Part shown: positions 1-64,000 of the stretch, piece by piece
How positions within the stretch are numbered: position 1 is the first letter of the stretch
Layout of the letters: each line of letters opens with the position of its first letter
From: Sanghuangporus weigelae
Taxonomy: Eukaryota > Basidiomycota > Agaricomycetes > Hymenochaetales > Hymenochaetaceae
Reading direction: 5' to 3'
Assembly: GCA_033182465.1 (NCBI GenBank)
Contig: CP137330.1
Location: 992,001 to 1,056,000, forward strand
DNA length: 64,000 nucleotides
Notes under the pieces: model-generated
Told to the model about the DNA's origin: nothing
Databases searched by the model: none
The model's input: only the letters and a program-made list of their open reading frames with translations
Position numbers and translations under genes: made by a program

Positions 1-1002
1 ATCGGAGAGCGATACATGGTAGAGACTAGGACAACTAGCAATGCGTCGTTCTCGTTCTTCTTGCTTCAGTGACCTAATGGCGTATGATATTTTATTAAGA
101 ATTTGAGTAAATTTGACATTTATACTGACCTTGCGCGAGAGTACTGGAGGTAAGAGAACAACATTGGTCCCGTCCAATCACCCTAACAGGAAGCCGGCGC
201 GTGTGCAGATCTCACGGAAGCAAATCTGAACGCTCCGTCGATCTTCGAGACAACTCGGCAGACTCCGCGCATCGGGAGAGAAACAATACCTGTACTTGAA
301 CTTGAAATTCAAGCGCAAAGTGTACATAGATCCTGATCGGCGAATGTCAAGGCTACATTGTATGAAATACCAAAGGAACAATAACGCTCGCTTTCGACTG
401 ATTAAGTCAGATATTGAGTCGCATTCTGCATTTCAACTTACTTTGCTTACATACTATGACCAAGGAAAGAATACGATTATTGGTGTATAAACCTGAGAAC
501 GTAAGCACCTTTCACTAAGCCATTTCTATCCTTCAGCTTCGTGAAATCAAAAAGGAAGTAGATCGTGAGTGAAAGACGCAATAAGGACGGTTGGGAGGAG
601 TCAGCAACAAAGTTAAAGGATAAAGCCGAAGAAGGTGTACGTAGAATATAGTGGATGAGGTAGATCAGAGCATGTCAAATTTCTCCAAAAGCGCGAGCAA
701 ATGGCCAATCATCATGAGGAAGAGAAAGGAGCCAGTTTGGTGAGTTGAACAGGTATCTGATCCGTAGATGCAGTATGAAGCCGTACTCATAGATTCAAAA
801 TGAAATCCCTCTTGAACTCAGAGTATACAAATACTGTAAGCCAATCTGTTCTTTATTCTGGCTTGCAGACCACAATATTCTTTCTTCTTTTAGAACTTGA
901 CCAGATATCCAACGAGTCATAATCAGAGCATTCAGCGAGTTGATTCAGTATTGCACCTTTCTATACTCGATTCTTGGGTCTGGCTACGACATACTAATGT
1001 TC
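1..1002. other. No gene seen
   Basis: Only short open frames with no recognisable motif, signal peptide or plausible splice partners. It is the 3' flank of secreted-protein copy A. Confidence 0.5.
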
Positions 1003-1745
1003 TCAAGACGAATGGCCCAATCGGGTGAGGTAACGCTGATTAGTGCTCAAGCAAACCCCACTCGTAAATCCAATATTTCCACCGAAGCATCCCGACGCTA
1101 CGAGTGAGTTGCCTTGACTGCCCTATACATAATGAATCAGTAAGATATCGTCGGAAAAGAAATATTCAGAGACTGACAAGATCATCCCAGCAAAACTCTT
1201 CGGTAAAATTAGCCAGGTTAAGAAAACCAAGCGAACATGTATTCAAAGAGATGACATGGAAGTTCTTGGGTTGGACCATGAAGGTTGGACCTTGCAAAGA
1301 AGCGATGACGCCCGTCGAGCCAATCAGGGTTTTGCAATCACTCTCGGAGGGCAAGGTACCGTCGATGAAGCAGGTACAATCGACTGCAATAAAGTGATCT
1401 GATTCATATTTGCAGGTAAGAATGCTAACCGATGCTCTCACCTGCAATTCCGCATTGACATATAGTCGCTGGTGTCGTGCATTCCGTCTGACTCCGAACT
1501 TCGAGAGAAGAAAGGCGCGTGACCGAGCTTGACGAAATCGCGCTAGAAATGCCCTCGGCGTCGAGGTGTCCATCTGAGCATGTAAAAGTCCGGTGCACAA
1601 CTTCATGTCCATTGACGTTCATGCTCGACGACTCGAGCTCCTTCGCATTAGGACAAGCGTCTGCGACGGAACGAGGAATCTCAGCGGCGTGTGCACAAAT
1701 AGCACTTGCAAGGATGAGTAGCTTAGCAGCGAAGAGGGTTGGCAT
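1003..1745 (-). CDS. Small secreted 12-cysteine protein, copy A
   Basis: Three exons on the minus strand (1745-1442, 1383-1178, 1122-1003) joined across 58- and 55-base GT-AG introns give 209 residues. The N-terminus is a clear signal peptide (MPTLFAAKLLILASAICAHA). Twelve cysteines follow, with landmarks ECTTP..ICQCG, DCTC, GPTFMV, NTCSLG, FCWDDL and GVCLS. Cysteine spacing, exon number and intron phases match copies B and C downstream, so this is a divergently oriented family member. The even cysteine count and the signal peptide suggest a disulfide-bonded extracellular protein. Function is unknown; an effector or cell-surface role is only inference. A TATA-like element lies about 50 bases upstream. 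I recognise no named domain. Confidence 0.85.
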
Positions 1746-1790
1746 ATTGACTCGGGCAAATATCTAGTTCGATTGCCTTCCTGAGGTCGG

Positions 1791-1797
1791 TTTTATA
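1791..1797 (-). promoter_or_regulatory. TATA-like element of secreted-protein copy A
   Basis: The minus strand reads TATAAAA about 46-52 bases before the start codon at 1745. All four family copies have a TATA-like element at 46-64 bases, which supports a shared promoter layout. Confidence 0.5.
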
Positions 1798-2754
1798 TGT
1801 GAGCACGACGATTGTGAAGCAGTGAAGTCCAGTCGTTATTCAATATTTTTTCTTTATGAATTTGATAGATTCTGGTCTTCAAGTGTCCCTTCCCATGGCA
1901 GGTCTTTGTATTTCGCGAAGCATAGGGATAAGGTGGACAAATGGAGCGCCGGCGAAGTTAAGCATCCGAATCCTCTGAGGGACAGTGCCTATAAAATTTC
2001 CCACATGCGTCCGCGCCCAGTCTTCATGATTGATTCGAAATGATTTGCAAGTCAGAAGGTACTCTGTCTATTGAAAGAAGCCAGAGGAACAGTCATATCT
2101 TCCATTCCAGCGGAAGATACGAACTACAACAGATGAAGCATCGTCGTTCTGACAGATGCGTTCAATACCTCAGTTCTCATGACAATCCCTCCGTGCGATG
2201 AGAGATAAACCTTGCCTATCCATGAAGACTTCAGCAGACAATATCAATGGAGTAAAATTCGATGAGCTTGAACATCGACAATGGAGACGCTGATGTCCGA
2301 GAAGACTTAGTCAGGTTGGATTGAGTGTATTTTGAGTCGGAGATTCAAACTAGAGTCATTCGCGTCACGTCGCGTAGATCAGATCACTGGTTCAATTTTT
2401 TCTCTCTCCCTTCCTTCCGCTTCCATGTCTATCTGCCGTCAACACGTATCTTGGTGATTACCACGTATCAGTGCCTCAGCTACGGAGCTGAATATGCGCC
2501 GTGACTTTCTGTGTATCCAGATGGCCTAGGGTGTAATTGAAATCCCTGGACGAAGTTTCATGCCTCTCGGGGACCTTGCTTCCTTCTTCGACATGCCTAT
2601 TGCGGTACGAAATAACGATTGCCGTTGTCAGTTTCAGTGTTTTCTCCCTGACCTGACCGTACATTGCAGACGTAATTGTCCTTGACTCCCGGAGCTTATT
2701 GTCGGATCTTGAACCTCTCCGAACTTCGCGTTTTGATTAGCATCCTATGGAGTG
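1798..2754. other. Intergenic between divergent copies A and B
   Basis: Shared upstream region of copies A (minus) and B (plus). The short open frames here show no motifs. Nothing else is identified beyond the TATA-like elements at each end. Confidence 0.5.
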
Positions 2755-2760
2755 TATAAA
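2755..2760 (+). promoter_or_regulatory. TATA box of secreted-protein copy B
   Basis: TATAAA lies 62 bases upstream of the chosen start codon at 2817. Confidence 0.55.
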
Positions 2761-2816
2761 GCTTCAGACAAACTCTTATGCATGTTTGGTATATCAGCTT
2801 GATTTCTTTTAGTATC

Positions 2817-3589
2817 ATGAAATCCTTGACTGCGAAAAGCTTCCTTCTCGTGTTCGTGGTTGGCTCATATGCCTTTCATACTCGTTCATCTATCACTCGG
2901 TCATTACTGGATGTTTGCTCGTCTGTTCATGAGATCTCCTCCTCAACGATATCCATTGACGGACACGAGATCTTACATCAGGTACTATCATGCCTAGATG
3001 GAAATGTCAACACATCCGCGATATCTACCAGAATTTCTTCTCATCTCCTGAAGAAACGCACTCTAATCGCAGATCGGAGTGCGGCAGAATGCACGACACC
3101 AAATCCGGAATGCCAATGCGGTACAGCTGGTAAGTGTTCTTCGCTTGATTGAATAGCGACTCATCCTGCCATCTTCGCTTCTTGGATTCCAAATAGTTGA
3201 TAACTGCGGTTGCATCAACAACGGGCCTACTCCGTCTTCTGAGGACTGCAACACGCTTGTTGCGTCGTTGCCTGTTATTTCAACTCTGAGTGGCCCAACA
3301 TTCATTGTTCCACCGAATACGCTCATGTCCATCACTCTTAATACATGCCAATTTGGCCTTCTCAATATGGCATCTACGAACACAGAATATTGCTGGGACG
3401 ACATGGTCAGTATTCGATTTCCTTTCTGGTGGATACATAGCCCAGATCTCTCTGCTCTAACTCACCGAACCTCTACAGGCTGTCTCAGGAAATGATATCA
3501 AGTTCTGCATGAGCAGCATTGATTTTGCAAGTGGGGTTTGCGTAGCCGACGACGAACGCTTTCTCGTCTTCCTCGGTCCTGTTAACTAG
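2817..3589 (+). CDS. Small secreted 12-cysteine protein, copy B
   Basis: Exons 2817-3129, 3197-3405 and 3479-3589 join to 210 residues. The introns (67 and 73 bases) have GT-AG ends and the same phases as copies A and C. An upstream in-frame ATG at 2778 exists, but 2817 gives a start (MKSLTAK...) that aligns with copy C (MKFLDAK...) and places the hydrophobic signal core correctly. Twelve cysteines include ECTTPNPECQCG, NCGC, EDC, NTC, YCWDDM, FC and GVCV. The frame closes with ERFLVFLGPVN and a stop. Likely secreted and disulfide-rich, with function unknown. The neighbouring copies C and D are on the same strand. Confidence 0.87.
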
Positions 3590-4059
3590 TCGTCTTGCGC
3601 TCATCGTTGTTCAAGCAATCGTCCTCTTACAAGATCATGATGAGGCCGTATGATACGCAGATGGTCACCAAGAATAGACGAAGAAGTTTGTTGGACTCTG
3701 CGTGGTGTTCTCCGTTTCAGGTCTCTTTTCGCTTTCCGCTGGTCCTCCGAAGAACATGTATCTCTATTCGGCATAATCTTTCCCAACAATAACATGCGTC
3801 CGTGATACTACTAGAGGAGTATCGAAGTAAATTCAGAATACTGCGTCATTGTGAATCAAAGTTCTTCATTCTCTTTTCTGCTCTGCATTTCTAAAGCGGC
3901 CAAGGAGAACTACTATACTCAGGCACCACATCTGGTTCCTACCGCTTTTGCTGACACCGGCTTACACGATGCGGATGTAAGCGACCTGAATTCCAGGGCG
4001 CACTGTCGGTTTTCGAGTCTCTTTGGACTCTACATTACTAATTGGCGTCCTTTGTAGCA

Positions 4060-4065
4060 TATAAA
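4060..4065 (+). promoter_or_regulatory. TATA box of secreted-protein copy C
   Basis: TATAAA lies 50 bases upstream of the ATG at 4110. Confidence 0.55.
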
Positions 4066-4109
4066 GACGAGTTAGCAGCGTAGCTGAACTATCATCCAGT
4101 CGCTACGCG

Positions 4110-4870
4110 ATGAAGTTCCTGGATGCAAAGGTTCTCATTCCCGTGTTCATCATCGGTGCACGGGCTATCCCCGCTACTTCCATACTGCGTCAATTCCTTA
4201 TGTACAACTGCACGTCGATTCAACAAGTCTCATCGACAACACTAACAGTTGACGACCATGATATCTCGCTCCGGAGATTCACATGCCTGGATGGCAACAT
4301 CACTTCAGCTGCCTCGACTCCGGACATCTCGTCTCGTTACTTTAAGACACGTCGGCTAGTCAATGCGCGAAGTGCAGAAGAATGCACCACGCCGAGCCCA
4401 GAATGCCAATGTGGAGCCACAAGTCAGTATACTCCACTTAAGCTCGAGTAATGGCATGCTCAGTTATATCTTCTTTTGACCAAAATGAGACTAGTCAGTA
4501 GATGTGGTTGCGTCGAAGTCTCAGCCATCCCATCATTTGACGATTGCAACACATTACTGTCCATGATACCCACCATAGTATCATCCGAAGGCCCGACATT
4601 TATTGTCCCGCCAACTTCATCCACGGAAATCACTTTCAGGACATGTGCGTTTGCCTTCAGCAACGGAGAATCAACGTATACACAATATTGCTGGGACGAT
4701 ATGGTGAGCTTCTATTTAGCGAGCCACCTCACAGGTTTAGCACTTACTCTTTTTCTGCGCTCTAGATTGCCTTGGAAAGTCAACTCAAAGCTTGCGTTGC
4801 TGACTCTTCGATCGGAATTTGCGTACCCGATGATGAACGTTTTTTCATTGCTCTCGGACATTCAGGCTAG
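4110..4870 (+). CDS. Small secreted 12-cysteine protein, copy C
   Basis: Exons 4110-4422, 4495-4703 and 4766-4870 give 208 residues. The first two exons have exactly the same lengths (313 and 209 bases) as in copy B. The signal peptide is MKFLDAKVLIPVFIIGARA. The 12 cysteines keep family order: ECTTPSPECQCG, RCGC, DDC, RTC, QYCWDDM, KAC, GICV. The C-terminus is DDERFFIALGHSG. Non-cysteine positions differ widely from A and B while the cysteines and intron sites stay fixed, which is typical of fast-evolving secreted proteins. Function is unknown. Confidence 0.87.
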
Positions 4871-5434
4871 TCGGCTAGTCCTTGCTAAAATTTAATAACT
4901 CGTTATATGAAAATTGAATGAAAGAATAAGACGTCAGATGCATAGAGGATGAATGAATGAAGGAGCTTTCCAAGATGGTGGAGGTTTTCGTTAGCAGATC
5001 AGACTCCTCAGAGATCTCTCAAAGTTATGTCATGTGAGGCGTCGATTCGATTCAGGTTCGCGCCTCCGAGTCACTCTTCCTGTGTTCGTTCCGCTTTCTA
5101 CTGAGACTTAAAGATGCTTACTTGGCTCTCATCAACACTTGTTCCGACAATACCTGCTCATCGGAAATTCTGCTACAACACAGAACATCATCCGTGATTC
5201 GCTATGGAAATAGATGGTTCAGACAATAAGTTCTTCCTCCTCTGTTCCGCATGCCTCTAATGACCGAAGAGAACTACTGTACTCGGGCACTGAATCTGAT
5301 TCTTGCCGCTTGCTATCACATTCTACTCACACAGTAGGAACGTAAACGTCCTTCCTTCTCGGGCTTCATCGATCGAGTTGTTGAATATTGAATATTTTCC
5401 GGCTCTGGACTACAGACTGCCATCCTTTAAAGAG
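4871..5434. other. Duplicated intergenic flank
   Basis: The stretch at about 5220-5330 resembles 3850-3950 upstream of copy C; both carry the block AGAACTACT followed by a (T/C)T...CTC(A/G)GGCAC-like stretch. The duplicated unit therefore includes promoter flank as well as gene. Confidence 0.45.
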
Positions 5435-5440
5435 TATATA
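5435..5440 (+). promoter_or_regulatory. TATA-like element of pseudogene copy D
   Basis: TATATA lies 64 bases upstream of the relict start codon, at the family-typical distance. Confidence 0.4.
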
Positions 5441-5498
5441 GATTCAGGGATGATAGAGGGCGCATAGAAAGTCACTGGTGATTCCTCCTCGGTGTAAT

Positions 5499-6246
5499 AT
5501 GATATCCTTAACCTCAAGGACTCTGAGTCTCGCACTTATCACCGGTTCTCGTGTGCTTCACGCTCACTCGTCTTACTCAATTCCTAACAGCTGACTGCCC
5601 TTCTACCCAGGAAGTCTCATCTGCAACAATTAAGTACCGATGGACTTGATATCTCGCACCAGACGTTCGCATGCATGGATGTAAACCCCACTTCAGTAGC
5701 CCCAGCTCGAGGAAGCTCCCTCAGAAAGGACAGGTATTCAATTCGCGAACTGCAGCAGAATGCGCGACACCGAGTCTAGAATGCCAATGACGAGAGACAG
5801 GTCAGAACACTCTTGAAAGACTTGGTTCTTTCCCTTAATTTTCACTAAACTAGCCAACGACTGTAGCTACGTCAAGTCCGGTCCAGTACCGTCATTCACG
5901 GATTGCAAATCATTAATCACCTCAGTTCCTTCCATTTCGTCGCAGCGAGGCCCAACATTTATTGTTTCGTCTAAAATGTTCATGGCGCTCACACTCAATA
6001 CTTGCTTGCTTGATTTTCTCAACAGGGCGTTGACAAGCATCGAATATTGCTGGGACGATATGGTTAGCCTCCCAATTTCTTTCGAACGAACCAATCAGCA
6101 AAGTTCCTCAACGAGAACCGTTCCTTTCTTACCAGGTTTCCATGGCAAACATTCTCATTACGTGCCCTCTCAGCCTCAATTTTGCAAACGAAGTTTGTAC
6201 AGCCGACGACGAGCCCTCTCGTGTCATTCTCGCATCTGCTAACTAG
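5499..6246 (+). pseudogene. Decayed secreted-protein copy D
   Basis: The copy has a signal-peptide-like start at 5499, but the frame meets a stop soon after. A frameshift lies near 5625-5650, since the family segment after it is only readable in another frame. A further TGA replaces the last cysteine codon of the ECQCG motif near 5790. The second exon still reads as an intact family module (GPTFIV, NTC, EYCWDDM), and the last exon ends in ASAN and a stop at 6244-6246. Its upstream flank resembles that of copy C. It is best read as a dead tandem duplicate of copy C; a sequencing error would have to occur three times to explain it otherwise. Confidence 0.75.
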
Positions 6247-6545
6247 TCAAGTTGCCCTCGATTTCGTTTAATCAACTGTCCTCTTGCAAGAATCATCGAT
6301 GCAGGCGAAAATATCAATGGCAAGCGAATAGCATCTGCTATCGGCGATGAGTGGAGGAATTTTTTTTTCTTGGCCTACTCGGATTCTTAGCAGTATCTTC
6401 ACCTTAGGATGTCTGAAATCAGCATGTATAGAGGTGCTAAAGTAGTCAGATGGAAGTTCCGAAAGCGCTGAACGAAGATCGAAGCCTTTGCTGGTAGTGA
6501 TCAAGAAGACTGATTACAACGTAGACCATAAAAGTGAAACAAAAC

Positions 6546-8928
6546 CTAACCGGTCTTGATCTTACTCTTTTGCTCTGTAAGCGTATCCTCTAACGTATTC
6601 CGGATCCTACTTTGCCATATTCCTAACTCTTTTTCAAGGCTAACTAGCATCTCTCGCACGGACTTTCCTACCTCTCCGCCCCCATTTACCTTTCCAAATG
6701 CGATACAGAGCTCGAGATAGGCTTGTTGTAGGACTTCCACGGCGCGCTTCAAACGGGTAGGTCCCCTAGGAACCTTCAGTCCATCCACACCTTTTGCATA
6801 TTCTAAAGGCTCATTATCATTCGTGGATGAGACCACGGGGACGTCTGGAGCAGGTGGAGCAGGTTCGTCCACCGCTAGAAGTTTGCCAAGTTCTGTTATC
6901 GCAACTGCTCGGACCGGGTGCCCTGGAGCAAGGATAGACGAAAGTCCTTTAACGTACGCCATTGCAAATTGAATCGACGTTTCGAGCGTCGCTTGCGTAG
7001 TTTCTCGAGCAAGCTGCGTAATGAGCATATTCTGGCCGAGGCGTATCAAGGCTAACAGCGGGTGTGCTGATGGAGGAAGGCGTGTGCTCAGTGTCCGGAC
7101 CATATTTTGTACGAGGTTCAAGGCAGCCTCTGGATCTAGAATCCGGCTGAGTCATATCTGAAGGGTGAGAAAAAGGCAAGACAAACCACCAGTTGATTGC
7201 AGGCCCGTTGATTTGTCAAGTGCCTGCTGACCAGCGTGTAGCAAATCGAGCACATCACCAATATCCTTAGATGATGCGCGACATTTCGAGCACCGTACCG
7301 CGTCGTCCACTAGAAAAGAATCAATTTAGCAAGCGATGCTTTTTCCGATGACGATACTAATAACGAACCTCCTGTAGGAATAAGACACGAGTCTCCGCAT
7401 GAGTTCGGGCACCACATGCGCTCTCTCCAGTCTACGACACTCCCTGGAGGAGGTACGCATGTCGTACACATGCAGGTGAAATTGTATGTCTCTTTCAAGT
7501 CTTTGCGTCTCTGCGAAGTAGGAAGCGTGATGTCGACATAGCTCGTGAATAGCTCCACCATAGAATCAGAAAATGAAGCTCAATAGAATGATATGCGCAA
7601 AGTAAGTACCTCAGAGTTCGTGGAAATGTCCCTGATAGCGACAACTTGCAATTCTGGTTCTTGATTTGAGACTCGCGGAAAGACGACGGCGACATTTGGA
7701 TCACAACTGTGATTGAGCAATCCCGCAAGAGGAGCGAGAGAAACACCAATCGGGCTCAGCGACGGAGATGTGAGTGTGAAAGAATTCAATGCGAACTTCC
7801 CAATCAATCAGCTTCTGGAAAATGTCGAGAGTAAAGGCCCCTTACCTTGGAGATCAGATCGACGAGCTCAGAGATGCTACTGATTCCTTGTTCCTGCAGT
7901 TCTTCTTGGCCTGACACACCCATATACCGAACGACCGCATGAGCGAGATGAACCTGTGCGTCAATCATGGACTGAGCGATGCCGTCTCGTTCTAAAGGAT
8001 TTCCGTCAGCAATTGTGGTAGAACAACGGAGACCACCACTCACTAGACTGCATCGCATCGAGCTCCTTCCACTAAAACAAAATGCGAGTTTATAAGCAGT
8101 CTGTGGGGATTTTATGACCAACTCGCCCATATACTCCCACTTCCTACTTTCTTCCGTTTCCAGATGATCCGCGCTAAGCATCTCACCGCCTCAGGGGGAA
8201 CGGTATACTTCGATCCTTCGCTTTCTGCGGGAGCAGAAGCAGCCCATCTCTGGAGCGCCTCACATTCCTGCTTATGAAGATTCCAGTCGGAATTCTGACA
8301 AGCCTGTGTCGCGTATGAGCATATCGACACGACGTGAAAACATTCAATATCATACTAACAGTACCGCAGTAATACACTGTTTTGCATTTCGAACACTTCT
8401 TAAACCCCGTGCGCGGCTGTGGTGCACAGCAGGCGGTGCAGTATAAAGCAAGTTGAGAACGCGAAAGGGCGTGGATATGCGGTTTCACGGCAATAATGAC
8501 AGTTCCTACATTCCAGACTAAGATAAGAATCCCACGGCGCTCAACTTATAATAATAAGAGAAACCTGCAGGTACATCTTCATTCGTCCAAAGGCCCCGTC
8601 CTGTCTCTTGCGTCCGCTTCATCGACAGGTAAGGTGGCAACTGCGCATACCACCCGGCGGGAACCTGCACTGGCGTGGCTTTGTCTTGACTTGGAGCATG
8701 AGATCCAACTGCTACGCTTGAACCTTCGGCTCCATTAGCCTTTTTCTCTTGGGCAGTTAGGGGAGCACGATGATCAGACCGTCCAGGTTCAACGATCTGA
8801 AAAGCATCAAAAGGCTGTTCTTCAACAACCGAGGTCGTAGAAGTGATCGCTGCTGCATAGGATTCTGGTCTGACGAAAGACCTGGGCTGTCGAGCCGCTC
8901 TCGAAGTGCGTATGTCTCGAAAAGACAT
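6546..8928 (-). CDS. SET/MYND-domain protein lysine methyltransferase (SMYD-like)
   Basis: Nine exons: 8928-8565, 8505-8360, 8303-8127, 8071-8044, 7991-7846, 7795-7610, 7552-7369, 7309-7190, 7135-6546. The SET domain is split by a MYND zinc finger (CTACC..CSKCKTVYYC..CQ..W..HKQEC), as in SMYD proteins. Further motifs are GRGLW at the SET start, NHSCDPN (cofactor/active-site loop), LFTSYVDI, and a post-SET cysteine group (CMCTTC, with WCPNSCG beyond it). The C-terminal region is helical and TPR-like. The likely role is S-adenosylmethionine-dependent lysine methylation; substrate unknown. The 28-base exon 4 is supported by the family motif KELDAMQS. The preceding intron only keeps frame if its donor is GC. 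It is head to head with TFIIA gamma, 302 bases apart. Confidence 0.88.
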
Positions 8929-9230
8929 GGCTCAAAACCTTTGAAGGTCTACCTCTCAAACAATTTGTTCGACTGTCGCTGTTGGCGGTAAAGTAACAAG
9001 TTGACCATGAAAGAAAATGTGCTTGAAGCCATTTCATCATCGTCAGGCTGCTGGAAAGGAAAACTCTTAGATAGAACGCGTGACCGTCCAGGTTGATACA
9101 GGCACGTGACGTTTCCTGTCGCATCAAAAGTCACGGGATCTGAATCTCCGTAAGCGTCGATCATCCTTGATGTCGACCTTCCTCCACCACTCGCTCTAGT
9201 GGCCTCTTCGTCAACTCGTACATAGCAACC

Positions 9231-9787
9231 ATGGCGACTGCGTATTACGAGTTCTATCGTGGCTCTTCGTGCGTATCTTGTTCTCTCTGGTCATCGAGAA
9301 TAGTATGAAATTGTGTTGAATTTGGGTTCGTTCTTTTTGTATTTGACAGGATTGGGATGGCGTTGACGGACTCGCTGGACGAGCTCATCACAAACGGCTC
9401 GATCACGCCGCAACTTGCGATGAAGGTTCTGCAACAGGTGCATCTGGTCATTGAGTGGGCAATGCTTGCGATGTTGAGCGCTCACTGTTTTGCTTCATTT
9501 ATGATAAGTTTGACAAATCGCTGGCGGACACCCTTGTTAAACAAGTGAAGACGAAAACCTCATTAAAGGTGTGTCTCTTCGCTGCCCTTAGCTCCCAGTA
9601 TTGATCCTATCATATTCTCCGCTGCTTTCAGGGTCACCTACACACCTACCGACTCTGCGATGACGTCTGGACGTTCATAGTCAAAGAACCTGTGTTCAAG
9701 ATGGAATCGAACGAGGTCGTCACTGCTCCAAAGATAAAGATCATCGCTTGCAAGAACGGAGATGCCGTTGAAGCGGGGAGGAAATAG
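9231..9787 (+). CDS. TOA2: Transcription initiation factor IIA gamma (small) subunit
   Basis: Four exons (9231-9268, 9350-9437, 9509-9568, 9632-9787) give 113 residues, the usual length for this subunit. The start [13 protein letters not shown] and the motifs [31 protein letters not shown] and TFIVK are diagnostic of the TFIIA small subunit: an N-terminal helical part followed by the beta-barrel part. It joins the large subunit TOA1 to stabilise TBP on TATA DNA in the nucleus. All introns are short GT-AG. It shares a divergent promoter with the SMYD-like gene. Confidence 0.95.
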
Positions 9788-10203
9788 AGCGATGTTAATC
9801 TGCATGTCGACAAAACTGCTTTAGATTTTCGAGTGACTCATAAGTCGCATCAGGAGGATTGCGTTTTGGGTGTGTACAGTATTCTCACCTACCGGAGTGC
9901 CGAGAGTCTAACTCATCTAGACGAACGGTTAGGATTCTCTTATGACTAGGTATTGTATCGAATGTATTATTACCGCAACTCTATTTTAGTCTGCTTGCGA
10001 GAACAGAGTTTATGCGTGCCATCAGCGGATCGTTCCGTCCGGTATTGTCTGAAGACGACTGAACATGTTTCCGTCTGGTCTGTAAGAGGAAGGTCTCGAA
10101 TGCATTCAGCAAGTTATTCGATTCTGACATAGCATTGTGCACAGGCTTGTATAGCTAATATTCTACTCTTCACTCCCCGTAGCAAAAAACCAAAAGGCGG
10201 CCA
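9788..10203. other. Intergenic, no gene seen
   Basis: This is the convergent gap between the TFIIA gamma gene and the F-box/nucleotidyltransferase-like gene. No convincing open frame or repeat. Confidence 0.5.
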
Positions 10204-11759
10204 TCATTCATCTGTTGGCATTGGATGCATAGGAAATGCGAAACTTGCCAGAAGAGGCGAAGTGCGAGAACATCGAGATAAACGCCGGACAAGCATGATA
10301 TTGATAATGTGCATCGGCTTGTAATGGAATGGAATATCAGCATCAGCTTTAGGCGTGTGCAGACAAAGTTGGAAGAATGTACCACATACCCGCGTAGCAT
10401 TCGCATTTCTCCATGAGGGCTGCGTTCCAACTAGGGAGGATCGTATCCCATCTGCACGGAGAAACAGATAGGTTATATGGAGGCGCATACTGCAAGGCTC
10501 TGTCGAGGACAGTATGTACGAAATTCGACTCACATTATCCGGGCCTTTGAGTCCATGCGAATCTCCATCGTGCTTTCTAGTCTCCCAATTACTCCGAACC
10601 AGAATTCAATCTTAGGCATAGCCTCCATGCACGCCGTATAGCGGCCCAAGAAGTAGTAGGGCTGCAGAATGGAAAATTGCATCTCAAACGAGTCCCGTTC
10701 GAAGTTATGCGCGAGGCTGAACGTGTTGAACGACATTGGGTCTGCACCTTTGAGCAGAGGATTGTTGCGAGCATATTTGAGCACCTCGGAGACATCTCTC
10801 AGAGGGATGGTCCATGTCGACTCATCTCCAACACAGCGTTTCCCGAGGACAAATGTGTGTTCCTTCGGATCTGATAGTGGTGATGCTACGGAATCTGGAT
10901 TCACGAACTTCCAGCCTCGCGCCCTGTATTTCCGAAGACCAGGTTCACGATTCACTTCGCGCGTATCACACGGAAGCATGAGGTGTTCTTCGAATGTCGC
11001 CTTGGGATACATCGAGTAGGCGGCACGGTAAGTTATAAAGTTCATCACGACGGCTGCCGCAGTTAAAATAGTATAACGTCAATGTATGAAGATGATATGA
11101 CTCGAAAGCCTTCTCTTACTGGAGTGAAAACTGAGGATACACTCCATGGGAGTATTATGAGTCACAATCACCTGCACACAGCGCTCATCGTCCTCTGACA
11201 TGAAGTTCAATACGGCTCTTTTATTCTTGAAGGAGTAGAAATTCCAGTTCTCCGTCGAATGCAGACTGAAGTCGCCCTCCGACGGGCGAGATCGCCCGTG
11301 AATCGCAAGTGCAGTGGTTACATCGACGATGCCTCGCGCCGCCTGTCTATGTGTCGGAGTGAACCGATACCCTTTACCGCCGTGGTAGACTATCCAATCG
11401 CAGACTTCCTGTGCGTTCCGAATCGCGACAAAAATATCTAAATCTGATTGCGGATAGACCATACGACCCATGAACTGCAGTGCACTAGAGCCGGACACAA
11501 TAGCTCCAGTCTGCGCCTGCAAAACGCGGAAGGAGAGCGGATGGCTGAAAAAACGCTTCAGGTGCTTATTGATGTCAAATGCACGATCCATGTAGTCCCT
11601 CATTGCAAAATGGGCAAGTCTGCAAGTGCGTCCGAGACGCAGTATAGTAGCGGGAGAACAGTTCTCACAAAGAGTGTCAAAGGCATTGTTACAATCAGCG
11701 AGAGCGAGGAATTTGCTGGTTTGGTCTGTCATCGCGGTCATGGATGGACAAACAGCCAC
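10204..11759 (-). CDS. F-box-like / nucleotidyltransferase-fold protein
   Basis: Exons 11759-11120, 11053-10534, 10451-10390 and 10346-10204 give 454 residues. Residues about 18-60 look like an F-box-type helical region (NNAFDTLCENCSPATILRLG). After it comes VSGSSALQFMGR...YPQSDLDIFV, the G-S helix plus D-x-D strand expected of a nucleotidyltransferase-like fold. A long unassigned C-terminal region follows. Genes with this pairing form lineage-expanded families in mushroom-forming fungi. No activity is established for them that I can name. A later Met (residue 10) could be the start. Confidence 0.65.
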
Positions 11760-13554
11760 AAAGCTGATGGCGTAGTAAGTAAGGTGGGATAATTCTGTTA
11801 TGTAATATCACCTCACAGCTGCTTTACGGCGGCTATAGTAAATACTGAATATTGCATTACTATGAACGTAGTACCCTAACTTTGTTTCGCCCAAAGCTGG
11901 TGCTCCCCGAGTAAAGTGGCCATGCACTTTAGTCCCTCGTCACATTTCAATATCAAATCGGACAGCCATGCCGACCTCATATTCTTCTCCGAAATTAGAG
12001 ACTCAAAAAAAAAAAGCAATCCAATAATACATACTCTACTGCAGTCATACATAAAGAATACATGTTCACTGATATTGTGATCACCTTCCAGTATAAAGGT
12101 CTACAAGATTGGCCCTGGAGGAGTGACTGCAAAAGAAGCAATTAAAATAGATCCAAGACGCAGAGGAAGTACTTGTTCCAACTTCCTTCCTTCAATACTG
12201 GTAACATATTGAAGACACGCCCTTGCATATCAGCCATCAATGTGGAAGGAATCTATTCGGAATGCTGGACAAAAGTGATATCATTCATGTGTGTTCTCTT
12301 CAAACAGAAAACAGAGGATTCCGGGAAAGAAATGAAAATCAGCTCTCATAGACTGATAAGTGATGACATACTAGGCGAACAGTCGCAGCTTGACATTACA
12401 CAGCCACGGAAACGAGCGAGAAACCGATCCCATCTGAAAGATATTGGCTCAATAACTATCGGGATGGTCAATTTAGTATATACAAACCTAAATTGATGAG
12501 GATCCGGATCATCCCTCGCAGCTTCCGATTGACATATTCCATTTGACTCAGAAGTTGATGTTTGGAGTCATTTCATTTCAGGACACGCTGTATAGTTTTG
12601 CGAAAAAAGATTGCAATTTACTGCGATGATCATCAGCATGTCAACTGTATGCAGCATTGTAAGTGATCAGATTCATGACAATGGCTGGTAGCCACAATTA
12701 TTGGAAATTGTTAGTTTCTTTCATACACACAGGTAATAATAAGTACTCACTCGAGTGAAAATTCAGGATGGACTCGTCACCAGCACCTTCCGAGAAGGCT
12801 TATAATTGAATTTTTCTTTGGATCGTATGATGAATATCAGAATGGAATTTTCTACTACCCGAATCGTGTAATTGCACTTTTTAATAACCAAACATAAGCA
12901 GTTATGGCACGCAATCAAGTACGAAGGACGACATATAACAGTGGGGAGGATGGGAGGATGGGAAGATTCTGACCTCATCTATCTGCCTGCTCATTCATTC
13001 AATCCAAGGCTCTCTATCACAAGTTTGTCGGAACAATCATAATGAAACAACTGAAATAAAGGAATCGTTAAGGAAAACACGCGTTTCCATACACGTCTAC
13101 ACAAGCACAATGGTACACAACAATTCCTACAACTAGAAAATTATAACAACGTCCGGTCCAGTCCAATGTAGAAATCACAACAAAATAACTTTTTAGAAGA
13201 GAATAGAGAAGAACAAGCTTGCGTGTACATATATACGATGACTCCAATAAACCAAAAACATTAGGGCAAAAGGAGAGGGGAGAGACAGGTATATGATCCT
13301 GCTGAAGAATAGGAAATAAGGTTTACAAGTCGTGACGGGCGAGAGTGGATAAAAGAAATGAGAGGAAGTAACCAGTAAACAAAATAAGATATCATAACGG
13401 AAATCCGAGAATAACATAGAGACTATGTAACGCGAATAATACACGGGGGGACGAATAAAATGTTCCTTTTTTTTTTCCGTTTCCGGTTGAATTTGAGGTT
13501 GATCCTGGTCCGAGATCCGCAGCGGGTATTAATTTTGTTATGAGTTGATGGGAA
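11760..13554. other. AT-rich gene-poor stretch
   Basis: There are poly-A/T runs (for example near 12006 and 13469) and scattered short open frames. A 107-codon open frame at 12173-12496 has no motif or compositional support. No terminal repeats or target duplications were found. It may hold the last exon of the DUF6533 gene, or only flanking DNA. Confidence 0.4.
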
Positions 13555-13801
13555 TCAAGGACAGGGACTAGTGCCATGCGTATGAGCCTGGACGGTTCCA
13601 AAGTAAAGTGTCATGCTGCCATACATATGCCGTGCAGGATCGTCGATCCAATCGCCATCCTAAGCAGGAGATCTATTTACAAGTGTCGGAGAAAGCTCTG
13701 TTTAGGGGACGATCGTCCAAAGTAAGCGTTAGTGAGAAGGAAAGTGAGAGAAAAGTAGAGAAGGGAAGGGAAGGAAGTACATGAACAGGCAATTCTTTTT
13801 C

Positions 13802-16113
13802 TCATAGAGAAGGTGAGGTGTGTGTTTCGCAAGATTTCAGGGATGAAGGAAAGCCACAGCGGAAAGGCCTAGCGGGAAAGGAGACAGATGGCACGAGTAA
13901 ACGACACTCACCAACTTCCTCCGGAGCATCATCCATCCGGTCCCGGCTCCCAGGGCCAGTCCCAGGTCCAGCGGCATCACTACTCCCATTCCCATCTCCG
14001 CTTCTATTTCCATTCGCACATCGCGATCCAGAGACCCATGCCCGATCATACCACAGCGCGCTCGCCGGACGTGCAAACATCTCCTCCTCAAGCTCCTCAT
14101 CGTCCCATCGTACATCCGAATCCATCTGACCTTGACTCCTCATCCCATCTGTCGTCGTCGTCATCGTCATAAACGTCTCCGTCCTTCCCGTCGACGCAGA
14201 CTCAACAAATCTCGAACCATCAATCGTCGTGACCCCATCCCGGTCCAAAATCGTCGTCACAAACGGCCCGACGTACGTCCCTGTCCCCGTCGTCGTATAG
14301 CTTCTCGACTGCGTGTTCCACCGCGTCTCGAACAGGTGAGGGTTTTGCAGGTTGAGCATTAATCTCGAAAGCATCGTAACCGATATTCTATCGTTTCGTT
14401 TGTAAGAGTTTTTCATGCCATATGAACCGAGAAGGCCGTGAGACAGGTCATATAAACGGAACGGGGGGCGGACCATCACTCGTTAGGTCCCGGAAGTTGC
14501 AAATAAATTATGGTAAAACACATACGCATTTGCAAACGTCGTGCTGACACCGCGCAAGACAGGCTGTGCATGTAACATCAGATCCGTCGGTAGTCATGTG
14601 GAAATACACGCATACCTCTCCTATCTAGAAAGAAGGTCAGCAACTGCCCAGAAATAGTAAGGTTGGACATACCAGGAACGTGAGTATATTCGACAGATTC
14701 GCCATCGCCAGAACTCTATCCGACCGACGCCACAATAATAACAAACATAGACAGAATCCAGAAGTGTTAGTCAGCACGTGCGAGTCCTTTCGAAAATAAC
14801 GATCAGCGAATCGCCTCACAGGTAGTATATGGTTCCTGTGGGTGTGGGGAGCCTCTGATCAGCCCATACGGCAAAAAAGGATAAAGGAGGAGCAAAGGGG
14901 GGTCGGAAAAGGAAGTAGAAACTGACCATCACGAACGAGGACGTGAAACAATCTCCGCGTTCCGAGCTTCCAGATCGCGATGGCCTTGACGAGCGTGAGT
15001 GTGAAGATGACAGAGTCGAAGAGCAGCAGTCCGCCCCAGGCAGCCGCAAGTCCTGTCTCGTTGTCCAACGAAATTAGATTCGACTCCCTCCCTCCAATAT
15101 TAATGAAAGGAAAACTTACGGATGGCCCTAACAGTTCATTAATGTCGTTAATAATTAGAGGGAATGGAGGGGAAAAGACGTACTCTTCTCTCGCAATTAG
15201 GGGGTGGCACCCAAGCATGAACGACAGGTCAAACGGCTCCTCGACGACCGACGATTTTCCCAGAATCGCCCACTTTCAGAATATTATGACGTAAACATCA
15301 TCATCAATTAGTGCGAGAAAGGAAGAAGAAAAAATTACATACCACGCCGATACAAACGACAATGAACGCGAAAATCGCCATGATAATGGCGATCTTCACA
15401 TTCCTTTCGTACAGTGCGTACGTGCGAATGATCAGGATAACTGTTGCGCAAGGCATAAATTAACGATAATCCAGATGAAGATATATATCTGATAAACAAC
15501 CGCACCACCGACGATGATCTGAACCAATACCGAGAAAAATTGATGGAACTTCTGCAAAGCATCGCAACCCTAAGTGAAAACCGAAAAAAGTAAGTAAGTA
15601 TATGCATCGCCCTTCTCGCTATAGCTATAGAGAAGCAATCTCACCTTATCAGACCAACTCCTAAAACTCTGCAAAATCACCGGTATGATCCCAAATATCG
15701 ACAAGTATCGATTCAGAAAGAACAAAATCGTGACTGAATTAGCCTTTCGTCTGCGCCAGAAGAAGCGCACTTCCTCTCCGAACGTAAGCAGGTAGTCGTA
15801 ATACAAGATTGCTGACGTGCAGATGCATATCAGAATCGGTATACGGAAGCATACGGGGAGCAGAATGCATTGTCAGAGAGAAGATCGAATACTGAAAGAT
15901 GTAAGTGTAGCGGACGTACCGAATGCGATCAAAGACAGGTAGTAGTTCACATTACTTCGCGTCAAAAAAGAATTAGCATAATTGCATCCAGGATCCAAAT
16001 AAAGAAAACAGGCGCACTACGAACATTTGAACGACGACGCTCCTCGCGCTCTCAGTGTCTACCTCGGTGTCGAAGATACGAGAGGAAGAGGAGGAAGAAG
16101 CAGAATCTGACAT
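13802..16113 (-). CDS. DUF6533-family multi-pass membrane protein
   Basis: At least 11 exons: 16113-16025, 15954-15920, 15811-15645, 15569-15506, 15440-15343, 15272-15184, 15087-14927, 14835-14820 (16 bases), 14715-14673, 14563-14526 and 14387 onward. The diagnostic N-terminal DUF6533 segment reads AILYYDYLLTFGEEVRFFW, followed by FFLNRYL. Later membrane segments include VILIIRTYALYERNV, GLAAAWGGLLLFD and LVRDGTIYYLVLAMANLSNI. The family is abundant in Agaricomycetes, likely seven-helix, with unknown function. The C-terminal end is uncertain: the open frame stops at 13802, but a strong donor at 13911 could lead to a further exon near 13660-13555. Confidence 0.8.
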
Positions 16114-17280
16114 ATGTAACTTCAAGTCAAGTTCTTCAATACGCAGCTTGGCTGCAGCAGCGAGTCGAAGCTGGAGTCATAGATCAGCACAGAGGTGCGT
16201 GCGTGGGGCTCGTCTCTAGAAGTCGTGAGTCTGGGATAAGTAGACCCGAGCGAGGTAAAAATATCGAAGTGGAGACGAGGGGGGAAAGAAAGGACCCGGT
16301 AGGAAATGCCAATGCCAGTGGAGGAGAGAAGAAGATGGTGAGTGATATAGGCCAACAGCGTCAGTCGAGACGAGACGAAGAAGAGAAGGAAATGCCGAGC
16401 ACTGAGTTCCGTCTCCGTCTCAGCTGCTCAGGGCAGATTCGCCCCGCATCTCCTTCGATATTTTGCATATGCTGCCCCTCACAAGACAAGAATAATCAGA
16501 TCGTTTCCCATCTTGGGCCCTCGAGGCTCGGCTTGATCCTCCCGGTGTCCACATCTGGAAGTCAAGACTCCCACGCCCTGTTTTTGCTTATCAAATCCTA
16601 TCATTCATTTCATTTCAACTTGGTGGTGGTGGCAATGATCCCCCGACATGAGCGCCCCTGACGACAGATCGCTCTTTCTTTTCTCCCGAATCAAGGAAGG
16701 AACATTGCAAACGGTCACGGCTCGTCCTACTCATCAATGATCTTGGCCAGCCAATTTCTTCTCTATTTTACATATTCAGCAGCTCGCTTTCTTTATGAAT
16801 ACATTCGTAGTAGCGACATTCGGGACAATATTATAATGCTATCTATGGTCCAGCGGAAAAGGCGACCGAGAAAAGTCCATATCGAAATGTACAAAACACC
16901 GCAATGTTCGGGATATAACGGCTCGAAAGAAAACAGGTGAGGAAAGATTGGCTACGAGGAATAAACGAGCCATATGACACGCGAAACACAGTATTACGCA
17001 GGAGAGGTTGGTATCGCAAGTAAGAGGTTGAAACGGCCAAGGGACGAACGATCGACAGCGCGTCGTGACAGAAATTTCAGGAAGTATGTTTTCTACAATC
17101 ATACACAGAGAGGACAGAGACAGGTGAAACAGAGAAAACGAGCAAGAGACAGACGTTCGATCGATCGATGAATGTAGACGTCGCAATAATTGTGGAACTT
17201 GTCGAAGTAGGCTGTCCATGTCAACCAAGAGACTCACAGAGCGAAAAGTGGAATTTGAAGGCAATAAGGTTACCAATAAG
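16114..17280. other. Intergenic, no gene seen
   Basis: Upstream of the DUF6533 gene and downstream of the RRM gene. A 263-codon open frame on the plus strand (15870-16661) overlaps true DUF6533 exons antisense and has an arginine/serine-rich shadow composition, so it is not annotated. Confidence 0.5.
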
Positions 17281-20200
17281 TCATTGACGGAAGTCATTCT
17301 TGTAAAGGCGTGCGTATTCGCGCTCTCGCACATTCATCTTGCCGCGAGGAACAGTTGCAGGCGCGGCTGCTGGAGTGCCGAACGTGTTGAAAAGAGGTGT
17401 CGCCGGACTGAGCGTGGAGGGTGTACGAGAAGCATACGTCAGAGCAGGGGAAATGAGCGTCAACTCGCCCTCTTCAAGGGCGCCGTTTCGACGGGACATG
17501 TTGTTGATCGTTCCCTCTCGAACATCGGCACCACGGTGCATGAACTGCGAAGAATAGCCAAATTCAGGCTGGGGAAAAGCAACCATGAGTGCGACTGATA
17601 TCAAATGCCTCAATTTTCGGCTTACCGATGTGGGACTCTGGCCTCTCGCTTGTTGCTTCTGTTGCTGTAGCTGGTGAACGGAGATCTGATCACTAGCGCT
17701 GTGCTGCCCGTGATAGTGTTCGGCATTGGGTGAGAGCATCTGCGTTGAAATCGGAAGTTCGGAGACAGAGTTCTTTCCGTAAGCTTGTGCAGTATGATGA
17801 TGCGCATTAGAAGTGGAGTTCTTCCGTCCATGTATCCCTTCATGAGCAGGCAGATTATCAATAGAGTTATGCGTGCCTGAATCAATAAAGTAGTTCGTTG
17901 CTATGTCCACGGAAGGCATAAGAGAATAAGTTTGATTGAGACTCTCAATCGTATAATTCGGATCGATGCCAGCCTTCTGCATCTGCCTCAACAACTGCAG
18001 TTGCTGTAACTGGTTCTGTTGCTGGATAAGTGCGAGCTGCTCAGCGTCCAAGGAACCAGCTGAAATGCCATTAGATGGCTGACTCATACTCGCAAGTGCA
18101 TGCCTTTTCATCATTGCAGTCCTTTCCGTGACACCGATGTGAGTGTCTAAAAGATTCACAGATGTCCTCGATGAATCAGAAGAAAGCGTATGTGGATGAT
18201 GAGGAAGAGCGGGCGTATGACGATATTGCAGTGTAGCATGATGCATTGCTGGACGGCTTCCATAACCATGATGGACATCCTGAGAACCGGTCAAGCGAAA
18301 GCAGGAGTCACTGCTGGTCAAACTGGAGGCTGGGAGACCCGTATTGGCTAGATGCGAGCTGGAAATGGTCACAGGAGGCCGATGATCATAATGAAGCAAG
18401 TGCGGCTGTTGAAGGAGGTTGACGTTTTCCAATTGTGCCTGAACTTCTGCACCACGAAGGTTCAATAGAGCAGCGTGAGCCATAGAAAGCTGAGCTCCAT
18501 TGACCATCTCATCCTCTCCTCGATTGAGGCGCTCAGCTCTCTGAGGATAACGTCAGTAATCTATACACCCTTTTGCTGATTGAGCATACCCTTAGCTCTC
18601 TCTGCTCATGTGTGTCTGCGAATCGGACGGAGATGCGGCAACCATTGTCATTCCAACCTCTAACGACCCTTCCGTGAAGACGATCAACAATCTCTTCGGC
18701 GCCAGTTCTTGTTTCAAGCCTGATGAAATGTGTCAGAATTTCGGAGTGTACTCAGGGAACTTTGACATACCGAACAAAAGCAATCATCCTCGGCGGGTTT
18801 GAGAGCTTCGTCTGGAAGAAGCGACTACTTATAACTTTATGAGGTGATACAAGAGCCACGAGAGACTGAAGATGAAGGTTTCAATCTAAACTGAAGAAGT
18901 AGGAGGAGGATGAAGATCGCACCACATCGTCAATTGTAAGAGGTAGCCTAGATTTCAACAGTGGGGCAAGGAATCAATAAAACAAAATGTTTGGAGCGTT
19001 ATGGCACTTACCCCTCCATATACAAATTAGTCGACTTCTCATCTTTGAGCCTCTCCATCTTTTCGCGAAATGTCATATCTTTGAAGTCTCTTCCGCTGAA
19101 ATCGGAACCAGATGCAGTCGAAACGGATTCTCCCGTGCGATGATTGAACTTCTTGAAAGGTGGCGATAGATCCTTTAAATGAGTCGTTCCAGAGGTGACC
19201 AGAGTTGAAGACATAGACGGAAAGGAAGCCATTGTGGACAATGTCGACTGCGAGGTAAGCGAAGGGAGGGAACTCGATGGCGGCAAGGTGATAGTACCAG
19301 ATGCATATGGAGTACCAGGAATCTTGTGAATTTGCTTTTTTCATTTAAAAAATTTTTAGTACTAATCAGTTTCTTCTCGCCTCCGGAAGAGAATTTGGAA
19401 GTACCTTAGAGAATGACGGGTGCAAGTTTCTATACTTCCTCAGCGTCTCTATGCAGCGCTCAGCCGAATCAACCGAATCAAAGCTATTCGAAATAATAAG
19501 CTTTGGTCATTGCCTCGAAGACGTTCAAGACAACTTGCAGGACAAATCCATATCCACTCATCTTCTCACCGACGCACCGAGTGAAAGTACGAACGCTCAA
19601 CACGTCGCCAAAATCACGCGTCATCAGATACAAGCTCTCATCAGGGAAGTGAGGTGGAAGTCCATTGATGTAGACGTTCGGCGTCCGAAGAACATCACTG
19701 GAGTCTTGAGCAGAATTGACCTCCGCGAGGCTTTGCGATTCGTCGTTAAGCTCTTCATTCGCGGGGCCTGGAACGCCCATTGGAGAGGACGCTTCTGAAG
19801 AGAGTCGGCTTTCTGATTTGGCACCTGGGCGAGGTTGTGCACGGGTCGGCGTTGCAGGCTTGGAGCCGAACGGAATGAAAGAAATGACAGAAACACCAGT
19901 ATTTGATCCTGCTTCCCTGTCAGGTATGTTAGCCTGTGATGAAGATTGAGACAGGGGATGTGGAGTCGGCGCCTGTGAAGCTGACACGGAGGCTTGCGGC
20001 ATAGAAGATAAATCGGCTGTTGACTGTGTCATAAAGCTGGCCTTCCCATTCGATTTGGGAGATGCAGAAGACGGAGAAAGGACAACGGAACACGATGTCC
20101 GAGATGATCGGGAAATTTCTGAAATTTGCAAACTTCATCAACCAAATATAAGTAGATAATATCTGAATAAGCACAAACCTTGAGAGTCGTTTCCGACATT

Positions 20201-20916
20201 TTTGTAACGACCAGGTACAAAGGGATGCGCAACATACCCAGAGATAATCTCGACTGAGTTCGAGTCGCTCAGCTCTGCAATGTCTTGTTCCGCCTCTTCA
20301 GAATCAGAAAGCTCAGTCAATGGCGAGGAAAAGATAGGAGAACCATGACGCAAAAATGAAGGAGACACAGAAGGATTATGAGATTGAGTCTGCGAAAAGG
20401 AAGAACGATGCGAGACGGCACTAGCAGGAGTCGAAGGAGGGACAGAAGGAAGGGGAGCTGACAACTCCCGCGCGCGATTTCGAGGCTTCACGAGAGCCTG
20501 CTGTGTATAAGGGTAAGTCAAAACTAACAAGAAACAATAGCTACAAGCGTTCATACCTCGGGTGGCACAATGGGCGATTCAATGTTCATATTGCGAAAGT
20601 TTTCAGAAAAACCGTGTGGAGAAGCAAGCGAAAACGAAGAATTCTGGAGCTGAAAGACCGGAGACGAAGACGAAGAGTGAGAAGAGTACGAGGAAGAGTC
20701 AAGGATCGAGCGTTGCTGTTCAATGTCCTTGGATGGTACAGTAGCTGAATATTCGCTAGAAATGGTGCGAACCAGTTCGCGATGGCTCTGTTCATGCAAG
20801 AAATGAAGTCTGTCGTCGTGTGAAGCATGTTGAGGAAGAGTGGCAAGCGTGCCACCCGACGTCGCTCGAGACGACGGCGGAGAGGCTCTGTCTGTGGCAG
20901 ACTTGTCCATCTTCAT
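17281..20916 (-). CDS. RBMS-like RNA-binding protein with two RRM domains
   Basis: Exons: 20916-20557, 20497-20179, 20118-19539, 19483-19405, 19334-19012, 18947-18923 (25 bases), 18865-18771, 18719-18590, 18540-17626, 17568-17281. The N-terminus is long, serine/proline-rich and disordered. RRM1 begins VYINGLPPHFPDESLY and contains SGYGFVLFDS. RRM2 begins NLYMEGLPLTIDDV and ends ISVRFADTHEQRELR. A glutamine/histidine-rich tail (QQQKQQARGQ) follows. The RRM pair resembles the MSSP/RBMS group, pointing to single-stranded RNA or DNA binding in post-transcriptional control. One intron (19484-19538) needs a GC donor to keep the RRM1 sequence. The last intron is 57 bases, a multiple of three, so it could be retained in frame. 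Start at 20916 or the ATG two codons later. Confidence 0.85.
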
Positions 20917-22413
20917 AGAAGTGGAGCAGAGATAAAAGCAAGAGAGTGTACAGTGTTTTCGTTGTTGGCTGCGTCGGTATCGTGAGGGGCGCGGGAAAGG
21001 GCGGGGACAGTGAAAGTAGTGATGGCGGCGTGAAGGAAAGAAAGGTGGGCGGGATGTGAAGAGAGCGGATGGGTTAAAGACTGGGCCCCACGTTTTACGG
21101 TGGCAGCTCAAGCGCATATATCGTCACGCACCTTCCAGGATTGATATTTTGTTATTTCTTTTAGCAATCCGCTTTGAACTCCGACAGATGAAGTTGACAG
21201 CAGCACGGACAACGTTTGCCACAATCCTGCCTTTTATGGGTATGTCCCGACAGAAAAGAAGCTGTGTGACATCCTGCAGATCTTCAGCAAAGGAAAAAGA
21301 AGCACGGGATGGACTTCTCGAGAATATACAGATCCAGTACTCAGCACAGCAAAAAGCAAGCCTGCCAATCGCCCGCCTGTGCATAGACAAATCATGACGG
21401 CTCAGTGCGCCAGCCAGTCAGTATGAAGTCATCGCCCATTCAAATCCGGTGATACGATACTAATACTCCGATTTCTCGACGTTATGCAGCTCAGACATGT
21501 CAGGGTGCTCAAAGCGGATTCAAATAGCAGATGACGAATTGGTCGATTCGTAGACACCAGAAATACCCTCGGAGTTTGGCAAAGCAGTGTGCGATAGGAC
21601 GAAGTAGAAGCACTCTGAGATGGCTACAACGCGATCTTTAGCTGAGGCAAAGTCTCAATCAAGATGTATCGAGATCAGCTTTTAGAAAGCTCCTTGGTAT
21701 TCGTGCGGAGCATAGAGCACAAAATCAACGTTTCGAATGAAACGGCAGGTCATCAGTGATTGGGCGTAGGCAAAACGGTGTCTAAGTGAGGTAGAACCTT
21801 CAAACTCGGAGTAGAACCCCTTCAAACTCGTGGGCGGAAGAACTCGACACATGTGGCAAAGCTTTTGATGCTGAATCGTAGAAGAAACTGTAGAACAGGC
21901 AAGGAAATTTGGTTCCTTTCTGTCCTCAAGAGCTGGTCTGTCGACGGAGGACGTAAGGACATTGTTTACCCGGGCAGTGAGGTCGCGTGATTACATAATT
22001 TTGGCCACGTGGCTCTTGTCAGATTGGATTTTTACATAACGATATTACTAATAGTGTATCTTTCACATATACCTCAGGATGCAGGAAGAATAGAATCGGA
22101 AAGAAGCTAAAGATCGTGGATTTGGGCAATGCAATAAACGAACGTACAGCAAGGCTCCTGGCCAAACACAAGAGTTATCACAATTCTCGACTGAAATCGC
22201 AAGTATGTATGGCTGCACCACGAGCACTCTCGCAAACTTTGCTTTGCCTGCTTCGGTGTAGCAAAGGCAAGCCTAATATCTTCCGCGCACACCAGACATC
22301 ACCTTGAGAAGGGTCTCAAGATCGATGATGAGTTGTGCCGGAGCGACGGTGGCAGGACCAGCAGGAGCAGCTAGAGCGGCCGTGTCGACTGTATACGACT
22401 CCAGGAGTAACAG
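20917..22413. other. Intergenic, with possible gene remnant at the right edge
   Basis: Open frames are short and motif-free up to about 22300. Near 21785-21835 a short phrase (AGAACC..TTCAAACTCG) is repeated in tandem. The last 110 bases read on the minus strand as a low-complexity alanine/proline coding-like segment interrupted by the hAT element. Confidence 0.4.
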
Positions 22414-22421
22414 GTCCCTCC
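22414..22421. repeat. Left 8-bp target site duplication of hAT element
   Basis: GTCCCTCC immediately precedes the left terminal inverted repeat and is identical to 23037-23044. Confidence 0.85.
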
Positions 22422-23036
22422 TAGGGCTCCGACCGTATGCGTATAACCCGTATACGGGCTGTCCGTATACGGGTACGGCCGTATCCGTATGACACAATAA
22501 GAGCAAAATATACGGGCCGTATATATGCGGCCGTATCCGTATTCAAAGGTTTAAAAATTTGACGTTTACGGCTTATACGCCGTATACGGGAGCTGAGGTC
22601 CCGTGTCTCCCGGTAGCATAGAATTAGGTATATTTTATGCCATTTTTGGTGATTTGATAGATCACTTACTTGAAAAATATATTCCCGGGCTACCAAAGTG
22701 AGGAAGGGACTATACAGTACTGTTCCCACGCATCTCCTTTCTATTGCGGTCCACTGAATTTGCCTCAGACTCCGCTGCGCCCTTCCTGGCAGGGGTGAAC
22801 AACCTGAAAGTGCTGTATTTGCGCTATGTAAGGTCCAGATAACTCGAAATGAACAAGTTCAACTCATTTTATTTCCATTCTACAGTTTCTGCTCTGTAAC
22901 TGCCGTATACGGCGTATTCCCCGTATACGGGCTGTCCGTATCCGTATATCGGTCTGGTGTGCCATATATACGCCCGTATCCGTATGAAGCTTCTTTTATA
23001 CGGCCGTACCCGTATACGCATACGGTCGGAGCCCTA
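22422..23036. mobile_element. Non-autonomous hAT-type transposon (MITE-like), 615 bp
   Basis: Perfect 24-bp terminal inverted repeats begin TAGGGCTCCGACCGTATGCG at both ends. They are flanked by an identical 8-bp target duplication, GTCCCTCC (22414-22421 and 23037-23044). An 8-bp duplication with a (T/C)AGGG-type terminus is the hallmark of the hAT superfamily. No transposase frame fits inside 615 bp, so it depends on a partner elsewhere. Both subterminal zones are packed with the palindrome CCGTATACGG and relatives; one 22-bp unit occurs in the same orientation at 22447 and 22920. Such arrays in hAT elements are usually transposase-binding sites. Confidence 0.88.
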
Positions 23037-23044
23037 GTCCCTCC
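23037..23044. repeat. Right 8-bp target site duplication of hAT element
   Basis: GTCCCTCC immediately follows the right terminal inverted repeat. Confidence 0.85.
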
Positions 23045-23364
23045 GAGTCCATGTCATTAGAAACGGAATCCAGATTCGAAACGGAGGTCAAAGATATTGT
23101 CCGCGCTATCGGCTTCACTGATGGACGGCGGATCGACCTCTGATCCGAATGAGTGTGTCCAGGCTGTCCTTCAGCCCGAAGGTCAGAGATAGATCTCAAA
23201 GCTTTGCCGGAGACATAGGCGACATTTCTAGGGTATATCCACCAGATTCTCAGCTGTTTTCGATCAAGAAAAAATCAATGCATTCAAACCATAAATCGTA
23301 GAAAACAGATCTGTCGTACAGCTGCAAAAATCAAGGACTGACTAGAAGTAAAAGGTCGTTAGTT
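23045..23364. other. Short region between hAT element and deaminase gene
   Basis: Apart from the possible coding remnant at 23045-23199, nothing is identified. Confidence 0.4.
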
Positions 23365-24939
23365 TTATTCCGCACCAGGCAACAGACATGTACCTTTCTT
23401 TCCGCCTGATGACTCCATGTATTGAGCAAGCGCTCTGATTTTTACCACGCCACCAGATGCAGCAGCACTGTCCGACCATTCTTGAGGTTCGAATTGCTTC
23501 TTTATTGATGCGAAATGATTTTCCATACTCTTAGCCAGAACGCCTTCGATTTCTTGATCCAACGCAACACCAAGTATAGGCTTTATCCACCCGTAACATA
23601 CCTTCGAATTTGTGCGGAGAACATGGAATAAGCGCCGTCCACTCCCCTTCGCGACTTCATTATACGCGAGGAATTAGAACCAGCATCCCAGACAACATGG
23701 CTCCGAGACACCGATAAACCCATAAGCTTCGATCTCTTCCGTTAAGAAGTATGCTAAGAGCGCCAATTCGCAATGGACGTGAGCTTCCTCGCACTCTCTT
23801 AACTGCCTCTTTGCACTATAGTGAGCAATGAACTTATCATAAGTAAGCTGCGAACGGTCTGAATCAGAAGATGATCCATTCGAACGATTTGACCCCTCGG
23901 AACTTTTACCCGTCGACGATCCACTGGACGAACCTGACCGAATAGTTGAACTGTTGGGCTTCGTAAACCTTCTTACGACACCAGAATGGTCTCTACTGAA
24001 GACGGCACGAAAGGAATCTTCTTCAAGGTCATACTTGAAAAGACCCTTCTGCGAAGGAACAACTTCAATGACAAAGGGACCCTTGAGCAAACTGCGCATG
24101 CCAGCAGATGCCGTGAGATATAACAGCTGTTTGGAGTGCAAACGCTTCCTTCCAGAACTGCGCAAATGTACCTATATTCTCCGGCGTTGCGTTGCTTCTC
24201 TCTTTCACTGAGACGAGGAGTTAAATTCATGTAGTCACGGTACGAAAAGCACACTTGCTTAGTCGATCGCATCTGCTAAACAGAGATTCAGATGCTTCGC
24301 TCCAAACAGAGTCCCCTAGTGTATCAACTTCCTCGCAGACTGCATCGATAACGGCAATGAAATCCATGATGTTCTCTTCGGAGTCTCCTCTTTGACATAC
24401 GCTGCGGAGGCATCGACGGCTTCGGTAATGAACCCCTTGACTCCTAGCCCGTCACCTTTCTTAAAGGTTTCTATGACCTTCTCCATAGAGTGCAGATAGA
24501 TGTGAAGGATCAAATCAATGACCTTATCAGATGAAAATTCCGGTTCCAGAGATGCGTCGCCTCCCTGCTGAGGATGCTCATCCACAAGTGAACTAAGATG
24601 TTCCCATACGTTCTCAAGGTGCAGGCGTGCTTTGCTAAGCGTTGAAAGGGAGGAATTTTCTCCGCTGGCGGAAATGTAAATTGTGAGAAGCCCATCTTCA
24701 GACCTAGCCGTATCTACTGCAATGACCTCATCAGATGGCTGAGAAACAAGGATGGTTGCGATTGCGCTGTGAACTCGGACAGCACGTCGACCTGCATTAG
24801 CCCCATAAGTCAAAATGTTTGTCCTGTCGCGATCGAGCTTAGAGATTAAATCGCCAGAGTTATCTCGGGTGTATTGAGCCGGAACGTCGAAGATGCTGGA
24901 GTCTGAGGCTGCAATGAGGACCATAGATAAGTCAGTCAT
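23365..24939 (-). pseudogene. OTT_1508-like deaminase-domain gene with in-frame stop
   Basis: The N-terminal part (from MTDLSMVLIAASDSSIFDV at 24939) is helical and leads through two or more introns to a deaminase-like core. The segment TFAQFWKEAFALQTAVISHG and then VFSRDHSG...RRFTKP precede ECEEAHVHCELALLAYF and YGFIGVSEPCCLGCWF. The HCE and PCxxC motifs are the zinc-binding signature of the cytidine deaminase-like fold, and the layout fits the OTT_1508-like family expanded in basidiomycetes. Directly after CWF a TAA (23674-23676) interrupts the frame. Downstream the same frame continues plausibly (FLAYNEVAKGSGRRLFHVL) to 23365. Exon joins around 24100-24370 are uncertain. Without the stop it would be a normal-looking gene. 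Confidence 0.6.
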
Positions 24940-25412
24940 GGCGGTACCGATACTGATGCGCTGACGGTTCAGACACTATTACATAAGAGGTGTGGAAGTT
25001 GAAAGAAAAAGAAACAACGCCGCTGTCATCTCCTCTACCCCCTGTAACCCTGTTTCCGTCCACCACATAGTAGATCTCGAAACATATTCCCATGACTTCG
25101 TATTCCATGGCATGAGCTCCATGTTTATTTCCATCTTTCCGATTTGGCCATAGGAAGTTCACATTACATTCGCGTCTGGATCAATTGGTACGTTACACTT
25201 CTAGTATGCAGAATCAAACACAGCGATATGTAGTAGATCGCTGTAGGCATTATAGACAGCCTGTATATACCATTCGAAATGCATAATGCTCATAAATCCA
25301 ACGCCTGAATCAGATCGAATGTGATGCATGGTAAATCGAATACGACGGGTGATAATCTGTCCTGATGCATTTCGATGTCTTGTAAACTAATATGATGAAC
25401 GACAGGTGTACG
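24940..25412. other. Intergenic, no gene seen
   Basis: This lies between the deaminase gene start and the 3' end of kinase A. One short open frame on the minus strand has no motif. Confidence 0.5.
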
Positions 25413-26908
25413 CTATGGCGTCTTCTCGCGGCGTTTCGCCCAAAACCGCGAGATTCCCTTTAGGCGTCTACCTTCTGCCTCTGCAGGAAGATTAAATTAA
25501 ACGAATTCGCCTTTCTGTAAAGGCCGACTTACCAATCGTTTCCTTCGTAGTGACCCGAACGATACGAAAGCGATTCCGTTCTGGCTTTCGTACAGGCACC
25601 TCGTCCAAGTTCAGGTCAGAAATGTTCTCCAGAGATGCAACATCACCAGCATGAGCTACAGCCGCGTTGTCGATAGCGTACGTCTCAGGAGTTTCAGGTC
25701 CATCTGAGTCTGAGTCGTCAGAAACGGAGCCCGATTCGAGCCCAGGTAGGACGTTTGAGAAATCTGCTTCAAGGACGTTATGCGGCAACTCCTTGTCTTC
25801 AGAGCGCCTCTTCAGTCGTGCCACACGGGGATTATGAAGCACTCCGAAAGCAGGTTCAGGAAGATGCCTGTCCACGGGGAGTTGTTGCCGCCTAGGAACA
25901 AGACCGCTGTCAATGTCGAAATCGGTTTCATCCGTGAATGTTTTCACACGTGAGATACGTCTAGCCAGCTCGCGAATGGAGATGCGTTGATGCGGACGGA
26001 ACCTGAAGATACTCTTCAGGATCTCGTTGGTTTCGCATGATATGCTCCTCAAGTTGTGATGGAGAAAGTTTCGGTCGTTGCATGAGTACCACTCGAAAAC
26101 GCGGTCCTCAGCTGTGGCCTTCCGCCACGGATAGTACCCGGTGATGAGATTCACGAGAATAATGCCAAGCGCCCAGATATCAGTATGCGGCGTAGAGATC
26201 GGCATAGATGACCTGGTTAGAAGCTCTTTGCGGACCGTTAATAGTTTGAAGGCTGCTCGACTGAGAATACATACCGGGGGCCATGTATGGCTCACTCCCC
26301 ATTCCGAGGTCTCTCGTGTACTTGTTTGTCGTCGCGAACCCGAAGTCTCCCAAGACAGCCTTCTTTCCTTTCTTCAACATGATATTCTCGGGTTTCAAGT
26401 CACGATGATAGACGCCTTCTTCGTGGCACGCCTTTACCGCATCCAAAACCTGGAGGAAAATCCTGCGAATGCACTCATCGTCCTTTGCAGCATTTTCTTT
26501 TTTCTGCTGCTGGATGAGATCGTTCAAGTCGCCGCCTTCGCAATACTCCGTAACGATGTATTTAAGACCCGTGGGTTCATCATCGATAACCTTGACGATC
26601 TTCAGAATCGAGGAAGAAGCAGCCGCGCATTGTCGGTGCAACCGTACTTCTTGAGAAATAGCCTTCTGCTGCCACGGTGTCATTCGACGTGGGATCATAC
26701 ACTTCACCGCGTAGAGTTGGTCCATGTTGTAATAGCTTTCCATCGCGGTGCACTCGGCCAGGTAGACGGCAGACCATGTGCCATATCCAAGAAGCTTCTT
26801 TAAGTGAAGGCGGCCGCCGTCGATTATAGCGTCTTTGAGAGGAGGGAGAGTGGCCGATGGACATCCCCTGTACGCCGGGTTGTTAAGAACATCCGATCTT
26901 TTCGGCAT
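25413..26908 (-). CDS. Ran1/Sks1-type serine/threonine protein kinase, copy A
   Basis: Exons 26908-26275, 26225-25533 and 25480-25413 give 464 residues. The kinase core is complete: glycine loop LGYGTWSAVY, AVKC lysine, HRDLKPENIM catalytic loop, GDFGFAT, and YMAPEL formed exactly across the first intron. DIWALG and RPHQRIS close the domain. A non-kinase tail follows with an acidic patch and GPETPETYAIDNAAVAHAGD. Overall pattern resembles Ran1/Pat1/Sks1 kinases, nutrient and sexual-cycle regulators in yeasts; the precise role here is unknown. The last exon is inferred from a GTAAGT donor and CTGCAG acceptor; without it the protein would end at 25492. Copy B lies downstream in this window on the same strand. 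Confidence 0.88.
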
Positions 26909-27678
26909 CTTGCACGTCTGAGTAGATGAGTTGGAGAAGAGTAGCGGTTGTCTAGATGAGAGATAGAGCGAAGAATTCGTGATGAGTACCAAGGTTGCTG
27001 CCCCACATTTTATGCGTTATTCGAACAATAACTAGCAGGTCTTGCACAGACATCGCCATAATGAGCGATAAGACATTATAATACAACAGGGAAAGAATAT
27101 AACGACAATTAGCACAATGAAATTTTTTTTTGTTAGGCTTGCCTACCATGTCTCGGGAGCTGGTTCAAGTCGACTGCTGCAATGTAAGCAAATATACCTG
27201 TGAGCGCACAGGATAAACGCCTTAATTATTCTCCTTTTCAAAAAGGAAGTTATATATTATTCTTGGTCATACCCATAACAAAAGACATAAGAAATACCTT
27301 CGAGGCTAGACCGGTACTAGTCCAGCAAGCTGAGACACGACTCATGTCCATACCATTCGTCGTACAGTCGCATAAGTCACGTACAAGTCGCTGATTCATT
27401 CAATATTCGACATACGGCAAGATATTTCGTTGGCAAAGTTCCAGCAAATTGGAATTATATGTAGTTGTAGTAGTGTATTTAGCTGCGTCCATCATCATCG
27501 CTTCCAACTCCATTATATTCTTCCACCCCCAAAGTGATTCATGCACTTGTGGGTTATGTATTCGAGAGACTCCCAAAAGTCAATATTCTCTCTGTCGTGT
27601 CGCTTGAAAAATGTGTGGAAGGTAGAAAATAGACGATCGATCATGACATGAAATTTAAATTTAGAAAAAAAACCCCTA
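26909..27678. other. Intergenic, AT-rich
   Basis: Separates kinase A from the miniature transposon. No coding motif seen. Confidence 0.5.
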
Positions 27679-28337
27679 CAGGCATTTACCGGTCCTTTGA
27701 ACACCCAATACAGATCCACTCATACACAACACCACAAACATTAAAAAAAAAATCTAATTACATATCTGAGTAGTCTGCTATGGAGGCTATATGCTGAAAT
27801 TTTTTTGAGCTGTAAAATGTGCAGGAAAAATCAAATTGTGCGTGTGAAAAAAGTAGGGTAAATGTCACAAAATTAACTCCTTTGAACACCTTGTGACATA
27901 AGTGTCATGCTAGTGCATGTATTCGCATTGCCCGATTACATAATAATGTTGATAAGTCTGCCTGTCACACTTTTCAAGTCACCTTTATTGTATGCCTTAT
28001 ATTAATTCATTGGATAGCTCTTTCGCCACACAAACTAGGCTGCATGTACTTACAGTAGTGGAGTACTAGTATATCTGCTTTTGAGTCATGCTAAAAGCAT
28101 GAATGAATAGCAAAATGCATCTGATTCATTGTTTCTCATTGAGTTTCACTGAAATTCAGCAGTAAATAATTTCTCTGTATTTAACGGGTCATAGTATTTT
28201 GCTGAAATTTTGCAGCATGACTCATGTGTATTCTGTCCACCTATGATAAAATTTTCAAGTTGCAAATTGGAGGTTTGAGTGAGTAAATGTAGGGTGTTCA
28301 AAGGAAGGGTACTGTTTAAAGGACCGGTAAATGCCTG
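27679..28337. mobile_element. TA-flanked miniature inverted-repeat transposon, 659 bp
   Basis: The left end begins CAGGCATTTACCGGTCCTTT and the right end is its exact reverse complement. Both ends are bordered by TA (27677-27678 and 28338-28339), as expected for a Tc1/mariner-type target duplication. A second inverted pair, CCTTTGAACACCC at the left (27693) and its complement near 28292, sits just inside, and a third copy of CCTTTGAACACC occurs near 27882. The interior is AT-rich with no transposase. The superfamily call rests on the TA duplication only. Confidence 0.75.
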
Positions 28338-28829
28338 TATTTGCTTACGTAACAACTCTCTGTGGGTAGGTGGGTAATAATTTCGATCTCTCAACTTGTA
28401 AGTCGAAGCACGCGGCTTACACATTTGCATGTTTGTACTGAAAACATTCTACTTGCTCCTTGCGCTATGGTCATAAAAATAGTGGGGAAAGGGCCATTGG
28501 ATAAAATGAATCAAAGCATACTCGACATCCAATCTCGACATCCAATCCATCCAACATTGCGATTAGCGATGTTATATAAATGTTTTTATTTATTATGAGA
28601 GAATGAGAGACGGGAGATTACAGTCTTTTTTTGGTATACGAGATCAGGGAGCAGAGGCAAAGACTACATGAAGTATTCAGGCTCGCAGACAGCGTCCTTG
28701 GTGAAGGCATACAGGAAGCCAAGAATGGAATAAAGAAAAGAAAGAAAGAGGGAAAAGAAACTACGAAGATATTGAGTTAGCATCCGCCTAGAGAGCGTAG
28801 AATTCCAACTTACATCAACTGAGTTCTGA
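28338..28829. other. Intergenic, no gene seen
   Basis: Lies between the miniature transposon and the 3' end of kinase B. No motif-bearing frame. Confidence 0.5.
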
Positions 28830-30410
28830 TCACCTAGCAACGCCAACTAATCGCAACGGGCTACGTTTTGGGAGAGGCGGAAGGGACGTCGTGCCTTTAT
28901 CTGCGCGAGCAACGCGGTTCGTTTCCGTCTTGCCGCTTTTGCAATTCACGCCGTTTCGTGCTTCAGCACCGGAAGCAAAAACAACGGCAGAGACTACCCC
29001 CAAGTCAATTTCGTCGATCTCCTCGAGTACTCCCGCATCTCCAACGGCAGCAATAGTGGCGTTGTCGACCGCATGAGTTTCAGGGGTGATAGGCCCCTCT
29101 GACTCTGCGTAATCGGATTCCGAATCCGAGTCGCTACCGAGTATTGCGAAGCTGTCGGTAATGTCTGCCTCCGCGAGCAGAGATAGAGCAACTTCCTCCG
29201 CGATTGACATGTCGAGGATGTCTTCGTCTTCTTCAGCATCTGACAGCAATTGAAGATGTTCAGAGGGAGAAGGGAATTCGTCGATGATATAAGGGTCAAT
29301 AGGAGCGTCCGTGACGTCCGTTTCCTCCGGAACATGGGCATTTACGGCGTGAAGCTCGACAGACTCGAAGTCCGCCACCGTATTCGCCATCATCTCTGGC
29401 CCTGTCTCGCGCGAAAATTTCTTGGCGTTCAAGATTCGTGTAGACAGATCCTTGATAGAGGTTCGCTGGTGTGGATCAAGCGTAAAAATGCTCTTGAGTA
29501 TCTCGTTGGCGTCCCGAGAGATCGGAAACGCGTTGTACAAGTAATCTGGCTCGAACAGAGCATAAGCCAAGAAGCGATCATCTATGACGCATTCGTTTGG
29601 GTAGCGATAGTCCTTCGCTTCAACGGAGGCTTCTGACCAGGGTGGACAACTCGCTATGAGTGCCATAAAGATGACACCGAGCGCCCAAATATCAGCACGA
29701 GGCGACGAGTATCTCTCAAGCTTGACTCCAAAACCGCCAAGCACCTCTGTTAATTTTGAGTGAACTGAACGGTCATCACTGTAATGTTACATACCGGGGC
29801 TCATGTATGGCCTAGTTCCCAAGCAAAATTGCGTTGACACCTTTTGCCTCGTCGCGAATCCAAAGTCGCCAAGAATGACCTTCTTGCCTCCGTCTTGAAG
29901 CAAGATGTTTTCGGGTTTTAGGTCGCGGTGATAAATTCCCTGCCCGTGGCACGCCTCGACAGCGTCCAAAATCTGGACGAAGATCTCATGAATGCGCTCG
30001 TCGTTGTCGATGAATTCTCCATCGTTGATTAAATCCAGCAAGGTTCGTTTGTCGCACAGGTCTGTGATAATGAATAAATGACCCTTGCTGTCCTTGATGA
30101 CGTCGTGGATCTGGAGGACGTGAGGAGAGGCATCTGCGCAGATGGAATGCAGCTCGACTTCGTGAGAGACGGTGTCCAGCTGGTGAGAGTCCATGTGGCC
30201 CACCGCCATGCATTTTACCGCGCATGTCTTACTTGAATCAGAGACCGACTCTCCCTCGTAGACGGTGCTCCATGTGCCACGGCCGATGGCTTTGACGAGG
30301 CGAATGCGACTATGGCCTTCACCGATGACTTCATTTCTGAGATCAGATACATTGGCGGAGGGTGTTCCATCGAAGTATGGATCATTGAGCAGGGTATATC
30401 CAGTTGACAT
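28830..30410 (-). CDS. Ran1/Sks1-type serine/threonine protein kinase, copy B
   Basis: Exons 30410-29795 and 29746-28830 give 510 residues (an ATG at 30419 adds three). All catalytic elements are present: IGRGTWSTVY, CAVKCM, HRDLKPENIL, GDFGFAT and YMSPEV, the last split by the intron at the same place as in copy A. DIWALG follows. The tail is longer and more acidic than in copy A but carries a matching motif, GPITPETHAVDNATIAAVGD, then LEEIDEIDLG. The shared intron site and shared tail motif show tandem duplication. Function by family is regulatory phosphorylation; substrates are unknown. Confidence 0.88.
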
Positions 30411-30419
30411 TTTGAGCAT

Positions 30420-31346
30420 TTCAACGGAGAGAGTATTGCTGGCTTGTAGAGTGGATAGATGAGGGTAAGGGTACAAGCGAGTTTGTTAAAGATTGTACAG
30501 ACACCTGCGGTTTTATACACCTGCGGTTTTATTGACGAGGACTTGAGTTCACATTTGATAATGCTATGAGTTCTAGCTTACCTGCATCTTTACGCTTTCC
30601 AAACAATAATCCCAATTTTTACAAGCAGTCTGGACCCCTCCGGAAGCAAGTTGCCGACCAATGGCGAAGTGACTGAAGCAGTAAGACATTCCAGATCGAC
30701 TTCATAGCTTTGACGATAACAATAGATAATTTTCTTCCTATTGTTAAGCTTTACTTCCGCTGTGCCAGCAGCGATGCATCCAGATGTTTTCATCTCTGTC
30801 ATCCGAGACATGACAATCTAGACAACCAGGTTTATTGTCGTTTCTTTCTCGAACGAGCATCCTCATTGCCATTGGATAAATCTATGACAAATGGCAGATA
30901 AGGAATCTGGATGCGGAAGATCAGGTAGCTTGCTCTCCAGCCAAGGATGGTTCCACCTTTGAAAAAAAAAAAAAAAAAAAAGGGATTCCGAAAACGCTCA
31001 CGTGCGCCAAACGCGTACTGAAGTATCACGTGAGCTCACAAAATAAACAAGCATAAGCAATCAATCGAGAACAATACAGGTGTCTCACGTCCGTGTCCAA
31101 AGCAAAAAATGAAGTAATACTAGAATTTGCTTCCCGATCAGAGCTGCATCTCAAGTATGCTCAGCTGGACGGACATCTTGTGACGATGTTGGATGAGCAG
31201 TCATGAAGGGTACCTTGAATAGTCAGACTAGTACTGGTGGCATACATAAATACATCTATCACAGGACAGGGAAAACGCAAAAGGATTGGTGGAGAGAAGG
31301 TGTATGGATCAGGAGTTTGATCCACGAAAAAACACAGCTGAGACGA
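30420..31346. other. Intergenic with poly-A run
   Basis: A run of about 20 A lies at 30961-30981. No target duplication or coding sequence was found next to it. Otherwise empty. Confidence 0.5.
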
Positions 31347-33476
31347 TCATTCGTGCAAAGCTTTTTCGACATCTGCAGGGTCTGTCTCTAGGGACGCATC
31401 CGGGTCTTGCGCCTCCTCGTTAGAGTCATCAGCCTTGGTCTCAGCGGATTTGTCTGCGTCAATGGAAATGGAAGATCTGTCCTCCGCAGGCTCGGAGCTA
31501 CTTGGACTGGATTCATCCGCTTTGTCCTCCTCTGCAGCTTTCGACACGGCTTCCGTGGCGAGGTCGATTGCATGTGTAGAGTCACCCTCGTCGGCTGACG
31601 CCAATTCGGATCGGGAAGGTTCGTTCTTTTCGGCCTGATCAGTCTCCGATTCCTCTCCAATTACCACAAACTCGCCCTCCTCTTCTCTTTTCGTGTCTCC
31701 GCTCTCCGCCTGACTCTCCCCCGATAGCTCTTCTATAGCAGCTCCTTCTTCCTTCCCGGTCTCTTTCAGCTCTACATCAGACATTTGGCCCTGCAACACC
31801 CCCTTTCTCAAAGGCAAAATCTCTTCGTATTTTTCTCCGAAGTAGATTTCTTCCGGTCTGGAATCCGTAGCAAATGCACTTGAAGTGGCGTCATCTTCTC
31901 TGTATTCAATGCCTTCCTGCTCTTCGAAAGGCCCTGCGCCTGTGTACCCGGGACCTGATAGGGGTCCGCGGAAAGAACCAAGCCCTGAGAGTTGCGATAT
32001 GACATTGCTCGGATAGTTTCGCGACTGTTGCAAATCGGTGGCATTGATATTGCTAGCATTACTCGGGACCTGCAGAAGTGATGGCGAAAGTCCGAGTCCG
32101 CCCGCAGCTGACGAGCTTGGTGAAACGCCGGGAGGTAAAGCCGTCTTCATCGTCCCAGAGGCAGAGAACGTCAGCGTATACGGCTTGGTTTCCTTCTCCT
32201 TCTCCTCCTCATCCTTCTCTCCGTCTTTCTCATCTTTCTCAGGCGAATATGGATGAGGCCGGCAAGCCTCGGAAGACTGTGCTAGAACATGAAGTGAATC
32301 AACGTGAGGGATGCCACTGCTGTCGAAGCCTAGACTTTTCGGGGGACTCGTCGAAGGGACATCCTTCCCCAGACTGAAGGAAGTCGGCGACCCAGGCTGA
32401 CCACGCAATGCCTCGCTGAACGCTTCCGCATCACTGAAAACCATGGTGTCTGTCCTATTCCTTCCGCCTTTCCTCGGACTCTCCATGATCCCGACGCCAC
32501 CCCTTTCCTTGTCTTTCTCGCCTCTGGTCTGATGCTGAGGATGGAGTGAAGCTCCCAGCAATCTCGGAGGACTCACATCTCCAACAGAGTTGGAGGAAGG
32601 GTCGGGATTGGGGACCCTTGCGGGTATGACGAGGAAGTCTGCCGGGACAAGGTCAAAGCGAGCAGTGAGAGCAAGAAAACGTGCGTATAGGGAATTTTCA
32701 GCTTCGGACGACTCGAAAACTTCGCGATGATGAAAGTAGGCATGAGAGAATATTCGCCCTAGACGGCGGGCCAGAGAGGAAAAGTGCCGAATGGAAGGTT
32801 GAGGAATGGATATGCTAAGGCATATAGTTGAATGACTTGGTTGTAAGCAGAAAACTCAAAACGAACCGAGAGGGGAATGCCCGTGGTGAATTGAGGAGTG
32901 CGGTCGCACTGTCCAGAGTGTGGATAATATAGTCAATAGCACAACATTGCTGGAGGATAACTCGTCAGCGAACGACGTAGCAAGCCTGGCCCTATTAAAC
33001 GACGACATGTACCTCCATTGCGCCATCATTCCCGTGGGCCACACATAAATACAACCATTCGCCAGCTTTCATCTCCGGACAAGACGTACGCGTGCATTCT
33101 TGCTGCAGAGACGTGATCAATGGGCACGTCAGGTCTTGTGCCAGTCGTCTTCAATTCGAGCTTAGCTTGACTGCTACATCGACCGATAATCAAGTACCAC
33201 GTACCTGATCTGCTCGTAAATCCAGCAAGCTTCATCAACACCATCGTTCTTTGCATCCACGTCCGGCTTGTCCTTCTCGTCCTGGTCACCCTTCTTGACG
33301 CGTCCCGGAGGGGCCACGATGGTTTCTACGTCATGAGGATTCTGTCGAATGAGAATTGAGATATACTCTTGCAACTGAAACGCGCTGTCGAAGTCCGAAA
33401 GAGATGTTTTTTCAACTGGGATAGGCGGATAAAACGAGGAGAGCCGCGAGCCGCGTAGAGGACGTGTCGCGACCAT
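31347..33476 (-). CDS. MOB4: MOB4/phocein-like MOB-domain protein with long acidic tail
   Basis: Exons 33476-33205, 33148-33013, 32949-32867 and 32814-31347 give 652 residues. Residues about 60-260 form a MOB domain of the phocein (Mob3/Mob4) type: CWIYEQIRRLAQDL, QECTRTSCPEMKAGEWLYLC, CCAIDYIIHTLDSATALLNS and IFSHAYFHHREVF. The cysteine pair and histidines match the zinc site. Phocein is a core part of the STRIPAK phosphatase-kinase complex, which in filamentous fungi governs hyphal fusion and fruiting. Typical family members have about 225 residues. Here some 390 extra residues, rich in serine, glutamate and aspartate and surely disordered, are encoded in the last exon without a break. It is head to head with the dehydrogenase gene. 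Confidence 0.88.
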
Positions 33477-33791
33477 GTTTCAACGAGCTTATAGATAACC
33501 TTACTCCAGCAACGTCTTCTATCGATCTTTCGCGCTCTAGGACGATAAAGGGCACTATCGGCGGCGGGACTGACGACGAGGAAGTTGACAACGAAAGCCA
33601 GTGGCCAATAAAATAACCAAAGCGGCTTGCTTAATAAGCAAACTGGAACAAAATAGAAGGCCTGATCAGCGCGACGATCAGTGACGATCTGTCCACATCT
33701 TGAAAATCCGATCATTTTGTTGCTACAAGGTGCATACGTAGACCGACGTCGTACACGACGTCACCACAGCCCGCCGCATCATCCCCAAAGG

Positions 33792-33799
33792 TATATAAG
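33792..33799 (+). promoter_or_regulatory. TATA box of the short-chain dehydrogenase gene
   Basis: TATATAAG lies about 67 bases before the ATG at 33859. Confidence 0.55.
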
Positions 33800-33858
33800 C
33801 CTCGTCGGGATGCCCAGAATGTTTGCGAAAACCTCTCTCTTGACTTTAAACATCCGCC

Positions 33859-34971
33859 ATGTCCGCACCAAGCATTCCAGAAGTGTTCAAGAAAGGCTGG
33901 AAACCACCCTTCCAGGAGCAATCAGGCGCGCCAGGAAAGCAGCGCGGGGTACTTGAGCCTCAGCCAGTTGACGATGTCACAGCAGACGGAAAGCCCTACA
34001 AAGCTTCCGGCAAGCTCGAAGGCAAGGCAGCTTTGATCACTGGCGCGGACAGTGGCATCGGTAGAGCTGTAGCGATTCTGTTTGCCTTGGAGGGAGCGGA
34101 CGTGTCTATTGCGTATAAACCTGAGGAAGAAAATGATGCGGCCGCGACGGAAAAATATATCATTGAGAAGACCAAAGGAGCGAGGAAGGTCGTTCGTGCA
34201 CCTTTCGATCTGAGGAAAGAGGAGAATTGCCAGAAGCTGGTAGAGATGCACCTCAAGACCTTTGGCAGACTCGACACTCTGTACGTTCATTCAATGATTA
34301 TGGGGTCTTATTAACATATTCATGGTCACATCATTTATTTTGCTTTCCAATAGGGTCCTAAACCACGGTACGCAGAAAGAGATCGGTGACGTTTCCTCGA
34401 TTCCTACGGAGCAATGGCACGACGTCTTCACCACCAACATCCACTCTTTCTTCTACATTATCAAAGCCGCTCTGCCGCACATGCCGACATTCAACAACTC
34501 CACCATCGTCTTTTGTGCTTCTGTCAACCCGAGCGTTGGGCATCCCGGTCTCGTCGACTACACAGCTACAAAAGGCGCCATCGTTGGATTCGCAAGAGCA
34601 TTAAGCAATCAGATTGTTGGCGAAAAGGGAATTAGAGTTAATGTCGTTGCTCCTGGTCCGATTTGGACACCACTCATGTAGGTGGTCATTTTGTCGTAGA
34701 ATGAGGAATGTGAACTTACCTGATATTATTTTATAGTCCAGCAACCATGTCCAAGGATTCAATTGAAACATTCGGTGTTACAACGCCCATCGGGCGCGCT
34801 GGCCAACCTGTCGAGATCGCAACGAACTTCGTCTTCCTCGCAAGTGCGGACTCAAGTTATATAAGGTATGCGTTGAAACAGTGCTTTCGTCTTCCTTTTC
34901 ATATCTCGGACTAATTCCACTCGCACAGTGGCCAAGTCCTGCACCCGAACGGAGGTGTGGTTATTGCGTAG
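33859..34971 (+). CDS. Short-chain dehydrogenase/reductase (YhdF/GSP39-like)
   Basis: Exons 33859-34280, 34354-34677, 34737-34865 and 34929-34971 give 305 residues. The Rossmann cofactor motif is ALITGADSGIGRA (TGxxxGIG). The helix-4 motif is modified to LNHGTQ, and the catalytic segment reads ASVNPSVGHPGLVDYTATKGA, with Y-x3-K intact and a serine upstream. The C-terminus GQVLHPNGGVVIA is typical of the group. The N-terminal 50-residue arm (PPFQEQSGAPGKQ) is the hallmark of the YhdF/general stress protein 39 subfamily. The substrate is unknown; an NAD(P)-dependent alcohol or sugar oxidoreductase in the cytosol is the general expectation. Confidence 0.9.
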
Positions 34972-35305
34972 AGAAAAGACAGAAAAGACAAAAAGAAATC
35001 CTACGTAGGAAATAATATATATTAGTGTACGAGTTCTGATCTCGATATCCTTGAGGTGAAACGCGTAATGAAATAAGTTCGAGCAGCGTATTCATATTGT
35101 CAGCAGTACTTTCAACGATCGAGAAACAGGAGTCTGCGTCTCGAACAAACTTTCTAAGAACAAAAATCATTGTTCTTTCTGCTACTGTCGATAATTAATC
35201 TTCTATTATCATTTCTAATGCACCAAGAATGATGATTTCATACACCAATGTCCATCCATCCTTCAGATGAAAACATCAAAAGTTTGTTTTGAAAAAAGAA
35301 AGAAA
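34972..35305. other. Convergent intergenic gap
   Basis: 3' flanks of the dehydrogenase and permease genes. No feature seen. Confidence 0.5.
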
Positions 35306-37569
35306 TCAAAGCCTTCCCCTCCTCGCCACCTCCGCCCATCTCAATGGCACATAAAACAGCACAGTCAAAACCAAAGCAACCTCGAAACCAATATCGCCCG
35401 TCTTCCGCGCAATGGGCCCGACAAACCACACTTGATCCATGCAGGGGATGACCAGTCCATAAGAAATGATACTCGAGAGGAGGGCAGGGATGCCGGAGGG
35501 GAGGAGGGAAGGCGTGTTCCAGTCCTTGAGTGGGTATCGGGCGAAGGAGTCCCCGGTGCTGGTTCTGTTAATAGAGACTGAGTTGGGTATGAGGGAAGGT
35601 TTGCCTGGAGGTGGGGATGAGGTGGTGGTGGTGGTGGCGTAAGAAGAAGGAAGGAACCATTCTGGATGTGCGCGGAAGAGGAAATGCTCGACGAGGACTA
35701 CCGCTATGAAGTTCGATGCCCAGTAGCCAATGAGCCCGAGGAAGTTCGTCAGCGTCGCATAATACCTATGCGCGCCGACGATCGAAAGCGGGATAACACT
35801 AATTAGATGGCGTCAAACCCAATTAGCATCCTTTCCTTACTTCATTCAGGAGGAAGCGAGGGGGGGAAAGGTACTTACATAGCAGTAGCAAGCACCGCAA
35901 ACACAAACCGCGGTAAATGTGCACAATAGGGTATGAACACCTGAAAGGTCAGTCCGAAGCTGTACATCGTCGGCGCAATGTTGGCTGTGACGCTCAGACT
36001 CAAAAGCACTATCAGGAATTTCCCGAATCCTCCTGTCGGCTCCAAGACGGCTACAAAGAGGTCCCCCAAAGACTGATCGACATACGCTGCGGACCACGAA
36101 GGAACGACTGGAATTGATACCGCGAACGCTGCGCCGAGACATTGAATAGTAATCTTCGAGAAGATGAAGTTCGTCATATGCGAAGCACGATGATGAAAGC
36201 TGTATTTACTCACAATAGGGATGATAAACCCTAGATAGGAGTACCAGAATATCCGCCATCTATAATGATAGAATAAACGTCAGAACACAAGCAGAAGACT
36301 ATTATTCCGGCCTACTGTGAAACTCGTGAATCCATGTAAGTCGTGAAGTCACACCCCATAGGAGAGTACGTCAACACAAAGCCGGCGAGGACCGACGCGA
36401 AAGTCAGTACATGTTCCGCTGTTGCAGGCTCTGGAGGAGGAGGGCTCGATAGGTGCTTCCCGCCAACACCGAGCGCAACAAGGTATACTATGAGGACTGG
36501 GATCCAAGAAAGGCGCTCATACCTGAACGTATGAATAGATCAGACAAAGAACGTGGAAATGATAAGACAACTCGCCAGTTAAGAACTGAATAACCACAAA
36601 ATGAGAGCTATTTGTAGTTTAACGCTGGAACACGATTGCTTTGAAATAGATCTAACTCACCAGTAACGAGAGAATGGCAATGATAACTATTCCAACTCTA
36701 CAAGTGGTACCGTGTCTCAGCGCGTTGAGATGATCCAAAGAACATAGGAAGGACTCACGTCCAACTGAGATCTCCACCAGAGACAGCAGATAGTGTCTGT
36801 CCGCCCAAAATGCAGTTCAAAATCATAAATCCAGTCATCGTCGCGAGACCAAGTATACACGGCACAGAGATGCCGTAGAAGCTTAAGAAACAGGGAAGAT
36901 AGCAAATTTAGACTCAATTTGATGTTATAAAATGAAACGTTCATGACGGTCCAGGTGACATACCCAAAACTATAACGAGATAGACACATGGTTCGGAGAC
37001 CTAATTTCGGACCCCATGTCGAGCTGTGTGAACAGCATCAAAGTGGGTAAGAAAATATATCTAAAGGTAGGAAGGAACTATACATACATGTACGCGGGTG
37101 GAATGCAGCAGAGCAGATTTATGAACAAGATGAGTAGGCAGCTGTCCCTCAAGCCGAGAGAGAACACGAGTGGGCCGGAGGTTCCGGCAGAGAACCTATA
37201 ACGGTTCAGATCAACTCACAATTCATAATTTCAACAAAGATATGAGCATATGAGCGAACTGACGTACGAGAGGATGTTGAAGTTCATAGCCAACCAGATG
37301 AAGAATATCTTATGGAAGTTTCTGTCTACGCGTTGATGAAGCGGGACAGGATAGATTCCTATCATCATTGTCGGTGTCAACGTCACTCCATTGAAGGTGA
37401 GCACGATACACATACCTCTGGTCTCTACGCCCCAAGTAAACAACTTCCTCGTCACCTTCCCAAGACCGAGCTTTTCCACTGCAACGGGGTCATGTCCTCG
37501 TTCTATCGCTTCATTCTCGTTTACCTGCATGTCGTCGAGCTCAGCTTTCTCTTTGTCATCACTCATCAT
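35306..37569 (-). CDS. FCY2: Purine-cytosine permease (NCS1 family, Fcy2-like)
   Basis: Eleven exons: 37569-37416, 37358-37268, 37195-37088, 37023-36964, 36881-36759, 36697-36661, 36607-36576, 36522-36316, 36259-36214, 36153-35879, 35798-35306. Landmarks run in family order: GVETRGIYPV, SAGTSGPLVFSLGLRDS, TWGPKLGLRTMCLSRYSFG, GGQTLSAVSGGDLSW, WYERLSWIPV, SPMGCDF, SVTANIAPTMYSFGLTFQ, NFLGLIGYWASNF and GFEVALVLTVLFYVPLR. About 12 membrane helices are expected. It should be a plasma-membrane proton symporter for purines or cytosine. Start may be 37569, 37566 or 37587. The 53-base intron 36523-36575 must use a GC donor to give LNWYERL. The phenylalanine usual in the TFGPKLG motif is tryptophan here. 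Confidence 0.9.
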
Positions 37570-37587
37570 AGACAACTTCAGCTGCAA

Positions 37588-38195
37588 CAGTGGGAGGCAG
37601 TATCAGAGAGGGAGAATGATGGAGAAGGCGGGAGAGAGAGATCGGGGTAGAGTGTATGCGGACCATGACTCGAGACTTGAAGAAGGGACGAAATTTAGCA
37701 CAGCGAAGATGCGATAAGATCTACGTACGTAATTATTAGATTAGTAAGCGGATAGCTCCGACGAACGTGGAGGAGAGAACAAAATATCCATCAATGAAAT
37801 TCAGACAGCAGTTTTACAAGGTTCTCGTATGCAACTATATGATGAGGGGATGTAGCGAGCATCGACAAACCCTAAGCCGAGCTAAATAGACAGTCAATCG
37901 TGCGGAGGTCATGTCGAAAAAGGAAGAGAAAAGAATGGAGACAGAAGAGAAAGAGTACTAGAAAGCGAACGGAAGAAAGCAGAGACGGGGCGGGGGAGAG
38001 GATGAATCGATCACGACATGGAAAATATGGAATATGGAGGTATTACTGTATGATAGGAGCATAGTAGTGTCTTCGTGGAGATGGTACTGGTGAATAATAT
38101 GTAAGGTCCAAGGTCCGTATACGTAGTCCGATGCAATTGCTTGAACATCTACCCAAAGGAAAAATGAAATGCGACGAGGAGAAAGGGCTTGTAAA
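37588..38195. other. Intergenic, no gene seen
   Basis: Between the permease start and the 3' end of the tail-anchored protein gene. No convincing frame. Confidence 0.5.
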
Positions 38196-38841
38196 TCATT
38201 GGTGGCGAAGCAAACCCCATCCACTGAGGAGCATGATCACGAACGTGGCGAAGAAGGCGACTAGCGCAGGGTGGGAAGCCAGCGTTGCTTCAGCAGCACT
38301 ACACCCGGGACATGTCCAGCCTGTCCACGACATGATGACACTTCAGTAACGACGTCGGGAAAATGCGAAAGAAAGAAGAAGTCTCACCGTCAGCCAACGG
38401 GGTATACGGCTGTGGTGTGTACAACGCGAACTTCAAATTCGAGTTCGGGGCAAAAAGCCCAGCGGCACGCGTCGCCGTTGGCCCACGTTCATCCCAGATC
38501 GTCAGTGTATACGACGCAACAGCGAGTGGCATACTAGGGTTCGCCTGCTGATACGAATACACATCCCAAACGACCTCCGTCGCCGTACCGTCAATCACTC
38601 CATCTGTCGGTCCCACAGGGTAGGTATTCCCATTATCGCAGATCGCACTGACGGTGAGGCGTTCTGGTGTAACATAGAGCGCTGTGAAGTTCCAACCGAT
38701 TGTTACGGGTGAGCCTGAGGCGATTTTGAAGAAGGCGTTGCTCGTTGTTGCGGGTTGGGTGAATGAGAGGCCTCCTGCGGCGGCGGTTTGTGGGATGGAG
38801 ATGAAGCTCCCTGAGCCTGAGCCCGATTGCGATTGAGACAT
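38196..38841 (-). CDS. Conserved fungal tail-anchored membrane protein (DUF7137-like)
   Basis: Exons 38841-38388 and 38320-38196 give 192 residues. The N-terminus is serine/glycine-rich. A beta-rich domain follows with VTIGWNFTALYVTPERL, CDNGNTYPVG, VVWDVYSY and FALYTPQPYTPLADG. The exon join produces GWTCPGCSAAE and then one hydrophobic helix (ALVAFFATFVIMLLSGWGLL) near the C-terminus. The pattern matches a conserved fungal family that I believe is DUF7137; the name is from memory. The domain probably faces the cell exterior or lumen. No function is known. Confidence 0.75.
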
Positions 38842-39339
38842 TGTTGATGATGTTCTTGAGTTTTTTTAGAGCTAATGAGTGAAAGGAGAGAGGAGGAGAG
38901 AGGTGAGAGGCGAAAGGGGAGGGCAACGTCGACAACGGTGGGAGACAAGCCGTGGTGTGCACAAATGGGTATATCCTCACGTCACGGATTTATTCTCCGA
39001 ACCTTAATATGCCTTATTTGGGCAAGATATGGATAGGATAGGGTTTCCTGACCAGCCCATGAACTGAACATCAGTCAAAACTAGGCCTCGCAGACGTATC
39101 TCCAACGAGACACATGAAAATCTAGTCCAATAAATTCAAGAGAGTTATCTATTCATGTAAGATCTACGGCGTGTAGGATTTAAATATCATTTCTTTCAGC
39201 AATCCCTTTAAAACACATAATATTAATGAACTCTTCTTCGAAGTATTACGTTGCCAGCACATTCATTCGATTCGCCCGGGGCCCGCGTAGTAGATAAGAT
39301 GCTTTCATACAAACAGAACATATGTAGTACCTGAAATCT
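38842..39339. other. Intergenic, no gene seen
   Basis: 5' flank of the tail-anchored gene and 3' flank of the glomulin-like gene. No feature seen. Confidence 0.5.
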
Positions 39340-41417
39340 TCACGACGGCTTCAGATTTAGCCTCTCATGCGCTTCGCCGATCCTTTCAAGGTTTGTCTCA
39401 AGTGCAGCGAGAGCCATCCCAGCTTGCTCGTCGACTAGTCATCACTACATAAGAGCCTTGAATTTATTATAAGTGTACGAAAACACTGACCCGTCTGTAT
39501 ATCTTCCAATTCTGCCCATGCATTCAATGTATCTCGCAAAGGCGACAGGAAGTCCTTCTCAACGGACTGAGATAGATCACGAATTCCCGTCTATAAATCA
39601 AAAGGATAAACACATAGTCGAAAACGCAGCAGAATGAATAAACAAAGACTTACGACGTTATGCTCGTCGCGCATCAGTAGAACGTAGTAAAATGCTAGGC
39701 ACTCTACCAGCCTTTTTGGCTCTTGCGTCTCCATAAACGATTCCAGCAAGGCGCGCGTAGCAGGCTTGGAGAACAGATCCGGTGGATCTGGTCGGAAGAC
39801 GATATATCCAAAGGTCCGCAACATGTCGGGACTCGCAAATGGATTGGGCCCAACATTTGGTCGTAACGCTTCCAGTACAGCGTCTTTTAAAAGTCCGACA
39901 GCTGCAACGCGCATCGAAGGGAAAGGCGTTTCAGTGAGGAGATCCCGGAGTAGCGTCATGTGTTCCAGAGGTGGTGCGCGAGCGAGAAGCGCTCCGAGTA
40001 TACGGAATGCGATGAACCGTATCTGCGGATCAGGCATTGTGCTTGCTATTGAAGCGAGAGCTGAGGATAGAGGGGGGATATAGTCTGGATCGATGCTTGT
40101 TGTCGTGTTGGGAGTGGAAGGATAAAGAGTGTGAAGCAGGATGTTTAAGCTTGCGTCTATACTTGCGTTGGATTGCAGGGCTGCGATTAGGACGGGGAAG
40201 ACTGATGAGAGTAGCGAGTTCGGAGATGGCATCGATATTGATGGCATTGCGCGGGAAAGGAATATCGAAAGCAAGACGAGAGATCCCGTCGTGCGTTCTT
40301 GTAGCAATTTATCGATAGAGTATGACAATGAAAGTGCCGCATCCTATATGGGTCTTCAGATAACAAGGTATGGAAGTACAAGAAGGAACTCACAAAGCAT
40401 TCTTGCAAAAGAGTATCGCTTTCAGGGTTGGCGTCTCCTCCTAAAGTTTGGAATAATCGAGAGCTGCAGGATTTAAACTTCTGTTGCGCCATCTTCGTTC
40501 CGGTAAGGTTTGCAACACTTGCACTGAGTATACTTCTGCAAAGTGCCTAGCAAATCAGTTTGATGAGTACATTGCCTTACGGTACTGTACCGATGACTGG
40601 ATATTACCTTCACCACGGAATGATCTTGTTCGTTCCCTTGCTGAGCAGACCACGATGACATACAAGATACAAGACGACAAGTGAGTTGTGCAAGAGAATC
40701 ATATTCGCTCCTTTTAAAATGATCACCGACGGACTCAACTACGGGAACTACGTTCGAGAAGAGAGGCTTCAAAGTCTCTGAAGCGGATCTCCTGCGAAGC
40801 TTTAGTCGAGGGATCGCTAAATTAGCAGGCCATAACGTCAGAGGGACCACATCTTTTAGCATTTCTACGTGAACAGACCTCCGATATAAAGACGGAATAA
40901 GCGCTCCAACCGTAGAAAGACCTTTATTCCGCCGAAATCATTAGAGGAGAGAAGGTCGTGATAAAGCCTTTCAAGTGATTCTTGAACAGCCATAACGGTC
41001 TCCTTCGCATTTCCGCACTCAGCCAGAAGAGACAAGATCTCATCGGCAGTAGGATCTTCAATGTCGAGAAGGAGCGGTACCGCATGCAACGCGTCCTAAA
41101 TTCAAGAGATCAAGCAGATATTAAACATTATAAATCCAATGGAGACATACCAGATCTGAAGATGTTCCGGTTACAACCAATGCATGAGCGATGTCACACA
41201 GAGTATACGATGGATTCGGGTCATGGACGGCGTGAGTTGAAATTGCAGTTAGCTCTGTGCTAATGTCCCCTTCGCCAGCCTTTCGCGATAAAAGTTCAAT
41301 TTAATGTCTATGGGAATGGAGACTCGGGAGAGTACTAGACACCTCGCGTGAATCTTGGCATCTCTGGAGGCGATCAACGAGACTGGTTCTTTCCGGGTCG
41401 GTTGATTCTGAATTCAT
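39340..41417 (-). CDS. Glomulin/Alf4/Ybp-like helical-repeat protein
   Basis: Eight exons: 41417-41343, 41279-41151, 41095-40879, 40816-40608, 40546-40394, 40343 to about 39652, 39590-39491, 39434-39340. The product is all-helical with ARM/HEAT-like character: DEILSLLAECGNAKETVMAVQESL early, then IDKLLQERTTGSLVLLSIFLS, PQIRFIAFRILGALLARAPP and MRVAAVGLLKDAVLEALRP. This resembles the YAP-binding/Alf4/glomulin family (PF08568), whose members bind cullin-RING ligases (glomulin) or stress regulators (Ybp1). The assignment rests on the fold pattern and phrases, not an alignment. Divergent from IKS1, 309 bases apart. Confidence 0.7.
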
Positions 41418-41726
41418 AGTCTCCATTGATGAAGTAAGGCACGGAACATGCCCTCGTTATAAGTCGGATAAGTACTGGATGGTCACCATGATGGTAGTGT
41501 GAAGGAAGGATGTCACGTAAACTTGAAGTGCAATGCCAGTGTGACTTCACGTGTCCTCCGGCGCGGCGCTGAAGGCACTTGACCTCAAACCACTATGCTG
41601 TCCTGCTCTTCATTGCAGCAGTCGTTTTGCTTGTCAACGAATATCTAAGCGATTCGTGTTTCTACGTGCGCTTTACTTTCACAATCTTGGAGAACTTGTG
41701 TGGCGTAGATTTCCATTTGCTTAAAA

Positions 41727-44541
41727 ATGCCATCGACTCTTGGAAGCGCAAGTTCCAGCAAGTCTGCCTCACCGATTGGGTCTCTTGCCATATTGCCATT
41801 TGACGATGATGACAACTCTTCGTATGTATCCTCCCAGCCTCCCTGGCGTACAATCCTTGCGGATTCGCACCAAGTCGTACTCTATAACTCGGACTCCCAT
41901 GCGCTTTCGGTTCGCCCGCATTCGGGTAAGAATTCCTCCGAGCCGCTTGGATCGTGTCCTTATTGCAATAGGCCTTTGGATAATGAGGCCGGACCCTCGG
42001 CGTACCGAGATGCCGCTAGGCAAGGGAGGCGTGCGGCAAATTACTTCCAGTTGCTGGAGATTGCGAACGAGTCAAGTTCACGACCCTCAAGCAGCCGGGG
42101 CAGATCGAGATTAGAACCCGCAGCAGAATCAGATGGAGGCAGCGCACTTGGATTCGAAGATGATTCCCATGAATTCAGAGCTGACACAATGGCCGAAGGC
42201 TACTTCCATGCCTTCTTCAAAGAGGAGTACAGACTGGGTATGGGGGCGAATGGCAGTGTATTCCTATGTCAAGTAAGTCGATGAAATGCCTGGTGCTCGC
42301 AGAGGGATTACTAACTGTAACTTTCTGGTTCAGCATGTTTTGGATGCTAATCCTTTGGGTATGAAAGCTCCTTGTTGTCCGTTTGCATGTTAGTTATGTT
42401 TCGCCCTAATCAGGGTACTTTGCTGTGAAGAAGATTGCTGTCGGACAATCCCATTCGTACTTATTGAAAATCCTCCGTGAAGTGAGCCAATTTGTTATTT
42501 GTCACGCAGAAGGGATCTTAAAACTTCTGAAAGGTTCGCCTTCTTGAGCAACTCCATCATCCTAATATCATTACATATCATCATGCATGGCTCGAAACAC
42601 ATCAGTTTTCATCTTTTGGACCGAAAGTACCGACCCTTTTGTGAGTTTTCAGCTTCTCGGCTATAAAATCTGTATTGAACGTTCTTATGAATAGCGTTTT
42701 GATGCAATGGGCCGAGGGTGGAAGGTGAAAAATCAGATCATCTTGCTGTTTCAATTGCTCGTTCCTCATACAGTATGCCAGCCTTGATGATTTCATCGAT
42801 CTTCGCCTGGGACGACCACATAACCAGTCCACACATTCGGGTGCTTCACAGTCCTCAGCACTTGATGAAGCTTTTCGGACACGATCCGAGCGCATCCGCG
42901 CCTTTCGCGCCATGCGCTCCCAGCCAGAAGAGGAGCGTGAGCGACGCAAAGCGGAAAGAGCCCGTGGTGTTCGCACGGCTGTGCATTTATTGAGTGCGGA
43001 AGAAGCGAAATCCTTGTTCACGGACGTTACAGCCGGACTTGGATTCCTGGTATGCAGCAACTCGGAGTCTGCGTACTGGCATACCGCTGACAAGTGCAAA
43101 ATCGTTTTAGCATGACAAATCAATCCTGCATCTTGACCTGAAGCCGGGCAATGTTCTGCTAACATGGGATGACGGACGCTTAATGTAAATTGTTCTTCGC
43201 TTTCTCCTGTTCTTCAGAGTCCTCACGCTCCTAACACTCAAGACCTCGTGCTATGCTGTCGGACTTCGGTACTTCTCGCGACATGATTCGGCCCTCAAGT
43301 ACCCGATCTGGGAATACTGGAACGTAAGTTGTTTCTTCTTGACCTTTGTCCTTTGAAGTAATTGGCCCTTTTCCTGCGCCTTTAGCCTGGAATATACGGC
43401 GCCCGAGGCTCTCCGTTCCCCCCAAACAGGTATGCTCTCGCAAGTCGATTCAAAAGCAGATATGTGGTCCCTCGGAATGATCCTGCATATGCTGCTCTTC
43501 TTCCGATTGCCATACCATAACTCGAGTGATGGTGACATGAGGAGTAACGGCGGCGGTGATATTGAAAAGCTCGAGAGAGAAGTTCTCGATTACGAAGGGT
43601 GAGAAACTAACTTTGCTCTTGTGTATCGTAAATTTGATGTCCGTTGTGGATTTAGATTTCGGAGAACGTCTGTTCTAATGAACATGTTCGAAAGGCGTGG
43701 TCTTCCGAGCACCTATCTCATCCTCCTTGAAAGCTTGTTGTACCGATTGCCGAAGAAGAGACCATCGTGCGAGCAGGTTCTGAGGGCGATCGCGGAGGGA
43801 AATGTAAGCACTTAGTCTTTTCGCAGTTGCCACATCTAGACTTCTATCCCTTTTTTTCAGTTTGATCCTCCGTCCATGAGTTTGTCGGGTATGATCGGTG
43901 AGGGCACGTTGGTTCCTCGAAAACCCTCTCCCCCGAAATTTGTCGAAAATGGCGTTGGAAGCCCGTCTTCCGTATACGAAGGGAACGGTGAAGCGCATTT
44001 CGACGAGGAGCCTCTTGATGACGCCCAAGCCCCAAGCGAGCTGGAGTTGGACACGCCTCGTTTACCAACAGAGAAGGGAGACGATCTAGATGATGTCCTG
44101 AGTGAAGAGTCCTCTTTCTTGCTTGCTCTTCCTCCCTCTACATTCCCACAGTCGACTGGATCCGGCATCACGCATTGGTTACGACCTTTGGTGGAGCTCT
44201 CAGTATTATTGATGAGGTGCGTTGGTCTCACTCCTGCAGGCGTCGTACGGGTTGTAAAATCTGCTGTTCTCGTCCTTAAGGTATGCATGTTCGCTCTCCA
44301 TTTGCACCACTGCTCACCTTGAAGCTCTCAAATTGCGAAACCATAGGTCCTCCACCTCTTCTCAACCTGCCCAGACAGTCGCCCAGAACCTCTTTTTCTC
44401 TGCTTCACTCTTGGACTTGCAATCAGCGACACATGGTCCGATAATCTCTTCCTTACACCTCTCTTGGCTTTCGTGCATGTTTTCATCCTTCGCTTTCATT
44501 GCTCGCATAATCAATGTTGCACCTCGACTCTGACTTATTAA
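41727..44541 (+). CDS. IKS1: IKS1-like serine/threonine protein kinase
   Basis: Twelve exons: 41727-42272, 42334-42358, 42414-42481, 42534-42640, 42695-42724, 42782-43049, 43111-43184, 43243-43323, 43386-43598, 43656-43803, 43861-44280, 44347-44541, giving 724 residues. N-terminal CPYCNRPL is a typical Iks1 zinc-like motif. The kinase domain starts YRLGMGANGSVFLCQ, then YFAVKKIAVGQSHSYLLKILREV, HPNIITYHHAWLE, QWAEGGSLDDFI, a charged insert, HLDLKPGNVLL (HxDLKPxN, with leucine in place of arginine), DFGTS and YTAPEAL. The HLD variant is normal for Iks1. The tail ends in several hydrophobic stretches. Several introns needed non-obvious acceptors, chosen by frame. The yeast protein is of unclear function. 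Confidence 0.88.
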
Positions 44542-44784
44542 CACATGTGCAAATGTAATTTCCGTTATCTATTACATTTTCACTTTTCACTCTATCCATC
44601 TTTTGTACTTCCTGAATAGTAGTCCGGGTGTGCGGAAAGCCTTGCTGATTAACAGCGAGAGAGATATATATATCTAGTTTGTCGAAGAAGTTATGATTTT
44701 TTTGTACAGTTTGATCATAAGTATTAGTACGGCTACATCGTGCCTGTCAGTATCAAGCGATGTCTAAGCTACAATTATTTTCCT

Positions 44785-47700
44785 TTAAATGAAATCCGAG
44801 CGGCATAGTGGGCAGGAAGATGTATGGCTTGTGTTGAACCACTAAGGACGGTGATCAGCATGGTGCGCCGGAAGTCTAAAGCGAGACAATCGTACCTTGA
44901 ACAAACAGCCAGAATGGAATTTGTTTTTGCATGTCTTGCAGCGTTTCTTCGGTAGAGCCAACTCGGTGACACTGATAATTCTAATGAGGATGAATATCAG
45001 AAGAATGTATATAGATATAGGGTCTTAATCAACTCGAACGTACGAATAACAGATCGCGCATTCAGTCTGGTTCTCGAAATGATGGGTCACGTTCTTCTTG
45101 AACATGCTCAGGCCATCCACGATTCGACCATTCTAGGTAATGTATAAATCATCAATTCTCCTTGAGCGATCAAAACGAGCGAACCTGAGAAGAGACGATC
45201 TGCTGCACTGCGAGAAGCCACCCGCGCCACCGTTTTTCATCAACGCCAAGTTTTTGCACGTCGCGTACCTCAATACCATGAAGCGGGTAATCAGGTGGTA
45301 AGCGTACAGCAATCTCCATGACTTGTTCATCAACAGTGTACGCGGCACTGACTTCACCTATCCCAGCGGCGACTTTGATACTCCAGTTCTCTCCTGAAAG
45401 TTCGGCGACACCTTCTGGATCCTTGATATGTCGCAATTCGGCAGCTATCAGGACTGGTGAATAGTATTTCGTTGTGAGATTCGCAACAGACGTCAGCAGT
45501 TGGCGGTCCTTGCAAGCAGCCCACCAGTTGGCGATAAGGGAAGGGACGTTGAGCAGAGCTCGATAGAAAAGGTGCCCGGCGAAAAGCCTGGGACTGAGGA
45601 GGGAATCAGGGTCGTAATCTACGACCGAGTCAAAATACGCTTGAAATAACATTATGATGCGACCCACATTGCACGTAGTATTCTTCCACAGACCATACTT
45701 CAAGAGGGAAAGGCCTGCTTCTTCCGCCGTGTAGTTCGAGCAAATCAAAGATAAAGGGAAGTAAGCTTGACCCGATCAAGTCCAAGTCACGAAGCTGGGT
45801 AGCGTAGCTCATTTTGACGCGAAGCGACTGCAAGAATGAGATATGAATATCGAGCCGTGTATTTAGAAGATATTTATAATTTACTCACGGCATTATCGAA
45901 AAGATCAAACACTATTGTCCAGCTGAGCAGGTATGCAAAAATGTTCTAAAGGCGATCGTGAGTTGTTTTGAAATGCATCCACTAGCATACCCGACTCACA
46001 GACTCTGTGTTGTCGTCAGCTTGTAATGCGGATTCCAGGACCCGCACAAGCTCTTCTGGTATCTCGTATTTTGCCGTCTCGGATGAAGTATCAACTCCAG
46101 CTTCCACGACAAGATATTCAGTCCACTTTTGTGCTGCTTTGAATAATAAGGAGTAGGACATTTTTGCCACTTCCGGCGAGGGATCCAGTATTAGATGGGC
46201 CATCTAAATCCGAGAAACAATCAATAGAGGTCTGAGGAACTACAGTGGGAAATATACCTTCGGTAGTGACTCGTGGTCTATTAGCGAATCTGGCAAACTC
46301 TGAACAATAGTTAAAGCCGTGTTCCAGCAGACCGACCTCGGCACCGATGCGGACAAAGGTTTCCCTTGCGAGACAGATTAGGATATGGGACAATCAATTG
46401 AGTCCAGCTGGTCAGAAGCTGATGCGTACCGGAAGCATTTTGCACGACGTCTCGGACAAGTGTAAGGATCGGTTTCTCCCGCTCGGTCCAGACCGCGCGT
46501 AGGGATTTGTTCGTTCTACATAAATCTTGAATAATAAGAACGAGCTTTAGTGTCCGTGAGAGAGCTACGAGAGTCGGCGGCTCCGTAAACGAACAATTCT
46601 ATTGCCATAAGATACGTCACTGTCTGACAGACGAAAGGCCGGAGTGCAACATACCTCTAAGTTATTTTCAATAACGTCGAAAATGAAATCCCAGTGTGCA
46701 CCAGGTACATTCTGAAGTATTGGAGCCAGATACTGGAATACCAGCGTCATCTCGCTTTCGACAACTTCGCTGACTCCCTCATCTGATTCAACCCATCCCT
46801 GACACGTCTTCATAAGACGGACAGCACGATTCTGAGGGAGAAAAATGGCGTCAGAATCTGCGTCTGGAGCGGCGAGTGCCAGACGATGTAACAACGCAAG
46901 TCCATCCGTATCGGCTCTTGATGCAGGAACACCCAACATTTCTGCGGCGACTGCATTCCGGTAGTGATCTAAGCTAGGAGGTTCGAGTCCGCTCTCGTTC
47001 ACTGCACGAACGATCGCCAATGTTGCTCGAGAAGCTAGAGAATACGCAGTTTAACGACGGTTCAAGTCAGATAGTACCGTGTCAATTACACCGACCTTGC
47101 TTTTCTATTCGCCTCACCAAAGTCATCCACTGCTCAGCGTCGCTGGTGACAGCTCCATTCAATAAATGCCGTAATACCATATAAAGCACCCGAGACTCTC
47201 GTAGGTCGTTCTCCTTAGTAGCTAAATTCAGTAAATCGACGACGAATGAAGAGGGGCCCCTGTTCCAAACAAGCTTGCTCTTCCCGGTAGCGAATGTTCT
47301 GACGATCTCTGTATGCCACTCTTCGTCATAAGTTTCTGAAAGCAAGAAGGCAGTAAGCGCCTTTGCTCGTGTCGCAATTTCCTGTAACACATCAGGAGCG
47401 ACGTCGTGAGAAAAATATCCCGAGATAGCCGAGGGTACCATTTGCCGCTCCGTTGCAGCTAGCGTAAGAATCAAGAAATGTCGGAGCAGCCAAATGTTTT
47501 GTCGCACGAGATCCCGATTATCGGTTGCGGCAACAAGCAGTGCATTGACGATCCTTGAATATTCGAACAATCCAGTTCGGTCACTTGGCTCATCCAAATG
47601 CTCTATCGTGTCATCATGCCATAGAGAAGGTAGTGGAACCAAGGGATCCACAATAGCCAGAGCGGCATCTATCGGATTCGAAGGCAAATCTCGAAGCCTA

Positions 47701-50700
47701 TCTTCAAGCACCTCTTGCGAAGGGAAGAGGTCCTGGAGTAAATCGATTGACGTTCCTGCGTGTCCTTCAGCAATAATCTGCAGTACAGCTTCAGGTCTAC
47801 AAAATGCATGCGTTAGCTGACAGAACGAACTGGCTGAGAAGCACGCAATGGAACGTACGAGACGCGACTATGAACATCGACAATCAAATCGCGGAGTAAA
47901 GAGCGAACGGATGAGAGTAAGTCGTCCCGTTGCTCTGGATCCATCCGTTCCGTAGAAAGTGCGGTTGACCATATCTGCCTTGCTTGCAAGCAAAGAGCCT
48001 TTGCTTCGCTCGATAGAAGCTCGGTGCGGGGTAACGCGTGCCCAAAGACGAACAGGTCCGGAAGCGATCCACGGATATCAGGCGACAGCGCCACGCCAGG
48101 ACGTGCCTCAATCACAGAGCTCAGCAGCATTAACGGACTGCGCAAAGAAGCGAGAGATCCCGGTGAGTTCGAGTCATGCATGAGAACCCTTGAGGTTTCG
48201 GAAAAAGCGTTGGCGATGCGATGTAACAGACTCGATGTCGTCCGCGTCGACAGGAAGAAGTCTAAGAAGATTGTCAATGCAAAGCATTCTCTTCTAAATC
48301 GGTAAATCTGCTTACGCGGTGTTCCAAGGAGCCGTTTCAATAGAGTGCGTCGAAATTCGGTATCCCGACCGCTCTCAACGTCGAGAACGTCTGCAACAAG
48401 GCCAAGTGCAACACCATCCATTTCACCGTCCTCCGGTCTCAATCTACTCGACAATTCTCCCTTCTCTGCAGAACTGACAAGCAGGGGAAGAACTTCTTCC
48501 TGAAGATTCAAGTCAGATGAGATGGCTTTCAGTACGTCGCGCCAGAGAGATAGACAAGCAGTATCATCTCCACGTCGAGAAAGGAAAACTAGACAGAGCT
48601 GCATAGCCGGCTCCGAACGAAGGATAGACATAATATCACGGTGCATTAACGTATCGATTCGCTAGGAAGGAACCGGTCAGTACTCCTCAAGTTTCAATGA
48701 TATTGTTGGGATGCTCACAGACGACAAATCAGAGTTGCCAAAGATAAGACTGCTGAAATGACTTAGCAGTTCCGCAAGGCGCTGCGGCGCTGTTACGTCA
48801 GCAGGTCTTAGTCTGCACTTTCTAACGCATTCAAGCTGTTCTCCCGTTTGTTCGATAAGGACGCTAGCTGTAGTACAAATAAGTGTTGAGATAGCTTTAC
48901 TCCAGGCCGCTTCCTTGGCGTTTTGACTTTCTTCCCAAAGTCCCTTGAGTAAAGATATTTGGGTCGAGAACCGCTTGGAATTAACACTAGCAGTCTCGGT
49001 TTGTTGAGGAGAACATGAAGATGTTATAGTTAGCGCTATCGGCTCCCATGCCACTGCAGATAGAGCTAGCGGGACATTGAAAGTCAAAATGAGTTTTTGG
49101 AACAGGGTGTTGAAGACTCACACTCGTTCAAGGATTCCAGGGCTACAAACGTACGAGCAAGCACTTTACCAGCGGCACTGCCTTGCATCCGTAGTCGATC
49201 CTTCACAAGCTCCTCCCATACTCTGCTGAACTGCTGTCTCACGAAGACTGCTACCCCATGTCGTCTGTCATCGTCAGATGTATCTTCCGAGAAGGCTCGA
49301 GAGCGCTTCACAAGTAAAACAACGCATTCAAGTAAGGCACTCAGAAATGCGGCTGAGCCCGCGGTGCGTTCCGCCGCGATCGATGTAAATACTCTGCCAT
49401 CAAGTGCTGCCCAGAAAGACGTGATGAAGTCAGTCCATGTCTCTGGTTCTCTGCCGATCATCTATAAACCAAGAACGCCTGTATCAGACAAGTACATCTA
49501 TTCATGGAAACGAATTATCTCACGGAAGGAGGAATTGTGGAGAGGATGATCACCACAGTCGGGTATCCTTGAGCAGGAGAGCCGTAGCACCCCAGCGACA
49601 AGAACGTGAGGAACTCGCGAAATGCTTCCGATTGCAGCGAGGACGGCGCAAGGACTCTCGCTATCCCGTCATCATTTTCTACGGTATCATCGCGATCAGA
49701 CTCTTCTTCGCTATCTTCTTCATCGTCATCTTCCTTAGGCGAGACTGAAGCAAGATCCATATCCCAACACGTCGGGTACTCTTCAATGAAATCAATTAGA
49801 TGCGACATTCTCACTGATATGTCGAAGACACCTACGCGTCAAAAACTTGAGAAGTGGTTCCCAAATACTTGCTCTGACATTCGAATCAGGTTCAACCCAT
49901 GCTGACCTAAGGACTGCCGAGCTTAAGACGCGTAGAAGGGCGCTTTGCACGTATGCTTGAAACTAGTTAGTTAAATGCTGTATAATATAGTGCCACAAGA
50001 AGTACCATTATGGAACCTGAGAAGATTTCGTAAGACACCCCACGCAGTTTTGCGAACGATAGGTTGCTCGTCACCGATGAAACCAGACGAAGAATGTATA
50101 CCGCAAAATGGCGGTGATGGGCCATAGTATAGGCTCGTCCAAAATAGCGGAGATGCAAGAAGCTCAGAAAGTTGGTCTTGAATCGAGACATGCTCTTTCT
50201 CTAAAGCATATCAGTTAAAGATTATAGAAGACAATAATTTACAAACCTAGGATCCATCTGAGTACGCCCAATGCATCAACGCGTAATCTCCCTTTGCGAT
50301 CGCTTTCACTTTCTTCCTCCTCGTCTTGCTTGCGTGGCAAAGAGTCTTCGTCTACGACAGGTTGTATCGGAGGTCGTTTAGCAGCTGCTTTGTTTCGTGG
50401 AGAAGCATGCGCAGGAACCTGTGGTATGAATGTGGGTTGAACAGGGTTCAGGTCCGTATATAACGCGATTGGATCAAAGAGAGCGCGCTTCGCGAAAGAA
50501 AGAAGAAGACTTAGTGCGGTGTCATCCATTCCTACACTCGAACTTGACGAGCCGAAGACGAGATCCCATCCTTTCCTTGCCTGAATCGCGATTGAGCGAT
50601 CGACATCTTCCGAAGCCATGGACCAGCTTCCCAGAACGCCTTCAACCTGCGCAGCATCTCCTGATTCCTGTAGGAAGTACACCACTTGTTCGTGAATTGA

Positions 50701-51232
50701 TTGTAAACGAACTAGTGACGTGTGAATTGTGGCAGCAAGCAGCCTTATTCGGCGAGAGGCGCTCAGAAGTAATGATGGAAGGTGATGCAACTAGACGAGA
50801 AATTAGAAATACTCCCGAATCGGGTAAGAGCATGCAACGAACCCAGACAGGTAGCGCCGTGTGCAGCATCGATTCAACGATTCCATCTTCATCGTCTGAA
50901 TCCCTGAGGGCTCCCTCTATCCAACCACTTTGAAACTCCTCGAGTGCCTTCCGTTTCGTGACAGAATCCTTCTTCGCTAGCCGTCTCAGGATAACTAGTA
51001 GATCCGGGTGGAGACGCTTCGCAATTCCAAGGCTATCAAGTGGATCTGGGCGAACAGGAGCAGGCTTGGTGGGCGGGATGAAGACCTTGACGCGAGGCTC
51101 TTTCTTATTTTTGCCTTTCTCCTTCTTCTTCTCCTTCGGCAAAGGTAGCTCTTGCTTCGCATCGCCCGCCGATTTCCTCGCGTGTTTCTTGCGCGTTGCT
51201 GATGTAGCGGAGGATTTCTGGCCTTTGGGCAT
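44785..51232 (-). CDS. LTN1: Listerin, RING E3 ubiquitin ligase of ribosome quality control
   Basis: A very long, many-exon gene (about 20 exons). The N-terminus MPKGQKSSATSATRKKHARK and LHPDLLVILRRLAKKDSVTK match the conserved Ltn1 start. The middle is HEAT-like helices (for example SIRNKSLR-like and DLVRQNIWLLRHFLIL). The RWD-like end includes YRALLNVPSLIANWWAACK and RLPPDYPLHGIEV. The C-terminal RING reads CAICYSIISVTE, then CKTCKNKFHSGCLFKWF and CPLCRSDFI, in exons 45132-45044, 44980-44896 and 44841-44785. Listerin binds 60S subunits carrying stalled nascent chains and ubiquitinates them together with the RQC2 protein. Upstream exon 45945-45889 (AYLLSWTIVFDLF) and 46203-46000 were placed by frame; other internal joins were not all resolved. 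Confidence 0.9.
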
Positions 51233-51574
51233 TGTTAAGTTTTCGCGTTCGAGTCAAGTGCATGTAGCTAGTGATGATCGTCGGAGTTGACTAAAGTAGT
51301 ACTCGGTTGTGCCCTTCCAGCAAGATGATCTGCTCTCCTTCCAAACAAAGTATGTGTGCTGATCGACCAATAAATTACGTCACACAACATAGATCAGAGC
51401 CGATCAGAATAAAAAAATATCTTATACTAGTATTTGGCGAATCGCAAACAGGTAGGTCACGCCCTAAACATATGCAAAAAAGTATAATAGACCAGTTCTA
51501 GAGGTATCGATCCCGAGGAAAACTGAATTCGAAGAACACTTTGGTTTGCAACTCTATGCGAGAACCACACCAAG
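51233..51574. other. Intergenic, no gene seen
   Basis: Upstream of listerin and 3' of the metallophosphatase gene. Nothing identified. Confidence 0.5.
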
Positions 51575-53488
51575 TTAATGATAATTCTGATCAAGCACGA
51601 CTCTGGCTCTCGTTTCTCCATCTTCTAAACGGATCCACGTGTCGAGCGCGCTGCTCGCGTCGGGAGACTGGACGACGATGTTCCGTACGCCGTGTCCCCA
51701 ACCCACGCCTGAGTAACCACCGTACCTACGATTTGAGTATGTAAATCAATATCGACATGTAGTAATGAATGAATGCCTACCCGGAGTGTTTGTCGAAGCA
51801 GAAGATCACGTTCTGCGTCGGCTCACGCACGCACCATTCATTGCCATGATCTAGTAGGTCGACATTTCATCGGTAAACGCTCCTGAGCATGAAAGAAATT
51901 CGTTGAGGAAAGCTCACCATGTCCAGAAATAACTGCATGCAAATTCTTTACATTCGCGTTCAATGTCGACCAAAAGGGATCGTCTTTCCCGTTATCAGCG
52001 GAGTCCGTCGTTGCTTGGGTTGAGCCTGAGCCAAGATCGTCCGCTGAGAAAGAATGTGAGGAAATAGCCTCGTTTATCAGAGACTGTCAGAGACTGTCTT
52101 GAGAGGAATACCATTAAGCCCAGGGTTTCGGATACTATTCAATCCGGACTGCAAAGCTTGAATGGTATGCCTGTCGCACCAAGCATAAGGATCTCATTGG
52201 CTTAGGAGTAAATGATACCGTCCGAAACTCACGGTGGTATGTGAACGAATGCGATGGCACTCCTTTCTTCTGCAGGACCCCAAACTAAATTCATGACTTC
52301 TGTTTCGCTTTTTATCCAGTCGGCGACGGAGACATCAACCCAGTCAGGGACTGGCGTGGTTCCTGAGCCTTCCGCAAATCCACCTAGGGAAAAATTCAGT
52401 ACAAGCAGGCAGCGTTAGTTATTTCAAAAGAATCAGAATTATAATGTATTATAAACCTCGAGAGTCAAAGAACCATAGAATAAGGGAGGGCGTCGGATCT
52501 TCAATATTATGAGTATCCTCAGGGCTTGAAATCTTCCTTAGTCAGTTGCAACTGACCTGTGTCTTTCGTATAAACCTAAAATTAGTGTTGAATATACAGC
52601 AAGTACTGTTTCAGAGTGAGAACGCACGGGTACCCAGTAATTTCCTGGGCCTTCCTTACCCCCGACACCGGGAGGAGCGAGACGCGTGTAACTATTCGGC
52701 GCAACTAACAGCTCCCGTTGTATCTCTTCGAGGTGAGTTATGTTCGCTTGGTTATCATGATTCTGTGAATTACGTGAATAATTGCATGACGGGTCGTTGA
52801 AATATTGAGCTGAGAAGACGCACTCCATGAGTTGATGAGAATTTGACACCGACTTCATTGATGGGAGCCATAATCTCGTCTATGAGCGTTGTTGAATTTT
52901 CACGGAAGGTATCTTTAAAAATGGAAGTCAATATAAGTAGGTGACGATATTTCAGTAACGCTGATATAGCAAAATTTACTTTCTCCGGTGATTAGATCCC
53001 CATTTAGGACTCTGAAAATGGTTCTGTTGATTGCTAGAAGGTACAAAGGCATCGACTTACACATAATCGGGCTTCTCATCCGCCAAAACAGTCCGCATGA
53101 GTTGTAAGCTGTTCACATCTTGTTCAGGTCCCCAATCGTCCCATGGGTTCTCGCCAAAGTGCAAGTCTGAGAAGACCGTCTTAGAAAGTTTTGAAATCAG
53201 CTCTTCTTGGAGAAGACGGGCTATGAAGATGTGTTCTTATACGATTTTGAATGTTCTATTGGTACTGAATACCACTCGAGGCCTTCCAGGATACGGGTCT
53301 AGGTTGGCTCTTGGTGTCCTACCTAAAGTCGCAAGTTCGGAAGAGATAAACGCGCATTAGTAAGCCGTCATGCATTGAATTCCTGAATTTCTGATCGCAC
53401 CCAAAGCGATTGCACTGACGACATCAGCAAATCTGATCGCGAAAGAGAGGCCAAAGACGACAGCCATGGAGAGTAACTGAGCTGGCAT
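51575..53488 (-). CDS. Secreted calcineurin-like metallophosphatase
   Basis: Many exons on the minus strand. The start [17 protein letters not shown] is a signal peptide at 53488. Metal-site motifs are in order: [37 protein letters not shown] and VISGHDHGNEWC. The C-terminus reads [17 protein letters not shown] and ends at 51575 after VLDQNYH. The arrangement DxH, GD, NHD, GHxH is that of the calcineurin-like/purple-acid superfamily, closest in layout to fungal Dcr2-type phosphatases. A secreted or vacuolar phosphatase is the likely role. The second exon ([18 protein letters not shown]) was joined by phase. It is divergent from cyclophilin, 568 bases apart. Confidence 0.82.
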
Positions 53489-54056
53489 GACGATTATAGA
53501 CATCGTGCCAGACTTGTTCAGAATATGTTATATGTATTGACGGTAGGTTTTTCGGACCGTCTAGATGCGTCTCAACCATGCGGTGTCAGCCACTTCTATC
53601 TAACTTCGACTGCGCTTCTTAGGAAGAACCCGCAAACGTTCGTCTCAGGCCACTTGCCAATCACAAAGCACGTTTGCCAACTGCAATTGATATCATTTCA
53701 GATTCCTATAAATCATATGGATAGACGCTCAAACCCACTAAGACAAGCACGCAACTCGTTGTAAATGCTGCAGGACCACTTATTCTCCCTCTCTCGGAAC
53801 GCATCATACGACGCACACGAGAGATCAGGTGAAGATGAGAGTTTGCGCCATAAAAGTACACGGATCTCCATTGGGCCGGGGAGGAGCGCCACTTTTTGCT
53901 TGCATAATCCGCCGACTGATCTAATCGGCCCCAATCGATAATCAAATCCCAAACACAGCAACGATCTTGGAGAATAAGAATCGAGGGTTATTCCTGCTCT
54001 GTTCTCTCATTCCAACCACCACCACCAACCATCTGTCCATTTGGCCAACTACAGTC
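53489..54056. other. Divergent promoter region
   Basis: Between the metallophosphatase and cyclophilin start codons. Short open frames without motifs; no further site identified. Confidence 0.45.
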
Positions 54057-54568
54057 ATGTCCAACGTATTCGTACGTACTTTGCCAATATTATGTGCCAA
54101 TCTGCGTGCAGCTTCATACAGATACTGACGCATATATCCACTCTTTCTGCGTTCGGATTGTAGTTCGACATCACTATCAACGATCAGCCCGCTGGGCGCA
54201 TCGTCTTCAAGCTCTTCGACGATGTCGTTCCCAAGACCGCGAAGAACTTCCGTGAGCTCACAACAGGCGAGCACGGCTTCGGCTTCGCTGGCTCCGGCTT
54301 CCACCGTATCATCCCGCAGTTCATGCTCCAGGGAGGCGACTTCACGCGTGGCAACGGTACCGGTGGCAAGTCGATCTACGGTGAGAAGTTCCAAGGTACG
54401 CTCATTCCTTCGCTGTGTTATAGTATCTGGAGAACATGGAGCTAATCGTTCGGTGGACGAACAGATGAGAACTTCAAGCTCAAGCACGACCGCCCATTCC
54501 TCCTCTCCATGGCCAATGCTGGCCCGAACACCAACGGATCTCAGTTCTTCATTACCACTGTCGTGACG

Positions 54569-54600
<32 letters not shown>

Positions 54601-54829
54601 TTCGTTCTCTTCTCTCTGCTTACATTCCCAACCCCATTTTACTCCCATCATATCCGATTACCATTTTTGGATGCACGTGGTCATTATTGCATAATAAACT
54701 GACTTGTGGTCTTACTCTCTAGGTGAGGTCGTTGAAGGCAAGGAGCTTGTCAAGCAGATCGAATCTCTGGGTTCCCAGTCCGGCACGCCCAAAGCCAAGG
54801 TCACAATCGCCAACTCTGGTACCGTTTGA
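54057..54829 (+). CDS. CPR1: Cyclophilin A, peptidyl-prolyl cis-trans isomerase
   Basis: Exons 54057-54071 (15 bases, MSNVF), 54164-54395, 54465-54599 and 54723-54829 give 162 residues, the classic single-domain length. Diagnostic segments are [40 protein letters not shown] (split here for length), [34 protein letters not shown] and the tryptophan in [11 protein letters not shown]. The arginine and phenylalanine of FHRIIPQFM and the tryptophan are the cyclosporin-binding, catalytic residues. It is a cytosolic foldase. Confidence 0.95.
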
Positions 54830-55145
54830 GTGGTTCGTCGCGCGAAGCTTTGCTTCGGCGTCTCGGAATTGAAGTCTGAAGCATGAAGGACAGTTGAAGA
54901 AGGAAAACAAAAACAAAATGTACTACTTAGGAATTTGATGTGTCTGTGTATGCGAACTTCTTGGAGTGATGTACAATTCAAGAGATATGCCGCTCAAGCT
55001 TGTCATCCGGCCTCGATTTGAAGCGTAATTTTTACTCAAGAAGTATAATAAACTGATTTGAAAAAGGTGAAATTCGCGTGGAAGGTTATTCTATGAAGGG
55101 GTATACAATGAAATGCGTAACTCAATATCTCGAAACTATAAAGAC
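54830..55145. other. Convergent intergenic gap
   Basis: 3' flanks of cyclophilin and the minus-strand hypothetical gene. Nothing identified. Confidence 0.5.
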
Positions 55146-56035
55146 TCAATGCTTGTAATCGAGAAACTCGGGAGGGTAAGTGTGCAAAGGGATCGGGCGA
55201 GGAGAAACAATATTCCCATTCTGAAATATAGCCTGGTTATTATGCACAGACGAGGTAGTTGTTTCGTGCTCCATATCATGATTCGGACGAAGAAGGTCAA
55301 GGTCCAGGTCCATATCTTCGACCTTCATCGTTCGAACTCTGTTGAGCATCAGCCATATTTGTGAGCAAGAAGAGCATACCAATAGAAAGACGGCGACGTA
55401 CATTTCGAGTGCCCGATCAAGGACAGCTGGGTCTTCGAGATCTATGCCGGGCCATTCAATACTGTTAGTAACGCATGAGTTAACAGGGTAAGCATTTTGG
55501 GGGCTGGAGTGCATCGCAGGGAGTGTACTTGGAGTCGACCCTGTCGGGTATTGATATCCATATGAAGAGGACAACGGCGCCGTAGCAGGGTACCCAGGCA
55601 AAGAGTTGTGGCAAATGGACGGAGCGCTATACACAGATGGAGGAGTACAGGGTGAAGAAGATGACGCATATGGAGATGAAGGGGAGTACGGATAGATAGG
55701 CGTGATCACTTCAAGGTGAGCACTTTCTGGCCGACCAGCAGACTTATCGGCAATGGCTAGCGCACATCCTGGCGAGATAGATGATGGAGGAGTAGCATCG
55801 GTATTCAACTCAGGCTTCGTACTTTCTTCCCGTCTGGGTGATGGCACCTGTGTCTGAGAGTGTATGAGTACGGCGTAAGAGCAAGCAGCTGAACGCTTCA
55901 TAAAAGTACACCGACCTCCTCCGAAGGGACCATAACCCGGAGGAACTCATCTGGAACCCCTCTCGCACGAGCTCTCTTGGCGTCATTGCTTACAATCCTC
56001 TTCGGATTTGTGAAGGGTCGATACTTTACGGTCAA
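55146..56035 (-). CDS. Hypothetical serine/proline-rich protein (5' end uncertain)
   Basis: An open minus-strand frame with a long low-complexity stretch (PYSPSSPYASSSSPCTPPSVY) and an acidic end (MKVEDMDLDLDLL). A strong donor and acceptor near 55413 to 55338 would remove a hydrophobic-looking segment, so that segment is probably intronic. Upstream, a segment reading NDAKRARARGVPDEFLRVMVPSEE at about 56025-55921 can be spliced on in frame with a GT-AG intron. I do not recognise the family; a regulatory, nuclear protein would fit the composition, but this is a guess. The true start lies upstream and was not found. Confidence 0.4.
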
Positions 56036-57305
56036 CGTTAAAAGGGACGAATGTCAGATTAAGGGTACGAAATAAAATCCAAGAGATACAGCACGAACAG
56101 TCTTTCCTGATTCTTGACAAATTACTAGCGGTTGCGGTGCGCTATGTTGATTTAAAGGAGCCGTCTATTCGGAATAGATTGTCGATTTAGAAATATGAAA
56201 CTAGACAATGAAAGTATGGGCTTACTTGAGAGCCGCCCATATCGTATATCTCCAACAAGATAGGGTGGAAGCAGATATTTCACCGAGCCACGAGAATATT
56301 GATTATCCGAGACTTAGTGTGCAAGACAAGTAGAGGAGAACCCGATAACGTAGCACAGTTCTGAATCGATTTACAGTGTACAAACAGCTCCTGAAGATGA
56401 TCGCTAGGGTTGTGAGGAAAGGGAAGTAGAGGCGAGGTGCAAGTCTGTGTGATAATGGGCCTTGTTTAAATAGTACAATAACATTATTAGACCTTGTGCA
56501 TGGGCCTGCCGATGACTTAGACGCCCATATTTGAGCTCCGTCGTCGTGGTTCCATTGTTATAAACCCTACGCGAAGTACAGCACTTCTGCACAGGAATAC
56601 AGGTCAGGAGGAGTATAGATGAGCACTTTGGGCGCTCCGCGTTGAAAGTCCGAGTCGATGAACGTCTCGATGTCCTGGGTGGGTTTCAGAGGATTCTAGG
56701 TCGACACTAAGATCATTTTCGGGTCAAGACTTGACTTTGATTCGTCCCCTCTAATTGCTCCTTTCATGTAACCGTTACCCAGCTGCATCCATAACATAGA
56801 TACAACGTGGAGGCGGCTTACAGGTATGACAGTCTTTTGTTGCCAGTCGCAACGTGTTGGTGGCTGTGAAAGGTATAAAAATGTCACGGGACGTACGAGA
56901 CGTACCGGCGTGTTCCGAACCCAGTAAGTCAAATCGCCTATTGATTTGGATTTGGATCGATAGTACACAGCTTTTCTAATCACCCCCTAGAGAAGAATGA
57001 AGGGAGGCTGTGGTTACCTCCCTCACCGCATCCTTAATAATGTTACTCCAGGCGCTCATGTCCTAGTCTGCAAGTATTTGCTTCTTTAGCTACTCTACAT
57101 TCCGTCTGGAACGGTTTACGAGATCGAAAGATAACTCGCCGAACACGCTTCTTCAGTTCTTGCTCTTCAAGCTCTCTTTGGCTCGGGGCTATAGCTGAGG
57201 TTGTTTCTTGTATTTGACTTCTAGACTGCTGACCATACAGGATTCTTCTTGGACAGCTCGTGAATCGCCTGAAGGAGACCAAAAGGACCTTATATTGAGG
57301 TTGCG
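56036..57305. other. Mostly unassigned stretch
   Basis: Minus-strand open frames at 56696-56983 and 57043-57282 contain plausible but motif-free sequence (for example QRELEEQELKKRVRR). They may be exons of an unrecognised gene, possibly the 5' part of the hypothetical gene ending at 55146, or chance. Confidence 0.3.
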
Positions 57306-58625
57306 ATGATCATCAAGGACGACAAGGTCGTTGAACCCGTTCGTATCAATTTCCTATTTAACGCTCGGTGTATACAGTTTGAGCGCTAATCGTATGATAT
57401 CTCTACTTCTCGTTTGTCACATAGGTTACGGAACAAGCTGGGGATAATCCTCCACCTTACTCGCCTGCACTGCCGGCCCGGGTCCAAGTCGTAGACCAGA
57501 ATGTATCTTCGCCCCCTGGATCCCAACTGCCATTCAGTATCAATCAAAATCGGAACCGTACAGTCGTGTTTCGGCCTCGTGGCGCCTCTTCTGTGTCCTC
57601 GCTCACTCCGCCGATTAATGTGCAAGGACCTGGATCCTCGGGCTCAAGCACGATCTCTAGCATCGGATCTGTCTCTGGTGCTGCAACCTCCTCAACCGCA
57701 ACGCTCAGACCGTCAGACCCTTATCCATCAGTTCTTCCGCCTTCGGATATTCTACGTACGAGTCGTTTGCATATCAAGCGCACGAACACGCCTATTTCAG
57801 CTCGTGTTGTCATCAATCCCTACATTCCTGTTTCTTTTAACCCTCAGATCGATGTGGGAACGGAGGACAGTGAAGACAATTCGAGTGCAGACGAGGACGA
57901 TGTTTATGGACCCCGCCTTGGTTCTTCGCTACCTGGCGTGGGAGATAAAAATGTGTGTCTCATGAGTAAGAACGCGAATATCAATGCGGAAATATGGGTC
58001 CTTGGCCGATCACCAGAGGATACTGGAGATGACGGAAGCATGTACGGAAGGAAGAAAGCCGGAATAGACATCCAGTCGAAGAATGGCTTCATTCACGTCA
58101 AGATGGTATGTTGTGTCTCCTCACGCTCTATCATCAGGCTACACTAACGCCGAGATAGCACGCAAATCAAATCTCACCCTCCTTCTCACTTCGTATCGCA
58201 AACAAGAATGGAGGAGTACGCGTCGTCCTTCCACGCACCTTCTCGGGCCCTCTTATAACACGCACGCAAAACGGGTGGGTCTCGCTCTCACCAGAACTCG
58301 CCAGCTCCACGACTACTTTTACCGAAGTTCTTGGCTTGCGAAAATCCTTCGTTGGTGATTTTCTCGATTCTGGGTATGGTGAGTAATACCCCTTTCATTC
58401 TGTTTCTGGCACCCCTGTTTTGGCTATGAGAAAGAGTGTCTGGAATGGTACCTGACTCGATATTTTTGTGTCGTGTGTTTAGGAAGAGGCGAATGGCCAG
58501 GCTGCTCGCTCGACATCACCTGTGAAAACGGACGCATAAAACTCTGCTATCTCGACGAAGATTCGGAGAAGTCGATATCCGTAAGTAGCGGCGATAAGAA
58601 GTTTTTCAACCGTATTTTCCATTGA
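57306..58625 (+). CDS. DUF7330-type protein, copy 1
   Basis: Exons 57306-57338, 57425-58105, 58159-58378 and 58483 to about 58625. The start MIIKDDKVVEP followed by NPPPYSPALPAR is characteristic. A long serine-rich linker leads to the beta-rich domain: NVCLMSKNANINAEIWVLG, IDIQSKNGFIHVKM, SFSLRIANKNGGVRVVLPRTF, SFVGDFLDSGYG and GEWPGCSLDITCENGRIKLCYLDE. The repeating xNG strand-turn units are the hallmark of this basidiomycete domain. Function is unknown. The last few codons are uncertain, because a GTAAGT at 58579 might be a donor. Copy 2 lies convergent to it. Confidence 0.75.
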
Positions 58626-59457
58626 TCTCTCAGACACATTCCTCATCTCGCTTTTTTTTGTGACGATATACCATTCATTTTCTACTGAACCCTTGTATTC
58701 AATGTTATACATGTATGTATTAACTATTGTTGTGAGTGCAGTACTGGTATAGAACAGGGCAACACTAGTGGTAGGAAAGAGTCGGGATACGACTGCGATG
58801 CGATGCTATGTAAGTATTTATAACTAAACGATTGAATGAATTGATACGACTACACGCATGAAAATAGAGAATAACAACAAAGCAAGTCACAAATAACAAG
58901 GTCCCAGAGCTAAACGAACCTAGGGATACGGACAGAAATTCACGCAGGAAATAAAGTTCAAATATATTAGAGTGATGTAGTGGGTATGAATAGAATGTGC
59001 AGTGCAAAGTCCTATGCAGGTATCAAATATCACCAAGCACGTTGCAGTTGAGCAGTGCGCTGGCTTAACAGCGCAGCCTTTCGTCCGATACACAGCATCA
59101 TCAGCACATCCCTACCAAAATCGGGCAATTTATATCCCGATATCAGCAAGGCAGTGTCTTGGGTGGTGCGAATTGAGTTAAATGGGAGCATGCATGAGAA
59201 GAACGAGAAATATGTTGGGCTTCGACGCAAATGATTGAAATGAATGGAAGCGTGAGTGATGGGGGTGGCGGGTAAGCCGTGCCTGACATGAAGGCGAGGG
59301 TGTTGATGGGAAGAGATAGATAGGAGGATCATGGACCGGTTCCGGGTGTGCATACTAGTCGTGCGGACTCTGAACCTGTGTCTGGGTTCGCGGGAATGGG
59401 GTACAAAGGGACGGTAAATATGTTTGTGATAGGCGGGTTGGTGGATAGAACTTCGGA
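58626..59457. other. Convergent intergenic gap
   Basis: Lies between the 3' ends of the two DUF7330-type genes. A short open frame on the minus strand (59030-59464) has histidine-rich shadow composition and is not annotated. Confidence 0.45.
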
Positions 59458-60997
59458 TTACCAAGTCAGAATTTTCGTTATGATCCCATTGTCGGATTTG
59501 AGTTGTGGAATCTCGTCGTTATAGAACACGCCTAATGTTCCCGTGTAGCTCTGGAGGTTCAGCTCGTCGAAGAATCGATCGCCCAGATGGTCTGAAACGA
59601 CTGTAATACCATGGACATAAGCAAAATGCCATTGAGACAAGTAAGAGAACAGGGGATGCAGAAAGGGTAACTCACGTCTAGTAGGGTCATCCCCGATAAG
59701 ATACCGGCCTCTTCCAGTTTTGCGGTGCTCGGTGACGATAGTAACAACACCTCCTACCTCCGAAGAGAACGTTACGGGTGCCTTGCTAGGCGGTAAGAAC
59801 TCCGTTACAATGCTTCCAACGATGTCATTAGCAATACTCGCAGCTTTTTCCTTCTCGCTTGTAGTAAACCCAAAGCTTGGGATATACGATACGGATGAAG
59901 ACCGGAAGCGAGGGAGAGTTATGGCTGAATTATTGTTTGTCAGAGTTGTTGAGAGGAAGGAAGAGGAGGAAATTGTCGAGGCGGAGTCGGAGCGCGTGCT
60001 GCTGGCGGTGGTATGTGCGTTTGAATGAATTTGGCCAGCAAATGTCCGCGGTACGCCCACAGCTACACTCCCGTGAGCCGAGGTGGCATGTATTCGTAAA
60101 CGTTGGTGTGATCGGGCATGCTATTTCAGTGACCAGACAAATCAAATCCATTGTGTCAGTATTCGATTTGATGCAGTCCAGTAGTTACGATGAAAATGAA
60201 GGATCGAAACTTACCATTCTAACCTCGATCGATCCTGTTTCACTTCGAATGTCAATGTCTACGCATTCCGCAGTTTTGTCTGGCCATGGCATGTCAGGAG
60301 GCGAAGATGTCCAGTCCATCCTCCAGTACTCTGCGCCATCCGCTGAGTCGCAGTTCCCGGAACCAGATGCGGAATGTAAGCTATTGTTATTACTACCATC
60401 AAGCGAACTCCCATCGCCTCGACTCCACACAGGGTCTCTATTCTCATTCTGTCTCTTCTTTTGTAGGTGCAAGGCGCAACCTTCTCGTATCCATATGTCC
60501 ACTAAGATATCACCGCTAATTGTAACAAGGGATAAGTTGGTGCGCTTTTGTTTACCCTTCCCATTGCGCGCGAGAAGGACGTCTGGGTCCTCAGGAAGAA
60601 GACACTCGGGTACTTGCAATGCCGGGTCGATGAGAAATGACCCTGTGATCGCAGCAGAATCCCGCTTCACGAAAACGTTGTTTGATGGTCGAACATGCCG
60701 AGGTGGACGAGTAGCGCGCGGAGAGAGTGATAGAGATGAGAATGATGAAGATAGTGAACTTGAAGGTCGAGACGTCGATGGTCCCGGTCCACTGAGCGGA
60801 GCAGAAGGCGGAGGCGTCGGAAGTGGGGGCGCTGATATTGTTTGTGAAGAAACGCTGCTGTTCAAAGTAAATGATGATTGGGATTGCGCATAGGTAGATG
60901 AGGCTACAGATGGAGGCACAGAACGCGGATGAAGCCTTCCGTTAGAAAGTGTGTGGATGCTCGCTGGATTTCGAGTGGGCACTGCAACGAGCGGCAA
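59458..60997 (-). CDS. DUF7330-type protein, copy 2
   Basis: Exons 60997-60215, 60120-59676 and 59600-59458 give 456 residues. The serine/proline-rich N-terminus (PPLPTPPPSAPLSGPGPS) leads into the same strand-turn domain as copy 1: TISGDILVDIWIREG, VDIDIRSETGSIEVRM, then RLRIHATSAHGSVAVGVPRTF, aligning with the copy 1 segment SLRIANKNGGVRVVLPRTF. Both genes split at the same place, after the VxM of the domain. The rest (GVFYNDEIPQLKSDNG) is less conserved. The intron at 59601-59675 is 75 bases, a multiple of three. Function unknown. Confidence 0.75.
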
Positions 60998-61477
60998 CCC
61001 GAGAGATCGTCTGGGCGAGTAAGGAGGTAAAGACTCCCTCTATATATGATGCGAGTGAATGAGTACCAAACGAAAGAGGTTGACCAAGCGCACCTTTACA
61101 TCCTTTTCCTTCGAGTTGATGTCTAGCTCGTCAAGCAAGATCATAGTGACTCTGCACTTGCAATCGATTACTTTGCCTGCTATGAACGGTGATTGTCTGT
61201 GGCAAAGAGATGTTGGTGGTCGCAGACAAGCCTTATTAGGCCGTGCTCGCCACTGCCACAGAACCGCTTATGCTCGATGCGGTCATTCCGGTCAGTCGGC
61301 CCACACGTTTTTCGGGAGAGAAGAGTGATTCGCTCAACATTTCACAGAAACGTTTCTTTTGCTGCTTTCTGGGAAGGCGTTGTGGCACAATGCAGACAAA
61401 CAAACAAACAGCTATCGCATCAGATTCCGAAAACAAAGTATCCTTTAGCACTAAAAAAACTACACAAACAATTTCCA
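60998..61477. other. Intergenic, no gene seen
   Basis: Between DUF7330 copy 2 and the tRNA. Contains the tRNA terminator; open frames are short. Confidence 0.5.
61453..61459 (-). terminator. Pol III terminator of tRNA-Leu
   Basis: A run of seven T on the minus strand lies about 20 bases beyond the tRNA 3' end. Confidence 0.65.
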
Positions 61478-61559
61478 TGATGAGAGTGGGATTCGAACCC
61501 ACGCCCCCGAAGAGATTAGATCCTTAGTCTAACGCCTTGGACCGCTCGGCCATCTCACC
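61478..61559 (-). tRNA. tRNA-Leu (anticodon AAG), intronless
   Basis: The minus strand gives GGTGAGA pairing with TCTCATC at the acceptor stem, a D arm GCCGAGCGGTCCAAGGC, an anticodon arm with stem TTAGA/TCTAA and loop CTAAGGA, so anticodon AAG (reads CTT leucine). A long variable arm (class II) and a T arm with TTCGAAT follow. The length is 82 bases. No intron in the anticodon loop. Confidence 0.93.
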
Positions 61560-63117
61560 ATCACCGACGAGAAGCGAATCGCAGATTTGATGATTGCAAA
61601 AATCTATTTCGCACGGTCATCTGCAACGCACGTGCGCTTAACCCTTAACTCCGACCACCATGGACATATTGAGGATAACGAAGAAGGTGTCAATCAGCCT
61701 CCTTGACATCGGAAAAAGAGTTCCCTCTCCGTTATCATATCTCATAATAGTCTTCTCTCATGTCGCAACCACACCTTATCTCTCCCCCGGAATCCACCAA
61801 TGGCTGTCTGCCGGAGTAATGTTCAACATCAGTGTTGGTTAAACTTCAGTTTACCTGCGGGGCATGTCTTTTCCTGATCCTGATCATGCTCTTCTAGTGT
61901 CGCGCATAGTGACTCTGTTTTTTCCTATCGGCGACCACTATCTACCGTGGATTTGCAACGCTCTAGTTCTTGGCTTGGCCGAGGCTACTCTTGCTGAGCT
62001 CTTGTCTCTGTTACTTCATGAGGCAAAAGGCGCACTCCGCTCCGTGGCAGCGGCATCGCTGGCAGTTGTGAGAAACGGTGAGCCTTACTCCACCACCCCT
62101 TTGTTCTTGCCGTCCTATTTTTCTCAGACCAACAATATCTGTAGGCCTCTCGCGTGTTCCAGGGCTACAATTAGACCTGCCGAGGGACAGTTCAGCGCCG
62201 ACATTGAGCGAGTCTTTTCCAGGCAGGTACACATTCCATTAAGGCTTCTCTCCGAAGGTCATTGTGACACTGCACTAACCCCAGTATCCGATCGTGGCAG
62301 CTACGGATGAAGAAACGGTACCTAGCACCTGACAGCGGAGCAAATCGCATCACGTATGTCGCGTTCCCACCTGCGTAGCCAAGCCTTCTTGCACAGGTCT
62401 TTCACGAGCCACTGTTCTGGTAGACATTCCAGGCTTTGTCATTCCACTTGTTCTCGGTGGGTTTAGTGAATACTTTGGAGCTGTAGCAAGAGTTGTCCGG
62501 TCCCATCGTTATCTTTCCGATAGGTCGTCCTGGCGAGTTCAGGTCTTTTGTTCTCAGATCTGACCCAACGGTAGAGCAAACTCACCGTGTGCCGCCTCAC
62601 TGTGTGCCGCGAGCTGATAACATGCTTCTCCGAACCAGAAGCCTTAGCCCATCCACACGAATCGTCGGGATGCATACTGTCGATAACCTTGGACGACTGT
62701 TATCCTTGCTGAGATCATAAAGAAAAATAATGTCGCCACGCGGAAGAAATTGGTACTCACGTCGAGGCGGGTTCAATCGAGTCTCGGACCCGGAGCCACA
62801 TTCCGCCGTCAAAGATAGCCGCGTTGATCTTTGACAGTTGCTCCCGGGTCAAACTTGCTCGTGCGTTAGAAAGTGGTGGTGCTCTTGATGGATTATCAGG
62901 GCGTGGACTTCGGCGGCCCTGATTCCAGAGTTCGGAACGTCTGGACCACAAGTACCTTTTTTTTGTACTAGTATTTCCCGCGGTATCAAACACTAGGTCT
63001 TGATGCTTGTGCTCAACCTATCTCCGATAAAAATAATTATCGACACCTATGGTGTAGTATTAAAGGACACTCCGTTGGAACTGGGGGAAATCAGTACCTC
63101 GTCTCAGAACTTCAGAC
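61560..63117. other. Unassigned stretch with coding-like fragments
   Basis: A 148-codon plus-strand open frame (61864-62310) begins with a hydrophobic, coding-like segment (GDHYLPWICNALVLGLAEA) and then becomes random-looking, so it may be a degraded or misread gene. A minus-strand fragment near 62760-62990 (RASLTREQLSKINAAIFDGG) also looks coding-like. I recognise neither. Confidence 0.3.
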
Positions 63118-64000
63118 ATGGCTTCTACTACGACTGCTTATGCCCCTTCTTCTTCCCCCCCCTCCTCCTCATCAGCCTGTTCTTCCTTCGAGAAGCTCAA
63201 ATCTGCCGACATTACCGTCGCCGAGAAAGAATGCGACTCTCAGTCGGTCACTGTTGATGACCAACACCCCGTATCGTCTTCCGTCGAGAAGGGCTACGCT
63301 TCCAACGACTGGGAAGACTACAAAGACGACTCGCTTCCAGACAAGACGAATGATCGTTATCTGCGCAACTTGCGTTTCCAGATCTTTGTCATCTACCGAC
63401 GGCTCTTTGGAGTTGTCTTCATCACGAATATGGCTGTATTCATCACGACGGCAATAAAAGGCGACTTCAACGCTATGACACTTGGTCAAATCGTCATTGC
63501 GAATATATTCGTCTCGGTACTTATTCGCTTGGAACATGTCGTCAACATCTTGTTCGCCATCTTCTGCTCGGTCCCTCCTTCGTATGTATTCATCTCTATC
63601 CTTTCCTTCAAATGAATTCAAATATCTGATATCCATGTCTTATAGCTGGCCCCTTTGGATCCGTTGCTTCGCTGCGAGAATTTACAGCCTCGGAGGAAGT
63701 AAGCACATCACTGTTTCGCCACAATCTTGCGCCCGTTGACTTTTCCTCAGTTCACTCAGGCTGCGCAGTATCCGCTACCATCTGGCTCGTATTCTTTGCG
63801 GCACAAGCCACTCATGAAAAGATTACTGGTGGCAAGGTGTGCAGTGCATTTTTTGTCTCTTTTCTATGGTCTCCCCTGACTCTTCCCTACCAGACTAGTG
63901 TCGCGACTGTGACGATCACATATATCATACTTTTGCTCCTTCTCACGATGATAGGTTTTGCTTACCCGAAAGTTCGATCAGTGGCCCATGATCGCTTCGA
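63118..64000 (+). CDS. TmpA-like integral membrane protein (5' part, cut by window end)
   Basis: Exons 63118-63581, 63646-63698, 63751-63836 and 63894 to the window end (still open). After a serine-rich cytosolic arm, the membrane region starts YLRNLRFQIFVIYRRLFGVVF, then RLEHVVNILFAIF, WPLWIRCFAARIYSLGGIHSG and WLVFFAAQATHE. This follows the pattern of fungal TmpA-like membrane oxidoreductases (ferric-reductase-type cores), where the HSG segment follows a glycine pair. TmpA influences conidiation in Aspergillus; the role here is unknown. The C-terminal cofactor domain is outside the window. Confidence 0.65.

Follow-up and report, generated by a model that had tools for sequence, protein, structure and literature searches.

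Secreted cysteine-rich multigene families are a familiar kind in fungi, and secreted cysteine-rich families make up a large unnamed share of mushroom secretomes. Several described systems come close to the proteins reported here. The killer toxins KP4, SMKT and Klus, together with Gnk-2, LDL and the glycan-binding protein Y3 of Coprinus comatus, are placed among the alpha/beta-sandwich proteins in PMC13211469, where many of these killers and lectins have a helix pair on one face of a sheet of 4-6 strands. According to the same source, such proteins act on membranes or ion channels or bind carbohydrate, by mechanisms that it calls unresolved (PMC13211469). In Podospora, the genes whose expression rises in response to non-self include Hce2 and KP4 genes (PMC3689799).

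The family examined here resembles the KP4, SMKT, Zt-KP4 and Klus killer toxins in that its members are small proteins of the secreted type, and a similar order of secondary-structure elements is conceivable from a crude and partly contradictory analysis, but its fold is conjectural and the Pfam KP4 model (PF09044) is unmatched. With Y3 it shares its origin in a mushroom, and its residue pattern may resemble that of Y3; its members, however, do not match the GBD_Y3 domain (PF22803). Like the CFEM, hydrophobin and cerato-platanin proteins, which are often multicopy, its members have a leader and are cysteine-rich, but none of those models is matched and the family has 12 cysteines. CFEM domains and hydrophobins have 8 cysteines and cerato-platanins have 4. 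All of these failures to match were observed in the 19 members at E <= 10, a search in which the HMMER filters drop most weak matches, and GBD_Y3 was rejected as an assignment on that result. The Ecp2-type Hce2 domain (PF14856) is likewise found in cysteine-rich, leader-bearing and multicopy proteins, but the present family differs from it in carrying an extra N-terminal part with five cysteines and 12 cysteines in total.

The window, which is the whole stretch of DNA that was analysed, spans 64,000 nucleotides (992001-1056000 of contig C13) of a genome of 33.87 Mb in 13 contigs. A sequence-only reading had claimed three intact genes and one dead copy at window positions 1003-6246, and these are present as copies A, B and C (intact) and copy D (pseudogene). 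Copy A is located on the reverse strand at complement(1003-1122, 1178-1383, 1442-1745) and encodes 209 aa, with a TATA-like CATATAA on the same strand (1793-1799) that starts 54 nt upstream of its ATG. Copy B (2817-3129, 3197-3405 and 3479-3589; 210 aa) and copy C (4110-4422, 4495-4703 and 4766-4870; 208 aa) are both on the forward strand, followed on that strand by copy D at about 5499-6246. As a correction to the earlier reading, A is divergent from B. A block upstream of copy C (3877-3947, forward strand) has 73% identity to positions 5241-5311 upstream of copy D, and this likeness may be read as the leftover of a tandem duplication. In copy D the frame opened by the first ATG ends after 31 codons, with more stops and frame changes later in exon 1. 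A stop is also found at the CQC motif and a tyrosine stands in place of the second CxC cysteine, while exon 2 has remained open.

The three intact copies each have three exons with intron phases 1 and 0, and all six introns run from GT to AG with lengths of 55-73 nt. An alternative model exists for intron 1 of copy C, where the phase-2 variant scored 281.2 against 278.7 for phase 1 with one profile and 359.5 against 367.5 with another; we used the phase-1 model, and 12 cysteines are present under both variants. B and C contain 12 cysteines and A contains 13, one of which is inside the leader so that 12 remain in the mature protein, in the same order. The motifs that had been pointed out (ECTTP..CQCG, xCxC, GPTF, CWDD(M/L) and (V/I)C) were all found, with a single variant, DCTC in A versus CGC in B and C, that retains the CxC. 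Equal phases, cysteine order and motifs had all been part of the earlier claim, and all three stand. Protein identity is 41% between A and B, 45% between C and B and 33% between C and A, and similarity within the family is far above chance (E = 9e-28 for a paralogue outside the window against B). The existence of a 12-cysteine family is near certain.

What had been seen as a local group of four is in fact a family of at least 19 intact models on three contigs, a lower bound because the genome search scores the best candidates only. Searches of the genome with B, A, C, one C11 member and two divergent members gave eight intact models on contig C8, eight on C11 and three on C13, besides two dead copies (D and C11_5) and four relic fragments. 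One of the C8 members lies near 992.6k and the other seven at 1040.8-1054.0k. The eight intact C11 members are spread across 775k-818k, with dead C11_5 near 804.2k and a relic near 809.3k. Three solitary relics of the last exon were detected with the two divergent members as queries (C6:2028844, C1:213993 and C11:753943). Divergent members also gave weak matches elsewhere in the genome, at C9:305210 (E 0.26) and C5:124346 (E 0.20).

A script listed the candidate gene models, which were then ranked by profiles built from the family itself, and all chosen introns start with GT and end with AG. In one modelling round the exon ends were anchored near the CxC and [YF]CxD motifs, and a candidate needed at least 11 cysteines to be kept; the intron positions and cysteine counts of models from this round are therefore partly conditioned. 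In a round free of this floor, the best C8 and C13 models had the same twelve cysteines, except for C8_3, whose second donor was not usable in that round. The models of C8_4, C8_7, C13_B and C13_C were taken from the floor-free round, that of C11_1 from a separate round and the others from the anchored round, and the starts of C11_2 and C11_7 were shortened to a later in-frame ATG. All 19 models have the twelve aligned cysteines and a leader-like start, and share a phase-1 intron at alignment column 122 and a phase-0 intron at column 197. An additional intron was observed in every C11 gene, at 173/phase 1 in six of them, at 172/phase 0 in C11_9 and at 180/phase 2 in C11_1. The earlier description of the gene structure as frozen therefore applies to the C8 and C13 groups alone (11 of 11 models), because each of the eight C11 genes has one more intron, at one of three different positions.

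The family proteins are 204-222 aa long and acidic, with a leader-like start and 12 invariant cysteines (n=19). The leader is followed by a variable N-terminal part with C1-C5, encoded by exon 1, and by a C-terminal part with C6-C12 that is encoded by the remaining exons and is mostly better conserved. Exactly 20 columns are invariant in the 19-protein alignment, namely the 12 cysteines, M1, R, Q, L, T, F and two D. The mean pairwise identity is 36% (25-73%), falling to 32% without the shared cysteines.

The claim that the family has no named domain and may be undescribed holds within the libraries searched (Pfam-A, NCBIfam, PHROGs and PDB sequences). No member scored above a curated cut-off in Pfam-A, where five families were matched at E <= 10 by the 19 members. 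With A, B and C the sole Pfam match was UB2H (E 0.26), and NCBIfam, searched with these three copies, gave no match. PHROGs returned seven families, each in one member and none convincing, and PDB sequences gave chance-level matches (one, two or none per query round). Copy B gave 10 and 27 pattern matches in the viral_contigs and genome_contigs collections, which hold no fungal proteomes, and none was confirmed. Rfam gave no match for the seven extracted DNA stretches, out of ten, that were compared with it. Profile searches of the genome with GBD_Y3 and Hce2 found no matches, and control genomes were equally silent for both. No description of such a family was found in the literature covered, a coverage that leaves out most subscription journals and bioRxiv. 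Within these libraries and this literature the family is nameless.

Of the five Pfam families, Hce2 alone was matched by several members, the four others each occurring in one. It was observed below threshold in four C11 members (4/19), with E 0.01-0.18 and 12.5-16.5 bits against a gathering score of 25. The alignment always involves the exon-2 region, in the C-terminal half of the protein, and covers at most positions 1-64 of the 103 in the profile, leaving the last third unaligned. None of four consensus sequences matched Hce2. Assignment to Hce2 was rejected on the score, the coverage and the consensus result. Hce2 was also matched by none of ten shuffles in which the cysteine positions were kept (one matched another family, at 0.058), and cysteine spacing alone therefore does not produce the Hce2 match. 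With E values of 0.01-0.18 across 19 correlated queries and no match in 15 of the 19 members, Hce2 is a weak lead and does not amount to membership.

Our proposal, which is tentative and somewhat unlikely to be right on fold and function jointly, is a disulfide-rich alpha/beta-sandwich family used for extracellular antagonism. The 12 cysteines would pair into six disulfides. The C-terminal part would fold as a small alpha/beta sandwich and fall within the broad Hce2 / KP4 / SMKT / Y3-lectin type, in which two helices pack against one face of an antiparallel sheet of 4-6 strands. The hydrophobic moments of B, a crude analysis, suggest amphipathic helices near residues 121-131 and 166-175 with strands between them. 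The averaged propensities contradict the moments by scoring the first of these helices as strand, and this helix rests on the moments and a poor structural model only. That AlphaFold model covers 69 aa of partial protein, exon 2 of B, and used three additional exon-2 rows; it has a helix and then four strands with no second helix, at pLDDT 47.4. A second model, also partial, covers 198 aa of C (exon 1, intron 1 and exon 2) and used five fragment rows; it reached pLDDT 38.3. Both values were too low for the models to be used for a fold search.

The strongest alternative is that the disulfide-rich fold is unrelated to the killer/lectin sandwich and belongs, for example, to a protease inhibitor or a small-ligand binder. 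The lack of propensity support for the first helix agrees with this, as does the absence of a convincing match among PDB sequences. The Hce2 lead itself is within the chance range, and matches of comparable E were seen in single members for PirA-like (0.016), Reovirus_L2 (0.036) and a PHROG (0.011). Against it, Hce2 stands alone among the Pfam families in recurring between members, and no shuffle reproduced it. An unrelated fold is a real possibility, if short of an even chance, and as a statement on the fold we rate it a little above the sandwich.

Selection was estimated by the Nei-Gojobori method on 11 chosen pairs of close paralogues. With dS near saturation the figures are rough, and they are averages over the full length or over each part, not site-specific values. 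Ten of the 11 pairs allowed an estimate of full-length dN/dS, which ranged over 0.12-0.39, with dS of 0.83-2.11. By part, dN/dS was 0.09-0.28 for the C-terminal part (nine pairs estimable) and 0.14-0.53 for the N-terminal part (ten pairs), and the N-terminal value was the higher in all eight pairs with both estimates. In the pair C11_2/C11_3, outside those eight, dN is higher in the C-terminal than in the N-terminal part (0.45 v 0.33). The family had been described as fast-evolving; these values point instead to old copies under purifying selection. Positive selection between the paralogues is not supported by the 11 pairs.

In the tree, the C11 genes form a single clade (100/100), A groups with C8_4 on another contig (95/90), and B and C group with C8_3 (93/88), B having copy C and C8_3 as its nearest relatives. 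The DNA likeness of A to C8_4 and of B to C8_3 is 67%, and blastn similarity is confined to the genes. A and B are divergent neighbours, as are C8_3 and C8_4, an arrangement consistent with one such pair having been copied once from contig to contig. The family grew by tandem duplication, and the tree suggests that a divergent gene pair was also copied between C8 and C13.

A hydrophobic leader was observed in all 19 members by hydropathy alone (best 11-residue Kyte-Doolittle mean 1.66-2.73), and the proteins are probably secreted. The net charge past residue 20 ranges from -4 to -16. Beyond the leader, the 19-residue hydropathy maxima are below 1.6, the usual mark of a membrane span, in 16 of the 19 members and reach 1.63-1.77 in C8_6, C8_7 and C8_8, in a stretch starting at residue 126. 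We do not take this stretch, which sits within the conserved cysteine frame, as a membrane span, and a membrane-bound form of these three proteins is a minor possibility. In 13 of the 19 genes a TATA-like box precedes the ATG by 52-113 nt, a count made without a shuffled control.

On the antagonism proposal, the proteins would be extracellular and bind glycans on the surfaces of competing fungi or other microbes, or the membranes of these organisms, and the numerous paralogues may form a repertoire of related binders. Antagonism is the leading single functional guess because of the activities of the sandwich proteins (PMC13211469) and the non-self induction of Hce2 and KP4 genes (PMC3689799). 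The purifying selection counts against it, since many toxins or effectors would be expected to bear the mark of an arms race.

The proteins could instead belong to the fungus's own cell wall or extracellular matrix and be tissue- or stage-specific, so that the paralogues vary in timing and not in target. Old copies under purifying selection fit this, as do the acidity of the proteins, their leader-like starts and the lack of any matched enzyme family, and the TATA-like boxes are as in strongly regulated genes. The five matched Pfam families, however, include no known family of fungal wall proteins (hydrophobin, cerato-platanin and CFEM are examples of these), and we consider a wall or matrix role doubtful. 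A role as effectors against a living host, whether plant or animal, is improbable. Like many candidate effectors the proteins are small, leader-bearing, cysteine-rich and clustered, and they bear a weak likeness to the Hce2 effector domain, but positive selection was not seen between paralogues and the genome resembles that of a white-rot wood decayer. That the fungus is a white-rot type agaricomycete is our inference from its introns, which are small and run from GT to AG, and from the exon-level matches to two domains, the class II peroxidase extension domain (23) and CBM1 (12).

A fuller form of the antagonism proposal, which we hold slightly less firmly than its first statement, is a two-part family. 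A distant killer-toxin/lectin sandwich domain would follow a new N-terminal module with five cysteines, giving a repertoire of some 19 extracellular weapons or glycan binders, each with its own target, that current domain libraries miss. The set of 19 members, in which the cysteines are invariant and the gene models mapped, provides a profile that is searchable in fungal proteomes, a testable idea of the fold and candidates whose expression and binding can be tested. Should the proteins indeed be sandwiches, killer-toxin/lectin-type folds would reach another multigene family of wood-decay fungi.

An LTR retrotransposon with a long pol frame, which was judged by eye to be Ty3/gypsy-like, was found inside the C11 gene cluster (C11:791265-803563), where it is flanked by family member C11_4 on one side and the dead copy C11_5 on the other. 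The arrival of this element was probably recent because its terminal repeats are 99.9% identical over ~1.5 kb. Inverted-repeat elements were also observed to adjoin it. A tandem segmental duplication with 70-75% DNA identity (C11:804.2-806.3k and 811.9-813.8k) contains the dead C11_5 and the intact C11_8, and it extends past these genes into the downstream neighbouring sequence.

Composite repeats that are 95% identical were found on two separate contigs (C6:2027400-2029300 and C1:213700-215500). Each contains a 235-bp piece that matches family gene C8_2 at 85% identity over the last exon plus 3' flank and is directly abutted by an interspersed repeat that has many partial copies. As read from the sequence, a mobile repeat has captured this gene fragment, or the fragment has spread along with the repeat. 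Another last-exon relic, from a C11_1-like gene (C11:753700-755400), is directly preceded by a putative protein kinase gene identified by eye. Within the window, two Ser/Thr protein kinase genes with Pfam Pkinase matches in their exons (25492-27016 and 28830-30485, both on the minus strand) are neighbours and apparently form a tandem pair.

In the C11 genes (C11_1, C11_9 and the rest), the additional intron was observed at three different positions within ~8 alignment columns, which suggests separate gains or relocation of this intron.
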